A stretch of 48,687 bases of DNA from Candidatus Saccharimonadota bacterium (GTDB lineage Bacteria > Patescibacteriota > Saccharimonadia > Saccharimonadales > UBA4665), in assembly GCA_020428025.1 (NCBI GenBank), contig JAGQNO010000002.1, forward strand, positions 1-48,687, written 5' to 3'. Positions within the stretch are counted from its first letter, which is position 1, and each line of letters starts with the position of its first letter. This document shows, piece by piece, positions 1 through 48,687 of the stretch. The notes under the pieces are model-generated. The model was not told where the DNA came from and made no database searches. It saw only the letters and a list, made by a program, of their open reading frames with translations. The translations under genes were made by a program, and so were the position numbers.

Positions 1-47
1 ATACAACAAAAGATAACTACTAAAGCAAAAGAGTTGAAGAAGTAATC

Positions 48-248
48 ATGGAGCAACCGCAGGCACAACCCAAAGATTTACTCTCGCGGGTTGGTGAGCG
101 GTTACAGCGTCAAGGAATAGGAGTATTGCGTCTGGCGACAGTATTTGCAGGCGGTCTCCTGCTTGCATCGATGGATCAACTGTCAGTTCCATCAGTTGAT
201 GTTGATGACTCAGGCGTAGATATTCTCTCACAATATGCTGACTCGTAA
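48..248 (+). CDS. small putative membrane protein, unknown family
   Basis: A 66-residue protein I do not recognise. Residues 1-24 are polar and basic. Residues 25-42 form one hydrophobic stretch (LATVFAGGLLLASM region) that could be a single membrane segment, followed by an acidic tail with VDVDDSGVD. A weak purine-rich GAAGAAG lies 5 bases before the ATG. The stop sits immediately before the start of the next small membrane-protein gene, so the two probably form one short operon. A 61-codon frame opposes it on the minus strand, but the tight link to the downstream gene favours this one. No function can be given. Confidence 0.45.
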   Translation: MEQPQAQPKDLLSRVGERLQRQGIGVLRLATVFAGGLLLASMDQLSVPSVDVDDSGVDILSQYADS

Positions 249-249
249 T

Positions 250-513
250 ATGACTAAAAAAGTAAGTCCAAAAAAAGCAGTGACTGATGATCCGCGCGTC
301 GCACGTGCAGCCTTAGAATATTTGTTCGCAACCCGATACATTGATAGAAAGCGACTGTATCTGGAGAACTTTTACCGTGGTATGTTCTTTAGTATCGGCT
401 CAATTGTAGGAATCGTTCTAGTCGGTACGCTCGTACTTTGGCTCCTATCATTTTTTGACAGCATTCCATTCATCGATAAGATTTCGCGTGCAATCGAAGC
501 CTCTCTTAACTAG
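250..513 (+). CDS. small membrane protein resembling DUF5665
   Basis: An 87-residue protein. The ATG at 250 follows the upstream TAA by one base; an in-frame ATG at 235 would overlap that gene. The pattern is a polar N-terminus, then LYLENFYRGMFFSIGSIVG, a hydrophobic segment around residues 45-65, and an amphipathic end containing IPFIDKISRAIEA. The order NF-x-x-G before a membrane helix and IPxI near the end resembles small DUF5665 membrane proteins; I recognise this by pattern, not by search. The 3' end overlaps the convergent recF by 8 bases. Function unknown. Confidence 0.5.
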   Translation: MTKKVSPKKAVTDDPRVARAALEYLFATRYIDRKRLYLENFYRGMFFSIGSIVGIVLVGTLVLWLLSFFDSIPFIDKISRAIEASLN

Positions 514-1606
514 GTGGTGACTCCAGGAAAATAGTATGAACTTGAGGCGTTAGTGCGTGCGCATCTGTAGTTGTTATAAACACCTGGTGGTCCTTGAGTC
601 CGTCTAGCACACGCTCTTGGTGTGACAGATCAAGCTCACTCAGTACATCATCAAGCAAAAGTATTGGTGAGATATTCTCTGGTTTGAAGCGCTCTGATAA
701 TAGTTGTGTCTCTAGCATCTTAAGCGCTACAACAATAGTCCGAACCTCACCGCGGCTAGCTCGCTCTGTGGCTGGCTGGCTTGCAAGGTGCACAACCAAG
801 TCATCACGGTGTGGGCCAAAGCTAGTATGACCAAGTGCAATGTCCCGCATGAGTGAGGACTCGAAGTACTGTAATAGTTTACTGGCGTATGACGTTGCAT
901 TTTTGCTTACGTCACTTGCGTACAATAATACGATATCGTCTGTGCCGCCGAGGCCACGGTAGTGATCTGAGATTCGTTCCTGCAATTTTTCTATGACATT
1001 GGTGCGTGCCTTAACGACCGACTCTGCTGAGTGAGCAAGCTGTGTGTTCCAGATGAACAAGTCGGGTGGTGCGTTATGGACCTTCTTGTCGCGAAGGCTT
1101 TTGAGTAACTGATTACGCTGTTTAAGAATTCGGACATATTTATTTTGTTCTGTAGCAACCTCTATATCTAACTGAGCAGCTATATGGTCGAGATAGTCAC
1201 GGCGGCGTTGAGGACTACCTGTAACAAGACGTGAGAGCTCGGGCTCAAATAGTACTACAGGGAGACGAGCTGCCAAAGGTAGACGCGCATGATTTTTATT
1301 GTCAATCGACCACTTTCTTAATCCTGCCGATTCCGAGAGTTGAACCTTGAGGCTACGCTGGTGCTTAGTCCTATCTCCTGTTAGTGTCGTACTCATCTTC
1401 ATTTGTGGTTGGCCATACTGGACAAGCTCGTTGATGGGGCCTTTGAAACTTGTACCCCTGAGCAATGTGTAGAGCGCTTCAAGTAGCGTCGTTTTGCCGC
1501 TACCATTTGGTCCGACTATAGCGTTCATGTCATGGGCAAACTGAAATTGTGCACTCGTATGTGAACGCACATAGTGGAGCTCTAGGTCTGTTAGTATACC
1601 TCGCAT
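506..1606 (-). CDS. recF: DNA replication and repair protein RecF
   Basis: A 366-residue SMC-like ATPase that loads RecA at gapped DNA with RecO and RecR. The Walker A is GPNGSGKTTLLEA near residue 33, after the typical opening LELHYVRSH. RRRDYLD lies mid-protein, and the Walker B/D-loop is ILLLDDVLSELD near residue 320, followed by a late ITTTDAH. Length is normal for RecF. The start at 1606 is supported by a TATACT box ending 7 bases upstream, giving a likely leaderless message. It is divergent from dnaE, with overlapping promoter regions, and its 3' end overlaps the small membrane gene. It is not in the usual dnaA-dnaN-recF-gyrB cluster. Confidence 0.93.
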   Translation of the reverse strand: MRGILTDLELHYVRSHTSAQFQFAHDMNAIVGPNGSGKTTLLEALYTLLRGTSFKGPINELVQYGQPQMKMSTTLTGDRTKHQRSLKVQLSESAGLRKWSIDNKNHARLPLAARLPVVLFEPELSRLVTGSPQRRRDYLDHIAAQLDIEVATEQNKYVRILKQRNQLLKSLRDKKVHNAPPDLFIWNTQLAHSAESVVKARTNVIEKLQERISDHYRGLGGTDDIVLLYASDVSKNATSYASKLLQYFESSLMRDIALGHTSFGPHRDDLVVHLASQPATERASRGEVRTIVVALKMLETQLLSERFKPENISPILLLDDVLSELDLSHQERVLDGLKDHQVFITTTDAHALTPQVHTIFLESPPS

Positions 1607-1613
1607 TTGTTCT

Positions 1614-1644
1614 AGTATACGTCAGTTGAAGGGGCGTGTATAAT
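1614..1644. promoter_or_regulatory. divergent -10 boxes of recF and dnaE
   Basis: On the minus strand TATACT (1614-1619) ends 7 bases before the recF ATG. On the plus strand TATAAT (1639-1644) ends 10 bases before the dnaE ATG at 1655. No good -35 is visible for either. The arrangement implies very short or absent 5' leaders for both genes. Confidence 0.55.
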
Positions 1645-1654
1645 AGATGTAGAT

Positions 1655-4600
1655 ATGGGGGTAAAACAAACAAAGCGTACGGGTGGTACGAGCTTGTCTG
1701 CGAGTGACTATGTGCATCTGCATAATCATACGCAGTTTAGTTTGTTAGATGGGTTAACTAAAATCCCAGAGCTGGTGGCCTTTGCTAAAGAGCAGGGCAT
1801 GCCGGCAGTGGCCATGACAGATCATGGCACCTTGTCCGGCGCCGTGGAATTTTATAAAGAGTGCAAAGCCCAGGGCGTTAAGCCCATTATTGGCATAGAA
1901 ACCTATGTGGCGGCCCGCAAACACACAGATAAAGACCCGGCCAAGGACAAGCAGCGCTACCACCTGATCTTGCTGGCCACCAATGAGGCTGGGTGGCACA
2001 ACTTAATGAAGCTGTCTACAGAAGCCAACCTGCACGGTATGTACTACTTTCCGCGCGTGGACCGTGAGCTGCTGGAAAAATACAATGAAGGTATTATTGC
2101 GCTGTCCGCTTGCCTAGGTGGAGAAATTGGCGATGCGCTCAAGAACAATCAGTACGACCAAGCGCGCCAGATTGCAGAGTGGTATAAATCGGTCTTTGGA
2201 GACCGCTATTATTTAGAAATTCAGGATCACGGCCACCCCAACGCCCCGTCGCATAACGCGGAGCAGAAATTAGTGAACGACCAAGTCCTTAAGCTCGGCA
2301 AAGAGCTAGGCATTCCGGTAGCACTGACCTGCGACGCGCACTACCTAAAACACGCCGACCAAGACGCGCACGAGATTCTGCTCTGTGTGGGCACCGGCGC
2401 CTTTTTATCTGATGAAAAACGCATGTCGCTCAAGGAGTTTGAGCTGCACGTCATTCCGCCGGCAGAACTGATTGGTAGGTGGGGTAAAGACCATCCAGAG
2501 GTCATTACCAATACGGCCGTCATTGCAGAGCGCTGTAATCTAGAGTTGGACTTAGGTAAAATCCTGATTCCAAAGTTTCCGGTGCCAGAGAGCCAGACAG
2601 AAAAATCGTATCTGGACCAGCTGGTGTGGCGTGGTTTGGCCTGGCGCTACGGCAATGCTCCATATGACAACCGATTAACCATACCAGAAGCCCAAAAACT
2701 TTTGCCTAAAGAGGTGCTAGACCGCACCAACTACGAGCTGGGGGTGGTGGATAGCATGGGCTTTAACGGCTACTTCTTGATTGTGCAGGACTTTATTAAC
2801 TGGGGCAAAGAGAAGGGCATTATTTTTGGTCCGGGTCGTGGCAGCGCGGCAGGGTCTATTGTGGCCTACGCCACCCGTATAACAGATCTGGACCCGCTTA
2901 AGTACGGCCTACTGTTTGAGCGTTTCTTAAATCCAGACCGTATTTCCATGCCGGATATAGATGTAGATATCCAGGATAGCCGCCGCGATGAAGTTATTCA
3001 GTACTGTGCGGACAAATATGGTCATGACCGCGTGTCCAACATTGTCACCTTTGGCCGGATGTTTGCCCGGAACGCAGTGCGCGATGTGTCGCGCGTTATG
3101 CAGGTGCCATACGCGGATGCTGATCGCCTGGCTAAGATGATTCCGGCGCCGGTGCAGGGTCGGCATATTCCCTTAGCAAAATCTATCCAGGAAGACCATG
3201 ACCTTAAAGCGGAGTATGAGAACAATCCCACTTCCAAAGAGGTCATAGACATGGCCATGATTTTAGAAGGCACCGTGCGCAGTCACGGCGTGCACGCCTG
3301 CGGCGTGGTGATTGCGCCGGACGAACTTGTTAAGTACGTACCGCTAGAAGTCGCCCAAAAGAAATCCAAAATTAACGATGAAGCTATTATTGCCACTCAG
3401 TTCCCTATGACCCAAATTGAGGACTTGGGACTCTTAAAAATGGACGTCCTAGGCCTGTCTAACCTAACAATTATTAAAAACGCGCTCAGAATTATTAAAA
3501 AGGTATACGGCAAGGACGTAGATATTAGCCAAATCCCGTTAGACGATGCCAATACTTTTAAGTTGCTTGGCGAAGGCGATACCACCGGCGTCTTCCAGTT
3601 TGAATCCAGCGGCATGAAACGTTACTTGCGGGAGCTTAGACCCACAGAGTTTGACGATGTCATTGCTATGGGTGCCCTGTATCGGCCCGGCCCTTTAAGC
3701 GCTGGCCTGACGGACAGCTATATTAAGCGCAAAAACGGCAACGAAAGCGTGGCCTACGCACACGAACTCATGCAGAACGCCCTGGAACCAACCTACGGGG
3801 TGCTGGTCTACCAAGAACAGGTCATGCAGATTAGCCGCGACGTCTGTGGTTTTACTGGCGGAGAGGCAGACACGCTGCGCAAAGCCATCGGCAAAAAGAA
3901 GCACGATGTCATGAAAAAAATGCAGGTGCAATTTGAAGAAGGCGCTGTAAAAAACGGCGTTCCGCGCCCAGTCATAGAAAAGTTCTGGAAGGACCTACTT
4001 GGCTTTGCTGACTACTGTTTCAACAAGTCGCACTCTGCTTGCTACGGCATGATTAGCTACCAGACCGCTTACCTAAAAGCACACTACCCAGCCGCTTTTA
4101 TGGCCGCCCTTATGACCAGTGACTACGATGACACAGACCGCCTAGCTATAGAAATTACAGAATGCAAAAAAATGGGTATTAACGTGCTGCCGCCAGATGT
4201 AAATGAATCGTTCCTAGAGTTTGCTGTAGTACCGGGAGACCGGCCGTCCATCCGCTTTGGCATGAACGCCATTAAAAACGTGGGCACCGGCGCGGTAGAA
4301 GAAATTCTGCGGGCCCGCACAGAACTTGGCACCTTTGAAAACCTAGAACAATTCCTGGGCGCTGTCAGCCCACGGGTTGTTAACCGTAAGGCGCTGGAAA
4401 GTTTAATCAAAGCTGGTGCGTTTGACAGATTTGCACCCCGCCAGCAGCTCCTTGCCAACGTAGATTTGCTGCAGGCCTATGCCCAGCGCCTGCACAAAGA
4501 GGCCGCAAGCGGCCAAGCCGATTTATTTGGCGGCGACGACACGGCCGTGCAGCGTGCTGCCCTAGAGCTAATGCCGCACTCCGGCGGCGACGCGCGGGAA

Positions 4601-5305
4601 CAACTACTCTGGGAGCGTGAGCTACTGGGCTTGTATCTAAGTCAGCACCCCCTAGAACTCTTTGAAGCGTATCTCAGCGAACAAACTGTGCCGCTCAGCG
4701 GTCTAAAACCAGAGCACGACGGCAAACAAGTGGCGGTTGGCGGCAGTATTTTAGATGTGCGGGAAATCACCACCAAAAACGGCGCCAAAATGGCCTTTGT
4801 AAAAATAGAGGATCAAACTGGGGAAATGGAAATCATTTTATTCCCTAATGCGCTGCAGCAGACCATTGGCATTTGGGAGCGAGACCGCGTGGTGCTGGTG
4901 CGTGGCCGGGTCAGCACCCGCGGCCGCGACGGCCAGCCATCTGATGAAGTCAAAGTCATGGCCGATGACGCGCGTGAAATAACCGTGGCCCAAGCCACCG
5001 GCTACCAATCTACCGGCAAGAAAGCCAAAGTGCCAAAGCCCAGTAAGAAAAAGGTAGATTCTGGAAGTCAGAAGGCAGAGAGTAAAACGTTATATCTTAG
5101 GTTGGCTAGCAGCCAAGAGCAGCAAAAACTGGTAGACCTGAAAAAGATTTTAGATGCAAATCCCGGAAAGACCGGTGTGGTGCTGGTACTAGGTGCGGGA
5201 GAGTCCCGCCAAGCTATAAAATTACCCACTGGCTGCAGTGCCTCTAAAGAGGCTCTGGAATTGCTGGGTGAGTTAGTCGGCCAGGATAACCTGCGCCACC
5301 AATAG
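1655..5305 (+). CDS. dnaE: DNA polymerase III alpha subunit
   Basis: A 1216-residue replicative DNA polymerase. The N-terminal PHP domain has HLHNHTQFSLLDG near residue 20 and MTDHGTLSGAVEF. The palm carries GPGRGSAAGS (about 395) and the catalytic acidic motif PDIDVDIQD (433-441), with LLKMDVLGL near 595. Residues about 1030-1110 match the OB-fold nucleic-acid domain (VAVGGSILDVREITTKNG). The last ~95 residues are a Lys/Ser-rich linker followed by a small domain, common in bacterial DnaE tails. The ATG at 1655 is preceded by TATAAT at 1639. No beta clamp or other polymerase III subunit lies nearby. Confidence 0.96.
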   Translation: MGVKQTKRTGGTSLSASDYVHLHNHTQFSLLDGLTKIPELVAFAKEQGMPAVAMTDHGTLSGAVEFYKECKAQGVKPIIGIETYVAARKHTDKDPAKDKQRYHLILLATNEAGWHNLMKLSTEANLHGMYYFPRVDRELLEKYNEGIIALSACLGGEIGDALKNNQYDQARQIAEWYKSVFGDRYYLEIQDHGHPNAPSHNAEQKLVNDQVLKLGKELGIPVALTCDAHYLKHADQDAHEILLCVGTGAFLSDEKRMSLKEFELHVIPPAELIGRWGKDHPEVITNTAVIAERCNLELDLGKILIPKFPVPESQTEKSYLDQLVWRGLAWRYGNAPYDNRLTIPEAQKLLPKEVLDRTNYELGVVDSMGFNGYFLIVQDFINWGKEKGIIFGPGRGSAAGSIVAYATRITDLDPLKYGLLFERFLNPDRISMPDIDVDIQDSRRDEVIQYCADKYGHDRVSNIVTFGRMFARNAVRDVSRVMQVPYADADRLAKMIPAPVQGRHIPLAKSIQEDHDLKAEYENNPTSKEVIDMAMILEGTVRSHGVHACGVVIAPDELVKYVPLEVAQKKSKINDEAIIATQFPMTQIEDLGLLKMDVLGLSNLTIIKNALRIIKKVYGKDVDISQIPLDDANTFKLLGEGDTTGVFQFESSGMKRYLRELRPTEFDDVIAMGALYRPGPLSAGLTDSYIKRKNGNESVAYAHELMQNALEPTYGVLVYQEQVMQISRDVCGFTGGEADTLRKAIGKKKHDVMKKMQVQFEEGAVKNGVPRPVIEKFWKDLLGFADYCFNKSHSACYGMISYQTAYLKAHYPAAFMAALMTSDYDDTDRLAIEITECKKMGINVLPPDVNESFLEFAVVPGDRPSIRFGMNAIKNVGTGAVEEILRARTELGTFENLEQFLGAVSPRVVNRKALESLIKAGAFDRFAPRQQLLANVDLLQAYAQRLHKEAASGQADLFGGDDTAVQRAALELMPHSGGDAREQLLWERELLGLYLSQHPLELFEAYLSEQTVPLSGLKPEHDGKQVAVGGSILDVREITTKNGAKMAFVKIEDQTGEMEIILFPNALQQTIGIWERDRVVLVRGRVSTRGRDGQPSDEVKVMADDAREITVAQATGYQSTGKKAKVPKPSKKKVDSGSQKAESKTLYLRLASSQEQQKLVDLKKILDANPGKTGVVLVLGAGESRQAIKLPTGCSASKEALELLGELVGQDNLRHQ

Positions 5306-5345
5306 ATTACGGCAGGTAGGGGTAGCTAACTTTGGAAATGGGCTT

Positions 5346-5372
5346 CCGCTTGGCAGCGGGCTTTGCTTTTTT
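5346..5372 (+). terminator. probable intrinsic terminator after dnaE
   Basis: CCGCT (5346-5350) and AGCGG (5355-5359) pair around a TGGC loop. A T-rich tract ending in six Ts (5367-5372) follows. The stem is short, so this is a moderate call. Confidence 0.45.
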
Positions 5373-5406
5373 GTTTGCCATGTTTATTTTTGCTTAACGA
5401 TAAGCA

Positions 5407-5910
5407 TTATAGCGCATTTGTCAAGAATCTGCAATGATACATAGCCATGGCTGCGGCCTGGACCACATTAAAAGACTCCTTGGAGCCAAACATTGGGATT
5501 TCTAAGTGGATGTCGGAAGCGGCCAAGACTTCTTGCTCTACACCTTCTACCTCGCGGCCCAAAATGATTGCTAGTTTAGCTGGGGGGTTAAAGCCTGGTA
5601 GTTTAATGCTTGTTTCTGACTGTTCTAACGCGGCAATGACATATCCGTTAGCCCGTAGTTCCTTTAGTACGGGTGTAAGGTCTTCTGAATGACGCCAGTT
5701 TACTTTGGCGTCCAATGCGGTTTTTTGTATTTGCCTGTTTATTTTAGCTGCCAGGTGGGGCAGACGGGAATCGTGCTGCATAGCTGGGTAGGGTGTGTAG
5801 CCGGTCAAAATAACCTCTGTTATTCCTAGACCATCGGCGGTGCGGAGCAAGGAGCCCACGTTATGGGCGCTCCTAAGGTTATGTGCGATGACAATAAGCT
5901 GCTGAGACAT
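5407..5910 (-). CDS. SpoU/TrmH-family RNA 2'-O-methyltransferase
   Basis: A 167-residue SPOUT methyltransferase that uses S-adenosylmethionine to methylate a ribose 2'-OH in tRNA or rRNA. Motif 1 is NVGSLLRTADGLG (17-29), motif 2 is LAIILGREVEGVEQEVL (about 113-129) and motif 3 is IPMFGSKESFNVVQAA (about 138-153). These form the trefoil-knot cofactor site. There is no N-terminal substrate-binding extension, as in the short TrmL/TrmH-like forms, so the RNA target cannot be told. The upstream sequence on the minus strand is rich in TATAAT/TATAGT-like boxes. The gene is divergent from the pilB-like gene. Confidence 0.88.
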   Translation of the reverse strand: MSQQLIVIAHNLRSAHNVGSLLRTADGLGITEVILTGYTPYPAMQHDSRLPHLAAKINRQIQKTALDAKVNWRHSEDLTPVLKELRANGYVIAALEQSETSIKLPGFNPPAKLAIILGREVEGVEQEVLAASDIHLEIPMFGSKESFNVVQAAAMAMYHCRFLTNAL

Positions 5911-6013
5911 ATAGACTATAATCTATATTATAAACTATGCTCTATATGCTCACGACAGAAGTGTGCAAAAGCACTCGCGCGGCATGCCGCTTATGCTTTA
6001 TACTAAAAGGTAT

Positions 6014-7621
6014 ATGTCCAACGATGCTCGTCTAGATGAAGAAATCGCTACCCAGCGCCGCGCTGGCGTTTTGCAGCTGCAGTACACGGACACCTCACAG
6101 ATTAAAGACAAGCAGCTCTTCCGCGATATTCTGACCAATGATGAGCTCTACAAACTGCGCGTTATTCCGCTTGAGTCCTATAAAGGCAACCTACATTTTG
6201 GCATAACCACCACCACGTCGCAGCAGACAATCCAACAGCTCCAGCAGCGTTTTACAGATGTGCGCACCACCTTTAGTATTATTAGCGATGCCGGGTACCG
6301 CGAGTACATGCAGCTGTACGATCCGCCCAAGCAGGTGATTTATAAAGATATTGCGCTTACTCAAGCGGCACAGCAGCAGACAGCAGAGGTCAGTCAGCTT
6401 CTGGGCCAGGTCCGAGCCGACGACATGCTGGCCTACCTGGTCAGCCAGGCGCACAACCTGGGCGCCAGCGATATCCACATTGAGTGTCAGCGCGAGGACG
6501 TGCGGATTAGGTACCGCATAGATGGCGTGCTGCACCCCATTGCGCGTTTGCCGTATGACAAATATCGGGTTCTTTTGGGCGCCATTGCTAGCGCCGGCAA
6601 TGTCTCTACCAGTGCTGATGAAGCGCAGCAGGGCCATATTGCCCAAAAAGTTAAAATGGCCGATGAATCAGAAGTTGACGTCAACGTTCGTCTAGAAACA
6701 GTGCCCACCATGAACGGCATCGACGTGGTGATGCGCTTGTTTAACATGGATGCCAGCCGCTACACCCTGGACCGGCTGGGCCTGTCCGATCAAGAGCGAG
6801 CAGTGCTGGACGGCATTATTTCGAAACCTACCGGCCTGGTTATGGTGGTTGGCCCCACTGGCTCCGGCAAGACCACCACGCTGTACTCTGTTCTTAACAC
6901 CCTGAACTCTGAAGAGCGCAAAATTATCACCGTGGAAGACCCGGTGGAGTATCAATTTCCGGGCATTGTGCAAATTCCGGTCAAATCCACAGAAGGCGGC
7001 AACGATGGCAAGTTTGGTGACAAACTGCGCGCTATTTTGCGGCTGGATCCAGACATTGTCATGGTGGGAGAAATCCGCGACAACGATACCGCCAAAACGG
7101 CCCTACAGGCGGCCATGACCGGCCACTTGGTGCTGGCTACATTCCACGCCTCGTCCGCCGCCGCGGCCCTGACTCGCTTGCAGGACGTAATTGGCCAAAA
7201 CCCGCTGTTTGTGTCCGCTATTAGACTCATAATGGCCCAGCGTTTGGTGCGTCGGCTAGATGATTCCCTAAAGCAGCCGTATCAGCCATCGCAGGAAGAA
7301 CTGCAGGTAATTCATAATGTGCTGTCTACCTTGCCGCCCGGCCAACAGCCGCAGATTGACTACAACCAGCTGACGCTTTATAAACCGGGTTCATCCCCGG
7401 AAAATCCGTACGGCTTTAAGGGCCAAATCGCCCTGCGCGAGCAGTTTATGATGACCGATGACCTCCGCCAACTGCTAGAGCGTCCGCAAGCTGTCCTGAG
7501 CTCTCAAGAAATAGAGGCCGCCGCCGTGCACAGTGGCATGCGCACAATGCTACAAGACGCTGTCTTGAAAGTGGTGGCCGGAGAGACCACTTTAGAAGAA
7601 ATTTTCCGCGCAGTAGGCTAG
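6014..7621 (+). CDS. pilB: type IV pilus / type II secretion assembly ATPase (PilB/GspE family)
   Basis: A 535-residue hexameric ATPase that would drive pilin polymerisation at the inner face of the membrane. After an N-terminal MshEN-like domain come GASDIHIE, Walker A GPTGSGKTTTLY (about 280), Walker B DPDIVMVGEIRD (about 345) and the His box GHLVLATFHAS. I chose ATG 6014 because TATACT (5999-6004) ends 9 bases upstream; an in-frame GTG lies 17 codons earlier. The zinc tetracysteine element normal for PilB/GspE is missing: LVRRLDDSLKQPY stands where CxxC is expected, and the second CxxC before the GFKGQIALRE segment is also absent. No other pilus gene is in the window. Confidence 0.9.
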   Translation: MSNDARLDEEIATQRRAGVLQLQYTDTSQIKDKQLFRDILTNDELYKLRVIPLESYKGNLHFGITTTTSQQTIQQLQQRFTDVRTTFSIISDAGYREYMQLYDPPKQVIYKDIALTQAAQQQTAEVSQLLGQVRADDMLAYLVSQAHNLGASDIHIECQREDVRIRYRIDGVLHPIARLPYDKYRVLLGAIASAGNVSTSADEAQQGHIAQKVKMADESEVDVNVRLETVPTMNGIDVVMRLFNMDASRYTLDRLGLSDQERAVLDGIISKPTGLVMVVGPTGSGKTTTLYSVLNTLNSEERKIITVEDPVEYQFPGIVQIPVKSTEGGNDGKFGDKLRAILRLDPDIVMVGEIRDNDTAKTALQAAMTGHLVLATFHASSAAAALTRLQDVIGQNPLFVSAIRLIMAQRLVRRLDDSLKQPYQPSQEELQVIHNVLSTLPPGQQPQIDYNQLTLYKPGSSPENPYGFKGQIALREQFMMTDDLRQLLERPQAVLSSQEIEAAAVHSGMRTMLQDAVLKVVAGETTLEEIFRAVG

Positions 7622-7655
7622 TTATTTACGCAACATATCCTGGCGCTCGTATTGT

Positions 7656-8794
7656 CTATACGATAAGCGCGGCAATAGTCGGCACCAAACGCGAATCCGT
7701 AACTGGCGGCACAATCTGCTCCGCAGATGGCTCCGCCACCAAACTAGCAATGGCCTCAGCGGCAGCAATCTTGTGCTGATCTGTAATGGCGCGGACGCGG
7801 TTGTCTAGCGCGCCGCGGAAAATGCCAGGGAAGGCTAGAGCGTTGTTGACTTGGTTTGGGAAGTCGCTGCGGCCAGTTGCCACCACAGCGGCGCCAGCTG
7901 CCAGGGCTAGGTCAGGCATAATTTCTGGTACCGGGTTAGCCATGGCAAAAATGATGGGGTCCGCGGCCATAGTTTTAACCATCTCTGGCGTTAACAGGCC
8001 GGGTTGGGAGACACCCAAGAAAATGTCTGCATCTGCCAGGGCATCCACTAGGGAACCTGTTACACCGCGCGGGTTTGTAAACTCCAGTAAACGCTGCTTG
8101 CTGTCGTTTAAATCCGGACGTTGGGCAGAAATAATGCCCTTGCTGTCCACGGCAATAATTTCTATGCCTGGCGCGTACAGGTTAAGCAGTTTGGCTATGG
8201 CGTTGCCGGCGGCACCGGCGCCCACCAAAACAGCGCGGCAATCAGCTAGGGAGCGGCCGGTGATTTTGGCGGCGTTTATAAGGCCGGCCAGGCAGACTAC
8301 GGCTGTGCCGTGTTGGTCATCGTGAAGACGGGGATTGGCAACATTTCTTTGAGTCTGTCTTCTACTTCAAAGCAGAGCGGTGCGGCGATATCTTCAAGGT
8401 TAATGCCGCCAAAACTGGGGGCCAAAGCGGCGCAAGTGGCCACGATTTCATCGGCTGTGTGGACATTTAAGACCAGGGGCACAGCATCGATATCTGCAAA
8501 ATGTTTGAACAGCATGGCCTTACCTTCCATAACCGGCAAAGCGCCCTCTGGACCTATATTGCCCAGGCCTAAAACCGCCGAGCCGTCACTGATAATGGCT
8601 ACGTTGTTGCCTGTCCAGGTGTAGTCTCGCATTAGCTCTGGCCGCTCCGCCAGCAGGCTAGACACGGCGCCCACGCCAGGTGTGTAGTAGGTACTGAGCT
8701 GGTCTTTGGTGTCTAGGCCGTCTTTGAGCTGCAGCCCCAGCTTGCCGCGCAGTGCTTTATGTTTTTCTAGGGAGAGTTTGGCGTAATCTGTCAT
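7656..8794 (-). pseudogene. NAD(P)-dependent malic enzyme, one frameshift
   Basis: Malic enzyme oxidatively decarboxylates malate to pyruvate. The 5' part (from ATG 8794) reads MTDYAKLSLEKHKALRGKLG with YYTPGVGAVSSL and GGINLEDIAAPLCFEVE, then runs out of frame at PIPVFTMTNTAQP and stops. One extra base near 8324 restores HDDQHGTAVVCLAGLINAAK and joins without loss to the second part (VLVGAGAAGNAIAKLL onward, ending at 7656). The repaired protein would be about 379 residues, the usual length. TATAGT ends 6 bases before ATG 8794. It is either a recent inactivating deletion or a sequencing or assembly error in a GG pair. No slippery heptamer is visible, so programmed frameshifting is unlikely. 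Confidence 0.85.
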
Positions 8795-8849
8795 AGCTAT
8801 ACTATACCAACGCTTGTCCAGCACGGGTAGTTATTATATTTTTGTTTTT

Positions 8850-9290
8850 ATGTCCGAAGCACTATATACATCGCTGGGCCCAACAAAAGCAGAAATTGAC
8901 CAGATTATTGCTGAAAGTAGGCAAGAATCGCTTGCTTTAACAGGCGGCAAAGAGGGTTATCCAGATATATCTATTCCTCCTAGCGCCCCAGAGAAAAGAA
9001 AATATAGTACGACTGTTTCTTTTTCTAGATTTAATATGCGTATCCCGCCAGGCGTTCATCTGCCATGTCAGAACAATGACCCGGAGGACTTTTATGAGGT
9101 TTCAGACAAAGCCGATCCACGAGATCCGAAAGTAAAATATCTGGCCAAAATTTGCAGTAGTTGTGTGTACATCAAGGAGTGTCTGAGCGAAGAACTAGAC
9201 CTTAGCCCCTGGGAACAGCATGGCTTTAGGGCAGGGCTGACAGCTCAGCAGCGCGCAAGGATAATCCGCAAGAATAGAGCAAAAAAATAA
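8850..9290 (+). CDS. WhiB-like iron-sulfur transcription regulator
   Basis: A 146-residue protein. Its C-terminal half has the WhiB cysteine pattern C-x28-C-x2-C-x5-C: the first Cys in LPCQNNDPEDFYE, then CSSCVYIKEC. These residues ligate a [4Fe-4S] cluster in WhiB proteins. GFRAGLTAQQRARIIRK follows, matching the WhiB G-x-W-G-G-x-T turn and basic DNA-binding tail, except that the Trp is Arg. WhiB proteins bind sigma factor region 4 and are known mainly from Actinobacteria and their phages. The N-terminal ~55 residues are unassigned. I chose ATG 8850 over 8814 because TTGTCC (8814-8819), 17 bases, TATTTT and 7 bases lead to it. Confidence 0.75.
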   Translation: MSEALYTSLGPTKAEIDQIIAESRQESLALTGGKEGYPDISIPPSAPEKRKYSTTVSFSRFNMRIPPGVHLPCQNNDPEDFYEVSDKADPRDPKVKYLAKICSSCVYIKECLSEELDLSPWEQHGFRAGLTAQQRARIIRKNRAKK

Positions 9291-9292
9291 TC

Positions 9293-9321
9293 TTGCACAT
9301 TTTGGGCGAGTTTGGTTCAAT
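9293..9321 (+). promoter_or_regulatory. promoter of the small-gene leader RNA
   Basis: TTGCAC (9293-9298) and TTCAAT (9316-9321) are separated by exactly 17 bases. The predicted start is near 9328-9330. It begins three bases after the WhiB-like gene ends, so the following leader can be transcribed separately from that gene. Confidence 0.5.
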
Positions 9322-9329
9322 AGACAGCA

Positions 9330-9410
9330 ATGACAACCATGATGTGCGCAATCGTCAAGATTCTAGGCCTTTCGGGGCTGCGCTTCAGCATGGTTGAAGC
9401 CACGATATAA
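9330..9410 (+). CDS. candidate 26-codon leader peptide
   Basis: An ATG 8 bases after the TTCAAT box opens a 26-codon frame (MTTMMCAIVKILGLSGLRFS, then MVEATI) ending in TAA at 9408-9410. This spacing matches leaderless starts elsewhere in the window. The stop lies just after the antiterminator strand (9391-9400), so a ribosome finishing the peptide would cover it and favour termination. The frame may be accidental; no run of one amino acid suggests a sensed metabolite. Confidence 0.25.
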   Translation: MTTMMCAIVKILGLSGLRFSMVEATI

Positions 9411-9440
9411 CATCGGGAAGCAGCAGTCCTAGCAAATCAA

Positions 9441-9472
9441 GAGCTTCAACCAAGAAGCTTATTTTTTATTTT
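9441..9472 (+). terminator. intrinsic terminator in the leader
   Basis: AGCTTC (9442-9447) pairs with GAAGCT (9454-9459) around AACCAA, with a flanking G-T pair, and is followed by TATTTTTTATTTT. The AAGGAG ribosome site starts at 9473, so termination here would cut off the two downstream genes. Confidence 0.6.
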
Positions 9473-9484
9473 AAGGAGATTACT

Positions 9485-9652
9485 ATGGAAGATTTATATG
9501 GTGCGCATGCGTATGCGGAAGGATGGGGGGCACATCATCGTGAGGATTTTGTGCCAAAGACTGGCAGGGTAGTTGTGACTAAGTCAGATGTTGATGTGGA
9601 GTTTGTATCGCCCGTGCACGCAGTTCAGCAATCAATGGAGTTGCGTAGCTAG
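9485..9652 (+). CDS. orphan small protein (55 aa)
   Basis: A 55-residue protein with a strong Shine-Dalgarno AAGGAG (9473-9478) six bases before the ATG. It opens MEDLYGAHAYAEGWGAHHRE, rich in His, Ala and Gly, then runs through GRVVVTKSDVDVEFVSP. There is no signal peptide or membrane segment. It is followed after 8 bases by another small gene with its own AGGGG site, so the two are co-transcribed behind the leader RNA. I do not recognise the family. The ribosome site and the dedicated leader make it likely to be real. Confidence 0.5.
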   Translation: MEDLYGAHAYAEGWGAHHREDFVPKTGRVVVTKSDVDVEFVSPVHAVQQSMELRS

Positions 9653-9660
9653 GGGAAATC

Positions 9661-9900
9661 ATGAAAGAAACAGGGACAACTTTAGACGGCATACTATTGA
9701 GCAACCCCAGAGATCATCAGACAGAGCGCCTTGGAGTAGAAAAAGAAGCCAATGCGATTCTGGAAGCTTACGTAGGGTTTGCGTTGATGGTTCGCCAGGA
9801 AACACAAACTTCTGGTCGGAAGTGGGAGGTGGCAGAGGTTGCTGTCAGGGCTATGCGGCCGTATTTAGAAGACGACACCATTTTTAGGGGATTAGAATAA
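9661..9900 (+). CDS. orphan small protein (79 aa)
   Basis: A 79-residue, mainly helical, charged protein (MKETGTTLDGILLSNPRDHQ, then EKEANAILEAYVGFALMVRQ and VAEVAVRAMRPYLEDD). It has no Cys, membrane segment or recognised DNA-binding motif. AGGGG six bases upstream of ATG 9661 overlaps the stop of the preceding small gene, which suggests translational coupling. The rplS promoter begins 7 bases after its stop, so it closes this short operon. Function unknown. A longer frame at 9588-9887 overlaps both small genes but lacks a start signal. Confidence 0.5.
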   Translation: MKETGTTLDGILLSNPRDHQTERLGVEKEANAILEAYVGFALMVRQETQTSGRKWEVAEVAVRAMRPYLEDDTIFRGLE

Positions 9901-9906
9901 ACACCC

Positions 9907-9935
9907 TTGCCACAGAGGTCATTTTAGGCTACAAT
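9907..9935 (+). promoter_or_regulatory. rplS promoter
   Basis: TTGCCA (9907-9912), 17 bases, TACAAT (9930-9935). The -10 ends 9 bases before ATG 9945, so the message should be leaderless or nearly so. The ATG at 9939 is only 3 bases from the -10 and would lie upstream of the transcript start. Confidence 0.75.
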
Positions 9936-9944
9936 AGCATGGAT

Positions 9945-10466
9945 ATGAGCGACACAATTAAGCAATTAAACGACAGTTTTAAGAAGTCGGCCGTTGTAGA
10001 CGTCCGCAGTGGTGACACCGTTCGCGTGCACCAAAAAATTAAAGAAGGAAACAAAGAGCGCGTGCAGGTGTTCCAAGGTTTGGTTATCCGCACGGATCAA
10101 AAGGGTGGTCACATGAGCCGCATCACTGTCCGCCGTTTGTCTGGTGGTATTGGCGTAGAAAAGAGCTTCCTATTGCACAGCCCGCTGGTTATGCAAGTAG
10201 AAGTTACCAAGCGCTCCAAGGTGCGCCGTAACTACCTAAGCTACATGCGCGACCGCACCGGTAAGGCTGCCCGCATGACGGGCCTGGACTTTGATCGCCG
10301 CGCCGTAAACGACGTGCATGACGCCGCTGCAGAAGCAGAAGAAGCTAAACTTAAAGAAGCAACTGCCAAGGAGGCAGAAGCCAAGGCTGCCGCAGAGGCA
10401 GAAGAGCAGGCTAAGCTAGACGCCAAGGCCGCAGAAGTTGCAGCCCGCCACGACGCTGCCGCCTAA
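9945..10466 (+). CDS. rplS: 50S ribosomal protein L19 with long C-terminal tail
   Basis: A 173-residue large-subunit protein located at the 30S-50S interface. Residues 1-110 carry the L19 core: FKKSAVVDVRSGDTVRVHQK, RVQVFQGLVI, ITVRRLSGGIGVEKSFLLHS and RRNYLSYMRDRTGKAAR. The last ~60 residues are an Ala/Glu/Lys-rich charged helix (EAEEAKLKEATAKEAEAKAA and onward), absent from the usual ~115-residue L19. The start is taken at 9945 rather than 9939 from promoter spacing and because L19 proteins begin close to this point. The gene has its own promoter and terminator. Confidence 0.93.
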   Translation: MSDTIKQLNDSFKKSAVVDVRSGDTVRVHQKIKEGNKERVQVFQGLVIRTDQKGGHMSRITVRRLSGGIGVEKSFLLHSPLVMQVEVTKRSKVRRNYLSYMRDRTGKAARMTGLDFDRRAVNDVHDAAAEAEEAKLKEATAKEAEAKAAAEAEEQAKLDAKAAEVAARHDAAA

Positions 10467-10485
10467 GTTTTTTAGTTTTTTGAAT

Positions 10486-10519
10486 AAGTCCTGATCCATT
10501 GCGCGGTCAGGACTTTTTA
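10486..10519 (+). terminator. intrinsic terminator after rplS
   Basis: A perfect 9-base stem, AAGTCCTGA (10486-10494) with TCAGGACTT (10507-10515), with a 12-base loop and then TTTAT. Confidence 0.85.
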
Positions 10520-10546
10520 TAGTTCTGCAAGGAACGGCCAAAATCA

Positions 10547-10603
10547 AGAAGCCCATTGCACGGCCACGCTGTGTATCATAGAGGGCCCACGGCGTGGGCT
10601 TCT
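10547..10603. repeat. 9-bp inverted repeat upstream of rnhB
   Basis: AGAAGCCCA (10547-10555) and TGGGCTTCT (10595-10603) are perfect inverted copies enclosing 39 bases. The enclosed sequence can itself form CCCAC/GTGGG or CCACGC/GCGTGG pairs that compete with the outer stem. It lies between the rplS terminator and the rnhB -10 box. There is no T-tract, so it is not a simple terminator; its role is unknown. Confidence 0.45.
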
Positions 10604-10640
10604 AGAAATCGGGCTCCAGACATGCAGTACAATAGAACTA

Positions 10641-11198
10641 ATGATTGTTATGGGAATCGATGAGGTTGGCCGTGGGCCATGGGCTGGGCCGGTGGTGGCC
10701 GCAGCTGTTATCTTGCGCGACGCGATTCCTAGCCTCAGGGATTCCAAGCTGCTCACTGCCAAGCGTCGGCAACAATTGGCAGATGAAATCCTGGCCTACA
10801 GTTATGTAGGCGTAGGCTGGGTGCAGGCAGAAGAAATCGATCAGCTGGGCTTAACGGCAGCGGTGGGGCTGGCGATGCGCCGTGCGGTGGAGCAACTAAA
10901 CCACACAGCGGACAAAATTATTATTGATGGCAACTACAACTTTTTGCCAGATATACCAGAGGTGGAAACGCTGATAAAAGCAGACCAAACTGTGCCGGCA
11001 GTTAGCGCTGCGAGCATCGTGGCCAAACAGGCGCGCGATAGCTACATGGCCAAGCTGGGCCAGCAGTATCCACAGTATGGTTTTGAAAAACATGTTGGTT
11101 ACGGCACGGCGCAGCATGCTGCGGCGCTAAGGCAGCAGGGCCCGCTGCAAGGGGTGCATCGGTTTAGTTTTAAACCAGTGTATAGTAGTAAGTCATGA
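10641..11198 (+). CDS. rnhB: ribonuclease HII
   Basis: A 185-residue enzyme that cuts the RNA strand of RNA-DNA hybrids and removes misincorporated ribonucleotides. The catalytic acidic residues are in GIDEVGRGPWAGPVVAAAVI (residues 5-24), followed by LRDSKLLTAKRR and ADQTVPAVSAASIVAK. Length is normal. The ATG at 10641 lies 7 bases after TACAAT (10628-10633). Its TGA overlaps the start of yraN (ATGA), so the two are probably translationally coupled. Confidence 0.94.
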   Translation: MIVMGIDEVGRGPWAGPVVAAAVILRDAIPSLRDSKLLTAKRRQQLADEILAYSYVGVGWVQAEEIDQLGLTAAVGLAMRRAVEQLNHTADKIIIDGNYNFLPDIPEVETLIKADQTVPAVSAASIVAKQARDSYMAKLGQQYPQYGFEKHVGYGTAQHAAALRQQGPLQGVHRFSFKPVYSSKS

Positions 11199-11539
11199 CT
11201 ACCACGGCCGCCGGGCAAAAAGCAGAACTGACCGCTGCCAATTATTTGGAGATGCGCGGCTATGCTATTTTGGAGCGTAACTATAGGCGGCCCAGATGTG
11301 AAATCGACATAGTGGCCCGCAAAAACGACGTTGTATATTTTGTGGAAGTTAAATACAGAAAATCGGATAGTCAAGGCGGCGGCCTAGAGGCCATAACTCA
11401 GACTAAGCTGCGACAAATGCAGTTTGCGGCAGAAACCTGGGTGGATGACTACAAATGGCGCGGCGATTATCAGCTGGCGGCTATAGAGGTGGGCGGCAAA
11501 GAGTTTGCGGTGCTCAGTTTTATTGAAAGTATTTTTTAA
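11195..11539 (+). CDS. yraN: YraN family endonuclease-like protein (UPF0102)
   Basis: A 114-residue protein with the UPF0102 pattern: GQKAELTAANYLEMRGYAIL, then NYRRPRCEIDIVARKNDVVYFVEVKYRKS (E-x-D-(V/I) and E-V-K of the PD-(D/E)xK nuclease fold). Its cellular substrate is not established in the family. The rnhB-yraN pairing is common in bacteria. It overlaps the rnhB stop by 4 bases, and its 3' end overlaps the convergent aminopeptidase gene by 20 bases. Confidence 0.9.
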   Translation: MTTTAAGQKAELTAANYLEMRGYAILERNYRRPRCEIDIVARKNDVVYFVEVKYRKSDSQGGGLEAITQTKLRQMQFAAETWVDDYKWRGDYQLAAIEVGGKEFAVLSFIESIF

Positions 11540-14036
11540 CGGCCGCTAGATCGCGCTGGCGCCAAGCGGATTGCCACTGAATGGTCTCTATGCCTTGGTC
11601 TATGGTGCGGTTTATGGCCGGCGTGCGCTTGGGGTCAAAAAACGTCTTGTATTCATTTAGGAATTTGGCGTCTGACTGCACACGCGCCACATACATCGGC
11701 ATTCTATGGAACGACAAATCATCGCCCAGATTATCTTTGAGCCACTGCCAGTTGTCTTGCACCCACTGCCAGGTTTTTGCGCGCGCGTAACGGTTCATGA
11801 AGCCGTACGCCACCCAGTACATGGCATCTTGCAGACGGACATCTGGGCTGATGATTTTCTCTAGCGCTTGGGTAATCTGTGCTGGCTTTTCAAAGCCGGT
11901 CAGGGCAGCGCTCAGCGTGACTCGTTCCTCGCTGTTGGTACTGTAGTTGTGCATTTGCCAGAGCTTATCAAACTCTTTTTGGCCGCCCAGGCGCGCGGCA
12001 GTGCCGTAGACGATGCCGCGGATGTCCGGGTGGATATCCTCCGGTTTTTGCATGTCGTTGAAGCGTTTTAGTGCTTCCTTGACGGTGGCGGGTTCATCGG
12101 CTGCCGCGGCCAGCGCCAAAATCGTTGGGCGCAGTAGTTTATCAAAATGGCTATCTGTAGCCGATTCGTTCCAGCCCAACCGCCGGAGCTGCCTGGCGGT
12201 GAGCTTTTGGACGTATGACTTCATGCTATCGCGAAGCGGTTCATCGTTCATGACCAGCCTAAGACTGGAAAGCGCGCCGCTGATGGTATCCCAAACTACC
12301 ACATTGTCTTCTTGCGCATAGGATTCTAGGAGCTTGAGCGCATCCACGGTAGGGCTGTAGCCGGCTTTAGCGCTAGCAAAACTGTCTGCCAAAAGGCCAA
12401 GCCGATCTAGCTCCGACAGTTTGGCGACGTCTATAGTGGCTAGATGATTGGCGCCATAAACAACGCGGTTAAAAGCCGTGCGGCCACTATTAAGCACGGC
12501 GCCATCGGCCAGATCAAGCGGCTGACTAGCACTATTTAGTACCTGGCCCGCGCCCGCACTAGGCAAAAGCGGCACTGGCCAAACCGCGGTTTCTTTCTGA
12601 GCGGCAGGGTTTAGGTAAAAGCGTTCTTGGCTGACGGCTTTGTCTATGTAGCGAACCAGCGGATAACCGGGCTGGCTAATCCAGGTGTGCATAAACTGGC
12701 CCACTGGCTGGCCGCTGACTTGTTCCCAGGCGGCCCACAAATCATCTGCTGTGGTGTTGGCGTAGGCGTGTTTTGACAGATACAGCCGCAGGCCGTCCCG
12801 GAAGGCGTCTGCGCCAATCCAGCCGTGCAGCATGTGCAGCACGCTGGCGCCTTTTTCATAGCTGATGGCGTCAAAAATAGAGCGGATTTCATCCGGATGC
12901 TTTATGGGAACCTGGATTGGGTGGGTGTACTCCAGGGCGTCTAGGCCAAGGGCCAGGGACTGTTCATCGGCAATAAATTGGGTCCAGACTTGCCAGTCCG
13001 GGAAGAGGTGGTCTACAGCCAGGTAGGACATCCAGCTGGCAAAACTTTCATTGAGCCAGAGGTCGTTCCACCACTGCATGGTGACTAGGTTACCAAACCA
13101 CTGGTGCGTTAGCTCGTGCGCGACGACGTTGGCCACATATTGCTTCATGGATAGACTGGTGTTGGCGGGGTCGACGAGTAGGGCTTGTTCGCGGAAGGTA
13201 ATCAGGCCCCAGTTTTCCATGGCGCCGCTGGCAAAATCGGGCAGGGCTACAAAGTCGCACTTGGACAGCGGGTAGTCTATGGCAAAATAGTCGTTATAAA
13301 AATCTAGGCATTTGACGGCGGTTTCCAGCGCAAACTGCGTGTGCGGTGTATTGGCCGGCGTGGCGTAAGAACGGACCAGTGTGCCGTTTTTGGTTTTACT
13401 TTCCAGATAGTCCATGTTGCCAAAGGCAAATGCTAGCAAGTAGGTGGACATTTTAGGAGTGGGCACAAAGCTTGTTACGACTTGGCCATCTTTGCTAGAT
13501 TGTTCTTTTACTGGCGTGTTGCCTAGGATTGCTTTGTGTTGGCCTGTCTTAAGCGTTAGATTAAAGACGGCTTTGGCGGCAGGTTCATCAATGCAGGGGA
13601 AAGCCTCACGCGCGTGGTGGCTCTCAAATTGGGTGGCAATGAGTTTTTGCTCCTGGCCTTTGGCGTCTTTAAAGAAGCAGGGGTAAATGCCTTCCATGTT
13701 GCGGGTAATGCTGCCCTCAAAGTCTACCTTTACCGTGTAGTTGCCGGGGTAGAGTAGCTGGTCCGTGTGTAGGCGAACTTCATCGTATGATTTTTGTAGG
13801 TTGATGCGGCTGATTTCTATGGTTTGGTCGCCAGTTTTGTCGTGCTTAATAATTTGGGCACTTTGGATTTTGAGGCCTTTTGCGTGTAGTGTAATGCGCT
13901 TGGATGGGCGACCGATTTTGCGGCCAAGAATAATCACCTGTCCGCTAAAGGCCAGCGCAGAATCTTTTATATCAAGAGAAAGATCATATGTTTGTGGCTG
14001 GAAAGTAAAATACAGTTGTTTGACGGCTTGAGACAT
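11520..14036 (-). CDS. pepN: M1 family aminopeptidase (PepN-like)
   Basis: An 838-residue zinc aminopeptidase that removes N-terminal residues from peptides. The substrate-binding motif GAMENWGLITFRE (about 270) and the zinc motif VVAHELTHQWFGNL (about 308), with the downstream NESFASWMSYL Glu ligand, are all present. The N-terminal saddle-like beta domain and a long C-terminal helical ERAP1-like domain (about 530-838) give the full family length. TACAAT on the minus strand ends 9 bases before the ATG. No signal peptide is seen, so it should act in the cytoplasm. An organism living on imported peptides would need such an enzyme (inference). Confidence 0.94.
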   Translation of the reverse strand: MSQAVKQLYFTFQPQTYDLSLDIKDSALAFSGQVIILGRKIGRPSKRITLHAKGLKIQSAQIIKHDKTGDQTIEISRINLQKSYDEVRLHTDQLLYPGNYTVKVDFEGSITRNMEGIYPCFFKDAKGQEQKLIATQFESHHAREAFPCIDEPAAKAVFNLTLKTGQHKAILGNTPVKEQSSKDGQVVTSFVPTPKMSTYLLAFAFGNMDYLESKTKNGTLVRSYATPANTPHTQFALETAVKCLDFYNDYFAIDYPLSKCDFVALPDFASGAMENWGLITFREQALLVDPANTSLSMKQYVANVVAHELTHQWFGNLVTMQWWNDLWLNESFASWMSYLAVDHLFPDWQVWTQFIADEQSLALGLDALEYTHPIQVPIKHPDEIRSIFDAISYEKGASVLHMLHGWIGADAFRDGLRLYLSKHAYANTTADDLWAAWEQVSGQPVGQFMHTWISQPGYPLVRYIDKAVSQERFYLNPAAQKETAVWPVPLLPSAGAGQVLNSASQPLDLADGAVLNSGRTAFNRVVYGANHLATIDVAKLSELDRLGLLADSFASAKAGYSPTVDALKLLESYAQEDNVVVWDTISGALSSLRLVMNDEPLRDSMKSYVQKLTARQLRRLGWNESATDSHFDKLLRPTILALAAAADEPATVKEALKRFNDMQKPEDIHPDIRGIVYGTAARLGGQKEFDKLWQMHNYSTNSEERVTLSAALTGFEKPAQITQALEKIISPDVRLQDAMYWVAYGFMNRYARAKTWQWVQDNWQWLKDNLGDDLSFHRMPMYVARVQSDAKFLNEYKTFFDPKRTPAINRTIDQGIETIQWQSAWRQRDLAAVKKYFQ

Positions 14037-14130
14037 AGTGTACTTATTGTAGCATCCTGCCGCCCAGCTCTAAGGTCACCATACCCAATTTATAAAGGAT
14101 GTAGTACTATTAAGCATAAGAATAAAGACC

Positions 14131-15534
14131 ATGAGCAAGACTTCAGAAACTAACCTGATGCGCAACTTTGAGCTGCCACATGTTATTGCATGGACTCTTG
14201 TGGGCCTCCTGACAATGGTGCCGGTATTCTTGACGTTGCTTCAGTCCGTTCCAAACGGCGCTGCTGGCATTGCCGGTATAAACAAAGAAATCAGTCAACT
14301 TTCCGGGTTAGTCGGCACAGTCTTATATGCAATAAGTCTAGTCCTGTCCACACGGCTGCGCTTTTTAGAGCCGATGTTTGGCGGCTTGAGCCGAGTCTAT
14401 ATCGCCCACCATATCGTGGGGGCGCTGGCCTTCATAGGGCTCATGGTTCACCCACTTTTTGTGGCACTTGCACTGATACCAGAAGGTATGCGCTCTGCGG
14501 CTCTCTCCCTTATACCTAACGGGTTACTTCCATTAAGCGCATTGTTTAATACTCACAACCTGGTGCACGAGGCGGTTCTTGAGCAGTGGGCCATAACCTT
14601 TGGCATTATTGGTTTCTGGGGTATGGTGGTGATGCTCATGGTCACGTTATTTGTGAAGCTGCCCTACCAGCTGTGGCTGTTCATTCATAAATTCCTGGGA
14701 GTGGCTTTCTTAATATCTGGGCTCCATATATTTTTTATCTACAGCGACACATCGGAAATAAAAATTCTACGGTACTACATGCTGGCGATGGTTATTTTGG
14801 GTCTTATGGCATATACATACAAAACTCTCCTGGGCTCATTTGTACTGCGCCGTTATAGGTATTCTGTAGAAAGTTCAGAAATGGTCGCTGACGACATAAT
14901 AAAAGTTACCCTGCGGCCGCACAATCAGCGGGTTACGTATACACCGGGCCAGTTTGTATACATGCGTCTTCTTGACCTGAATGGTGAGCCAATGGACGGC
15001 TGGCACCCATTCTCTATTAGCTCTAGTTCCAATGATCCATACCTAGAGCTATGTATAAAGAGCCTAGGTGATTTTACAAAGCGATTACTCAACCTGGGAC
15101 CAGGCATGGAGGTTGAAATAGAGGGCGCTTATGGACGATTCTCTTTTGTTAACTACAAGTGCCGCGATCAGGTGTGGATAGCTGGCGGCATTGGGATTAC
15201 GCCGTTTCTCTCTATGCTCAAGGATTTGCCCGATCAAGGCTACAGGGTGTATCTTTTTTACTGCGTGTCTACGGCCAGTGAATTTGTAAGCACTGAGGTG
15301 CTTAATATGTTAGCACTGCAGAAACAAAATTCTTTGCGCATCATTCCGTACGCATCTGACCAACAGGGAAAACACTTAACAGCTGATGATATTGAGGCAA
15401 TAAGCGGTGCATTTGACGGTAAAGACTTTTATTTGTGTGGCCCAGGGCCGATGATGCAATCATTTACATCTCAGCTGAAGGTAAAGGGTGTGGCTAAATC
15501 TAGAATCCATAGCGAGGAGTTTGAGCTCTTATGA
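14131..15534 (+). CDS. transmembrane ferric-reductase/NADPH-oxidase-like flavocytochrome
   Basis: A 467-residue protein. Residues ~15-235 hold six or so membrane helices with paired His residues: H93/H94 and H107 on one helix, H186 and H199 on another. This is the bis-heme pattern of the FRE/NOX superfamily. Residues ~245-467 form a cytoplasmic ferredoxin-reductase unit: FAD motif HPFSISSSS (292-300), NAD(P)H motif IAGGIGITPFLSML (about 352) and YLCGPGPMM near the end. It would move electrons from NAD(P)H through FAD and heme across the membrane. It heads a four-gene operon whose next gene overlaps its TGA. Heme supply is unknown. Ferric iron, oxygen or a surface heme protein could be the acceptor. 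Confidence 0.85.
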   Translation: MSKTSETNLMRNFELPHVIAWTLVGLLTMVPVFLTLLQSVPNGAAGIAGINKEISQLSGLVGTVLYAISLVLSTRLRFLEPMFGGLSRVYIAHHIVGALAFIGLMVHPLFVALALIPEGMRSAALSLIPNGLLPLSALFNTHNLVHEAVLEQWAITFGIIGFWGMVVMLMVTLFVKLPYQLWLFIHKFLGVAFLISGLHIFFIYSDTSEIKILRYYMLAMVILGLMAYTYKTLLGSFVLRRYRYSVESSEMVADDIIKVTLRPHNQRVTYTPGQFVYMRLLDLNGEPMDGWHPFSISSSSNDPYLELCIKSLGDFTKRLLNLGPGMEVEIEGAYGRFSFVNYKCRDQVWIAGGIGITPFLSMLKDLPDQGYRVYLFYCVSTASEFVSTEVLNMLALQKQNSLRIIPYASDQQGKHLTADDIEAISGAFDGKDFYLCGPGPMMQSFTSQLKVKGVAKSRIHSEEFELL

Positions 15535-15899
15535 AACTAAAAGTTGCTACTGCTATCGTGTCAGTGGTGGTTTTTGTGGGAATGGCACTCATTGTAATAA
15601 TGGGTATCTTTGTGCGTAAGCCGGTAACGCAAACTCAAGCAGCAACGCCTGATGGTCAGGTAGCAATTTCTATATCCCCAAATAAGACCTATAAAAACGG
15701 CTATGCAACAATAAGCTGGGCAGCATCTGAAAAAACCATATCATGCGAGGCTGGAGGAGAATGGAGTGGAGCAAAAACAGTCAGCGGCCAAGAGAGCACC
15801 GGCAGATTGACATCGGCGGGCAACAAGGAATACAATATTACTTGTAAAAGCTCAAACGGACAATACAAGGCGTCTGCATCTTTAACCGTTACAGAATAA
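15531..15899 (+). CDS. membrane-anchored protein with one Ig-like module
   Basis: A 122-residue protein. A Lys-containing N-terminus and hydrophobic residues ~8-30 form a signal anchor. The rest is one beta-rich module with ISWAASEKTISCEAGGEWSG and ITCKSSNGQ. The same Cys-x(5)-Trp-x-Gly and late Cys pattern occurs three times in the next protein, so the module is shared. The two Cys residues could form a disulfide outside the cell. The start overlaps the reductase stop (ATGA), so expression is coupled. Confidence 0.65.
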   Translation: MKLKVATAIVSVVVFVGMALIVIMGIFVRKPVTQTQAATPDGQVAISISPNKTYKNGYATISWAASEKTISCEAGGEWSGAKTVSGQESTGRLTSAGNKEYNITCKSSNGQYKASASLTVTE

Positions 15900-15901
15900 A
15901 C

Positions 15902-17335
15902 ATGAATTTAAAACAAAGCACAATATCTTTCAAAATTGCCAGCGGCTTAATTGTTCTGTGCGCCCTTGTGACGCTTGGGGCGAGTGTTTTTAATATACTG
16001 CCCGCACCAAAGCCAAGTGCAAGTCAGAGCCAATTGACTTATGGTAGCCTGCAGCAAAGTGGCGGCATGATTCAAAGTGGCATGACAGGCAAGGACTCTC
16101 CGGAGGTCACAATAGCGGTGCAGGATGTCGTCTTATCGCAGGGGGCAAGAGCAGTCATAAAATGGAAAGCAACCAACAATCCCAAGACATGCACCGCCTC
16201 AGACGATTGGTCTGGTAATCAAAAAACAAGTGGAACAGCTGAATCAGAGCCATTATTAGCCCCAGGAGAGTATTTATTTACGATTACCTGCAAAACCGAT
16301 AAGGGCACTGGCTATGCCGTGGCCCGAGCTATCGTTATTGGTCAGGATGCTGGGACCGGAGACCCTCAGCGTCGCCCCCACGTAACACTGTCTGCCCCAG
16401 CAGGTACAATTCAAGTTGGGTCTTCACCAAAACTGACGTGGTCGACTACAAATTCTCCATATGTTTGTATTGCGTCAGGAGATTGGACGGGCGTAAAAAA
16501 TGAAAGTGGGCAGCAGGGTTTGGCGTCTATAATGACCGAGGGCTCAAAGACATATGCCATGACCTGCCTAAATACGAGCGGTATGGAAACAGTAAGCGTT
16601 AAAATTGATGTTGTCTCTAAAGCTGTCGCGACAGCTGCTCCAGCCACGGCAACAGCATCGACTGCTACGGTCTATAGGCCGCCGACCACAACAGCTCCTC
16701 CAGCCACCCCCACAGCAACACCTGCGCCTGTAGTTTCAATCAGTGTTTCCCCGGTCAATATTGTGGCAGGGAATTCAGCAACAATAAGCTGGTCGGTTGC
16801 AAACGGACCGGCGACTTGTACGGCATCAGGAAGATGGACCGGCAGTAAAGCATTAAGCGGCTCTCAGTCAACTGGGGTGATTGCTGCCAGTGGCGTATAT
16901 GATTATGTTTTGCTGTGCTCTAACGCTAGAGGACAAAGCAGCTCCGGTACGGCAAGGCTGAGCGTGAGCGCACCTGCACCTGTCGTGGTGTACTGCGGTG
17001 GTAAAACTCCTTGCTACGGGCGGTCTGATTTAGCAGCACATGCTTCGCCATCGAGCTGTTGGGGATGGAACGGCGACTGGGTAATAGATATTACTCGCTA
17101 CCAACCCAGCCACCCTGTCGTAAGGAGCGCGTCTTCTACGTCCAACTTGGCAAACAGTAGCGCTACCTGCAACCACAACATCACTGCCATCTTGGCTGGG
17201 TCGGCAGCCATACCTGGGTACGCCAAGTCTTCAGGCTCCACAACGCATGGGCATGCAGCAGTAACGATTAACAATGGCGCAACTAGTCAGCTGGCTGCGT
17301 TTAGGGTAGGATTCTATGACCCAAACAAGCCGTAG
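15902..17335 (+). CDS. surface protein: three Ig-like modules plus cytochrome-b5-like domain
   Basis: A 477-residue exported protein. It has an N-terminal signal anchor (about 10-32), three Ig-like modules (about 55-143, 155-240, 278-355) each with C-x(5-6)-W-(S/T)-G and a second Cys, and a Thr/Ala/Pro linker at 240-277. Residues ~363-477 resemble cytochrome b5: SDLAAHASPSSCWGWNGDWV, IDITRYQPSHPVV and a later CNHN/THGH. The His in QPSHP matches the first axial heme ligand; the second (CNH or THGH) is uncertain, and the usual HPGG is HPVV. The operon context with a heme/flavin reductase suggests it takes electrons outside the membrane (inference). Confidence 0.6.
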   Translation: MNLKQSTISFKIASGLIVLCALVTLGASVFNILPAPKPSASQSQLTYGSLQQSGGMIQSGMTGKDSPEVTIAVQDVVLSQGARAVIKWKATNNPKTCTASDDWSGNQKTSGTAESEPLLAPGEYLFTITCKTDKGTGYAVARAIVIGQDAGTGDPQRRPHVTLSAPAGTIQVGSSPKLTWSTTNSPYVCIASGDWTGVKNESGQQGLASIMTEGSKTYAMTCLNTSGMETVSVKIDVVSKAVATAAPATATASTATVYRPPTTTAPPATPTATPAPVVSISVSPVNIVAGNSATISWSVANGPATCTASGRWTGSKALSGSQSTGVIAASGVYDYVLLCSNARGQSSSGTARLSVSAPAPVVVYCGGKTPCYGRSDLAAHASPSSCWGWNGDWVIDITRYQPSHPVVRSASSTSNLANSSATCNHNITAILAGSAAIPGYAKSSGSTTHGHAAVTINNGATSQLAAFRVGFYDPNKP

Positions 17336-17855
17336 AAAATCGCCCAAGACGATTCGCTCTAAGTCGATACATTATCGCTGCGCAGCACTCTTCTGTGTGC
17401 TTGGTGCGGCAATCTTAGCCTTGGGCGCAGCTACTGCCTATCATTTTGCTGCCAGGCCTGTTTTGCGAGTCACCTCAATGCAAACAGGCAAAAATGGCGT
17501 CCTGACTTCTAAGGTAGAAAGTGTTGGCACTATAACCGCACCCGATCCGGCGTTTGCTATTAGTCCCCAGGAAAGCATGCTAGTCATGAAATTAACAGTC
17601 ACCAATACTTCCAATCAGAAGCAACATTTTATTCCAGTCACTCAGTTGTATGTAAGGTCTGCGGACGGTGATTACAGCGCACTTCATCCTAGCATGCATG
17701 TGCAGCATCCGCTGCCGGCAACTGACTTAAAGCCAGGCCAGTCAACAAGTGGGGAAATCACATTTGCGATTCCAAAGAATCTTGCGACGCCGCTTCTCTA
17801 TGTTGATACTGGCTGGAATAATGCTCCGCCGATAATTATTGATGTCTTTCACTAG
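17316..17855 (+). CDS. membrane-anchored DUF4352-like protein
   Basis: A 179-residue protein. A basic N-terminus (residues 1-20) is followed by a hydrophobic anchor (about 23-48). The remaining beta-rich domain has VESVGTITAPDPAFAISPQE, LVMKLTVTNTSNQKQHFIPV, LYVRSADGDYSA and LKPGQSTSGEITFAIP, the layout of DUF4352 immunoglobulin-like extracellular domains. It overlaps the upstream gene by 20 bases in another frame. Its exact job in the reductase operon is unknown; a partner or stabiliser at the cell surface fits. Confidence 0.6.
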   Translation: MTQTSRRKSPKTIRSKSIHYRCAALFCVLGAAILALGAATAYHFAARPVLRVTSMQTGKNGVLTSKVESVGTITAPDPAFAISPQESMLVMKLTVTNTSNQKQHFIPVTQLYVRSADGDYSALHPSMHVQHPLPATDLKPGQSTSGEITFAIPKNLATPLLYVDTGWNNAPPIIIDVFH

Positions 17856-17861
17856 GCTGGC

Positions 17862-17890
17862 TTGCCGACCGTATCATAAGCATGTATAAT
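17862..17890 (+). promoter_or_regulatory. nusA promoter
   Basis: TTGCCG (17862-17867), 17 bases, TATAAT (17885-17890). The predicted start is near 17897, leaving a leader of about 50 bases before the nusA ATG, unlike the leaderless genes nearby. Confidence 0.8.
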
Positions 17891-17900
17891 GCTAGGTAAC

Positions 17901-17925
17901 GTCCGGCCACAGGGTCGGATTTTTT
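17901..17925 (+). terminator. intrinsic terminator / attenuator in the nusA leader
   Basis: TCCGGCC (17902-17908) pairs with GGTCGGA (17913-17919), with one G-T pair and a 4-base loop, followed by six Ts (17920-17925). It begins about 5 bases after the predicted transcript start. It can therefore stop nusA transcription early and also end read-through from the reductase operon. A two-codon frame ATG AAA TAA (17927-17935) sits between it and the AAGGAG site. Confidence 0.65.
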
Positions 17926-17945
17926 CATGAAATAAAGGAGTTAAA

Positions 17946-19142
17946 ATGGACTTTGACGTCAAACAATTAGTAACCGCCATTAAGGCAATCGCAGAAGAGA
18001 AAAACCTGCCAGAAGCAACCGTGCAAGAAGCGGTAGAGCAGGCCCTAGCCGCCGCTTTCCGCCGTGACTACGGGGACCGCGAGCAAGAAGTGCGCGTTAC
18101 CATGAACCTGGGCAGCGGAGATGTTGATGCCTACGTTACTAAAGAAATCGTGGACAACGTAGAAGATGAATTTACCCAAATTGCCCTAAAAGATGCGCAG
18201 GCTATGCGCAAAAACGCCGCTGTTGGTGAGACGATTGAAATTCACCAAGAAGTCAAAACCTTTGGCCGCGTGGCCGCTCAGACTGCCAAGCAAGTCGTGC
18301 TGCAACGCCTGCGTGAGGCAGAGCGCGAGATTGTCATGGAAGAGTATGAGGACAAAATCGGCACCGTTATTAACGCCACCGTGCAGCGCCCAGAAGGTAA
18401 CATTGTGCGGATTGACCTTGGCAAGGCCCAGGGCATCATGCCGCGTTCAGAGCAAATCCAGGGCGAGCGCTACTACCCCGGCCAGCGCCTGAAAGTGTAC
18501 CTAAAAGATGTAGAGCGCGGCTTCCGCGGCCCACAACTCATCCTCAGCAGAGGCAACCGCGAGTTTGTAGAGTGGCTATTCCGCGGCGAGGTCCCAGAAA
18601 TGGAATCCGGCGCCGTAGAAATCAAAGGCCTGGCCCGCGAAGCCGGCGTCCGTTCTAAGATTGCCGTCTGGTCCAACGTCCCTGGCGTTGACCCCGTAGG
18701 TACCTTTGTGGGCGGTCACGGCACCCGCGTCAACGCAGTTATGTCAGAGATTGGCGAGCAAGAGAAAATCGACATCATTGTCTTTAGCGACAACCCGGTT
18801 GAGTACATCATGAACGCCCTAAGCCCAACCAAAGTTACGTCTGTTAAAATCGATGAAAACGCCAAGCGCGCCCATGTGGCGGTGCCAGAAGACCAGCTGT
18901 CTATTGCCATTGGTAAGGGTGGCCAAAACGTGCGCCTAGCATCTAAATTAACCGGCTACGAACTTGATATTGAGTCCGATGGCGGCGCTAGTGCGGCCGC
19001 TTCAGATGCTCCTGCTGCTCCTGTTGCCGCTGAGACTCCAGCCGCTCCCGCAGCTGCAGCGCCCAAGAAGCCAGGCAAAATCAAGAAGAAGTCTGAGCTT
19101 GAGTCTAGTTTGCTTGAGGCTATTGAAGAGCACGGAGAGTAA
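17946..19142 (+). CDS. nusA: transcription elongation/termination factor NusA
   Basis: A 398-residue RNA polymerase accessory factor affecting pausing, termination and antitermination. It has an N-terminal polymerase-binding domain (1-125), an S1 domain (about 132-200), KH1 (IAVWSNVPGVDPVGTFVGGH region, about 237-285) and KH2 with AIGKGGQNVRLASKLTGYEL (about 320-342). The last ~50 residues are an Ala/Pro-rich linker ending in a Lys-rich stretch and an acidic helix. AAGGAG (17935-17940) precedes the ATG by 5 bases. The leader holds a terminator, so feedback by NusA on its own message is plausible. Confidence 0.95.
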   Translation: MDFDVKQLVTAIKAIAEEKNLPEATVQEAVEQALAAAFRRDYGDREQEVRVTMNLGSGDVDAYVTKEIVDNVEDEFTQIALKDAQAMRKNAAVGETIEIHQEVKTFGRVAAQTAKQVVLQRLREAEREIVMEEYEDKIGTVINATVQRPEGNIVRIDLGKAQGIMPRSEQIQGERYYPGQRLKVYLKDVERGFRGPQLILSRGNREFVEWLFRGEVPEMESGAVEIKGLAREAGVRSKIAVWSNVPGVDPVGTFVGGHGTRVNAVMSEIGEQEKIDIIVFSDNPVEYIMNALSPTKVTSVKIDENAKRAHVAVPEDQLSIAIGKGGQNVRLASKLTGYELDIESDGGASAAASDAPAAPVAAETPAAPAAAAPKKPGKIKKKSELESSLLEAIEEHGE

Positions 19143-19192
19143 GGCTGCCGGCAGTTTGTGCTGTCGCATGTCCTGAGACATTGTGAGCTTGT

Positions 19193-19225
19193 GCGGTTTA
19201 TGTGCAATTTTTGCGCAAAAACCGC
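19193..19225 (+). other. long hairpin downstream of nusA
   Basis: A 33-base near-perfect hairpin: GCGGTTT with AAACCGC outside, one A-A mismatch, then TGTGCAA with TTGCGCA (one G-T pair) around a TTT loop. No T-tract follows, so it may protect the nusA 3' end or be an operator rather than an intrinsic terminator. The CTGCCGGCAG palindrome and an ATGTC-CTGA-GACAT stem lie between it and nusA. Confidence 0.5.
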
Positions 19226-19267
19226 ATATATTGCAAAATTGGTAAACAGTCACTGGCAAGTCTGCTT

Positions 19268-19471
19268 ATGAATGCGCCTTCTGAGTATCAGCTCATGGAG
19301 CTACTCAAATTTAAGCAGGTGCATTCCAAGGCTAGGCACCTAAGACGCGCCAAAATGCAAAGAAACGAGGAATGCGAGGCGTATCTTGAAGAAGCGGCCA
19401 TCAATACATGCGACCCTGAAACCGTTGTTAATGAACTGGACTCAATAAAAGAAATCCAAGACCCCTACTAA
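19268..19471 (+). CDS. hypothetical small charged protein
   Basis: A 67-residue, mostly helical, highly charged protein (MNAPSEYQLMELLKFKQVHS, then KARHLRRAKMQRNEE and a more acidic end). It has no recognised domain. I chose ATG 19268; an in-frame GTG at 19202 would start inside the long hairpin. No clear ribosome site or promoter is visible, so the gene is uncertain. It sits alone between nusA and clpC. Confidence 0.35.
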   Translation: MNAPSEYQLMELLKFKQVHSKARHLRRAKMQRNEECEAYLEEAAINTCDPETVVNELDSIKEIQDPY

Positions 19472-19550
19472 AAATGTGCGCTTCATGCACATAAAACACA
19501 CATAAATCACACCCATGACATGTGTATCAAACCAGCCTAAAAATGATAAA

Positions 19551-19577
19551 TTAGCACTCAGGCTTGACGAGTGCTAA
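19551..19577 (+). promoter_or_regulatory. CIRCE operator of clpC (HrcA-binding site)
   Basis: TTAGCACTC (19551-19559), 9 bases, GAGTGCTAA (19569-19577): an exact match to the classical CIRCE consensus bound by the heat-shock repressor HrcA. The spacer contains the TTGACG -35 box, so bound repressor would block polymerase directly. Confidence 0.93.
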
Positions 19578-19592
19578 TTAACTCGCTAAACT
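19564..19592 (+). promoter_or_regulatory. clpC promoter
   Basis: TTGACG (19564-19569), 17 bases, TAAACT (19587-19592), then 7 bases to ATG 19600, so transcription should begin at the start codon. The -35 lies within the CIRCE element. Confidence 0.85.
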
Positions 19593-19599
19593 AGTTTGC

Positions 19600-22077
19600 A
19601 TGGAACCATCATCCCCAGAATTTCAAGAGTTTTTGAATCACCTGACTATTAATGCGCTCGGCAGCTTGAAGCAGGCAGACGGCATATCGCGCGTCTTTAA
19701 TAGTGCCTATGTGGGCACAGAGCATTTGTTGCTGGGCATGATGGCCGTGCCGGAATCGACTGCCGCTAAACTGCTTAGGGACAACAAAGTTACCATGGAG
19801 CGTGCGCAGCTGGCGCTGGGTATGAACCCGGCTACTCTTGTGGTGTCTATGGGCGCTAAAGGTTTGTCGGAAACAGCCAAGCTTACCTTAAGAATGGCCT
19901 ATGACTTAGCGCAGGAATATGGTCAGCAGTACACTGGTACGGAGCACGTTTTGCACAGCATTCTGGGGCAGAAAAACGCCCGCGCCACCGTCCTACTAAG
20001 GGACATGGAAGTAGACATGAACAAGCTGCACGCAGAACTGGATGCGCTGCTAGATGAAAAAGCATACACCGGTGGTGATCCGGTTGCAGCTGGCGGCTCT
20101 AAGAAAAAGAATCACAAAACAGCCCTAGATTTTTTTGGCACGGACTTAACCCAAGAAGCTCGGCAAGGTAAGCTAGACCCCGTGGTGGGCCGCGAAAACC
20201 AGATTAAGCGCGTTATTACTATTTTGAATCGTCGGACCAAAAATAATCCGGTGCTGATTGGCGAGCCTGGCGTGGGCAAGACCGCCATTGTAGAGGGCTT
20301 GGCGCAAAGAATTGTGGCAGAGGATGTGCCTGACAGCCTCCTGGACAAGCGCATTATTATGCTGGACCTAGCTGGCATGGTGGCCGGCACCAAGTACCGC
20401 GGCGAGTTTGAAGAACGCCTTAAAAAAGTCATGGCAGAGCTGGAAAATGACAAAAAAACCATTGTCTTTATAGATGAGCTGCATCTTATTGTGGGCGCGG
20501 GCAGCGCAGAAGGCTCCATGGACGCCGGTAATATTCTTAAACCGGCCTTGGCGCGCGGCAAAATGCAGCTGATTGGCGCCACCACCACTAACGAGTACAC
20601 CAAGCACATAGAAAAAGACGCGGCGTTGGAGCGTCGGTTCCAGCCCGTGCAGGTGCCAGAAACCAATCTAGCGGAAACGCTGGCCATCTTAAAGGGCCTA
20701 CGCAAACACTATGAAGATTTCCATAACGTTGCTATTAGTGATTTAGTCCTAGAAGACACGGTGCAGTTAGCACATCGGTATGTGCAGGACCGCTACATGC
20801 CAGATAAAGCAATCGATTTATTAGATGAGGCCGCTGCCCAGCTGCGCGTCCTAAAAGCCAAGACCAGCCCAGAAATGCGCTCCTTACAAAAAGAACAACG
20901 CCTGGTGGATGAGCGTATGAACGAGGCCGTCAACGCAGAAAACTACGAAGAAGCCGCTAAGCACAAACAGCGCTTAGAGCAAATTAAGGAGCAGTTGTCT
21001 GAACTGTCTAAGAACGGTCCGGGCACAGAGCGCTTAACACTGACCGGCGAAGATTTGGCGGATGTTGTGGCACGCATGACCGGTGTGCCGGTTAAGAAGG
21101 TGATTCGGTCGGAGGCATCGTACTTGCTTAAATTAGAGAAAACATTGGGCAAATACGTTATTGGCCAGCACGAGGCAGTGGAGGCCGTGTCTAAGGCAAT
21201 CCGCAGAAACCGCAGCGGCGTGTCGTCAGAAAAACGGCCAATTGGCTCGTTTATTTTCTTGGGCCCAACCGGCGTGGGCAAGACAGAACTAGCCCGCGTT
21301 TTGGCGCGCGAGTTCTTTGGCTCAGAAAATGCGTTGGTAAAAATTGACATGTCGGAATTTGACCAAGCGCATAACGTGTCACGTCTAGTTGGCGCACCGG
21401 CGGGCTACGTTGGCTACGACGATGGCGGCCAGCTCACGGACAAAATCCGCCGCCAGCCCTACAGCCTGGTGCTGTTTGATGAAATAGAAAAAGCCCACCC
21501 AGACGTCTTTAACATGCTGCTGCAAATGCTAGAAGATGGCTACCTAACAGATGCCAAGGGTCGCCGCGTGGACTTTACCAACACCATTGTCATCATGACT
21601 AGCAACATCGGCGCAGAGCAGCTGCAAAAAGAGGCCAGCTTTGGCTTTAGCGCTCGCCGCGTTTCTGACCTAGAGGCCCTGGATGAACTGCACGAGGTCA
21701 ACGAGCACCGCGTTCGCGACGAGCTTAAGAAACAGCTCAAGCCGGAACTCCTGAACCGCATAGACAAAGTCATTGTTTTCCGCGCCCTGACCAAGACCGA
21801 TATCTACCGCATCATTGATTTGCAGGTAGATGACTTGCGCGCTCGATTGCAGAAAAAGGGGATTGGCATAGAGCTCAAGCCCGCCGCCAAGGCGTATCTG
21901 CTAGAGCATGGCTACGATGCGCATAACGGCGTGCGGCCCTTACGGCGCCTCATTCAAGATACGCTAGAAGACCAAGTCGCGCTCAATCTGTTGGCCGATA
22001 AATACGACCGCGGCGACATTGTCCAAGTGGCCGCCAAAAAGGGCGAGTTGGCTTACAGCGTTGCCACGGAGGCCTAG
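19600..22077 (+). CDS. clpC: ATP-dependent Clp protease ATP-binding subunit ClpC
   Basis: An 825-residue AAA+ unfoldase that feeds proteins to ClpP. Two N-terminal Clp-N repeats cover residues ~1-150. AAA1 has Walker [10 protein letters not shown] (about 220). A UVR-like middle segment with [20 protein letters not shown] lies near 448-467. AAA2 has GPTGVGKTE (about 555), with a C-terminal D2-small domain to the end. The UVR motif and length identify ClpC rather than ClpA or ClpB. It is transcribed without a leader from a CIRCE-controlled promoter, matching the clpP arrangement at 39,819-39,868, so the two halves of the protease should be induced together by heat. Confidence 0.95.
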
Positions 22078-22089
22078 CCGCGCTACCAT
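22061..22089 (+). promoter_or_regulatory. promoter of the HExxH protein gene
   Basis: TTGCCA (22061-22066), 17 bases, TACCAT (22084-22089), then 6 bases to ATG 22096. It starts inside the end of clpC, so this gene can be expressed separately and leaderless. Confidence 0.65.
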
Positions 22090-22095
22090 AAAGCT

Positions 22096-23055
22096 ATGCG
22101 CGTTTTCCGAATTGCTTTGCTTACGGCCTTGATTTTTGGTGTTGGTTACACGCTGACAAACCGGTGGTTTTTGTATGATCAGTGGCGGCTTTTTAACTAT
22201 CAACCTTCAACGGTCATAGCCCAACTAGCCACAGAGGCGCAGCTGACTGACTCGTCGCGTAAGGTGTTTTACGTCAATCATCCGCAGGTGAGCGATAAAG
22301 CCGATTTTGCCAAAAAATGCCCGATTGGCTCAGAAAAAACCGCCATTTTGGGGTGTTACCATGGCAACCAGCGGTCAATTTTTGTGCTGAATGTGGATAC
22401 GCCGGAGCTGCAAGGCATAGAGCAGGTCACGGCCGCGCACGAGCTGTTGCACGCGGAGTATGATCGTCTGCCTGGCAAGCAGCGAGCGACTATAGATAAG
22501 CAGCTACAAGCCGTTTACGACAATCTGCAAAACCAAGACGTCAAAGACACGGTAGATGCGTATCGCAAGTCTGAGCCGGACGCCCTCCTGAACGAAATGC
22601 ACTCCATTTTTGCCACGCAGCTGCCCGTTTTGCCGCCGGCGTTAGAGACCTATTATAAGCAGTATTTTAAAGATCGACAGGCGGTGGTGGCCGCTTATGC
22701 TAAGTACAACAATGCCTTTGTATCACGTCAGAACCAGGTTAAGGAGGCCGATGCCCAACTGGCCGCCTGGAAAGCAGAAATGGACCAACTAGAGGCTAGT
22801 TTAAAGCAGCAACAGGGCGTGATTGCCCAGCGCCGCGCCAACTTGCAAATGCTGCGCGGCAGCAACGTGGCCGCCTACAATGCCCAGGTAGACAGCTTTA
22901 ATTACCTGATCGACAACTACAACAACGGTGTGGCGCGCTTTAAGCAGCTGGTCAACCAATATAATGACCTGGTGGCCACCCGTAACTCTGTTGCGCTGGA
23001 AGAACAGGCCCTGGTCAAGGCGATTTCTAGCAGCAGCGTGCCGGCGGCGCAGTAG
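22096..23055 (+). CDS. membrane-anchored HExxH protein with coiled coil (putative metalloprotease)
   Basis: A 319-residue protein. An N-terminal signal anchor (about 4-22) is followed by an extracytoplasmic domain with CPIGSEKTAILGCYHGNQRS and AAHELLHAEYDRLPGKQR. The HELLH at 115-119 is a zinc-peptidase HExxH motif; the third ligand cannot be assigned. Residues ~200-310 are a long Gln/Ala-rich coiled coil (QVKEADAQLAAWKAEMDQLE and onward) that could act in cell-wall or surface assembly. I do not recognise a named family. It lies between clpC and a HAD phosphatase, with its own promoter. Confidence 0.6.
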   Translation: MRVFRIALLTALIFGVGYTLTNRWFLYDQWRLFNYQPSTVIAQLATEAQLTDSSRKVFYVNHPQVSDKADFAKKCPIGSEKTAILGCYHGNQRSIFVLNVDTPELQGIEQVTAAHELLHAEYDRLPGKQRATIDKQLQAVYDNLQNQDVKDTVDAYRKSEPDALLNEMHSIFATQLPVLPPALETYYKQYFKDRQAVVAAYAKYNNAFVSRQNQVKEADAQLAAWKAEMDQLEASLKQQQGVIAQRRANLQMLRGSNVAAYNAQVDSFNYLIDNYNNGVARFKQLVNQYNDLVATRNSVALEEQALVKAISSSSVPAAQ

Positions 23056-23083
23056 CAACCACAGTCAAAATATGATTTAATTT

Positions 23084-23896
23084 ATGACAATGACCAATAT
23101 TGAAGCAATTATAGCCGATGCCGACGGCACCCTGGTAGACACCTTGGCCTTGATTAGGCATGGTCAGCACGAAACAGTCACTAGCTACCTGACGCAGTAT
23201 GGCCTGCCCCCGGAGCAGCTGCCAGATTATGATCAATTTGAAACATCTCTTCATGTGGTGATGGGCGGCAGCGCGCGCTCCACGCTGGAAGCGGTGGTCA
23301 AGCATTTTTACGCCGACCAGCCGGCGTTAGTGGGGGAGGTAAATTACGATGCACTGCACGACATGCTCAACCCCGTCCAGGACCGCATCGCGCCCGAGTA
23401 CGTTACGGCTTACGCCGGCCTCAGCGACTACTTGCAATTTGTGGGTAGCAGCGGCCTAAAGCTCGCCGTGAGCACTAGCGGTTCGCCGCATCATGTGGTT
23501 CGGAATTTTGGCATTGCCTTGCCAGAACTTGGCCTAACAGATTTATACAAAGACACAACCGCCAGTGATACGGCCAAGCTGCAGCAGTTTATTGATCGCA
23601 CTAAAAAATACTTTCACTTAGCAGATTTTGTAGTCGTAACCTGCGATGATGTTACCGCCCATAAACCGGATCCCGAGCCTTTCATTGCGGCCATGGACAG
23701 ATTGGCAGTCAGTCCAAATAACTCCCTGATTTTGGGTGACCACAGCGTTGATATGCGCGCTGGCCGAGCCGCCACGGCCGCGGAAATTGTGGGCATAACG
23801 CACGGCTTTGACGATAAGCAAACGCTCCTGGCGGCCGGTGCCACGCGCATCGTGGATTCTTTGCCCGAGCTTGTCGCTTGGCTCCAGCGGGGCTAA
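23084..23896 (+). CDS. HAD-superfamily hydrolase
   Basis: A 270-residue HAD subfamily IA phosphatase-like protein. Motif I is ADADGTLVDT (nucleophile Asp and acid/base Asp), motif II is the Ser/Thr of AVSTSGSPHH, motif III is the Lys of DVTAHKPDPEPF and motif IV is ILGDHSVDMRAG. The helical cap lies between motifs I and II. Such enzymes dephosphorylate small metabolites such as phosphoglycolate; the substrate here cannot be told. TATGAT (23071-23076) ends 7 bases before ATG 23084, so the start is probably leaderless. Confidence 0.85.
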   Translation: MTMTNIEAIIADADGTLVDTLALIRHGQHETVTSYLTQYGLPPEQLPDYDQFETSLHVVMGGSARSTLEAVVKHFYADQPALVGEVNYDALHDMLNPVQDRIAPEYVTAYAGLSDYLQFVGSSGLKLAVSTSGSPHHVVRNFGIALPELGLTDLYKDTTASDTAKLQQFIDRTKKYFHLADFVVVTCDDVTAHKPDPEPFIAAMDRLAVSPNNSLILGDHSVDMRAGRAATAAEIVGITHGFDDKQTLLAAGATRIVDSLPELVAWLQRG

Positions 23897-23899
23897 ACT
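23871..23899 (+). promoter_or_regulatory. maf promoter
   Basis: TTGTCG (23871-23876), 17 bases, TAAACT (23894-23899), then 6 bases to ATG 23906. It overlaps the end of the HAD gene and predicts a leaderless message. Confidence 0.7.
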
Positions 23900-23905
23900 T
23901 GTAGT

Positions 23906-24469
23906 ATGAACATTATCCTTGCCAGCCAATCGCCCCGCCGCCAGGAATTGCTCGCCAAAATGGGCCTAGAATTTGAAGTTCGTCCAAGTGATTTTGATGA
24001 ACGGCTGGATGATTCGCGATCGCCGCAGGAAGTTGCTACTGCTCTAGCACTCGGCAAAGCAGCGGCCGTGGCCGCCCAGTTCCCGGATGCTTTGGTGATT
24101 GGCGCGGACACCATCGTGACCATTAACGGCCAACAGCTTGGCAAGCCCAGCTCGCTAGCAGAAGCCACGGTCATGCTGCGGCAGCTGGCCGGTCATGCGC
24201 ATGATGTTACCACCGGTATTGCGCTGGTGTGCCTGAGCAAGGATATACAGATATCCGACTCAGATACCACGCAAGTCATTTTTAAGCCGCGCAACGATGA
24301 AGCCATTGATAAGTATGTTGTCACCGGCGACCCGCTCGATAAGGCCGGCGCCTACGGCATCCAGAGTGGCGCCTCGCCGCTGATCGATCATATCGTGGGT
24401 AATTACGAGACGGTTATTGGTTTGCCCACGAAATTGTTAGCCCAACATCTGGCTGAATTTGGCGTTTAG
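23906..24469 (+). CDS. maf: Maf-like nucleoside triphosphate pyrophosphatase
   Basis: A 187-residue house-cleaning enzyme that hydrolyses non-canonical or modified nucleoside triphosphates, releasing pyrophosphate. It opens with the family signature ILASQSPRRQELLAKMG. PSDFDE, VIGADTIVTINGQQLGKP and DKAGAYGIQSGASPLIDHIV follow in the usual order, and length is normal. It follows the HAD gene by 9 bases but also has its own promoter. Confidence 0.92.
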   Translation: MNIILASQSPRRQELLAKMGLEFEVRPSDFDERLDDSRSPQEVATALALGKAAAVAAQFPDALVIGADTIVTINGQQLGKPSSLAEATVMLRQLAGHAHDVTTGIALVCLSKDIQISDSDTTQVIFKPRNDEAIDKYVVTGDPLDKAGAYGIQSGASPLIDHIVGNYETVIGLPTKLLAQHLAEFGV

Positions 24470-24485
24470 GTTGAAGTGCCGCAAA

Positions 24486-24527
24486 TGTTTTGCCCTGTGC
24501 CGCAGCAAAACACATAAATGGTATAAT
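24486..24527 (+). promoter_or_regulatory. dyad and -10 box upstream of radA
   Basis: TGTTTTGC (24486-24493) and GCAAAACA (24505-24512) form a perfect 8-base dyad with an 11-base spacer. TATAAT (24522-24527) lies just downstream, so the dyad covers the region where a -35 would be and could be an operator. GTGCCGCA also occurs twice here (24476-24483 and 24497-24504). Confidence 0.45.
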
Positions 24528-24536
24528 TATTATTGA

Positions 24537-24605
24537 ATGTTCGGCAGTGCTGTAACGCACAGGTTCGGAACCTTCTTTTTTGTTGGCGTGCTACACTGGT
24601 TATAG
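24537..24605 (+). CDS. candidate 22-codon leader ORF upstream of radA
   Basis: An ATG 9 bases after TATAAT opens MFGSAVTHRFGTFFFVGVLH, ending at TAG 24603-24605. It overlaps the palindrome AGGTTC-G-GAACCT (24561-24573), which is followed by TTCTTTTTT and could act as a weak terminator. The layout resembles the leader at 9330. It may be chance. Confidence 0.2.
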   Translation: MFGSAVTHRFGTFFFVGVLHWL

Positions 24606-24629
24606 TAAGGGGAAGAAGGGATTTTTGGT

Positions 24630-25967
24630 ATGGCAAAAAAATCAGTTCGATTTGTTTGCACGGCTTGTGGCCAGCCCAGCAGTACGTGGGCGGGTCGGTG
24701 CCCCAACTGCGGCGAGTGGAACACTCTAGAGGAGCAGTTAACTCCTACAGCCCTAGCGGCCGCGGCGGACAAAGGTTCTGTTTTAAAACCGCAGCCAGTA
24801 GCCACCGTGGCCAAACAGGCAGAGGCCCGCATGCCCTCTGGTATTCAAGAGGTGGACGATGTCTTGGGCGGCGGCTTGGTGCCGGGGTCGGTCACGCTCC
24901 TGGCTGGTCAGCCGGGAATCGGCAAGTCAACACTGCTGATGCAAACCGCGGCGGCTTTGGCGGGCAAGACCAAGGTGCTGTATGTCAGTGGGGAGGAATC
25001 GGCCCACCAGGTGGCGGCCCGGGCGGCTCGGCTGGGTGCATCTAAAGCGGATTTGCAGCTGGTTACGTCTAATAGCGCGGACGATATTGCGGCCACTATT
25101 GCCGGCGGCAGCTACCAAGTGGTAATTGTGGACTCCATTCAGACGGTGGCGGCATCGGCTGTGGCTTCTAGCGCGGGCAGCGTGGCGCAGATTACCAACA
25201 GTACACAGCTGCTCACCCTAGCGGCCAAAAATAGCGGTACGGCTGTGATTTTAGTGGGTCACGTAACAAAAGAAGGTAGCATTGCCGGACCCAAAGTGCT
25301 GGAGCACGTGGTTGACACGGTGCTGCAGCTAGAGGGCGACCGCTACGGGGGCTTTAAGGTGCTGCGCGCCATAAAAAACCGATTTGGCTCCACCAACGAG
25401 GCCGGTATTTTTGAAATGGTCAACGAGGGGCTGCGGCCAGTTAGCAACCCATCTGCCGCGCTGTTAGAAGAGCGGCAGATCACTGATGGCAGCGTAGTCC
25501 TAGCCACGCTGGAAGGCACCCGCCCACTTCTGGTAGAAGTGCAAGCGTTGGTCAATAAAACATCATATGGCTACCCCAAACGGGCGGCCAGCGGGCTGGA
25601 TTTGAATCGACTCAATTTGCTAGTTGCTATGCTGGAGCGTCGCACCAAACTCAAACTGGCGGAGTACGATATTTACGTCAACATTGTGGGCGGGCTCAAG
25701 ATTACGGAGCCGGCGGCAGACTTAGCAGTTTGCCTGGCAATTGGCTCTGCCGCCAAAGGCTTGCAGCTCAAGACCAACGCGGTGGTGTTTGGAGAGGTGG
25801 GCCTGTCTGGAGAGGTCCGGCATGTGCCGCACATAGACAAGCGCGTGACAGAGGCCAGCAAGCTAGGTTTTGACGGCGCCATTGGTCCGCGTAGCGGCAA
25901 ACCAGACAAGTTTTTGCACCCGGTGCGCGATGTGCGGGATGCGCTTAATCAGTTTTTAGAGAAATAA
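24630..25967 (+). CDS. radA: DNA repair protein RadA
   Basis: A 445-residue RecA-like helicase that helps branch migration during recombination. The N-terminal zinc finger is intact (CTACG, then CPNCG, residues ~10-32). Walker A GQPGIGKST is near 93, the family motif KNRFGSTNEAG near 250, and a Lon-like C-terminal domain runs from ~290 to the end. GGGGAAGAAGGG upstream may act as the ribosome site. The upstream region holds a dyad, a -10 box and a hairpin. Its 3' end overlaps the convergent tyrS by 23 bases. Confidence 0.94.
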   Translation: MAKKSVRFVCTACGQPSSTWAGRCPNCGEWNTLEEQLTPTALAAAADKGSVLKPQPVATVAKQAEARMPSGIQEVDDVLGGGLVPGSVTLLAGQPGIGKSTLLMQTAAALAGKTKVLYVSGEESAHQVAARAARLGASKADLQLVTSNSADDIAATIAGGSYQVVIVDSIQTVAASAVASSAGSVAQITNSTQLLTLAAKNSGTAVILVGHVTKEGSIAGPKVLEHVVDTVLQLEGDRYGGFKVLRAIKNRFGSTNEAGIFEMVNEGLRPVSNPSAALLEERQITDGSVVLATLEGTRPLLVEVQALVNKTSYGYPKRAASGLDLNRLNLLVAMLERRTKLKLAEYDIYVNIVGGLKITEPAADLAVCLAIGSAAKGLQLKTNAVVFGEVGLSGEVRHVPHIDKRVTEASKLGFDGAIGPRSGKPDKFLHPVRDVRDALNQFLEK

Positions 25968-27189
25968 GCGCAGAGTCTTTATAGGCTTTGCCGCGGCGTA
26001 GCAGTAAGTGGCCGTTCATGAAATCCGCATCATTAAAAGTGTCCCGCCCGGTGACTTTGGTACCGTTAATGCTAATAGAGCCGCCATCCAGCAGGCGACG
26101 AGCCTCTGTTTTAGAGCTGGCAAGACCGGAATCTGTCAGGGCATCAATAATTGAGCCGTTAGATACCGCGTCCGGTAGCTGCTGGGCAATCTCTGCCAGG
26201 GCTTCTGGTGAGGCTTGGCCAATGGGCTGTTCGCCCGTTAAGAAACTGGTGACTTCCTGGGCAAACTGCACGGCGGCTGGGCCATGAATCAGAGTAGTGA
26301 CTTCTGCGGCTAGTCGTTTTTGACCCAGGCGCAGGCGTGGGTCTTGGGCGTGCTCTGCCAAGAGCGCCTCTATCTCCTGGCGCGGGAGTTCCGTGTAAAT
26401 TTTTAGGTAGTTTTCTAGGCCGGCATCGTCCAGGCTAATCCAGAATTGGTAGAAAGCGGTCGGCGATGTCTTGGTAGCATCTAGCCAAACGGCGCCCGCT
26501 TCTGATTTACCAAATTTAACACCGGTGGATTTGTTGACTATCAGCGGAATGGTCAGGATATTTGCTTCTACGCCGCGCATGCGCCGCAGCAGCTCTACGC
26601 CGGCAATGGAGTTGCCCCATTGGTCGGAGCCAGCCACCTGGAGCGTGACGCCGTAGGTGTCGTACAGATGTACAAAATCGTAGCCCTGGATTAGCGCGTA
26701 GCTAAACTCTGCGTAGCTAATGCCCGTGGAGTCTAGACGGGACTGCACAAAGTCGCGGCCCAGCATTTGGCGCATAGGCACATGCTTGCCTACATCGCGC
26801 AGGAAATCTAAGTAATTCATGTCTTTGAACCAGTCGTAATTATCCACGGTTTCAAACGGCAAGTCTTCTAAAATGGTTTTGTACTGCGCGCTGACTGCGG
26901 CTTTGTTGCGAGCGATATCTTCTAGCGTTAACAAATCGCGCTCTTGTTTCTTGCCGTCTGGGTCACCAATCATGCCGGTAGCGCCGCCAACTAACATGAC
27001 GGTTTTGTGGCCGCGCTTGGCCAGGGTTTTGACCAGCATCATGATGGCCAAGTTGCCTACAGTCATGCTGTCTGCAGAGGGATCAACGCCTAAGTAGAAG
27101 GTTAGGGGTTTGCCGTCTAAAACAGATAGGTCCTGGAAGGTGGTTTGATTGACGTAGCCGCGCCACTGGAGTTCATCGGATAAATTCAT
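25945..27189 (-). CDS. tyrS: tyrosyl-tRNA synthetase
   Basis: A 414-residue class I synthetase that charges tRNA-Tyr. The HIGH-like site is DPSADSMTVGNL (about 33-44), tyrosine/tRNA contacts are in YDFVHLYDTYGVTLQVAGSD, and the KMSKS-like loop is GVKFGKSEAG (about 230). The C-terminal S4 RNA-binding domain is DSGLASSKTEARRLLDGGSI (about 357-376). The KFGKS form of the loop puts it in the TyrZ-like group. TATACT on the minus strand ends 7 bases before the ATG, predicting a leaderless message. Confidence 0.94.
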   Translation of the reverse strand: MNLSDELQWRGYVNQTTFQDLSVLDGKPLTFYLGVDPSADSMTVGNLAIMMLVKTLAKRGHKTVMLVGGATGMIGDPDGKKQERDLLTLEDIARNKAAVSAQYKTILEDLPFETVDNYDWFKDMNYLDFLRDVGKHVPMRQMLGRDFVQSRLDSTGISYAEFSYALIQGYDFVHLYDTYGVTLQVAGSDQWGNSIAGVELLRRMRGVEANILTIPLIVNKSTGVKFGKSEAGAVWLDATKTSPTAFYQFWISLDDAGLENYLKIYTELPRQEIEALLAEHAQDPRLRLGQKRLAAEVTTLIHGPAAVQFAQEVTSFLTGEQPIGQASPEALAEIAQQLPDAVSNGSIIDALTDSGLASSKTEARRLLDGGSISINGTKVTGRDTFNDADFMNGHLLLRRGKAYKDSALISLKTD

Positions 27190-27270
27190 ACTTGTTAGTA
27201 TATAGATTATAGAAGTTAAATTCTAGAATCTTTCTAGGCATAATCAATATAGCCGCCCGGCGGCAGGGTT

Positions 27271-27279
27271 TGCTATAAT
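27271..27279 (+). promoter_or_regulatory. extended -10 promoter of the PBP gene
   Basis: TGCTATAAT (27271-27279) is a perfect extended -10 (TGnTATAAT) with no clear -35. It leaves a ~35-base leader with an AGGAAGAGG ribosome site before ATG 27320. Confidence 0.6.
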
Positions 27280-27319
27280 ACTCGTATCTTTATGATTATC
27301 CAGGAAGAGGTGTAACCAA

Positions 27320-30300
27320 ATGGCAAACTTTAGGGGTAAAAATCGTCCTCGTAAGGGCAGTAGTGTCACGACAAGTAAGGGCGTGCAGCTTAACCGCAGT
27401 CTAACGGACCGCCGCAAAGCGTCTAAACAGAGCCGGGCTGCTGCTCGGGCAGAATATTTAAGCACGCTCCCTAAAGAGCGCATTAAGCGTATTTTGTACC
27501 GATTGCACCCCAAGCGAGTAGCCAAGTTCTGGTTTAGCAGAGAGGGCGGCCTTATGGCCCTGAAGCTCATTGGCATTGGCATCATAGTCTGCTTCTTCTT
27601 GGTCATTGGCCTGTTTGCATACTTCCGTAAAGATTTGCCTAAAATCCGCGATATTTCCGGCGATAAAGTCGGCGGCAGCATTAGTTATTACGACCGATCC
27701 GGCCAGACACTACTCTGGCAAGACTACAGCGCCATTAAGCGCACGCCGGTGCCCGGTGATCAGATATCGCCATACCTGCGCGCCGCCACAGTGGCCATTG
27801 AAGACAAAGATTTCTACTCTGAAGGAGCTTTTAACGTTCGTGGAATTATGCGTGCTGCGTTTAACAACATTACTGGCGCTGGTGGCGGCAACTTACAGGG
27901 TGGCTCTACCTTAACGCAGCAGCTTGTAAAGCTTAATAATCAGTGGACAGCGGATCGCACAATCACCCGGAAGGTTAAAGAGTTAATCTTAGCCGTAGAG
28001 CTAGAAAAAGAGTATTCTAAGTCCGATATCTTGACGGGTTACCTAAATATTACTCCGTACGGCGGCATTCAATATGGCGCAGAAGCTGCTGCTCAGGATT
28101 ATTTTCATATTGCAGCTAAAGACCTAAGCTTAGCGCAAGCCACCATGCTGGCAGCCATCCCACAGGCCCCTAGCTATTACTCTCCTTATGGCAGTACGCA
28201 GTGGAACCCATCGGCAGGTAACACCTTTAACAGAGATGCCTTAATTGGCCGACAACACTACATCCTCGATCAAATGGTTAAGCAGTACATTAAGTTGCCG
28301 CTGGACGGGCCCGGTAAGCCAGAGCGTGCACTAACCCAAAAAGAAGCCGATGCCGCCAAGCAAGTTGATGTTCTAGCGCAAGTGCAGCAAATGCCAACCA
28401 CTAAGTACAAGGACATCAAAGCACCATATTTTGTTCTGTCTGCCAAGCACGAGCTAGAGCAGAAGTACGGCGCAGAGACTGTCAAACGAGGCGGCTGGAA
28501 AGTGGTTACAACAGTAGACATGAAGCTCCAAGAGCTCGCAGAGAGCGTGGTAGCAAAAAATCTTTGGAACGTTAAACGGTACGGCGGTGATTCTGAGGCA
28601 GTAGTCGCCCAAGACATTAAGACCGGACAGATGGTAGCGGTAGTGGGCGGCGCAGACTTCTCTAACGAAGAGTATGGCAAGATTAACTTTGCGCAAACCA
28701 ATATTTCGCCTGGGTCTAGCTTTAAGCCGTATGACTACGCAACCATGATTCAAAATCGGACAGATGCAGGTGCGGGCTCAATTTTGTACGATGTTCAACA
28801 GCCTCTGCCGGGCTATCCTTGTACCAACAAAACACGGCCAGACTACACAAGTGCCACTGGCGGATTTTGTCTGTGGGACTATGACTTCAAATACCCCGGC
28901 GCCGTCACACTCCGCTATGGCTTAGCTGGCTCACGTAACGTGCCTGCCGTAAAAGCGATGCTTTCCGCTTTGCCAAATGACAAGAGCGATGGTCATGTTG
29001 ATTCAATTAACAAAACCATAGGGACCGCCAACGCCATGATGAACAACAGCGGGGCGTATCGCTGCTACAAGAGTGGTGTTGAAGATGTCATGAATGCAAC
29101 CAAGGCCGATGAGACGCAGTGCTATGCTGCTTCTGCCATTGGAGATGGTGCTTACTTACACTTAGACGACCATGTTAACGGCCTGGCCACGCTGGCCCGC
29201 GGCGGCAACGCCATTCCTAAGACCTACATCTTGGAAATTATTGATTCTTCCAGCAAACCAATCTACAAATGGACGCAGCCAAAAGGCAAGCAGGTCATCC
29301 ATCAGGACACTGCTTTCATCGTAAACAGTATGTTAAGTGACCCCAAGGCAACGTATCTGCCCTCTGGCTACAAGTTCCAAAACTATAATGGCTGGAGCAT
29401 ATCAGTTAAGACTGGTACCACTAACAATAACTTTGATGGGCTTATGACCGCCTGGTCCACTCGCTATGCGGTGGCTTCCTGGGTTGGGTACCATACCCGT
29501 AACAAGGCCATGAACAGCGGGGGAATGGAGTACATGACAACCCCACTCACGCGCAATTTCATGCAGGGTGCGTTAGATAATTTAGGAGTCAAGGGAGAAA
29601 CTTGGACTAAGCCAGCTACCGTTAAGACGCTACCTGCCTATGTGCAGCGTACTCACGTGGGTGTTGGTTCTGTTGAGCCAGGCCCCACTACTGACTACTT
29701 CCCATCCTGGTACACTGGCCGGGCGGGAGCTAGCACAAATACTAGCCAAGTAATCGATAAAGTCTCTGGCGGTATTGCCACTAGCTGTACCCCTGATAGC
29801 GCCAAGCAAACAGTGGGCGGCGCAAACGCCAACTCATTCTCTGCTGATATTTTCTACCCAATTGGGCAAGCTAGCGGCAGCACTGCAACGGCAACAAACA
29901 ACCCAGACAACGTCCACAATTGTAGTGACGCTAAGCCGTCGCTGACCCTAACCGCTCCTGGGTCCTGTGATGCCAACGACAATGGCGGCCAGGGCTGTAC
30001 GATTACGGTAGTCGCCTCTGCCGGAACCCACCCCTTGGGAGGCAGCTCATTTGGCGGCACGGTTACCGTAAGCGTTAATGGTAACCAGGTAAACTCCCAG
30101 AACGTAAGTGACTCGCCAAGTACTATCAGCTTCAACTATAAACCAACATCTGGCGGACCGGCTACTATTACCGCAACAGTAACCGACAGCGTTCTGTACC
30201 AAGCAACCCAATCAGCTCAGACTACTATGAGCTTAAGTGCATCGAGTCCATCTAACAACGGTAACGGCAATGGAAATGGTGGTGGGCAAGGAGCAACTGC

Positions 30301-30361
30301 TCCCCGGCAGTCGCCGCTGGCAAATGCCCGTCGGGGAGCGCTTACCGGCCAGGCTGGCTAA
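27320..30361 (+). CDS. class A penicillin-binding protein (PBP1A-like)
   Basis: A 1013-residue bifunctional cell-wall synthase. A ~75-residue basic cytoplasmic tail precedes a membrane anchor (about 78-103). The glycosyltransferase domain has the catalytic Glu in IEDKDFYSEGAFN (about 157) and GGSTLTQQLVKL. The transpeptidase has SPGSSFKPYDYA (SxxK, about 465), GSRNVPAVKA (SxN) and VKTGTTNNN (KTG, about 696). The last ~170 residues are a beta-rich Ig-like segment with Cys residues and a Gly/Asn-rich tail. It polymerises and cross-links peptidoglycan outside the membrane. It is followed closely by recG, which has its own -10 box. Confidence 0.94.
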   Translation: MANFRGKNRPRKGSSVTTSKGVQLNRSLTDRRKASKQSRAAARAEYLSTLPKERIKRILYRLHPKRVAKFWFSREGGLMALKLIGIGIIVCFFLVIGLFAYFRKDLPKIRDISGDKVGGSISYYDRSGQTLLWQDYSAIKRTPVPGDQISPYLRAATVAIEDKDFYSEGAFNVRGIMRAAFNNITGAGGGNLQGGSTLTQQLVKLNNQWTADRTITRKVKELILAVELEKEYSKSDILTGYLNITPYGGIQYGAEAAAQDYFHIAAKDLSLAQATMLAAIPQAPSYYSPYGSTQWNPSAGNTFNRDALIGRQHYILDQMVKQYIKLPLDGPGKPERALTQKEADAAKQVDVLAQVQQMPTTKYKDIKAPYFVLSAKHELEQKYGAETVKRGGWKVVTTVDMKLQELAESVVAKNLWNVKRYGGDSEAVVAQDIKTGQMVAVVGGADFSNEEYGKINFAQTNISPGSSFKPYDYATMIQNRTDAGAGSILYDVQQPLPGYPCTNKTRPDYTSATGGFCLWDYDFKYPGAVTLRYGLAGSRNVPAVKAMLSALPNDKSDGHVDSINKTIGTANAMMNNSGAYRCYKSGVEDVMNATKADETQCYAASAIGDGAYLHLDDHVNGLATLARGGNAIPKTYILEIIDSSSKPIYKWTQPKGKQVIHQDTAFIVNSMLSDPKATYLPSGYKFQNYNGWSISVKTGTTNNNFDGLMTAWSTRYAVASWVGYHTRNKAMNSGGMEYMTTPLTRNFMQGALDNLGVKGETWTKPATVKTLPAYVQRTHVGVGSVEPGPTTDYFPSWYTGRAGASTNTSQVIDKVSGGIATSCTPDSAKQTVGGANANSFSADIFYPIGQASGSTATATNNPDNVHNCSDAKPSLTLTAPGSCDANDNGGQGCTITVVASAGTHPLGGSSFGGTVTVSVNGNQVNSQNVSDSPSTISFNYKPTSGGPATITATVTDSVLYQATQSAQTTMSLSASSPSNNGNGNGNGGGQGATAPRQSPLANARRGALTGQAG

Positions 30362-30379
30362 ATCGTCTATACTAATAGC

Positions 30380-32416
30380 ATGAATGTGTCAGACCCAGTT
30401 GTATCTTTGACTGGAGTTGGGCCGGCCTTAGAAGCAAAGCTTGCACAACTCGGCATTGTCTCTGTTGGCGATTTGCTCATGCATTGGCCGCGTAAATATG
30501 AGGATTATTCTAGTGTTACGCTAGCTGCTAACATTCAGCCAGGCCTGGTGACGCTCTGCGGGTGGTTTGAGCAGATTAGCTCGCGCTATGTGCGGCGCGG
30601 TATGCATGTTACGCAAGCCGTTTTGCGAGATGCAAGTGGGGCAGTCAATGTTGTCTGGTTTAATCAGCCGTACCGTGCGGCAGCAATTAAGCCCGGCAAA
30701 ACGTATTATGTGGCTGGCGAGTACAAGCTGCAAAGTGGTCGATTTGCCGTTTTAAGCCCTGCTTTAGAACAGGCAGATAGCTTGCCGCTGCACTCGGCAA
30801 GAATTGTGCCGATTTACCGCGAAACTAAAGGCCTAACATCTAAGCAGATTAGGGAGTTAGTTGGTCAGGCGTTAGAGCGCGTGGTACTACCAGCGACTAC
30901 ACTGCCTCAGTGGTTGACTGCAGAGGCCAAGCTTCTGCCGCACGACGCAGCAACCAAAGAGCTCCACTTTCCCACTAGCGCAGAGCAGCTCAATTTGGCT
31001 CGCCGCCGCATGGCCTTTGAAGAAGTATTTGCCCTGAGTCTAGCCAGCCAGCTCATTAGACGTGAGCAGCGCCTAGAAAAGGCTTTGCCGGTCCCGTTTA
31101 AGCAGCCGCTTGCAAAGCGTTTTGTAGAGTCGCTGCCGTTTACGCTTACCAATGACCAGCGCGCTGCCGCCTGGCAAATTTATCAGGACATGGCTCAGGA
31201 CCAGCCCATGAATCGGCTGCTGGAGGGCGATGTGGGCAGCGGCAAAACCGCCGTAGCGGCCATGGCTGCGCTTATGGCCCTGGCAGCCGGGCATCAGGTG
31301 GCATATTTGGCCCCAACAGAACTGCTGGCGCGCCAGCAAGCAGATAGCCTGACTAAACTCTTAGCCACTCAGGGCTATGACCACGCCGTGACGCTATTGG
31401 TTGGATCACTGAAGCCAGTTCAAAAGAAACGAGCACAAAATGCCGCTAAAAGTGGCCAGGCCGGGCTCGTTGTTGGTACGCACGCGCTGCTGCAAGAAAA
31501 AGTGGACTGGCACAGGCTAGGATTAATTATTGTGGATGAGCAACATCGGTTTGGTGTGGCGCAGCGCCAGGCGCTTATGAAAAAAGCTGGGCACATGCCG
31601 CACGTTTTGAGCTTAACTGCCACGCCGATTCCGCGGTCCTTGGCCCTAACTTTGTATGGGGAGCTTGATTTAAGCCTGCTAAAAACCAAGCCGGCTGGTC
31701 GGCAGACAATTATTACAGAGCTGGTGTCGCCAAATTCTACGCAAAAGCTGTACGACACGCTCCTGCAGCAAATTAACGCTGGTGGCCAAGTGTATGTGGT
31801 TTGTCCGCTTATTACCGATTCTACTTTGCTCCAGGCAGAATCGGCAGAGGCAGTGTACAATAAGCTGCGGAAAGGCCCGCTTAAAAGCACTAGGATTGGT
31901 CTGCTCCACGGCAAGCTAAAGGCGGTGGACAAGCAGGCCGTTATGGCCGATTTTGTAGCCGGCAAGCTGGACGTTTTAGTATCCACTACCGTTATAGAAG
32001 TCGGCGTAGATGTGCCCAACGCCACCACCATGGTTATTATGAGTCCGGAGCGATTTGGCTTGGCCCAGCTCCATCAGCTGCGTGGCAGAGTAGGGCGGGG
32101 AACAGTACAAAGCTACTGCTACCTACTACTGAGCGATTCCAAAGCGCCCAGCAGAAGATTACGCGCCCTAGAATCCAGCAGCGACGGTTTCCGTCTGAGC
32201 GAACTCGACCTAGAAATCCGCGGCCCCGGCGCCATTTACGGCTACGCCCAGCACGGCGCGCTGGACTTACGGCTGGCTAATTTATCAGATACCGCCCTTA
32301 TAGCGCTGGCCCAAAAGATGGCCACCAAATTCATAGAAAAGAAAGAAGATTTGCTACAATATGAGTCATTGGCCGCAAATGTCCGCGCCGCCCAGGCCGT
32401 AACCAATTTTAACTAA
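30380..32416 (+). CDS. recG: ATP-dependent DNA helicase RecG
   Basis: A 678-residue helicase that remodels stalled forks and recombination intermediates. The N-terminal wedge/OB domain (LTGVGPALEAKLAQLGIVSV onward) is followed by Walker A LEGDVGSGKTA (about 280), the DEQH box in IIVDEQHRFGV, LSLTATPIPRSLAL and the C-terminal helicase motifs TTVIEVGVDVPNATTMVI and QLRGRVGRG. Length is normal. TATACT (30368-30373) ends 6 bases before ATG 30380. The next gene starts 2 bases after its stop. Confidence 0.95.
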   Translation: MNVSDPVVSLTGVGPALEAKLAQLGIVSVGDLLMHWPRKYEDYSSVTLAANIQPGLVTLCGWFEQISSRYVRRGMHVTQAVLRDASGAVNVVWFNQPYRAAAIKPGKTYYVAGEYKLQSGRFAVLSPALEQADSLPLHSARIVPIYRETKGLTSKQIRELVGQALERVVLPATTLPQWLTAEAKLLPHDAATKELHFPTSAEQLNLARRRMAFEEVFALSLASQLIRREQRLEKALPVPFKQPLAKRFVESLPFTLTNDQRAAAWQIYQDMAQDQPMNRLLEGDVGSGKTAVAAMAALMALAAGHQVAYLAPTELLARQQADSLTKLLATQGYDHAVTLLVGSLKPVQKKRAQNAAKSGQAGLVVGTHALLQEKVDWHRLGLIIVDEQHRFGVAQRQALMKKAGHMPHVLSLTATPIPRSLALTLYGELDLSLLKTKPAGRQTIITELVSPNSTQKLYDTLLQQINAGGQVYVVCPLITDSTLLQAESAEAVYNKLRKGPLKSTRIGLLHGKLKAVDKQAVMADFVAGKLDVLVSTTVIEVGVDVPNATTMVIMSPERFGLAQLHQLRGRVGRGTVQSYCYLLLSDSKAPSRRLRALESSSDGFRLSELDLEIRGPGAIYGYAQHGALDLRLANLSDTALIALAQKMATKFIEKKEDLLQYESLAANVRAAQAVTNFN

Positions 32417-32417
32417 T

Positions 32418-33209
32418 ATGTACGCTATTGTTTTTCACGCCCACCAGACGCTCAATAAGATTGCCTACGCCAAAATGCGGCGCGAGCTAAACGGTGGCGC
32501 GTGGTTTCCGTCGCTTGCCAGCATCTTACATTTTGAAGGTCAACGCGGCCCAGATTCAACCAAGTTCAAGAACTCCGGTAGCGTTAAGCAGCCCTGGCAT
32601 TTCATCGATCCGCTCAATCAGTCAGACACCCAGCTTGCCCAGACGGTTGGCACGCACTACAAAAACCTAGTCACTGCTCTCCGGGCAAAAGACAATATTA
32701 AGGCAAGCTTTGAGGCCGCCTGGTTGGCGCACGCTGTAGTGGACGGCTTGACGCCAGCGCATCATTATCCCTATGAAACGGCACTAACAGAGATCCGCGG
32801 TGACGCCGATTACAATAACCGTACATCAACCCTTAAACGTATCACCGCGCCCGGAGAAAATATGTACGGAACACTGGTGCAAAGCCTGCGGTTAGTCGGG
32901 CCAAAAGGGCTGCTGACCACGCACACCACCTTTGAGGCAGGCGCGTATATATTACTCAAAATTAGACGGAGTCGCCGCCGCTTGTCCAAAAAGAGTTTGC
33001 GGCAGGCAGAAACTCTTAAAAAACTTGGCGCGCAGCAATTTTTCCTAGAGGAAGCACGCCGGGTGGCCGCTTGGAATTTGTACGATGAATTTCTGCGACT
33101 TGGCTGGACGCCGCGCCTAGCGCGCAAAGTTAGCCATAGATTGCTGCCTGCCATGAGTAGTGATGTCGCGCTGATTTGGCTGGCCGCGGCTCGGGAGGCC
33201 GCCGCATGA
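32418..33209 (+). CDS. putative zinc-dependent phospholipase-C-like protein
   Basis: A 263-residue protein of uncertain function. Several His/Asp positions suggest the all-helical zinc phospholipase C / S1-P1 nuclease fold: an early FHAHQTLNKIA, the central AAWLAHAVVDGLTPAHHYPYE (about 106-126) and scattered His. The C-terminal half has a very basic RRSRRRLSKKSLR segment. There is no signal peptide, unusual for secreted family members. The gene begins 2 bases after recG and overlaps rsmD by 4 bases, so the three are one transcription unit. The assignment rests only on motif spacing. Confidence 0.4.
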   Translation: MYAIVFHAHQTLNKIAYAKMRRELNGGAWFPSLASILHFEGQRGPDSTKFKNSGSVKQPWHFIDPLNQSDTQLAQTVGTHYKNLVTALRAKDNIKASFEAAWLAHAVVDGLTPAHHYPYETALTEIRGDADYNNRTSTLKRITAPGENMYGTLVQSLRLVGPKGLLTTHTTFEAGAYILLKIRRSRRRLSKKSLRQAETLKKLGAQQFFLEEARRVAAWNLYDEFLRLGWTPRLARKVSHRLLPAMSSDVALIWLAAAREAAA

Positions 33210-33733
33210 GAATTATTGCCGGCACACTGGGCGGGCGCATTTTTGCATCGCCCGGCGGCCATCGCACCCACCCCATGAGCGACAAAATGCGCGGCGCCCT
33301 TTTTAATAGCCTGGGCGACATTTCTGGCCTGACCGTGCTGGACGCTTTTGCTGGCACCGGCGCACTGGCCTTTGAAGCAGTCAGCCGCGGCGCCATAAAC
33401 GCCGTCCTCTTAGAAAACGATAGAACCGCCCAAAGAACCATCGCGGAAAACATCGAACTTCTGGGATTAGAAAACTGCAGACTCGTGCGCGCCGCCGCCG
33501 GTCCGTGGCTGTCTACCACCCAAGACACGTTTGACTTGATTCTGCTTGATCCACCTTATGACAATTTGCAGCCAAGCCTATTAGAGCGTCTTGCTCAGCG
33601 CCTCTGTGCTAGCGGCAGACTGGTTTTGTCCTGGCCCGGCAAGCAAGCGCCGCCCAGTTTTGAAGACCTAGAGCTACTCAGCAGTAAGCAGTATGGCGAC
33701 AGCAGTCTGCACTTTTACGAACACAAGGGGTGA
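33206..33733 (+). CDS. rsmD: 16S rRNA guanine-N2 methyltransferase RsmD
   Basis: A 175-residue S-adenosylmethionine-dependent enzyme that methylates G966 of 16S rRNA in the small-subunit head. It opens MRIIAGTLGGRIFASPGGHR, then RPT-like HPMSDKMRGALFNSL, cofactor motif VLDAFAGTGALAFEAVSRGA (about 48) and the catalytic DPPYD (about 117). The start at 33206 overlaps the upstream TGA (ATGA). An earlier in-frame start at 33176 would add 10 residues not expected in RsmD. Confidence 0.92.
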   Translation: MRIIAGTLGGRIFASPGGHRTHPMSDKMRGALFNSLGDISGLTVLDAFAGTGALAFEAVSRGAINAVLLENDRTAQRTIAENIELLGLENCRLVRAAAGPWLSTTQDTFDLILLDPPYDNLQPSLLERLAQRLCASGRLVLSWPGKQAPPSFEDLELLSSKQYGDSSLHFYEHKG

Positions 33734-33758
33734 CAGACGACAGTTTTTGCGCTAAAAT
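33730..33758 (+). promoter_or_regulatory. tRNA-Leu promoter
   Basis: GTGACA (33730-33735), 17 bases, TAAAAT (33753-33758). The predicted start is 4-6 bases before the mature tRNA. The -35 overlaps the rsmD stop codon. Confidence 0.7.
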
Positions 33759-33769
33759 AGCCATCAGCC

Positions 33770-33853
33770 GCGGCGGTGGCGAAATGGTAGACGCACTAGC
33801 CTTAGGAGCTAGCGAGGCAACTCATGAAGGTTCAAGTCCTTTCCGCCGCACCA
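33770..33853 (+). tRNA. tRNA-Leu(UAG)
   Basis: An 84-base tRNA with the CCA end encoded. The acceptor stem pairs GCGGCGG with CCGCCGC, and the discriminator is A. The anticodon stem CTAGC/GCTAG holds the loop CTTAGGA with anticodon TAG (33803-33805), reading CUN leucine codons. A long variable arm and the D-arm sequence GGTAGACGC are typical of tRNA-Leu. The T arm is AAGG-TTCAAGT-CCTT. Confidence 0.96.
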
Positions 33854-33886
33854 ACTAAAATTACCCCACTTAGGGGTATTTTTAGT
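33854..33886. terminator. intrinsic terminator after tRNA-Leu
   Basis: ACTAAAATTACCCC pairs with GGGGTATTTTTAGT around ACTTA, 13 of 14 positions complementary. The stem includes the A-tract and T-tract, so it could work in both directions. Confidence 0.85.
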
Positions 33887-33938
33887 TGACACAGCTGCAA
33901 AAGGCCCTTGGTTCTTCATGGGCGAACAAAGTGAGCCA

Positions 33939-34030
33939 TCATGAAGGTTCTTCGAGCGAATGCTCCCGCAGGAGTTTACTCCGAGGAAGTCCAGCGGATA
34001 AAGGCCGTCAGGCCGCTAGTCTTTTCCGCC
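33939..34030 (+). repeat. split partial copy of the tRNA-Leu 3' half
   Basis: TCATGAAGGTTC (33939-33950) exactly repeats tRNA positions 33822-33833. AGTCTTTTCCGCC (34018-34030) repeats 33835-33847 with one mismatch. In the tRNA these two blocks are 1 base apart; here they are 67 bases apart. The intervening sequence has small hairpins (CTCC-CGCA-GGAG, GGCC-GTCA-GGCC). CTTCATG near 33914 is also inverted against CATGAAG. It may be a remnant of integration or rearrangement at the tRNA gene. The rest of the gap 33887-34039 holds nothing recognised. Confidence 0.5.
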
Positions 34031-34039
34031 CTTAGCTCC

Positions 34040-35857
34040 TTAGTAGTTTGTTACTTCAGTTTTGGTCGCTCCATACTTATGGTGCGTTATTGAAGATTTG
34101 AGTTCACCATTTTGATACTGAGTTTCTCTGCTACTGCACGGCGCAGGGTCCGGTTCGTTACCAGGGCTATCTGAGTGGCATGTAAAATCAAAAATAAGAT
34201 CTGTTGCAACAATTTTTGAAGTAAAAGGATTTAGTATCTGTAGATCAAATCGGTTAGGAAACTTTTTGAAGGTGAATGATTGCTCGGCGTGCTTTGTTGT
34301 ATCAGGACAATAGCCCACATCACCGCGCACAGATACGGCCCCGGTCACCAGTAATGCTCCAATAATAATTTTGGCGGCACGCTTCCCTCGGCGTATTCTG
34401 CGATAGTATGTATCCATAACGCTCAGGGCGTTTTTTTCACGGTTTGAATGGGCGTTTGGAAGTCTTTGTTTGACACCCTTGCTATTTGAGCTAGGGCCTT
34501 TTGGCGGCACAAAGTCATCGTCAGGAACTCTAGGTTCAGGTTCTGGATCACTATCTGGTGGGTCAACTACCCTGACCATTATTGGCTCAGGCCACTTGTC
34601 ACGTCGCAGAATTGGGATTGGAAAAGGTAAAATTACAAATCGGAAGTCGTCCTTGAAAGGAATTTTGTTTTCATGGTATGAAATATCTGTCCGTGTTTCA
34701 ACAACGCACTCGCTGACTGTGGTCTTTTTGCCATGCGGAATACTCTCGCCGTCTTTATGTAGGTAAAAGCGCACGTAGCCACCCCTGTTATTGTCTAAGA
34801 GTTGCTGTAATTTGGTCATTTCTGAAGGAGAGAGTAAATCAGGATTTGCGCGGTATAGTGGTAAAAGTTTATTTACAAAACTGGCATCTTCCGGAGAGAG
34901 AACTGATTCATGACTCTGTTCCAAAACTTGATTCGAGTCAACATGGAGGTTTTTCTCTTCGAGTATTTCGAGCACTGCATTCTTGATGAGTTCTGCCCGT
35001 GCGCTTGCAAGCGCTTCGTTTTGGGGGTCTGTTTTTCCAAGTCCCATGCTAGCGTCAAGCTCTGTCTCGTCGGAAGCTAGTCCTGTAAATTCTAACTTGT
35101 CTAGAGTGTATCCTTTATCAATTTTGTCTTTAACCATTTGAACATATTGATTCAAGGTTGCGACGTCTAATGACCGTAGCTCTGGCCTATCCAAAACAAA
35201 GTCCGGTGCCATTGGAAGCTTCTGAACGTTTCCCGTAGAGAGGGCAATAGCTGGAATATTTGTTGGTGATGCTGGAGAATCCTTTTCGGAGACTTTTTCC
35301 CAGAAGGGACCGATTTGTTTTGTTGTTTTACCATCCAAAATTCTTTCTATATTGACACCCTCGGCATGATAATCAAAATGCGGCAAATGGTCTGTAACTT
35401 GCGGACCAAACATGGATGCGCTAACGCTTAAAATAGTACCGCCAACAGCACTAGCCCCAATCGTCCAGCCTCTGTGAACACGAATCTCCTGAGGGGTGTA
35501 AGGTTTGCTCCATCCAAGAGTACTACATTTGATGGGGTAGTGACTACTGTTCGAGTAATCATGCGCCCAGAGTGAGATTTCCTTCGGGTGCTCAAATAAC
35601 GCGCTTTTAACGAGCGATGTCGGTAGTTTAATAATTGGTTGATTACCAAATAAGACCTCTGTTTGTTCCGACCTTATAGTTACGCTGTTGCCAAATTCAT
35701 CTTCGAATAGACAATTATCTTCGATTTTTGTGTCCCCATTGGTGCCGACGAACTCGCGTACCATGGAGGCCGCTTGTGAGAGGCCAGCTAATATCCTAGG
35801 ATTGTTCTCAATTTCAGGTATGTCGTTAAAAGGGTTATCTGGATTCTTCATACTCAT
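34040..35857 (-). CDS. two-membrane-segment protein of the EndoU island, partly OmpA-like
   Basis: A 605-residue protein without a recognised overall family. Hydrophobic segments lie at ~132-150 and ~494-510. Between them, residues ~235-305 have LEFTGLASDETELD and NEALASARAELIKNAVLEIL, like the N-x-x-L-S-x-x-RA pattern of OmpA-type peptidoglycan-binding domains. A Pro/Asp/Glu-rich linker (about 430-455) precedes the second segment, and the last ~95 residues contain several Cys. Its start overlaps the EndoU gene stop (ATGA) and AGAGGAGGA lies just upstream, so the two are coupled. It could deliver, anchor or neutralise the nuclease; none is shown. Base composition is lower in GC than the flanks. 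Confidence 0.55.
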   Translation of the reverse strand: MSMKNPDNPFNDIPEIENNPRILAGLSQAASMVREFVGTNGDTKIEDNCLFEDEFGNSVTIRSEQTEVLFGNQPIIKLPTSLVKSALFEHPKEISLWAHDYSNSSHYPIKCSTLGWSKPYTPQEIRVHRGWTIGASAVGGTILSVSASMFGPQVTDHLPHFDYHAEGVNIERILDGKTTKQIGPFWEKVSEKDSPASPTNIPAIALSTGNVQKLPMAPDFVLDRPELRSLDVATLNQYVQMVKDKIDKGYTLDKLEFTGLASDETELDASMGLGKTDPQNEALASARAELIKNAVLEILEEKNLHVDSNQVLEQSHESVLSPEDASFVNKLLPLYRANPDLLSPSEMTKLQQLLDNNRGGYVRFYLHKDGESIPHGKKTTVSECVVETRTDISYHENKIPFKDDFRFVILPFPIPILRRDKWPEPIMVRVVDPPDSDPEPEPRVPDDDFVPPKGPSSNSKGVKQRLPNAHSNREKNALSVMDTYYRRIRRGKRAAKIIIGALLVTGAVSVRGDVGYCPDTTKHAEQSFTFKKFPNRFDLQILNPFTSKIVATDLIFDFTCHSDSPGNEPDPAPCSSRETQYQNGELKSSITHHKYGATKTEVTNY

Positions 35858-36573
35858 TCCTCCTCTGAAGTTTCTCTCCTAAGTGGATACGCAGTTATAA
35901 TTTCACCTGACAGTATGTCCGTGCCAACTATCATCTCGACTCCATCAACGAAGTGACGATAATTTATAGCCTCACGTGTCACTCCGAATTGGTCAGTTGT
36001 TTGGTATTTTTCTCTACAATTGGCGGCCAGCGTTTGTCTAATGGCTTCTAAAACACTCTGAGAGCTCCATTCCGACGGAAAAATGCTGCTCTTTTTTTTG
36101 AAAATTTTGACACCTTCTCCATCAGGGAGTCTGAGTCTAGAGGCAATAAATACACCGTTTACATCAGCTTGGTGCTTGAACTGTGATGATTGAGGGTCCC
36201 TGTGATTAAAGGAGCTTGCACAGGTACGTGACGGCGCATCTGAAGACATGAGTGTCTGGGTGTGATGCAGACCACCGCCACTGTCGCCAATAAGTATATG
36301 CAGCAGCGCATCCCGTCCATTTTCTGGCGCCAGCCTGAAGCGACTCAATAACTCTCTCGTTGACGGCAATTCTAAATAATCGGTCGAGATTTCGTTCTCA
36401 CTCACCAGCCTTCCTAGAAAAAGATTTCTGTTATATGCCAGTGTTTCAAGTCTTTCACTACGGCTCATAGAACCCGATATGTTCTTCAGGGGTAAACCAC
36501 ACTCATTAATTTGAAGTGATTGAGCTCCGTGGTCGGCCAAAATATCACCAAGCTGTTTTTCCAAAATATCCAT
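35854..36573 (-). CDS. EndoU-family ribonuclease, probable toxin
   Basis: A 239-residue protein. The C-terminal ~155 residues match the bacterial EndoU nuclease pattern: LLHILIGDSGGGLHH (His 92, 103, 104), NGVFIAS, VKIFKKKSSIFPSEWSSQSV (Lys 156-161, then FP-x-x-WS), VDGVEMIVG and the final GEIITAYP. These supply the His, His, Lys and Thr/Tyr residues expected for catalysis. Known bacterial EndoU domains are polymorphic-toxin or CDI tips that cleave tRNA or other RNA. The N-terminal ~85 residues are unassigned; no signal peptide is seen. It leads an AT-richer two-gene operon next to tRNA-Leu. No obvious immunity gene is identified unless the downstream protein serves as one. Confidence 0.75.
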   Translation of the reverse strand: MDILEKQLGDILADHGAQSLQINECGLPLKNISGSMSRSERLETLAYNRNLFLGRLVSENEISTDYLELPSTRELLSRFRLAPENGRDALLHILIGDSGGGLHHTQTLMSSDAPSRTCASSFNHRDPQSSQFKHQADVNGVFIASRLRLPDGEGVKIFKKKSSIFPSEWSSQSVLEAIRQTLAANCREKYQTTDQFGVTREAINYRHFVDGVEMIVGTDILSGEIITAYPLRRETSEEE

Positions 36574-36589
36574 AAGTTTCCTAAATACT

Positions 36590-36598
36590 ATTATAGCA
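36590..36598 (-). promoter_or_regulatory. promoter of the EndoU operon
   Basis: On the minus strand TGCTATAAT is a full extended -10, with a weak TTGTAT 16 bases upstream of TATAAT. An AGGAAA ribosome site lies between it and the ATG at 36573, so this operon is leadered, unlike many housekeeping genes here. Confidence 0.55.
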
Positions 36599-36685
36599 GA
36601 ATATCAAAAAAATACAAGTGTTTATGTTTATTTGGAACCAGAGAATTTTTGAGCGTGAAGATTAACTATACTAAAAAATAAACGA

Positions 36686-36742
36686 TTGTCAACACAATTT
36701 GCTTAAATTGTATAATTGCGTTTGGCGCCTTACTGGTATACT
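36686..36742 (+). promoter_or_regulatory. hisS promoter region with dyad
   Basis: TTGTCA (36686-36691) and TATAAT (36711-36716) are 19 bases apart. Between them ACAATTT-GCTT-AAATTGT (36694-36711) is a perfect 7-base dyad that could be an operator. A second -10, TATACT (36737-36742), ends 9 bases before ATG 36752 and would give a leaderless message. Confidence 0.45.
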
Positions 36743-36751
36743 AAAACCCAT

Positions 36752-38062
36752 ATGACCCTCTCCACTCAACCTTACAAAGGCGCGCGCGATTTTTATCCGG
36801 AAGACAAGCGTCTGCAAAAATATCTCTTTGCCAGCTTGCGTAAAAGCGTAGAAAAATATGGCTATGAAGAATATGATGCACCCATTTTGGAATCATTAGA
36901 TTTATACCTAGCTAAGACCGGGGAAGAAATCGTTAACGAGCAAACCTATACCTTTACGGACCGCGGTGGTCGGCAGGTTGCAATTAGGCCAGAAATGACG
37001 CCAACCGTGAGCCGCATGGTGGCGGCCAGGCGGCAAGAGTTGGCCTACCCACTGCGGTGGTATAGTATTCCAAACTTATGGCGCTATGAGCGGCCGCAGC
37101 GCGGTCGTCTAAGAGAGCACTGGCAGCTTAATGTAGACATTTTTGGCATAGAATCGGAGCAGGCGGAGCTAGAAATTATTAGTGTGGCCAACCAGGTATT
37201 TAAGGATTTGGGTGCCAAGCCAGATATGTATCAGATTAAGCTCAATAGCCGCCAGCTTATGGATGCCATATTTACTGATTACCTTGGCCTGGACGATGCA
37301 GAGGCCCACAGCGTAGCAAAGTTGGTAGACCGGATGCATAAGTTGGAGCACGCCGCCTTTGTGGCGCAGCTGGACGCGGCCATTAGTCCATCCAAGCGCG
37401 AGTCTGGTTTAACAGAGAAAATCCTAGCCATTTTGGCAGCTAAAAAACTAACCGATTTACCGCAAGAAGTACAGCAGCACGCAAGCAGTCGGCTACTGCA
37501 AACAGTTCTAGACGATTTGGTCGCTGCTGGCATCGGCAATGCCGTCTTTGATATATCTGTCATGCGCGGCTTTGACTACTACACCGGCATTGTGTTTGAA
37601 ATTTTTGACACACACCCGGACAACAATCGTTCCATGATGGGCGGCGGCCGCTACGACGGCTTAGTAGGCCTGTTTGGCGTAGAGCCCGTACCCACGGTGG
37701 GCTTTGGCCTAGGCGACGCCACGCTGGCAAACTTTGTAGAATTACACCACCTCCTGCCAAAGTTGCCTACAGAAACTGCCGCCTATGTTGCTGTGCTAGA
37801 TGGCGCAGATGTGCCCACGGCCAGCAAAATCATTCGTGAGTTTAGGGACGAGGGCGTTAATCTGGCCGTCGGCCGCTACGGCCGCAAGCTGCAAGAGCAC
37901 TTTAAGGCCGCAGAAAAGAAGGGCATCGAGCAGCTGATAATCCTTGGCCAAAAAGAGTTAGACGACAACCAGCTGGTGCTCAAAAATCTTGCCACCGGGC
38001 AAGAAGAACGACACGGCATGACCCGCATTGCCAGCTTACTTCAGGACCACCGCCGCGCATGA
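36752..38062 (+). CDS. hisS: histidyl-tRNA synthetase
   Basis: A 436-residue class II synthetase. Motif 1 region GARDFYPEDKRLQKYLF, motif 2 RPEMTPTVSRMV with NLWRYERPQRGRLREH, the histidine-binding MRGFDYYTGIVFEIF and motif 3 MGGGRYDGLVGLFG with GFGLGDATL are all present, followed by the C-terminal anticodon-binding domain (YVAVLDGADVPTASKIIREF). I chose ATG 36752, which fits the TATACT spacing; a TTG at 36716 would lie upstream of it. Its TGA overlaps the next gene start. Confidence 0.94.
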   Translation: MTLSTQPYKGARDFYPEDKRLQKYLFASLRKSVEKYGYEEYDAPILESLDLYLAKTGEEIVNEQTYTFTDRGGRQVAIRPEMTPTVSRMVAARRQELAYPLRWYSIPNLWRYERPQRGRLREHWQLNVDIFGIESEQAELEIISVANQVFKDLGAKPDMYQIKLNSRQLMDAIFTDYLGLDDAEAHSVAKLVDRMHKLEHAAFVAQLDAAISPSKRESGLTEKILAILAAKKLTDLPQEVQQHASSRLLQTVLDDLVAAGIGNAVFDISVMRGFDYYTGIVFEIFDTHPDNNRSMMGGGRYDGLVGLFGVEPVPTVGFGLGDATLANFVELHHLLPKLPTETAAYVAVLDGADVPTASKIIREFRDEGVNLAVGRYGRKLQEHFKAAEKKGIEQLIILGQKELDDNQLVLKNLATGQEERHGMTRIASLLQDHRRA

Positions 38063-38517
38063 CGGCCACCAATCACGCGCTGACCGGCGCACTGATTGGC
38101 CTCTGGAGCGGCAAACCTTTGGTAGCCGTGCCAGCGGCGCTGTTGTCGCACTTTTTGCTGGATATGATTCCGCATTTTGGCCCAAGAATGTCCGTTGTGC
38201 AGTGGCTGAGGACCCAGCGTTTCAGGTGGATGCTGGCTGCAGATTTTCTGGGCTGCGTAACAGTGGTAATTCTGTTGTTTGTGCATAAACCAAGTCACTG
38301 GCTTTTGGCATGCTTCACAGCTTTTATTGCCACAAGTCCTGACCTTATTTCGTACCCATTTTTTAAACGGGCACAACAGGACGATGACGCTGAAAGGTTC
38401 AATTGGTACACCAAATTTGCCAGCCGCATCCAGTGGTTTGAACGGCCGCCGGGCGCCATAGTAGAGCTAGCCTGGCTCATAGGCGCTAGCGTGCTTCTGT
38501 GGCAATTCCTGCGCTAA
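38059..38517 (+). CDS. small integral membrane protein, YdjM/DUF457-like
   Basis: A 152-residue protein with about four hydrophobic segments. It opens MTATNHALTGALIGLWSGKP and continues LLSHFLLDMIPHFG, resembling the T-H-x-x-x-G and late L-x-D-x-x-P-H pattern of YdjM/DUF457 membrane hydrolase-like proteins, which carry possible metal ligands. The middle has SPDLISYPFF. Function in the family is poorly defined. It overlaps hisS by 4 bases and is followed by tig. Confidence 0.5.
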   Translation: MTATNHALTGALIGLWSGKPLVAVPAALLSHFLLDMIPHFGPRMSVVQWLRTQRFRWMLAADFLGCVTVVILLFVHKPSHWLLACFTAFIATSPDLISYPFFKRAQQDDDAERFNWYTKFASRIQWFERPPGAIVELAWLIGASVLLWQFLR

Positions 38518-38536
38518 TCTGTTAAAGTTGGTAGTT

Positions 38537-39817
38537 ATGCAGATTACCAAAGAACAACTATCACCCACTAAAGTTAAACTAACCATTAGCGCTGACGCGG
38601 AGCTACTAGAAAAGCATAAGTCGGCCGCCGTTAAGGCATTGGGTAAACAAGTCAAAGTGCCAGGCTTTAGAAGCGGCAGCGCGCCAGCTGCTATGGTAGA
38701 AAAGCAGCTTGACCAAGGCGTTCTACAGACAGAAGTTTTGCAGGCGGCTGTTAATGAAATGTTTGGCCAGGCCGCAGCAGATGAAGGCTTGCGCGTTATG
38801 GGCCAGCCAGAAATCGCCATAACCAAATTTGTGCCGTTTTCTACCCTAGAAATCACCGCAGAAGTGGATGTTTTGGGCCCCATTAAATTGGGGGATTATA
38901 AAAAGCTGGGTATTAAAAAGCCAGAAGCAAAAGTAGCAGATAAGCAGATTGATGATGTTCTAACCAGCTTGCAAGAGCGCGGCGCGGAACGCAAAGAAGT
39001 TAAACGCGCCGCCAAAATGGGCGATGAAGTCACCCTAGACTTCACCGGTGTAGATGCCAAAACCAAAGAAGCCATAGACGGTGCCGCTGGCAAAGATTTT
39101 CCGTTGACCCTAGGCAGCAAAAGCTTTATCCCTGGCTTTGAAGAAGCGGTGGTTGGCCTAAAGCCCGGTGATTCCAAGGATTTTGACGTGACCTTCCCGG
39201 CGGACTACGGCGTCAAAGACCTACAGAAGCGCAAAGTGACCTTTAGTATTACTGCGCACAAAGTAGCAGAGCTAGCCAAACCAGAGCTTAATGATGAGTT
39301 TGCTAGCAAGATCGGTCCATTCAAAACACTGGATGACCTCAAAAAAGATATCAGGCGTGAGCTAGAGGCCCAGGCCGCCCGTGAAGCAGATCAGGCCTGG
39401 GAGAACCAGCTGCTAGAGAAGATTGCCAGCAAGACTAGCCTAGATGTCCCAGCTGCGCTGACGGAGCAAGAGCTTGACGCGGTAGAGCAGCAAGAGCGCC
39501 AAAACGTTATGTACCGCGGCCAGACTTGGCAGGAGCATCTGGCGGCAGAGGGCGTGACAGAAGAAGAGCACCGCAATAAAAACAAACCTGTGGCGGAGCT
39601 GCGCGTTAAGTCTGGTCTGATTTTGGCAGAGATTGCGGAGCAAGAAAAAATTGATGTCACCCCTGAAGAGCTTGAAATTCGACTGCAACTACTGAAGGGT
39701 CGATACGCGTCCGATGAAAAAATGATGGAAGAGCTGGACAAACCAGAAAACCGACGTGATCTTGTGAGTCGTCTGCTGACAGAGAAGACGCTTGCCAAGC
39801 TCAAAGAGCTGCAGTAA
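38537..39817 (+). CDS. tig: trigger factor
   Basis: A 426-residue ribosome-associated chaperone and prolyl isomerase. The ribosome-binding loop is [13 protein letters not shown] (about 41-53): the GFR-x-G-x-x-P frame is kept but the usual Lys is Ser. The FKBP-like domain (about 155-245) includes [11 protein letters not shown] and [20 protein letters not shown]. The C-terminal helical arms run to the end. ATG 38537 follows TAAAGT (38523-38528) by 8 bases. tig-clpP order is common in bacteria; here the two are separated by a CIRCE operator, so clpP has separate control. Confidence 0.93.
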
Positions 39818-39818
39818 A

Positions 39819-39845
39819 TTGGCACTCCCACTTGACGAGTGCCAA
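39819..39845 (+). promoter_or_regulatory. CIRCE-type operator of clpP (HrcA-binding site)
   Basis: TTGGCACTC (39819-39827), 9 bases, GAGTGCCAA (39837-39845): a perfect 9-base dyad differing from classical CIRCE by one compensated pair (A-T to G-C). The spacer ends in TTGAC, the -35, exactly as at clpC. It begins one base after the tig stop. Confidence 0.88.
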
Positions 39846-39860
39846 CTATGGCGTTACACT
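39832..39860 (+). promoter_or_regulatory. clpP promoter
   Basis: TTGACG (39832-39837), 17 bases, TACACT (39855-39860), then 7 bases to ATG 39868. All spacings equal those of clpC. Confidence 0.85.
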
Positions 39861-39867
39861 AGAGTGC

Positions 39868-40461
39868 ATGAGTGTATTAATCCCAACCGTCATTGAAAAC
39901 GAAGGCCGTTACGAGCGTGCCTACGATATCTACAGCCGTCTCTTAAAAGACCGCATTATTTTTCTAGGGTCAGATGTAAATGAGGCCAGTGCCAACACCA
40001 TTGTGGCGCAGCTCTTATTTTTGCAGGCGCAGGACGCCAAAAAAGACATTTACTTGTACATCAACAGCCCCGGTGGCAGTGTGTATGATGCCCTAGCTAT
40101 CTACGACACCATGCAGTTTGTCACCAACGATATCCAAACCGTGGGCATTGGCGTGCAGGCTAGCGCGGCGGCCTTTTTGCTTAGCTCTGGCACCAAGGGT
40201 AAGCGCTTTGCGCTGCCTAACGCCACAGTTATGATTCACCAGCCCAGCTCAGGGACGCGCGGTAAAGTGACTGATCAGCAAATTGATTTGGAAGAATCGC
40301 TTCGCATCAAAAAGCTCTTAGAAGAGATTATGGCCCGCAACACCGGCCAAAGGCCAGCTAAAATCCATGACGACATGGAGCGCGACAAGTGGCTGACCGC
40401 CCAGCAGGCCAAGGAATATGGCATCGTAGACGACGTCATCAGTACGCCACCTAAAAAATAG
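39868..40461 (+). CDS. clpP: ATP-dependent Clp protease proteolytic subunit
   Basis: A 197-residue serine protease that forms the barrel paired with ClpC. The catalytic Ser is in [14 protein letters not shown], His in VMIHQPSSG and Asp in [40 protein letters not shown] and the N-terminal [18 protein letters not shown] are typical. The usual AASMGA around the Ser reads QASAAA. The start is ATG 39868, set by the promoter; an upstream in-frame TTG at 39832 is the -35 box and lies before the transcript. Heat control through CIRCE is predicted. Confidence 0.95.
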
Positions 40462-40487
40462 ACACAATCTAATAAACATGGTATAAT
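40459..40487 (+). promoter_or_regulatory. promoter of the orphan gene at 40,495
   Basis: TAGACA (40459-40464), 17 bases, TATAAT (40482-40487), then 7 bases to ATG 40495. It is a near-consensus promoter positioned for leaderless transcription. Confidence 0.8.
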
Positions 40488-40494
40488 ACTATAC

Positions 40495-41040
40495 ATGTTT
40501 ATGAACGGTGATTCAGCGGAAATAAAGCCAATAACTCGCTGGCAAGTTCTGGCACACCCAATATCAGGTGATGCCATAAGATTGCCAGGCGTTGTTTGGA
40601 CTGTTTTGGCGCGTGACTCTGTGCGATACGCCGCAGTGGGACCAAACGGGCAATGGGATAGTTTTTTTGAGGCTGGATCGAGTCGGTTAGTGCTGCCACA
40701 CAGCAAAAAAATGCTTCTTGGACTAGAAGTTACAACCTTAGCAGTTGCAGAGCAAAGTCCCCTTAGGAGCGGCCGCAGCCCACTGGCCGCAGCAGCGTTG
40801 CTATTGCAAAAAGTTATGACTGACAGGGGTAATATTGATTATTGGAACATTCATGACCAGAATCAGCAGGCGCAAGAGCTCTGGGCTGGCATGACGGCCC
40901 TAGCCGACTCAGGCAAGGGGCGAATTGATTCATTGTCGCGCCAAAATCTTAATACCGTCGTAGCTCATCTGCAGAAAGACTCTTCCTGTTTAATGCCAGA
41001 CTACACTTTTCCCTTGACACGACACCACGCGCCGCGCTAG
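40495..41040 (+). CDS. hypothetical protein (181 aa)
   Basis: A 181-residue protein I do not recognise. The N-terminal ~75 residues look beta-rich (ITRWQVLAHPISGDAIRLPG, VVWTVLARDSVRYAAVGPNG), ending in a Ser/Lys region. The second half is mostly helical (SPLAAAALLLQKVMTDRG, QAQELWAGMTALADSGKGRI). There is no signal peptide or membrane segment. ATG 40495 (a second ATG follows two codons later) has a near-consensus promoter 7 bases away. It lies alone between clpP and rpoB, and the rpoB -35 box lies in its last codons. Confidence 0.55.
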   Translation: MFMNGDSAEIKPITRWQVLAHPISGDAIRLPGVVWTVLARDSVRYAAVGPNGQWDSFFEAGSSRLVLPHSKKMLLGLEVTTLAVAEQSPLRSGRSPLAAAALLLQKVMTDRGNIDYWNIHDQNQQAQELWAGMTALADSGKGRIDSLSRQNLNTVVAHLQKDSSCLMPDYTFPLTRHHAPR

Positions 41041-41043
41041 ACT
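41014..41043 (+). promoter_or_regulatory. rpoBC promoter
   Basis: TTGACA (41014-41019), 18 bases, TAGACT (41038-41043). The -35 is perfect. The predicted leader is about 170 bases long, the longest in the window. Confidence 0.7.
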
Positions 41044-41078
41044 AAACTTAAGAAGTAGTGTAAGCTGGGAAGCTCCAT

Positions 41079-41095
41079 AGATGTTAATAACATCT
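41079..41095. promoter_or_regulatory. 17-base palindrome in the rpoB leader
   Basis: AGATGTTA-A-TAACATCT is a perfect dyad about 30 bases after the predicted rpoBC start. It could be a repressor operator or a small RNA hairpin; no T-tract follows. The rest of the leader (41096-41223) holds no recognised element except an AGGGGA ribosome site before ATG 41224. Confidence 0.4.
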
Positions 41096-41223
41096 GTATC
41101 AGCCAAAAACCCTCACTTAGTAACCTTCGCGCGCAAAGGATCAAACTAAAATTATCAAGCGTTCAGCGGCATGGTATTGCTCGTCTGGACATCAATGCCA
41201 ACTAATAGCTACAGGGGAAATGC

Positions 41224-44200
41224 ATGGCAACAGCAGCTAAGAATAGCAAACAAAAACAAGCTCGCACCTATTTTACAAAAGACAACAGCGCCCTGGCGCT
41301 TCCTAGCCTGGTAAACCACCAGAACCGTTCGTTCCAGTGGTTCGTAGAAGAAGGTTTAGGAGAATTATTAGCAGAAATCAGCCCGATTGATGATTACACC
41401 GGCGGTAAGCTAACCCTAAACTTTAAGGGCTATCATTTTGAAGCTCCTAAGATGTCTGAGTCTGAAGCGCGCGTCAACAATGTCAGCTACGAGGCTCCCC
41501 TAAAGGCCGTTGTAGAGCTTACCAACAAAGTTACCGGAGAAGTCAAAGAGCAAGAAATCTACCTGGGTGACTACCCCTGGATGACTAGCCGCGGTACCTT
41601 TGTAATCAACGGCGCAGAGCGCGTTGTGGTTAGCCAGCTGATTCGTTCTGCTGGCGTGTTCTTTACCAGCGACCAGCACGGCGCAAACAACCTGTACGGC
41701 GCCAAGGTTATTCCTGGCCGCGGTGCATGGCTAGAGTTTGAGACTGCCGCTAACGGTGCTATGTACGTCAAGATTGACCGCAAGCGTAAAATTCCTGTTA
41801 CCACGCTGCTGCGCGCCCTAGGCGTTACGGAATCCCGCATGAAAGAAGCCTTTAAGCACGTAGACACTGGCGCAACCAGCTATCTAGAGGCCACTCTAGA
41901 AAAAGACCCAGCTAAGGGTCAGAACGATGCTTTAATTGAAGTGTATCGTCGTCTGCGCCCCGGCGATTTGGCCACCGTAGACAATGCCCGCTCTCTTATA
42001 GAGAATATGTTCTACAACTACAAGCGCTTTGACTTTAGCCGCGTTGGCCGCTACAAGATTAACAAGCGTCTAAATCTAGATATCCCAAATACAGCAGAAA
42101 ACCGCGTGCTGCACATTGAGGACCTAGAGGCAATTATTGCGGAGCTTATCCGCCTAAACAACACCCAAGACCCCGCAGATGACATCGACTCTCTAGCCAA
42201 CCGTCGCATCAAATTGGTGGGTGAGCTTGTGCAGCGCCAGTTCCGGATTGGCCTGTTGCGTATGGAGCGCAACACCAAAGACCGTATGTCCATGTGCGAC
42301 ATAGAAACCGTCCAGCCGGCGCAGCTTATTAACGCCCGCCCAGTGGTGGCCGCTGTACGTGAGTTCTTTGCTAGCTCCCAGCTATCCCAGTTTATGGACC
42401 AGATTAACCCCTTGTCAGAGCTAGCGCACAAGCGTCGTCTAAGCTCCATGGGTCCAGGTGGCCTCAGCCGCGAACGCGCAGGCTTTGAAGTGCGTGATGC
42501 GCATGCAACCCACTACGGCCGTATCTGCGCCGTAGAAACGCCGGAAGGCGCCAACATTGGTTTGGTGCTTAACCTGGCTAACTACGCCCGCGTTAACGAC
42601 TATGGTTTTATAGAAACTCCATACCGCAAGGTAATTAATGCTGCTATCGTTAAAGACTTGCCTGGCCACATTGCTGCAGAGGACTACCTAGATGAAAACG
42701 GCAAGGTTTTGGTCAAAAAAGGCACCAAACTGACTGCAGCCGATGCCGCCAAACTTTCCAAAGAAAAGCGCGCCACCTGGCCCGTTAAGGCTAAAGTTAC
42801 AGACGAAGTCGTCTACCTGGACGCGTTTGAAGAAGAACACGCCGTTATTGCCGGCGGCGGTAACGAAGTCGATGAAAATGGCTACTTTGTAGCTGAGCGC
42901 ATTAGCGCCCGCAATCGCCTAAACCCCGGCGAAGTTGATGCCAACGAGGCCACCTACATGGACGCCGCCCGCAACCAGATTATTGGTTCCAGTGCTGGCT
43001 TGATTCCATTTGTGGAGCACAACTATGTGTACCGTTCTTTGATGGGTTCTAACCAGCAGCGCCAGGCGGTACCACTGATTCAGCCGCAAGCTCCAATTGT
43101 GGGTACCGGCATAGAAGCCGTGGCCGCTGCTAACACTGGCCAGGTCACCCTGGCAGAGGGCGATGGAGAAGTCACCAAAGCTACCGCACAAGAAGTCGTG
43201 GTCAAGTACAAGGACGGCAGCGTTAAGTACGTGCCGCAGCACTTTGTGCGCTCTAACGAGGGCACCTCTATTAACCAGCGCGTGGTAGTTAACACCGGCG
43301 ATAAAGTCAAAGCTGGCGATGTCCTTATAGAGGGCATGTCCATTAGCGGCGGTGAGCTCGCCCTAGGTAAAGACCTAGTGGTGGCCTTTATGCCGTGGGC
43401 CGGTTACAACTTTGAAGATGCCATTATTATCAGTCGCAAGCTGGTGGAAAATGACACGCTTACCTCTGTCCACATTGTTGATTACATGATTGAAGTCCGT
43501 GAGACCAAGCTGGGTCCAGAAATCATCACCAGGGACATTCCAAATGTGTCAGAAGAATCTTTGCGCCACCTAGACGATGATGGTATTGTCCGCATCGGCG
43601 CAGAAGTACACCCTGGCGACATCCTGGTTGGTAAAATCACCCCTAAGGGTGAGCAAGAGCTGAGCTCAGAAGAGCGTTTGCTGCGCGCCATCTTTGGAGA
43701 AAAAGCCAAAGAAGTCCGCGACACGTCTCAGCGCATGAGCAACGGCAAGCACGGTAAAGTGGTTGGCGTTAAAATCTTTAGCCGCGAAAACGGTCACGAG
43801 CTAAAAGCTGGCGTAATCATGCAAATTCAGGTCTTTGTGGCACAGATGCGCAAGATTAGCGTTGGTGACAAACTCGGTGGTCGCCACGGTAACAAGGGTG
43901 TTATTGCCCGCATTCTGCCAGAAGAAGACATGCCGTTTATGGCCGATGGCACTCCGGTAGACATTGTTCTAAACCCGCTGGGTGTGCCAAGTCGTATGAA
44001 CGTTGGTCAGCTGTTTGAAACCCACCTGGGTATGGCTGCTCGCGCGCTGGGCATGACTGTTGCCAGCCCGTCGTTCAACGGCGTTCCTATGGACAAGATT
44101 AAGGAGCTGCTAAAAGAAGCTGGTCTGCCAGAAGATGGTAAGCAGCAATTGTACGATGGTCGCACCGGCGAAGCTTTCCGCGAGCGTACTACTGTTGGCT

Positions 44201-44769
44201 CCATGTACATGATTAAGCTCAACCACATGGTGGCAGACAAGATTCACGCCCGCTCCACTGGTCCATACACCATGGTGACGCAGCAGCCATTGGGTGGTAA
44301 AGCCCAAAATGGTGGTCAGCGTTTTGGAGAAATGGAAGTTTGGGCCCTAGAGGCGTACGGCGCCGCAAACACCTTGCAGGAAATGCTAACTCTGAAGTCA
44401 GACGATGTCTACGGCCGTTCCAAGGCCTACGAGTCTATCATTAAACGCACTGACATTGTTGGTCCAAAAGTCCCAGAAAGCTTTAATGTGCTTGTTAAAG
44501 AACTACAGGGCCTTGGCCTTAAGGTAGACCTGGTGGCAGAGCATGGCGTGGTAGACGCAGAAGACGTATTGGCTACCACCATCCATGAGGAAGCCACTCA
44601 CCCGGCCGCTGTAGAAGTGCCGGAACCATCGGTTTCAGACATTGATATGTCAGAAGAAACCATTGGCGATGATTTCTCGATTGTAGACGCAGACGATGAA
44701 TCCGTACTAATAGATAACGATGAAGTAGCCGTAAGCGCCGCAGACGCAGAAGAAGGGGAGGAGGCCTAA
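41224..44769 (+). CDS. rpoB: DNA-directed RNA polymerase beta subunit
   Basis: A 1181-residue catalytic-core subunit. The rifampicin region reads SQLSQFMDQINPLSELAHKR then RLSSMGPGGLSRERAGFEVR. Later conserved blocks include YCRI-like HYGRICAVETPEGANIGLVL, MPWAGYNFEDAIIISRKLV, GDKLGGRHGNKGVIARILPE, DMPFMADGTPVDIVLNPLGV and QPLGGKAQNGGQRFGEMEVW. The C-terminus has an acidic tail of ~45 residues. It is preceded by a long leader and followed after 1 base by rpoC. rplJ and rplL, commonly upstream of rpoB, are not here. Confidence 0.97.
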   Translation: MATAAKNSKQKQARTYFTKDNSALALPSLVNHQNRSFQWFVEEGLGELLAEISPIDDYTGGKLTLNFKGYHFEAPKMSESEARVNNVSYEAPLKAVVELTNKVTGEVKEQEIYLGDYPWMTSRGTFVINGAERVVVSQLIRSAGVFFTSDQHGANNLYGAKVIPGRGAWLEFETAANGAMYVKIDRKRKIPVTTLLRALGVTESRMKEAFKHVDTGATSYLEATLEKDPAKGQNDALIEVYRRLRPGDLATVDNARSLIENMFYNYKRFDFSRVGRYKINKRLNLDIPNTAENRVLHIEDLEAIIAELIRLNNTQDPADDIDSLANRRIKLVGELVQRQFRIGLLRMERNTKDRMSMCDIETVQPAQLINARPVVAAVREFFASSQLSQFMDQINPLSELAHKRRLSSMGPGGLSRERAGFEVRDAHATHYGRICAVETPEGANIGLVLNLANYARVNDYGFIETPYRKVINAAIVKDLPGHIAAEDYLDENGKVLVKKGTKLTAADAAKLSKEKRATWPVKAKVTDEVVYLDAFEEEHAVIAGGGNEVDENGYFVAERISARNRLNPGEVDANEATYMDAARNQIIGSSAGLIPFVEHNYVYRSLMGSNQQRQAVPLIQPQAPIVGTGIEAVAAANTGQVTLAEGDGEVTKATAQEVVVKYKDGSVKYVPQHFVRSNEGTSINQRVVVNTGDKVKAGDVLIEGMSISGGELALGKDLVVAFMPWAGYNFEDAIIISRKLVENDTLTSVHIVDYMIEVRETKLGPEIITRDIPNVSEESLRHLDDDGIVRIGAEVHPGDILVGKITPKGEQELSSEERLLRAIFGEKAKEVRDTSQRMSNGKHGKVVGVKIFSRENGHELKAGVIMQIQVFVAQMRKISVGDKLGGRHGNKGVIARILPEEDMPFMADGTPVDIVLNPLGVPSRMNVGQLFETHLGMAARALGMTVASPSFNGVPMDKIKELLKEAGLPEDGKQQLYDGRTGEAFRERTTVGSMYMIKLNHMVADKIHARSTGPYTMVTQQPLGGKAQNGGQRFGEMEVWALEAYGAANTLQEMLTLKSDDVYGRSKAYESIIKRTDIVGPKVPESFNVLVKELQGLGLKVDLVAEHGVVDAEDVLATTIHEEATHPAAVEVPEPSVSDIDMSEETIGDDFSIVDADDESVLIDNDEVAVSAADAEEGEEA

Positions 44770-44770
44770 T

Positions 44771-47700
44771 ATGCAGCCTAAGAAGACACAACACGGCACC
44801 AACATTGCTGACTTTGACGCGGTCCGTCTAGCTGTGGCCAGCCCCGGCGACATCCTGGACTGGAGCTACGGAGAAGTAACCAAGCCAGAAACCATTAACT
44901 ATCGTACTCAAAAGCCAGAGCGCGACGGCTTGTTCTGCGAGCGCATCTTTGGCCCCGTTAAAGATATCAACCCGCACGACGCCAAGTACAAGGGTGTCCG
45001 CAGCCGCGAAGCTGCCGTAGATAAAAACGGTGAGCTCGTTACCAAGAGTATTGTCCGTCGTGAGCGCATGGGCCACATTAGCCTAGCCGTTCCTGTAGCG
45101 CACATTTGGTTCCTGCGCGGCACGCCGTCCGCTATGGGCTTGCTGCTGGGCATGACTGTTAAGAGCCTAGAGCGCGTGGCCTACTTTGCTGCGTACATCA
45201 TCATTAAGGTCAACACAGAAAAACGTGACCAAATGCTGGCAGACAAAGAAGCAGAATTTAACGCCGCCAAAGAAGCCATTAAGCTCCGCTTTGAAAAAGA
45301 GGCAGAGGCAGAAGGCGCAAATGTTAAAGCTCTGGCAGAAATGCAGACCAAAGAAACGGAAGAGCTGACCCAGGATTACGAACTGCTCAAGGAGCAGCTG
45401 AACAGCTTGGTCAAGCTTGGCCTGTTGAATGAAACCGACTACCGCGCACTTCCAGACGAAGTCCGCGAGCTCATCACTGTTGGCATGGGCGGCGACGCAC
45501 TAAAAGATTTGCTAGACCAAATAAATCTAAAAGACCTAATTGCAGAGCTAACTGCAGAAGCAGAAGAAGCCAAAGGTCAGCGCCGCAAACGCCTTATGAA
45601 GCGTCTGCGCCTGCTAGAGTCCATGGACCGCGCTGGCATCAAGCCAGGTTCCATGTGTGTCAGCGTGCTGCCCGTGATTCCACCAGACCTACGCCCTATG
45701 GTGCAGCTTACTGGTGGTCGCTTTGCTACATCTGACTTAAACGATCTCTACCGCCGCGTCATTAACCGCAACAACCGTCTTAAGAAACTTATGGACCTAA
45801 ACGCGCCAGAAGTTATTCGCCGCAACGAGCAGCGCATGCTGCAAGAAGCTGTGGACGCCTTGATTGACAACAACAGCACCCGCTCTGGCCGCGCTGTGGC
45901 CGCCACTGGCCAGCGTCGCCGCCTGAAGTCCTTGAGCGACATGCTGAAGGGTAAGCAGGGTAGGTTCCGCCAGAACCTTTTGGGTAAGCGCGTTGACTAC
46001 TCTGGTCGTTCCGTGATTGTTGCTGGTCCAGAACTTAAGATTAACCAGTGCGGCCTGCCAAAGATGATGGCCCTAGAACTGTTTAAGCCATTTGTGATTG
46101 GTGAGCTGATTGCCAATGAGCATGCCCACAACATCCGCTCCGCCAGTCGCTTGATTGAACTTGGCGAAACCATTGTTTGGGACGCCTTGGACGAAGTCAT
46201 TAAGGGCAAATACGTGCTCCTAAACCGTGCGCCTTCCTTGCACCGTTTGTCTATTCAGGCTTTCCAGCCCGTCCTGATTGAAGGCCGCGCAATTCAGTTG
46301 CACCCCTTAGTCTGTAAGGGCTTTAACGCCGACTTTGACGGCGACCAGATGGCTGTCCACTTGCCGCTGTCTGATCAAGCTCAGGCAGAAGCCCGTGACA
46401 TTATGGCTGCTAACCGCAACCTGCTGAAGCCAGCTGATGGTTCGCCAATTTTGCACATCGAGCAGGATATCGTTCTGGGCTGTTACTACCTAACTTACGA
46501 TCGCCCTGGAATGTCTACCAAGCCGTTTATTTACGGCTCTGTTGCAGAAGTCATTTTGGCCCTGGATGCCCGCACTATTAGCTACCAAACGCCGGTGCGC
46601 GTACCTTTCCGCGGTGAAGTTATTGACACTACCGCTGGTCGTATCATCTTTAACGAGGTCTTCCCAGAAGACTTCCCGTACCACAATGATGTAATGACCA
46701 AGAAACGCCTGCAGGCCGTTATGGCAGAAGTCTACGCTAAGTACGGTCAAGAAAAGACTGCGGAAATCGCCGATGCCCTGAAGGACCTAGGCTTTAAGTA
46801 CGCTACACGCTCTGGCCTAAGTATGGGTATGAGCGACTTTGAGCATGTAGAAGGCATGGCCCCAGTCATGGAAGAGGCAGAGAAGCGCGCCGCTACCATT
46901 TCTGAGCAATACGACCAAGGTTTCATCACCAACGATGAGCGTGGCCGTCTAACCGTAGAGACCTGGCTAAAGGCAGAGCGCCAAATTCAAGAGCTACTGA
47001 CCCAACAAATGGTTGGCCGCGACACAGCAGCCGCTATTGCCATTAACTCTGGCGCCCGTGGTAACGTCAGCCAGATGAACACTGCCGTTGGTATGCTCGG
47101 CGTCCAGCAGGACGCCGGTGGCCGCGCCATTGAGCTGCCAATTAAGTCTGGCTACATCGCCGGTCTTGACCCCCTCGAGTACTTTACTGGTACCCGCGGC
47201 ACCCGCAAAGCGTTGATTGACATTGCCCTTAAGACGGCTGACGCTGGTTATCTAACCCGTCGTCTGGTAGATGTGTCTCAGGATGTGTTTACTATTGACG
47301 ATGAACTCAACGATCCTGGTTTTGCCATGCTACGTGCTGACGCCGAAGAAATCGGTGCCGAGTACGCCACCCGTCTAGCCGGTCGCTTTGCCGCCGAAGA
47401 CATAAAGGGCCACATTAAGCGCGGCGAGCTCATTACCCCTGAAATCGCAGAAGCTATTGCTGCCGATGAAAAACTAGATGGCGTTAAGATCATGAGTGCG
47501 CTCAGCTCTACCAACGTGCGCGGCGTGTCTCAGAAATCCTACGGTCTTGACCCTGCAACCGGTCAATTGGTCGCAGATCACCACCCAATTGGTGTCATTG
47601 CTGCTCAATCTATTGGTGAGCCTGGTACCCAGCTGTCATTGGACTCCAAGCACCGCTCCGGCGCTGCACTCGCCGATGACACTGCCCAGGGTCTGAGCCG

Positions 47701-48622
47701 TATTGAAGAGTTGTTTGAAGTCCGTAATCCTAAGGGTCAAGCCTACGTTGCCGACATTGGCGGCCTGGTCAACGCCTGGGAAGAGGGCGATCACTACATT
47801 GTCCAAATTACTGCGGACGATTCAGAAAACGTCATTCTAGAACTCAAGGGCCGCAAAGCTCAGTTGGCTTCTGGCTCCGATGTAGCCATTGGCGACGTCA
47901 TCGCCGCCCACGAGGACCAAAGTGAGCCAATCGTAGCTCCAATGGCTGGCAAGCTGGAACTTACAGACCAAACCGCGGTCATTACGCCAACCAAGCACAG
48001 CGTGGTCCGCTATGAAATCCCTGGCTTTAAGCAACTTACCGTCCAAGATGGTGACAAAGTCATTGCTGGCCAGCGCCTAACCAGCGGTTCCATAAACTTG
48101 CAAGACCTCATGCGCCTGCAAGGTGTAGAAGCTACCCAGCGCTACATCATGAACGAAATCTTAAAGATTTTCCTAGGCCAGGGCCAAAAGGTTGCAGACA
48201 AGCACCTAGAAATCATCGTCCGCCAAATGTTTAGCCGCGTCCAAATAGAAGATGCCGGCGACAGTGACTTTGTAACGGGCGATGTTGTCTCCAAGCTAGC
48301 CGTCGTGAGCGCCAATGAAGATTTGGTAGCCGCCGGCAAGCAGCCTGCGCAGTACAGCCAGCTGTTACTTGGCATTACCAAGGCCTCATTGTCCACGGAT
48401 TCGTTCCTAAGTGCCGCTTCCTTCCAGGACACCACCCGGGTCCTGATTGCTGCCGCCACCAGTGGCCGCGTAGACCACTTGTTTGGTCTTAAAGAAAACG
48501 TCATCTTGGGCCGCAAGATTCCTGTTGGCACCGGCTGGTCCGATGGCGAAGAAGAAATCGAGCTAGAAGCAGCAGAATTTGTCGAACCAGACGAACCCGT
48601 TTTGGTTGGTGAAGAAGCCTAA
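44771..48622 (+). CDS. rpoC: DNA-directed RNA polymerase beta' subunit lacking zinc ligands
   Basis: A 1283-residue catalytic subunit. The active-site motif NADFDGDQM is intact (519-527), as are [28 protein letters not shown] and [14 protein letters not shown]. Two things are unusual. In the N-terminal zinc region the four Cys (E. coli 70, 72, 85, 88) are Pro68, Asp70, Val83 and Asn86 in a gap-free alignment. In the second zinc region the Cys equivalents are Leu, Ser, Ser and Ser ([17 protein letters not shown]). The trigger loop reads [11 protein letters not shown] instead of QLTMRTFHxGG, keeping only the His. A charged coiled-coil insertion lies at ~150-215. GGAGG upstream overlaps the end of rpoB. 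Confidence 0.97.
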
Positions 48623-48637
48623 GCCCCCAACGTATAA

Positions 48638-48673
48638 GTAGGCCATTGTCCAACAAGTTTGGGCATGGCCTAC
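48638..48673 (+). other. hairpin after rpoC
   Basis: GTAGGCCAT (48638-48646) and ATGGCCTAC (48665-48673) pair perfectly, with a further weak TCCAA/TTTGG pairing inside. No T-tract follows before the window ends, so it may be a 3'-end stabiliser or an atypical terminator. Confidence 0.5.
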
Positions 48674-48687
48674 AAGCTCACTAGAAT

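Follow-up and report, generated by a model that had tools for sequence, protein, structure and literature searches.

The stretch of DNA analyzed here (the window) comprises 48,687 nucleotides of contig JAGQNO010000002.1 from a Candidatus Saccharimonadota bacterium. At positions 9293-9484 it carries a leader element, situated between a WhiB-like gene and two small ORFs that are followed by rplS; this location differs from the usual one, which lies before rplJ. The flanking genes are as the preliminary description had them: the upstream ORF matches the Pfam family Whib (E 9e-6), and the two downstream ORFs, of 55 and 79 aa, gave no Pfam match, no NCBIfam match and no relatives. A link between the element and WhiB was considered and rejected, as a WhiB-like gene lies near no other leader in the flanks examined; the gene is a neighbor and not a part. 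The probable start of rplS is 9945, a TTGCCA-17-TACAAT promoter standing nine nt upstream (window 9907-9956), and the gene may also be leaderless and transcribed apart from the two small ORFs. The features of the locus are as follows.

8853-9290: WhiB-like protein gene of a saccharibacterium
9293-9321, plus strand: promoter-like hexamers TTGCAC - 17 nt - TTCAAT, seen in the sequence
9293-9298, plus strand: -35-like TTGCAC, seen in the sequence
9316-9321, plus strand: -10-like TTCAAT, weak by promoter scan
9330-9410, plus strand: predicted leader peptide ORF, 26 codons and TAA; homologous ORF in nearly all loci
9334-9350, plus strand: segment 1 (protector), part of the minimum-energy fold; the window duplex has z = -3.56
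9351-9365, plus strand: putative regulatory codons ATC (Ile), GTC (Val), AAG, ATT (Ile), CTA (Leu); across 81 leaders the corresponding codons specify Ile, Leu or Val in 48-99%
9375-9386, plus strand: s1, 5' strand of helix P1 (covariation over 81 leaders)
9391-9401, plus strand: segment 2 (switching strand), overlapping leader-ORF codons M-V-E-A (covariation)
9403-9415, plus strand: P2, a small hairpin CGAT/ATCG with the stop codon in its loop
9417-9429, plus strand: s1', 3' strand of helix P1 (covariation)
9443-9452, plus strand: segment 3, the 5' arm and loop of the terminator, pairing with segment 2 in the antiterminator (covariation)
9441-9472, plus strand: intrinsic terminator, stem 9441-9447/9454-9460, with U-rich tail (terminator search)
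9473-9652, plus strand: Shine-Dalgarno AAGGAG (9473-9478) and the 55-aa ORF, the first gene predicted to be regulated (no Ile, two Leu)
9661-9900, plus strand: 79-aa ORF, second gene of the short operon

The leader ORF, read as MTTMMCAIVKILGLSGLRFSMVEATI, starts with ATG at 9330, 8 nt after the -10 hexamer, and ends with TAA at 9408-9410, as first described. The -10-like TTCAAT is absent from the output of the promoter scanner, which demands A at position 2 of this hexamer. Minimum-energy folding of the leader returns a multi-branch structure with the terminator (z = -2.4, a value matched by 1 of 200 shuffles). Sequence, folding and a terminator search confirm that promoter, fold and terminator all lie where the preliminary description placed them. 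In the naked RNA the predicted elements are the protector, small hairpins and the terminator. Segment 1 pairs at 9334-9341 with 9389-9396, at 9343-9344 with 9386-9387 and at 9346-9350 with 9379-9383. The terminator stem-loop occupies 9441-9460 and is followed by ATTTTTTATTTT. The alternative pairing of 10 bases proposed earlier is correct to the base, segment 2 (TGGTTGAAGC, 9391-9400) being the exact reverse complement of GCTTCAACCA (9443-9452). The loop-to-loop kissing interaction between TGGTT and AACCA that was also proposed is no separate contact; the match is one end of this 10-bp antiterminator pairing. In addition to what had been described, the present analysis brought out the P1 helix, the protector hairpin, the Ile/Leu codon logic and an order-wide distribution.

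To determine the distribution of the element, blastn was employed with positions 9280-9500, and the core was matched in 33 of 93 family genomes, best over 9360-9403. Of 393 genomes in the order (Candidatus Saccharibacteria), 77 were recognized as carrying the element by a covariance model built from 36 leaders, and searches with the same model of the class and phylum samples found none outside the order. A scan of 84,980 species for an exact core pattern yielded 28 stretches, every one from a record titled Saccharibacteria, Saccharimonadales or 'bacterium'; a mobile or viral origin was set aside, the exact core pattern occurring in no viral contig. Nearly all aligned matches share a leader ORF ending GLCFxMVEA; in the window leader the Cys of this motif is replaced by Arg. 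At the usual locus the leader is followed by a small gene and/or BCAA genes and then by rplJ-rplL, these two named from sequence by inspection. In several genomes (L094, L118, L144, L151, L020) rplJ has its own L10 leader (RF00557). Two of the 83 leaders collected (G316 and G130) were excluded from the tallies for an ambiguous frame or register, and the counts below refer to 81.

The preliminary description had proposed a covariation analysis of homologous leaders and had tied its case to conserved pairing in related genomes. In alignment A2 of the 81 leaders, P1 was taken as s1 (9375-9383) paired with the region around 9420-9429, and the antiterminator as 9391-9401 paired with 9443-9452. Pairing is conserved in these two helices (9 and 10 bp): 95.5% of cells are paired, compared with 23-43% in slid controls. 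Two-sided changes occur in 17 of the 19 pairs, against 5.2 +- 1.6 in shuffles; shuffle tests here overstate significance because the leader sequences are related. Taken separately, P1 shows two-sided changes in 9/9 pairs with 97% of cells paired, which supersedes an earlier P1-only count on 36 leaders, and the antiterminator in 8/10 with 94% paired. A2 was fitted to P1 and not to the antiterminator, so the antiterminator count is free of fitting bias. Whole-segment swaps are present in the distant leaders G123, G163, G151 and G005, for example TTACTGAGGCC with GGCCTCAGTAA in G123 and TGGAGAAGTTT with AAACTTCTCCA in G151. A further candidate, the small hairpin GGCC/GGCT before s1, showed two-sided changes in a single pair, no more than shuffles give, and was left out. 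Judged by these comparisons, the element is a real and widely conserved switch, not a chance arrangement.

The surrounding parts are conserved as well. A terminator-like hairpin with a T-run is present in 80/81 homologues, and the P2 hairpin at the stop codon, which sits within P1, in 75/81 (mean z = -3.3). The terminator loop AACC is conserved despite being unpaired in the terminator. The protector helix, which joins the start of the ORF to segment 2, has a mean z of -2.2, reaches p<=0.05 in 50/81 homologues and is weaker outside the family. The stop codon falls 0-18 nt past segment 2 in 81/81; in the six leaders where this distance is 18 nt, a terminating ribosome may leave segment 2 uncovered. 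P1 and the antiterminator cross, the order being s1, segment 2, s1', segment 3, and would thus make a pseudoknot if both form together, as we infer they do. Since non-pseudoknot folding cannot hold the two helices at once, the case for the pseudoknot is built on covariation and on helix energies; with P1 allowed, such folding keeps the terminator in 66/81. Folded as naked RNA, 57/81 leaders form the terminator and 50/81 the protector. With a ribosome modeled at codon -6, P1 is left in 78/81 and the pairing of segments 2 and 3 beats the terminator in 76/81, in energies that omit pseudoknot loop costs.

Translation of the ORF appears to begin close to the 5' end of the transcript. A promoter with at least 9 of 12 matches is found upstream of the ORF in 75% of homologues but in 11% of shuffled sequences. 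In 71/81 leaders, 5-11 nt separate the start codon from the best-scoring -10 hexamer, against 22% expected by chance, a result somewhat favored by the choice of start codons with the promoter in mind. A Shine-Dalgarno-like sequence before the ORF was seen in only 3/82. Because of this short distance and the near absence of Shine-Dalgarno sequences, the leader mRNA is probably leaderless.

The codons upstream of s1 point to what the leader may sense. Codons -5, -6, -7 and -8 before s1 specify Ile, Leu or Val in 99, 94, 78 and 54% of the 81 leaders, respectively. In relatives the leader precedes leuA, ilvA, ilvBN and ridA. Leaders of leuA contain Leu and no Ile in 15/15 cases, and those of ilvA/ilvB operons contain Ile in 15/18; the association of codon type with the gene behind gives a Fisher p = 1e-6, uncorrected for relatedness. 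The operon class of G008 (leuA) was assigned by hand, the gene caller having missed a LeuA found there by other searches. Genome G092 supplies a natural control of codon specificity, with two leaders 1.4 kb apart (L093 2501-2616 and 3872-3987), one of the Leu type before leuA and one of the Ile type before an operon with ilvB-ilvN-ridA-ilvA. NCBIfam, applied to one representative per cluster, supplied the gene names: IlvA is TIGR01124 (638 bits), IlvB TIGR00118 (716 bits) and IlvN TIGR00119; the RidA-like protein scores just under the TIGR00004 cut-off, and the LeuA-like proteins score below the NCBI equivalog cut-offs. In 92 family genomes, a leader heads the operon of 6/6 strong LeuA matches and of 8 of about 10 long IlvA matches. 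For two long IlvA genes in the family (G076 contig C127, and G083), no detected leader stands directly before the gene. That the sensed codons are those for Ile and Leu, matching the genes behind in relatives, is strongly supported by this comparison; the match to the pathway rests on relatives, the window operon being without a BCAA gene.

The same data bear on two other explanations of the leader. The first is a metabolite-binding riboswitch of a new class with an incidental ORF; ligand-driven switching had initially been considered equally possible. A conserved multi-helix leader with terminator and antiterminator would suit it, and a new class would be compatible with the Rfam results: no family, including Leu_leader RF00512, T-box and riboswitches, exceeded the gathering threshold in the window, and none matched at the leaders of ten relatives' loci. 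Inspection, however, revealed no conserved unpaired core; the strongly conserved bases are accounted for by pairing in one of the states. The ORF with its Ile/Leu codons, the fixed distance from promoter to start and the stop after segment 2 are all conserved, and the match of codon to pathway does not fit a riboswitch. We consider this explanation extremely improbable.

The second is an attenuator that senses a drug or peptide, in which the C-terminal GLCFxMVEA itself stalls the ribosome, as in tryptophanase and macrolide-resistance leaders, and the amino-acid codons are incidental. With its strong conservation and hydrophobic character, the end of the leader peptide does look like an arrest or signal peptide. 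Yet third codon positions are equally conserved there (CTG 73/79, GCC 73/78), synonymous codons being frozen in the s1 and segment-2 codons and variable in the Leu run, and divergent leaders alter the peptide but keep the RNA pairing (G123 CFRVTEA, G151 CFIYGEVWA, G005 YFKNVWS). Codon type also tracks the pathway of the gene behind, which leaves peptide-induced stalling very unlikely.

We therefore favor translation-coupled attenuation through a leader peptide, which the preliminary description had put forward and which the conserved ORF, covarying antiterminator and second helix, conserved terminator and pathway-matching codons bear out. With a probability of roughly 0.88, the element is a ribosome-mediated transcription attenuator that senses the charging of isoleucine/leucine tRNA. 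Transcription would begin at the leader AUG or no more than a few bases from it, and a ribosome would load on the leaderless mRNA. When the ORF is untranslated, segment 1 would pair with segment 2, and segments 3 and 4 would form the terminator, keeping the operon off. With plentiful Ile/Leu, the ribosome would reach the stop just past segment 2 and occlude or disrupt s1 and segment 2, again allowing the terminator. In a shortage of Ile/Leu, the ribosome would stall at the Ile/Val/Leu codons, far enough upstream to free s1 and segment 2; P1 would then form and segment 2 would capture segment 3, giving an antiterminator, pseudoknotted with P1, in which the Leu/Ile run is predicted to be unpaired, and expression would be on. 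Predicted targets are leuA, ilvA, ilvBN and ridA in relatives and the two small ORFs in the window. The helices, ORF, codon logic and terminator of this model come from comparative sequence; we infer its ribosome kinetics, leaderless start, simultaneous formation of P1 and antiterminator, and response to starvation.

A third alternative concerns the window leader itself. Searches of the tblastn type in its genome, G000 (90% complete), gave no match for IlvA, LeuA or IlvB, the IlvB search being run without a positive control. This result, the site near rplS unlike the usual one before rplJ, and downstream ORFs with no relatives found would all suit a relic, in which the BCAA genes were lost and the leader merely terminates or reads through with no physiological role. 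Against this, all helices of the window leader are intact: P1 is kept through an alternative register (s1 pairs with 9423-9429 and then with 9417-9421 across a bulged A9422), and the protector fits the changed s1 (GCGC with GCGC). Dozens of other leaders with no called BCAA gene behind them are also intact; in all, 49/81 leaders have none called, some owing to a contig end or gene-caller failure. We thus regard a relic as unlikely, although less so than the two explanations above, and retain the reading of a working attenuator for the window, against which stand its weak promoter and the Arg in its peptide motif.

The composition of the downstream products was analyzed in the same context. The first small proteins behind leaders contain 5.1% Leu and 4.9% Ile, versus 9.9% and 6.4% in long ORFs, and are Ile/Leu-poor also in comparison with small ORFs further along in their operons (p = 6e-4); their Ile/Leu ratio follows leader type (p = 0.008). 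As a lead, this low content fits manufacture during an Ile/Leu shortage; alternatively, it may reflect acidic, disordered proteins. The 15 LeuA-like proteins behind leaders have 5.1% Leu, compared with 8-9% in IlvA and IlvB. Enzymes produced while Leu is scarce would be expected to show such a bias, as if adapted to that state; the comparison covered the LeuA-like proteins behind leaders together with IlvA and IlvB. A C-terminal motif like VxYAGTE....P.......F.AN.PA-end is common to small proteins of several families, its carriers being first ORFs behind leaders in L107, L112, L119, L124, L129, L150, L151, L153 and L170. We hypothesize, at about even odds, that ultra-small Saccharibacteria without the BCAA enzymes searched for keep an intact Ile/Leu-starvation attenuator for fast-evolving, Ile/Leu-poor small proteins, as a dedicated response to starvation and possibly to host shortage.

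An attenuator of this kind, spread across an order, would read out directly which amino acids these epibionts run short of, and it points to a set of small uncharacterized genes as candidates for induction by starvation. The leader also offers a pseudoknotted antiterminator with comparative support, and the Leu type before leuA versus the Ile type before ilvA/ilvB amounts to a natural codon-swap experiment. In the open-access literature searched, we found no ribosome-mediated attenuator described in Saccharibacteria. The closest parallel in logic is provided by the enterobacterial leu/ilv/trp/his leader-peptide attenuators (Yanofsky type), which share the four-segment arrangement, a leader ORF with regulatory codons, a protector, an antiterminator and an intrinsic terminator, as well as control of leuA, ilvA and ilvBN. 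The saccharibacterial leader differs in belonging to another phylum with no sequence relation seen (no Rfam match), in being probably leaderless, in having an antiterminator that crosses a second conserved helix (a predicted pseudoknot), and in often preceding uncharacterized small genes, also in a genome with no detected BCAA enzymes.

Among actinobacterial systems, the LEU element lies upstream of leuA and has a leader ORF with a Leu run and a pseudoknot (Seliverstov 2005, PMC1262725), features that the present leader shares. By definition, the Leu run of the LEU element pairs with the leuA Shine-Dalgarno and there is no terminator (PMC1262725), whereas the saccharibacterial leader lacks that arrangement, carrying an intrinsic terminator in 80/81 cases and a Leu/Ile run predicted to be unpaired in the antiterminator. 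Short ORFs containing Ile/Val/Leu codons, together with terminators, also precede ilvB in Corynebacterium, Mycobacterium and Streptomyces (PMC1262725). In those leaders the ORF and the terminator overlap, and changing the codons was without effect in S. coelicolor (PMC1262725), whereas the saccharibacterial leader keeps the two apart and has a covarying antiterminator. The trpL attenuator of Sinorhizobium meliloti, whose RNA begins directly with the leader-ORF AUG (PMC7298713), is a precedent for a leaderless attenuator; it differs in sensing Trp and not Ile/Leu, in sequence and in phylum, and we found no description of a pseudoknot there. Within a well-known kind of attenuator, the leader would thus be novel in its probably leaderless start, its pseudoknotted antiterminator, its phylum and its uncharacterized small targets.
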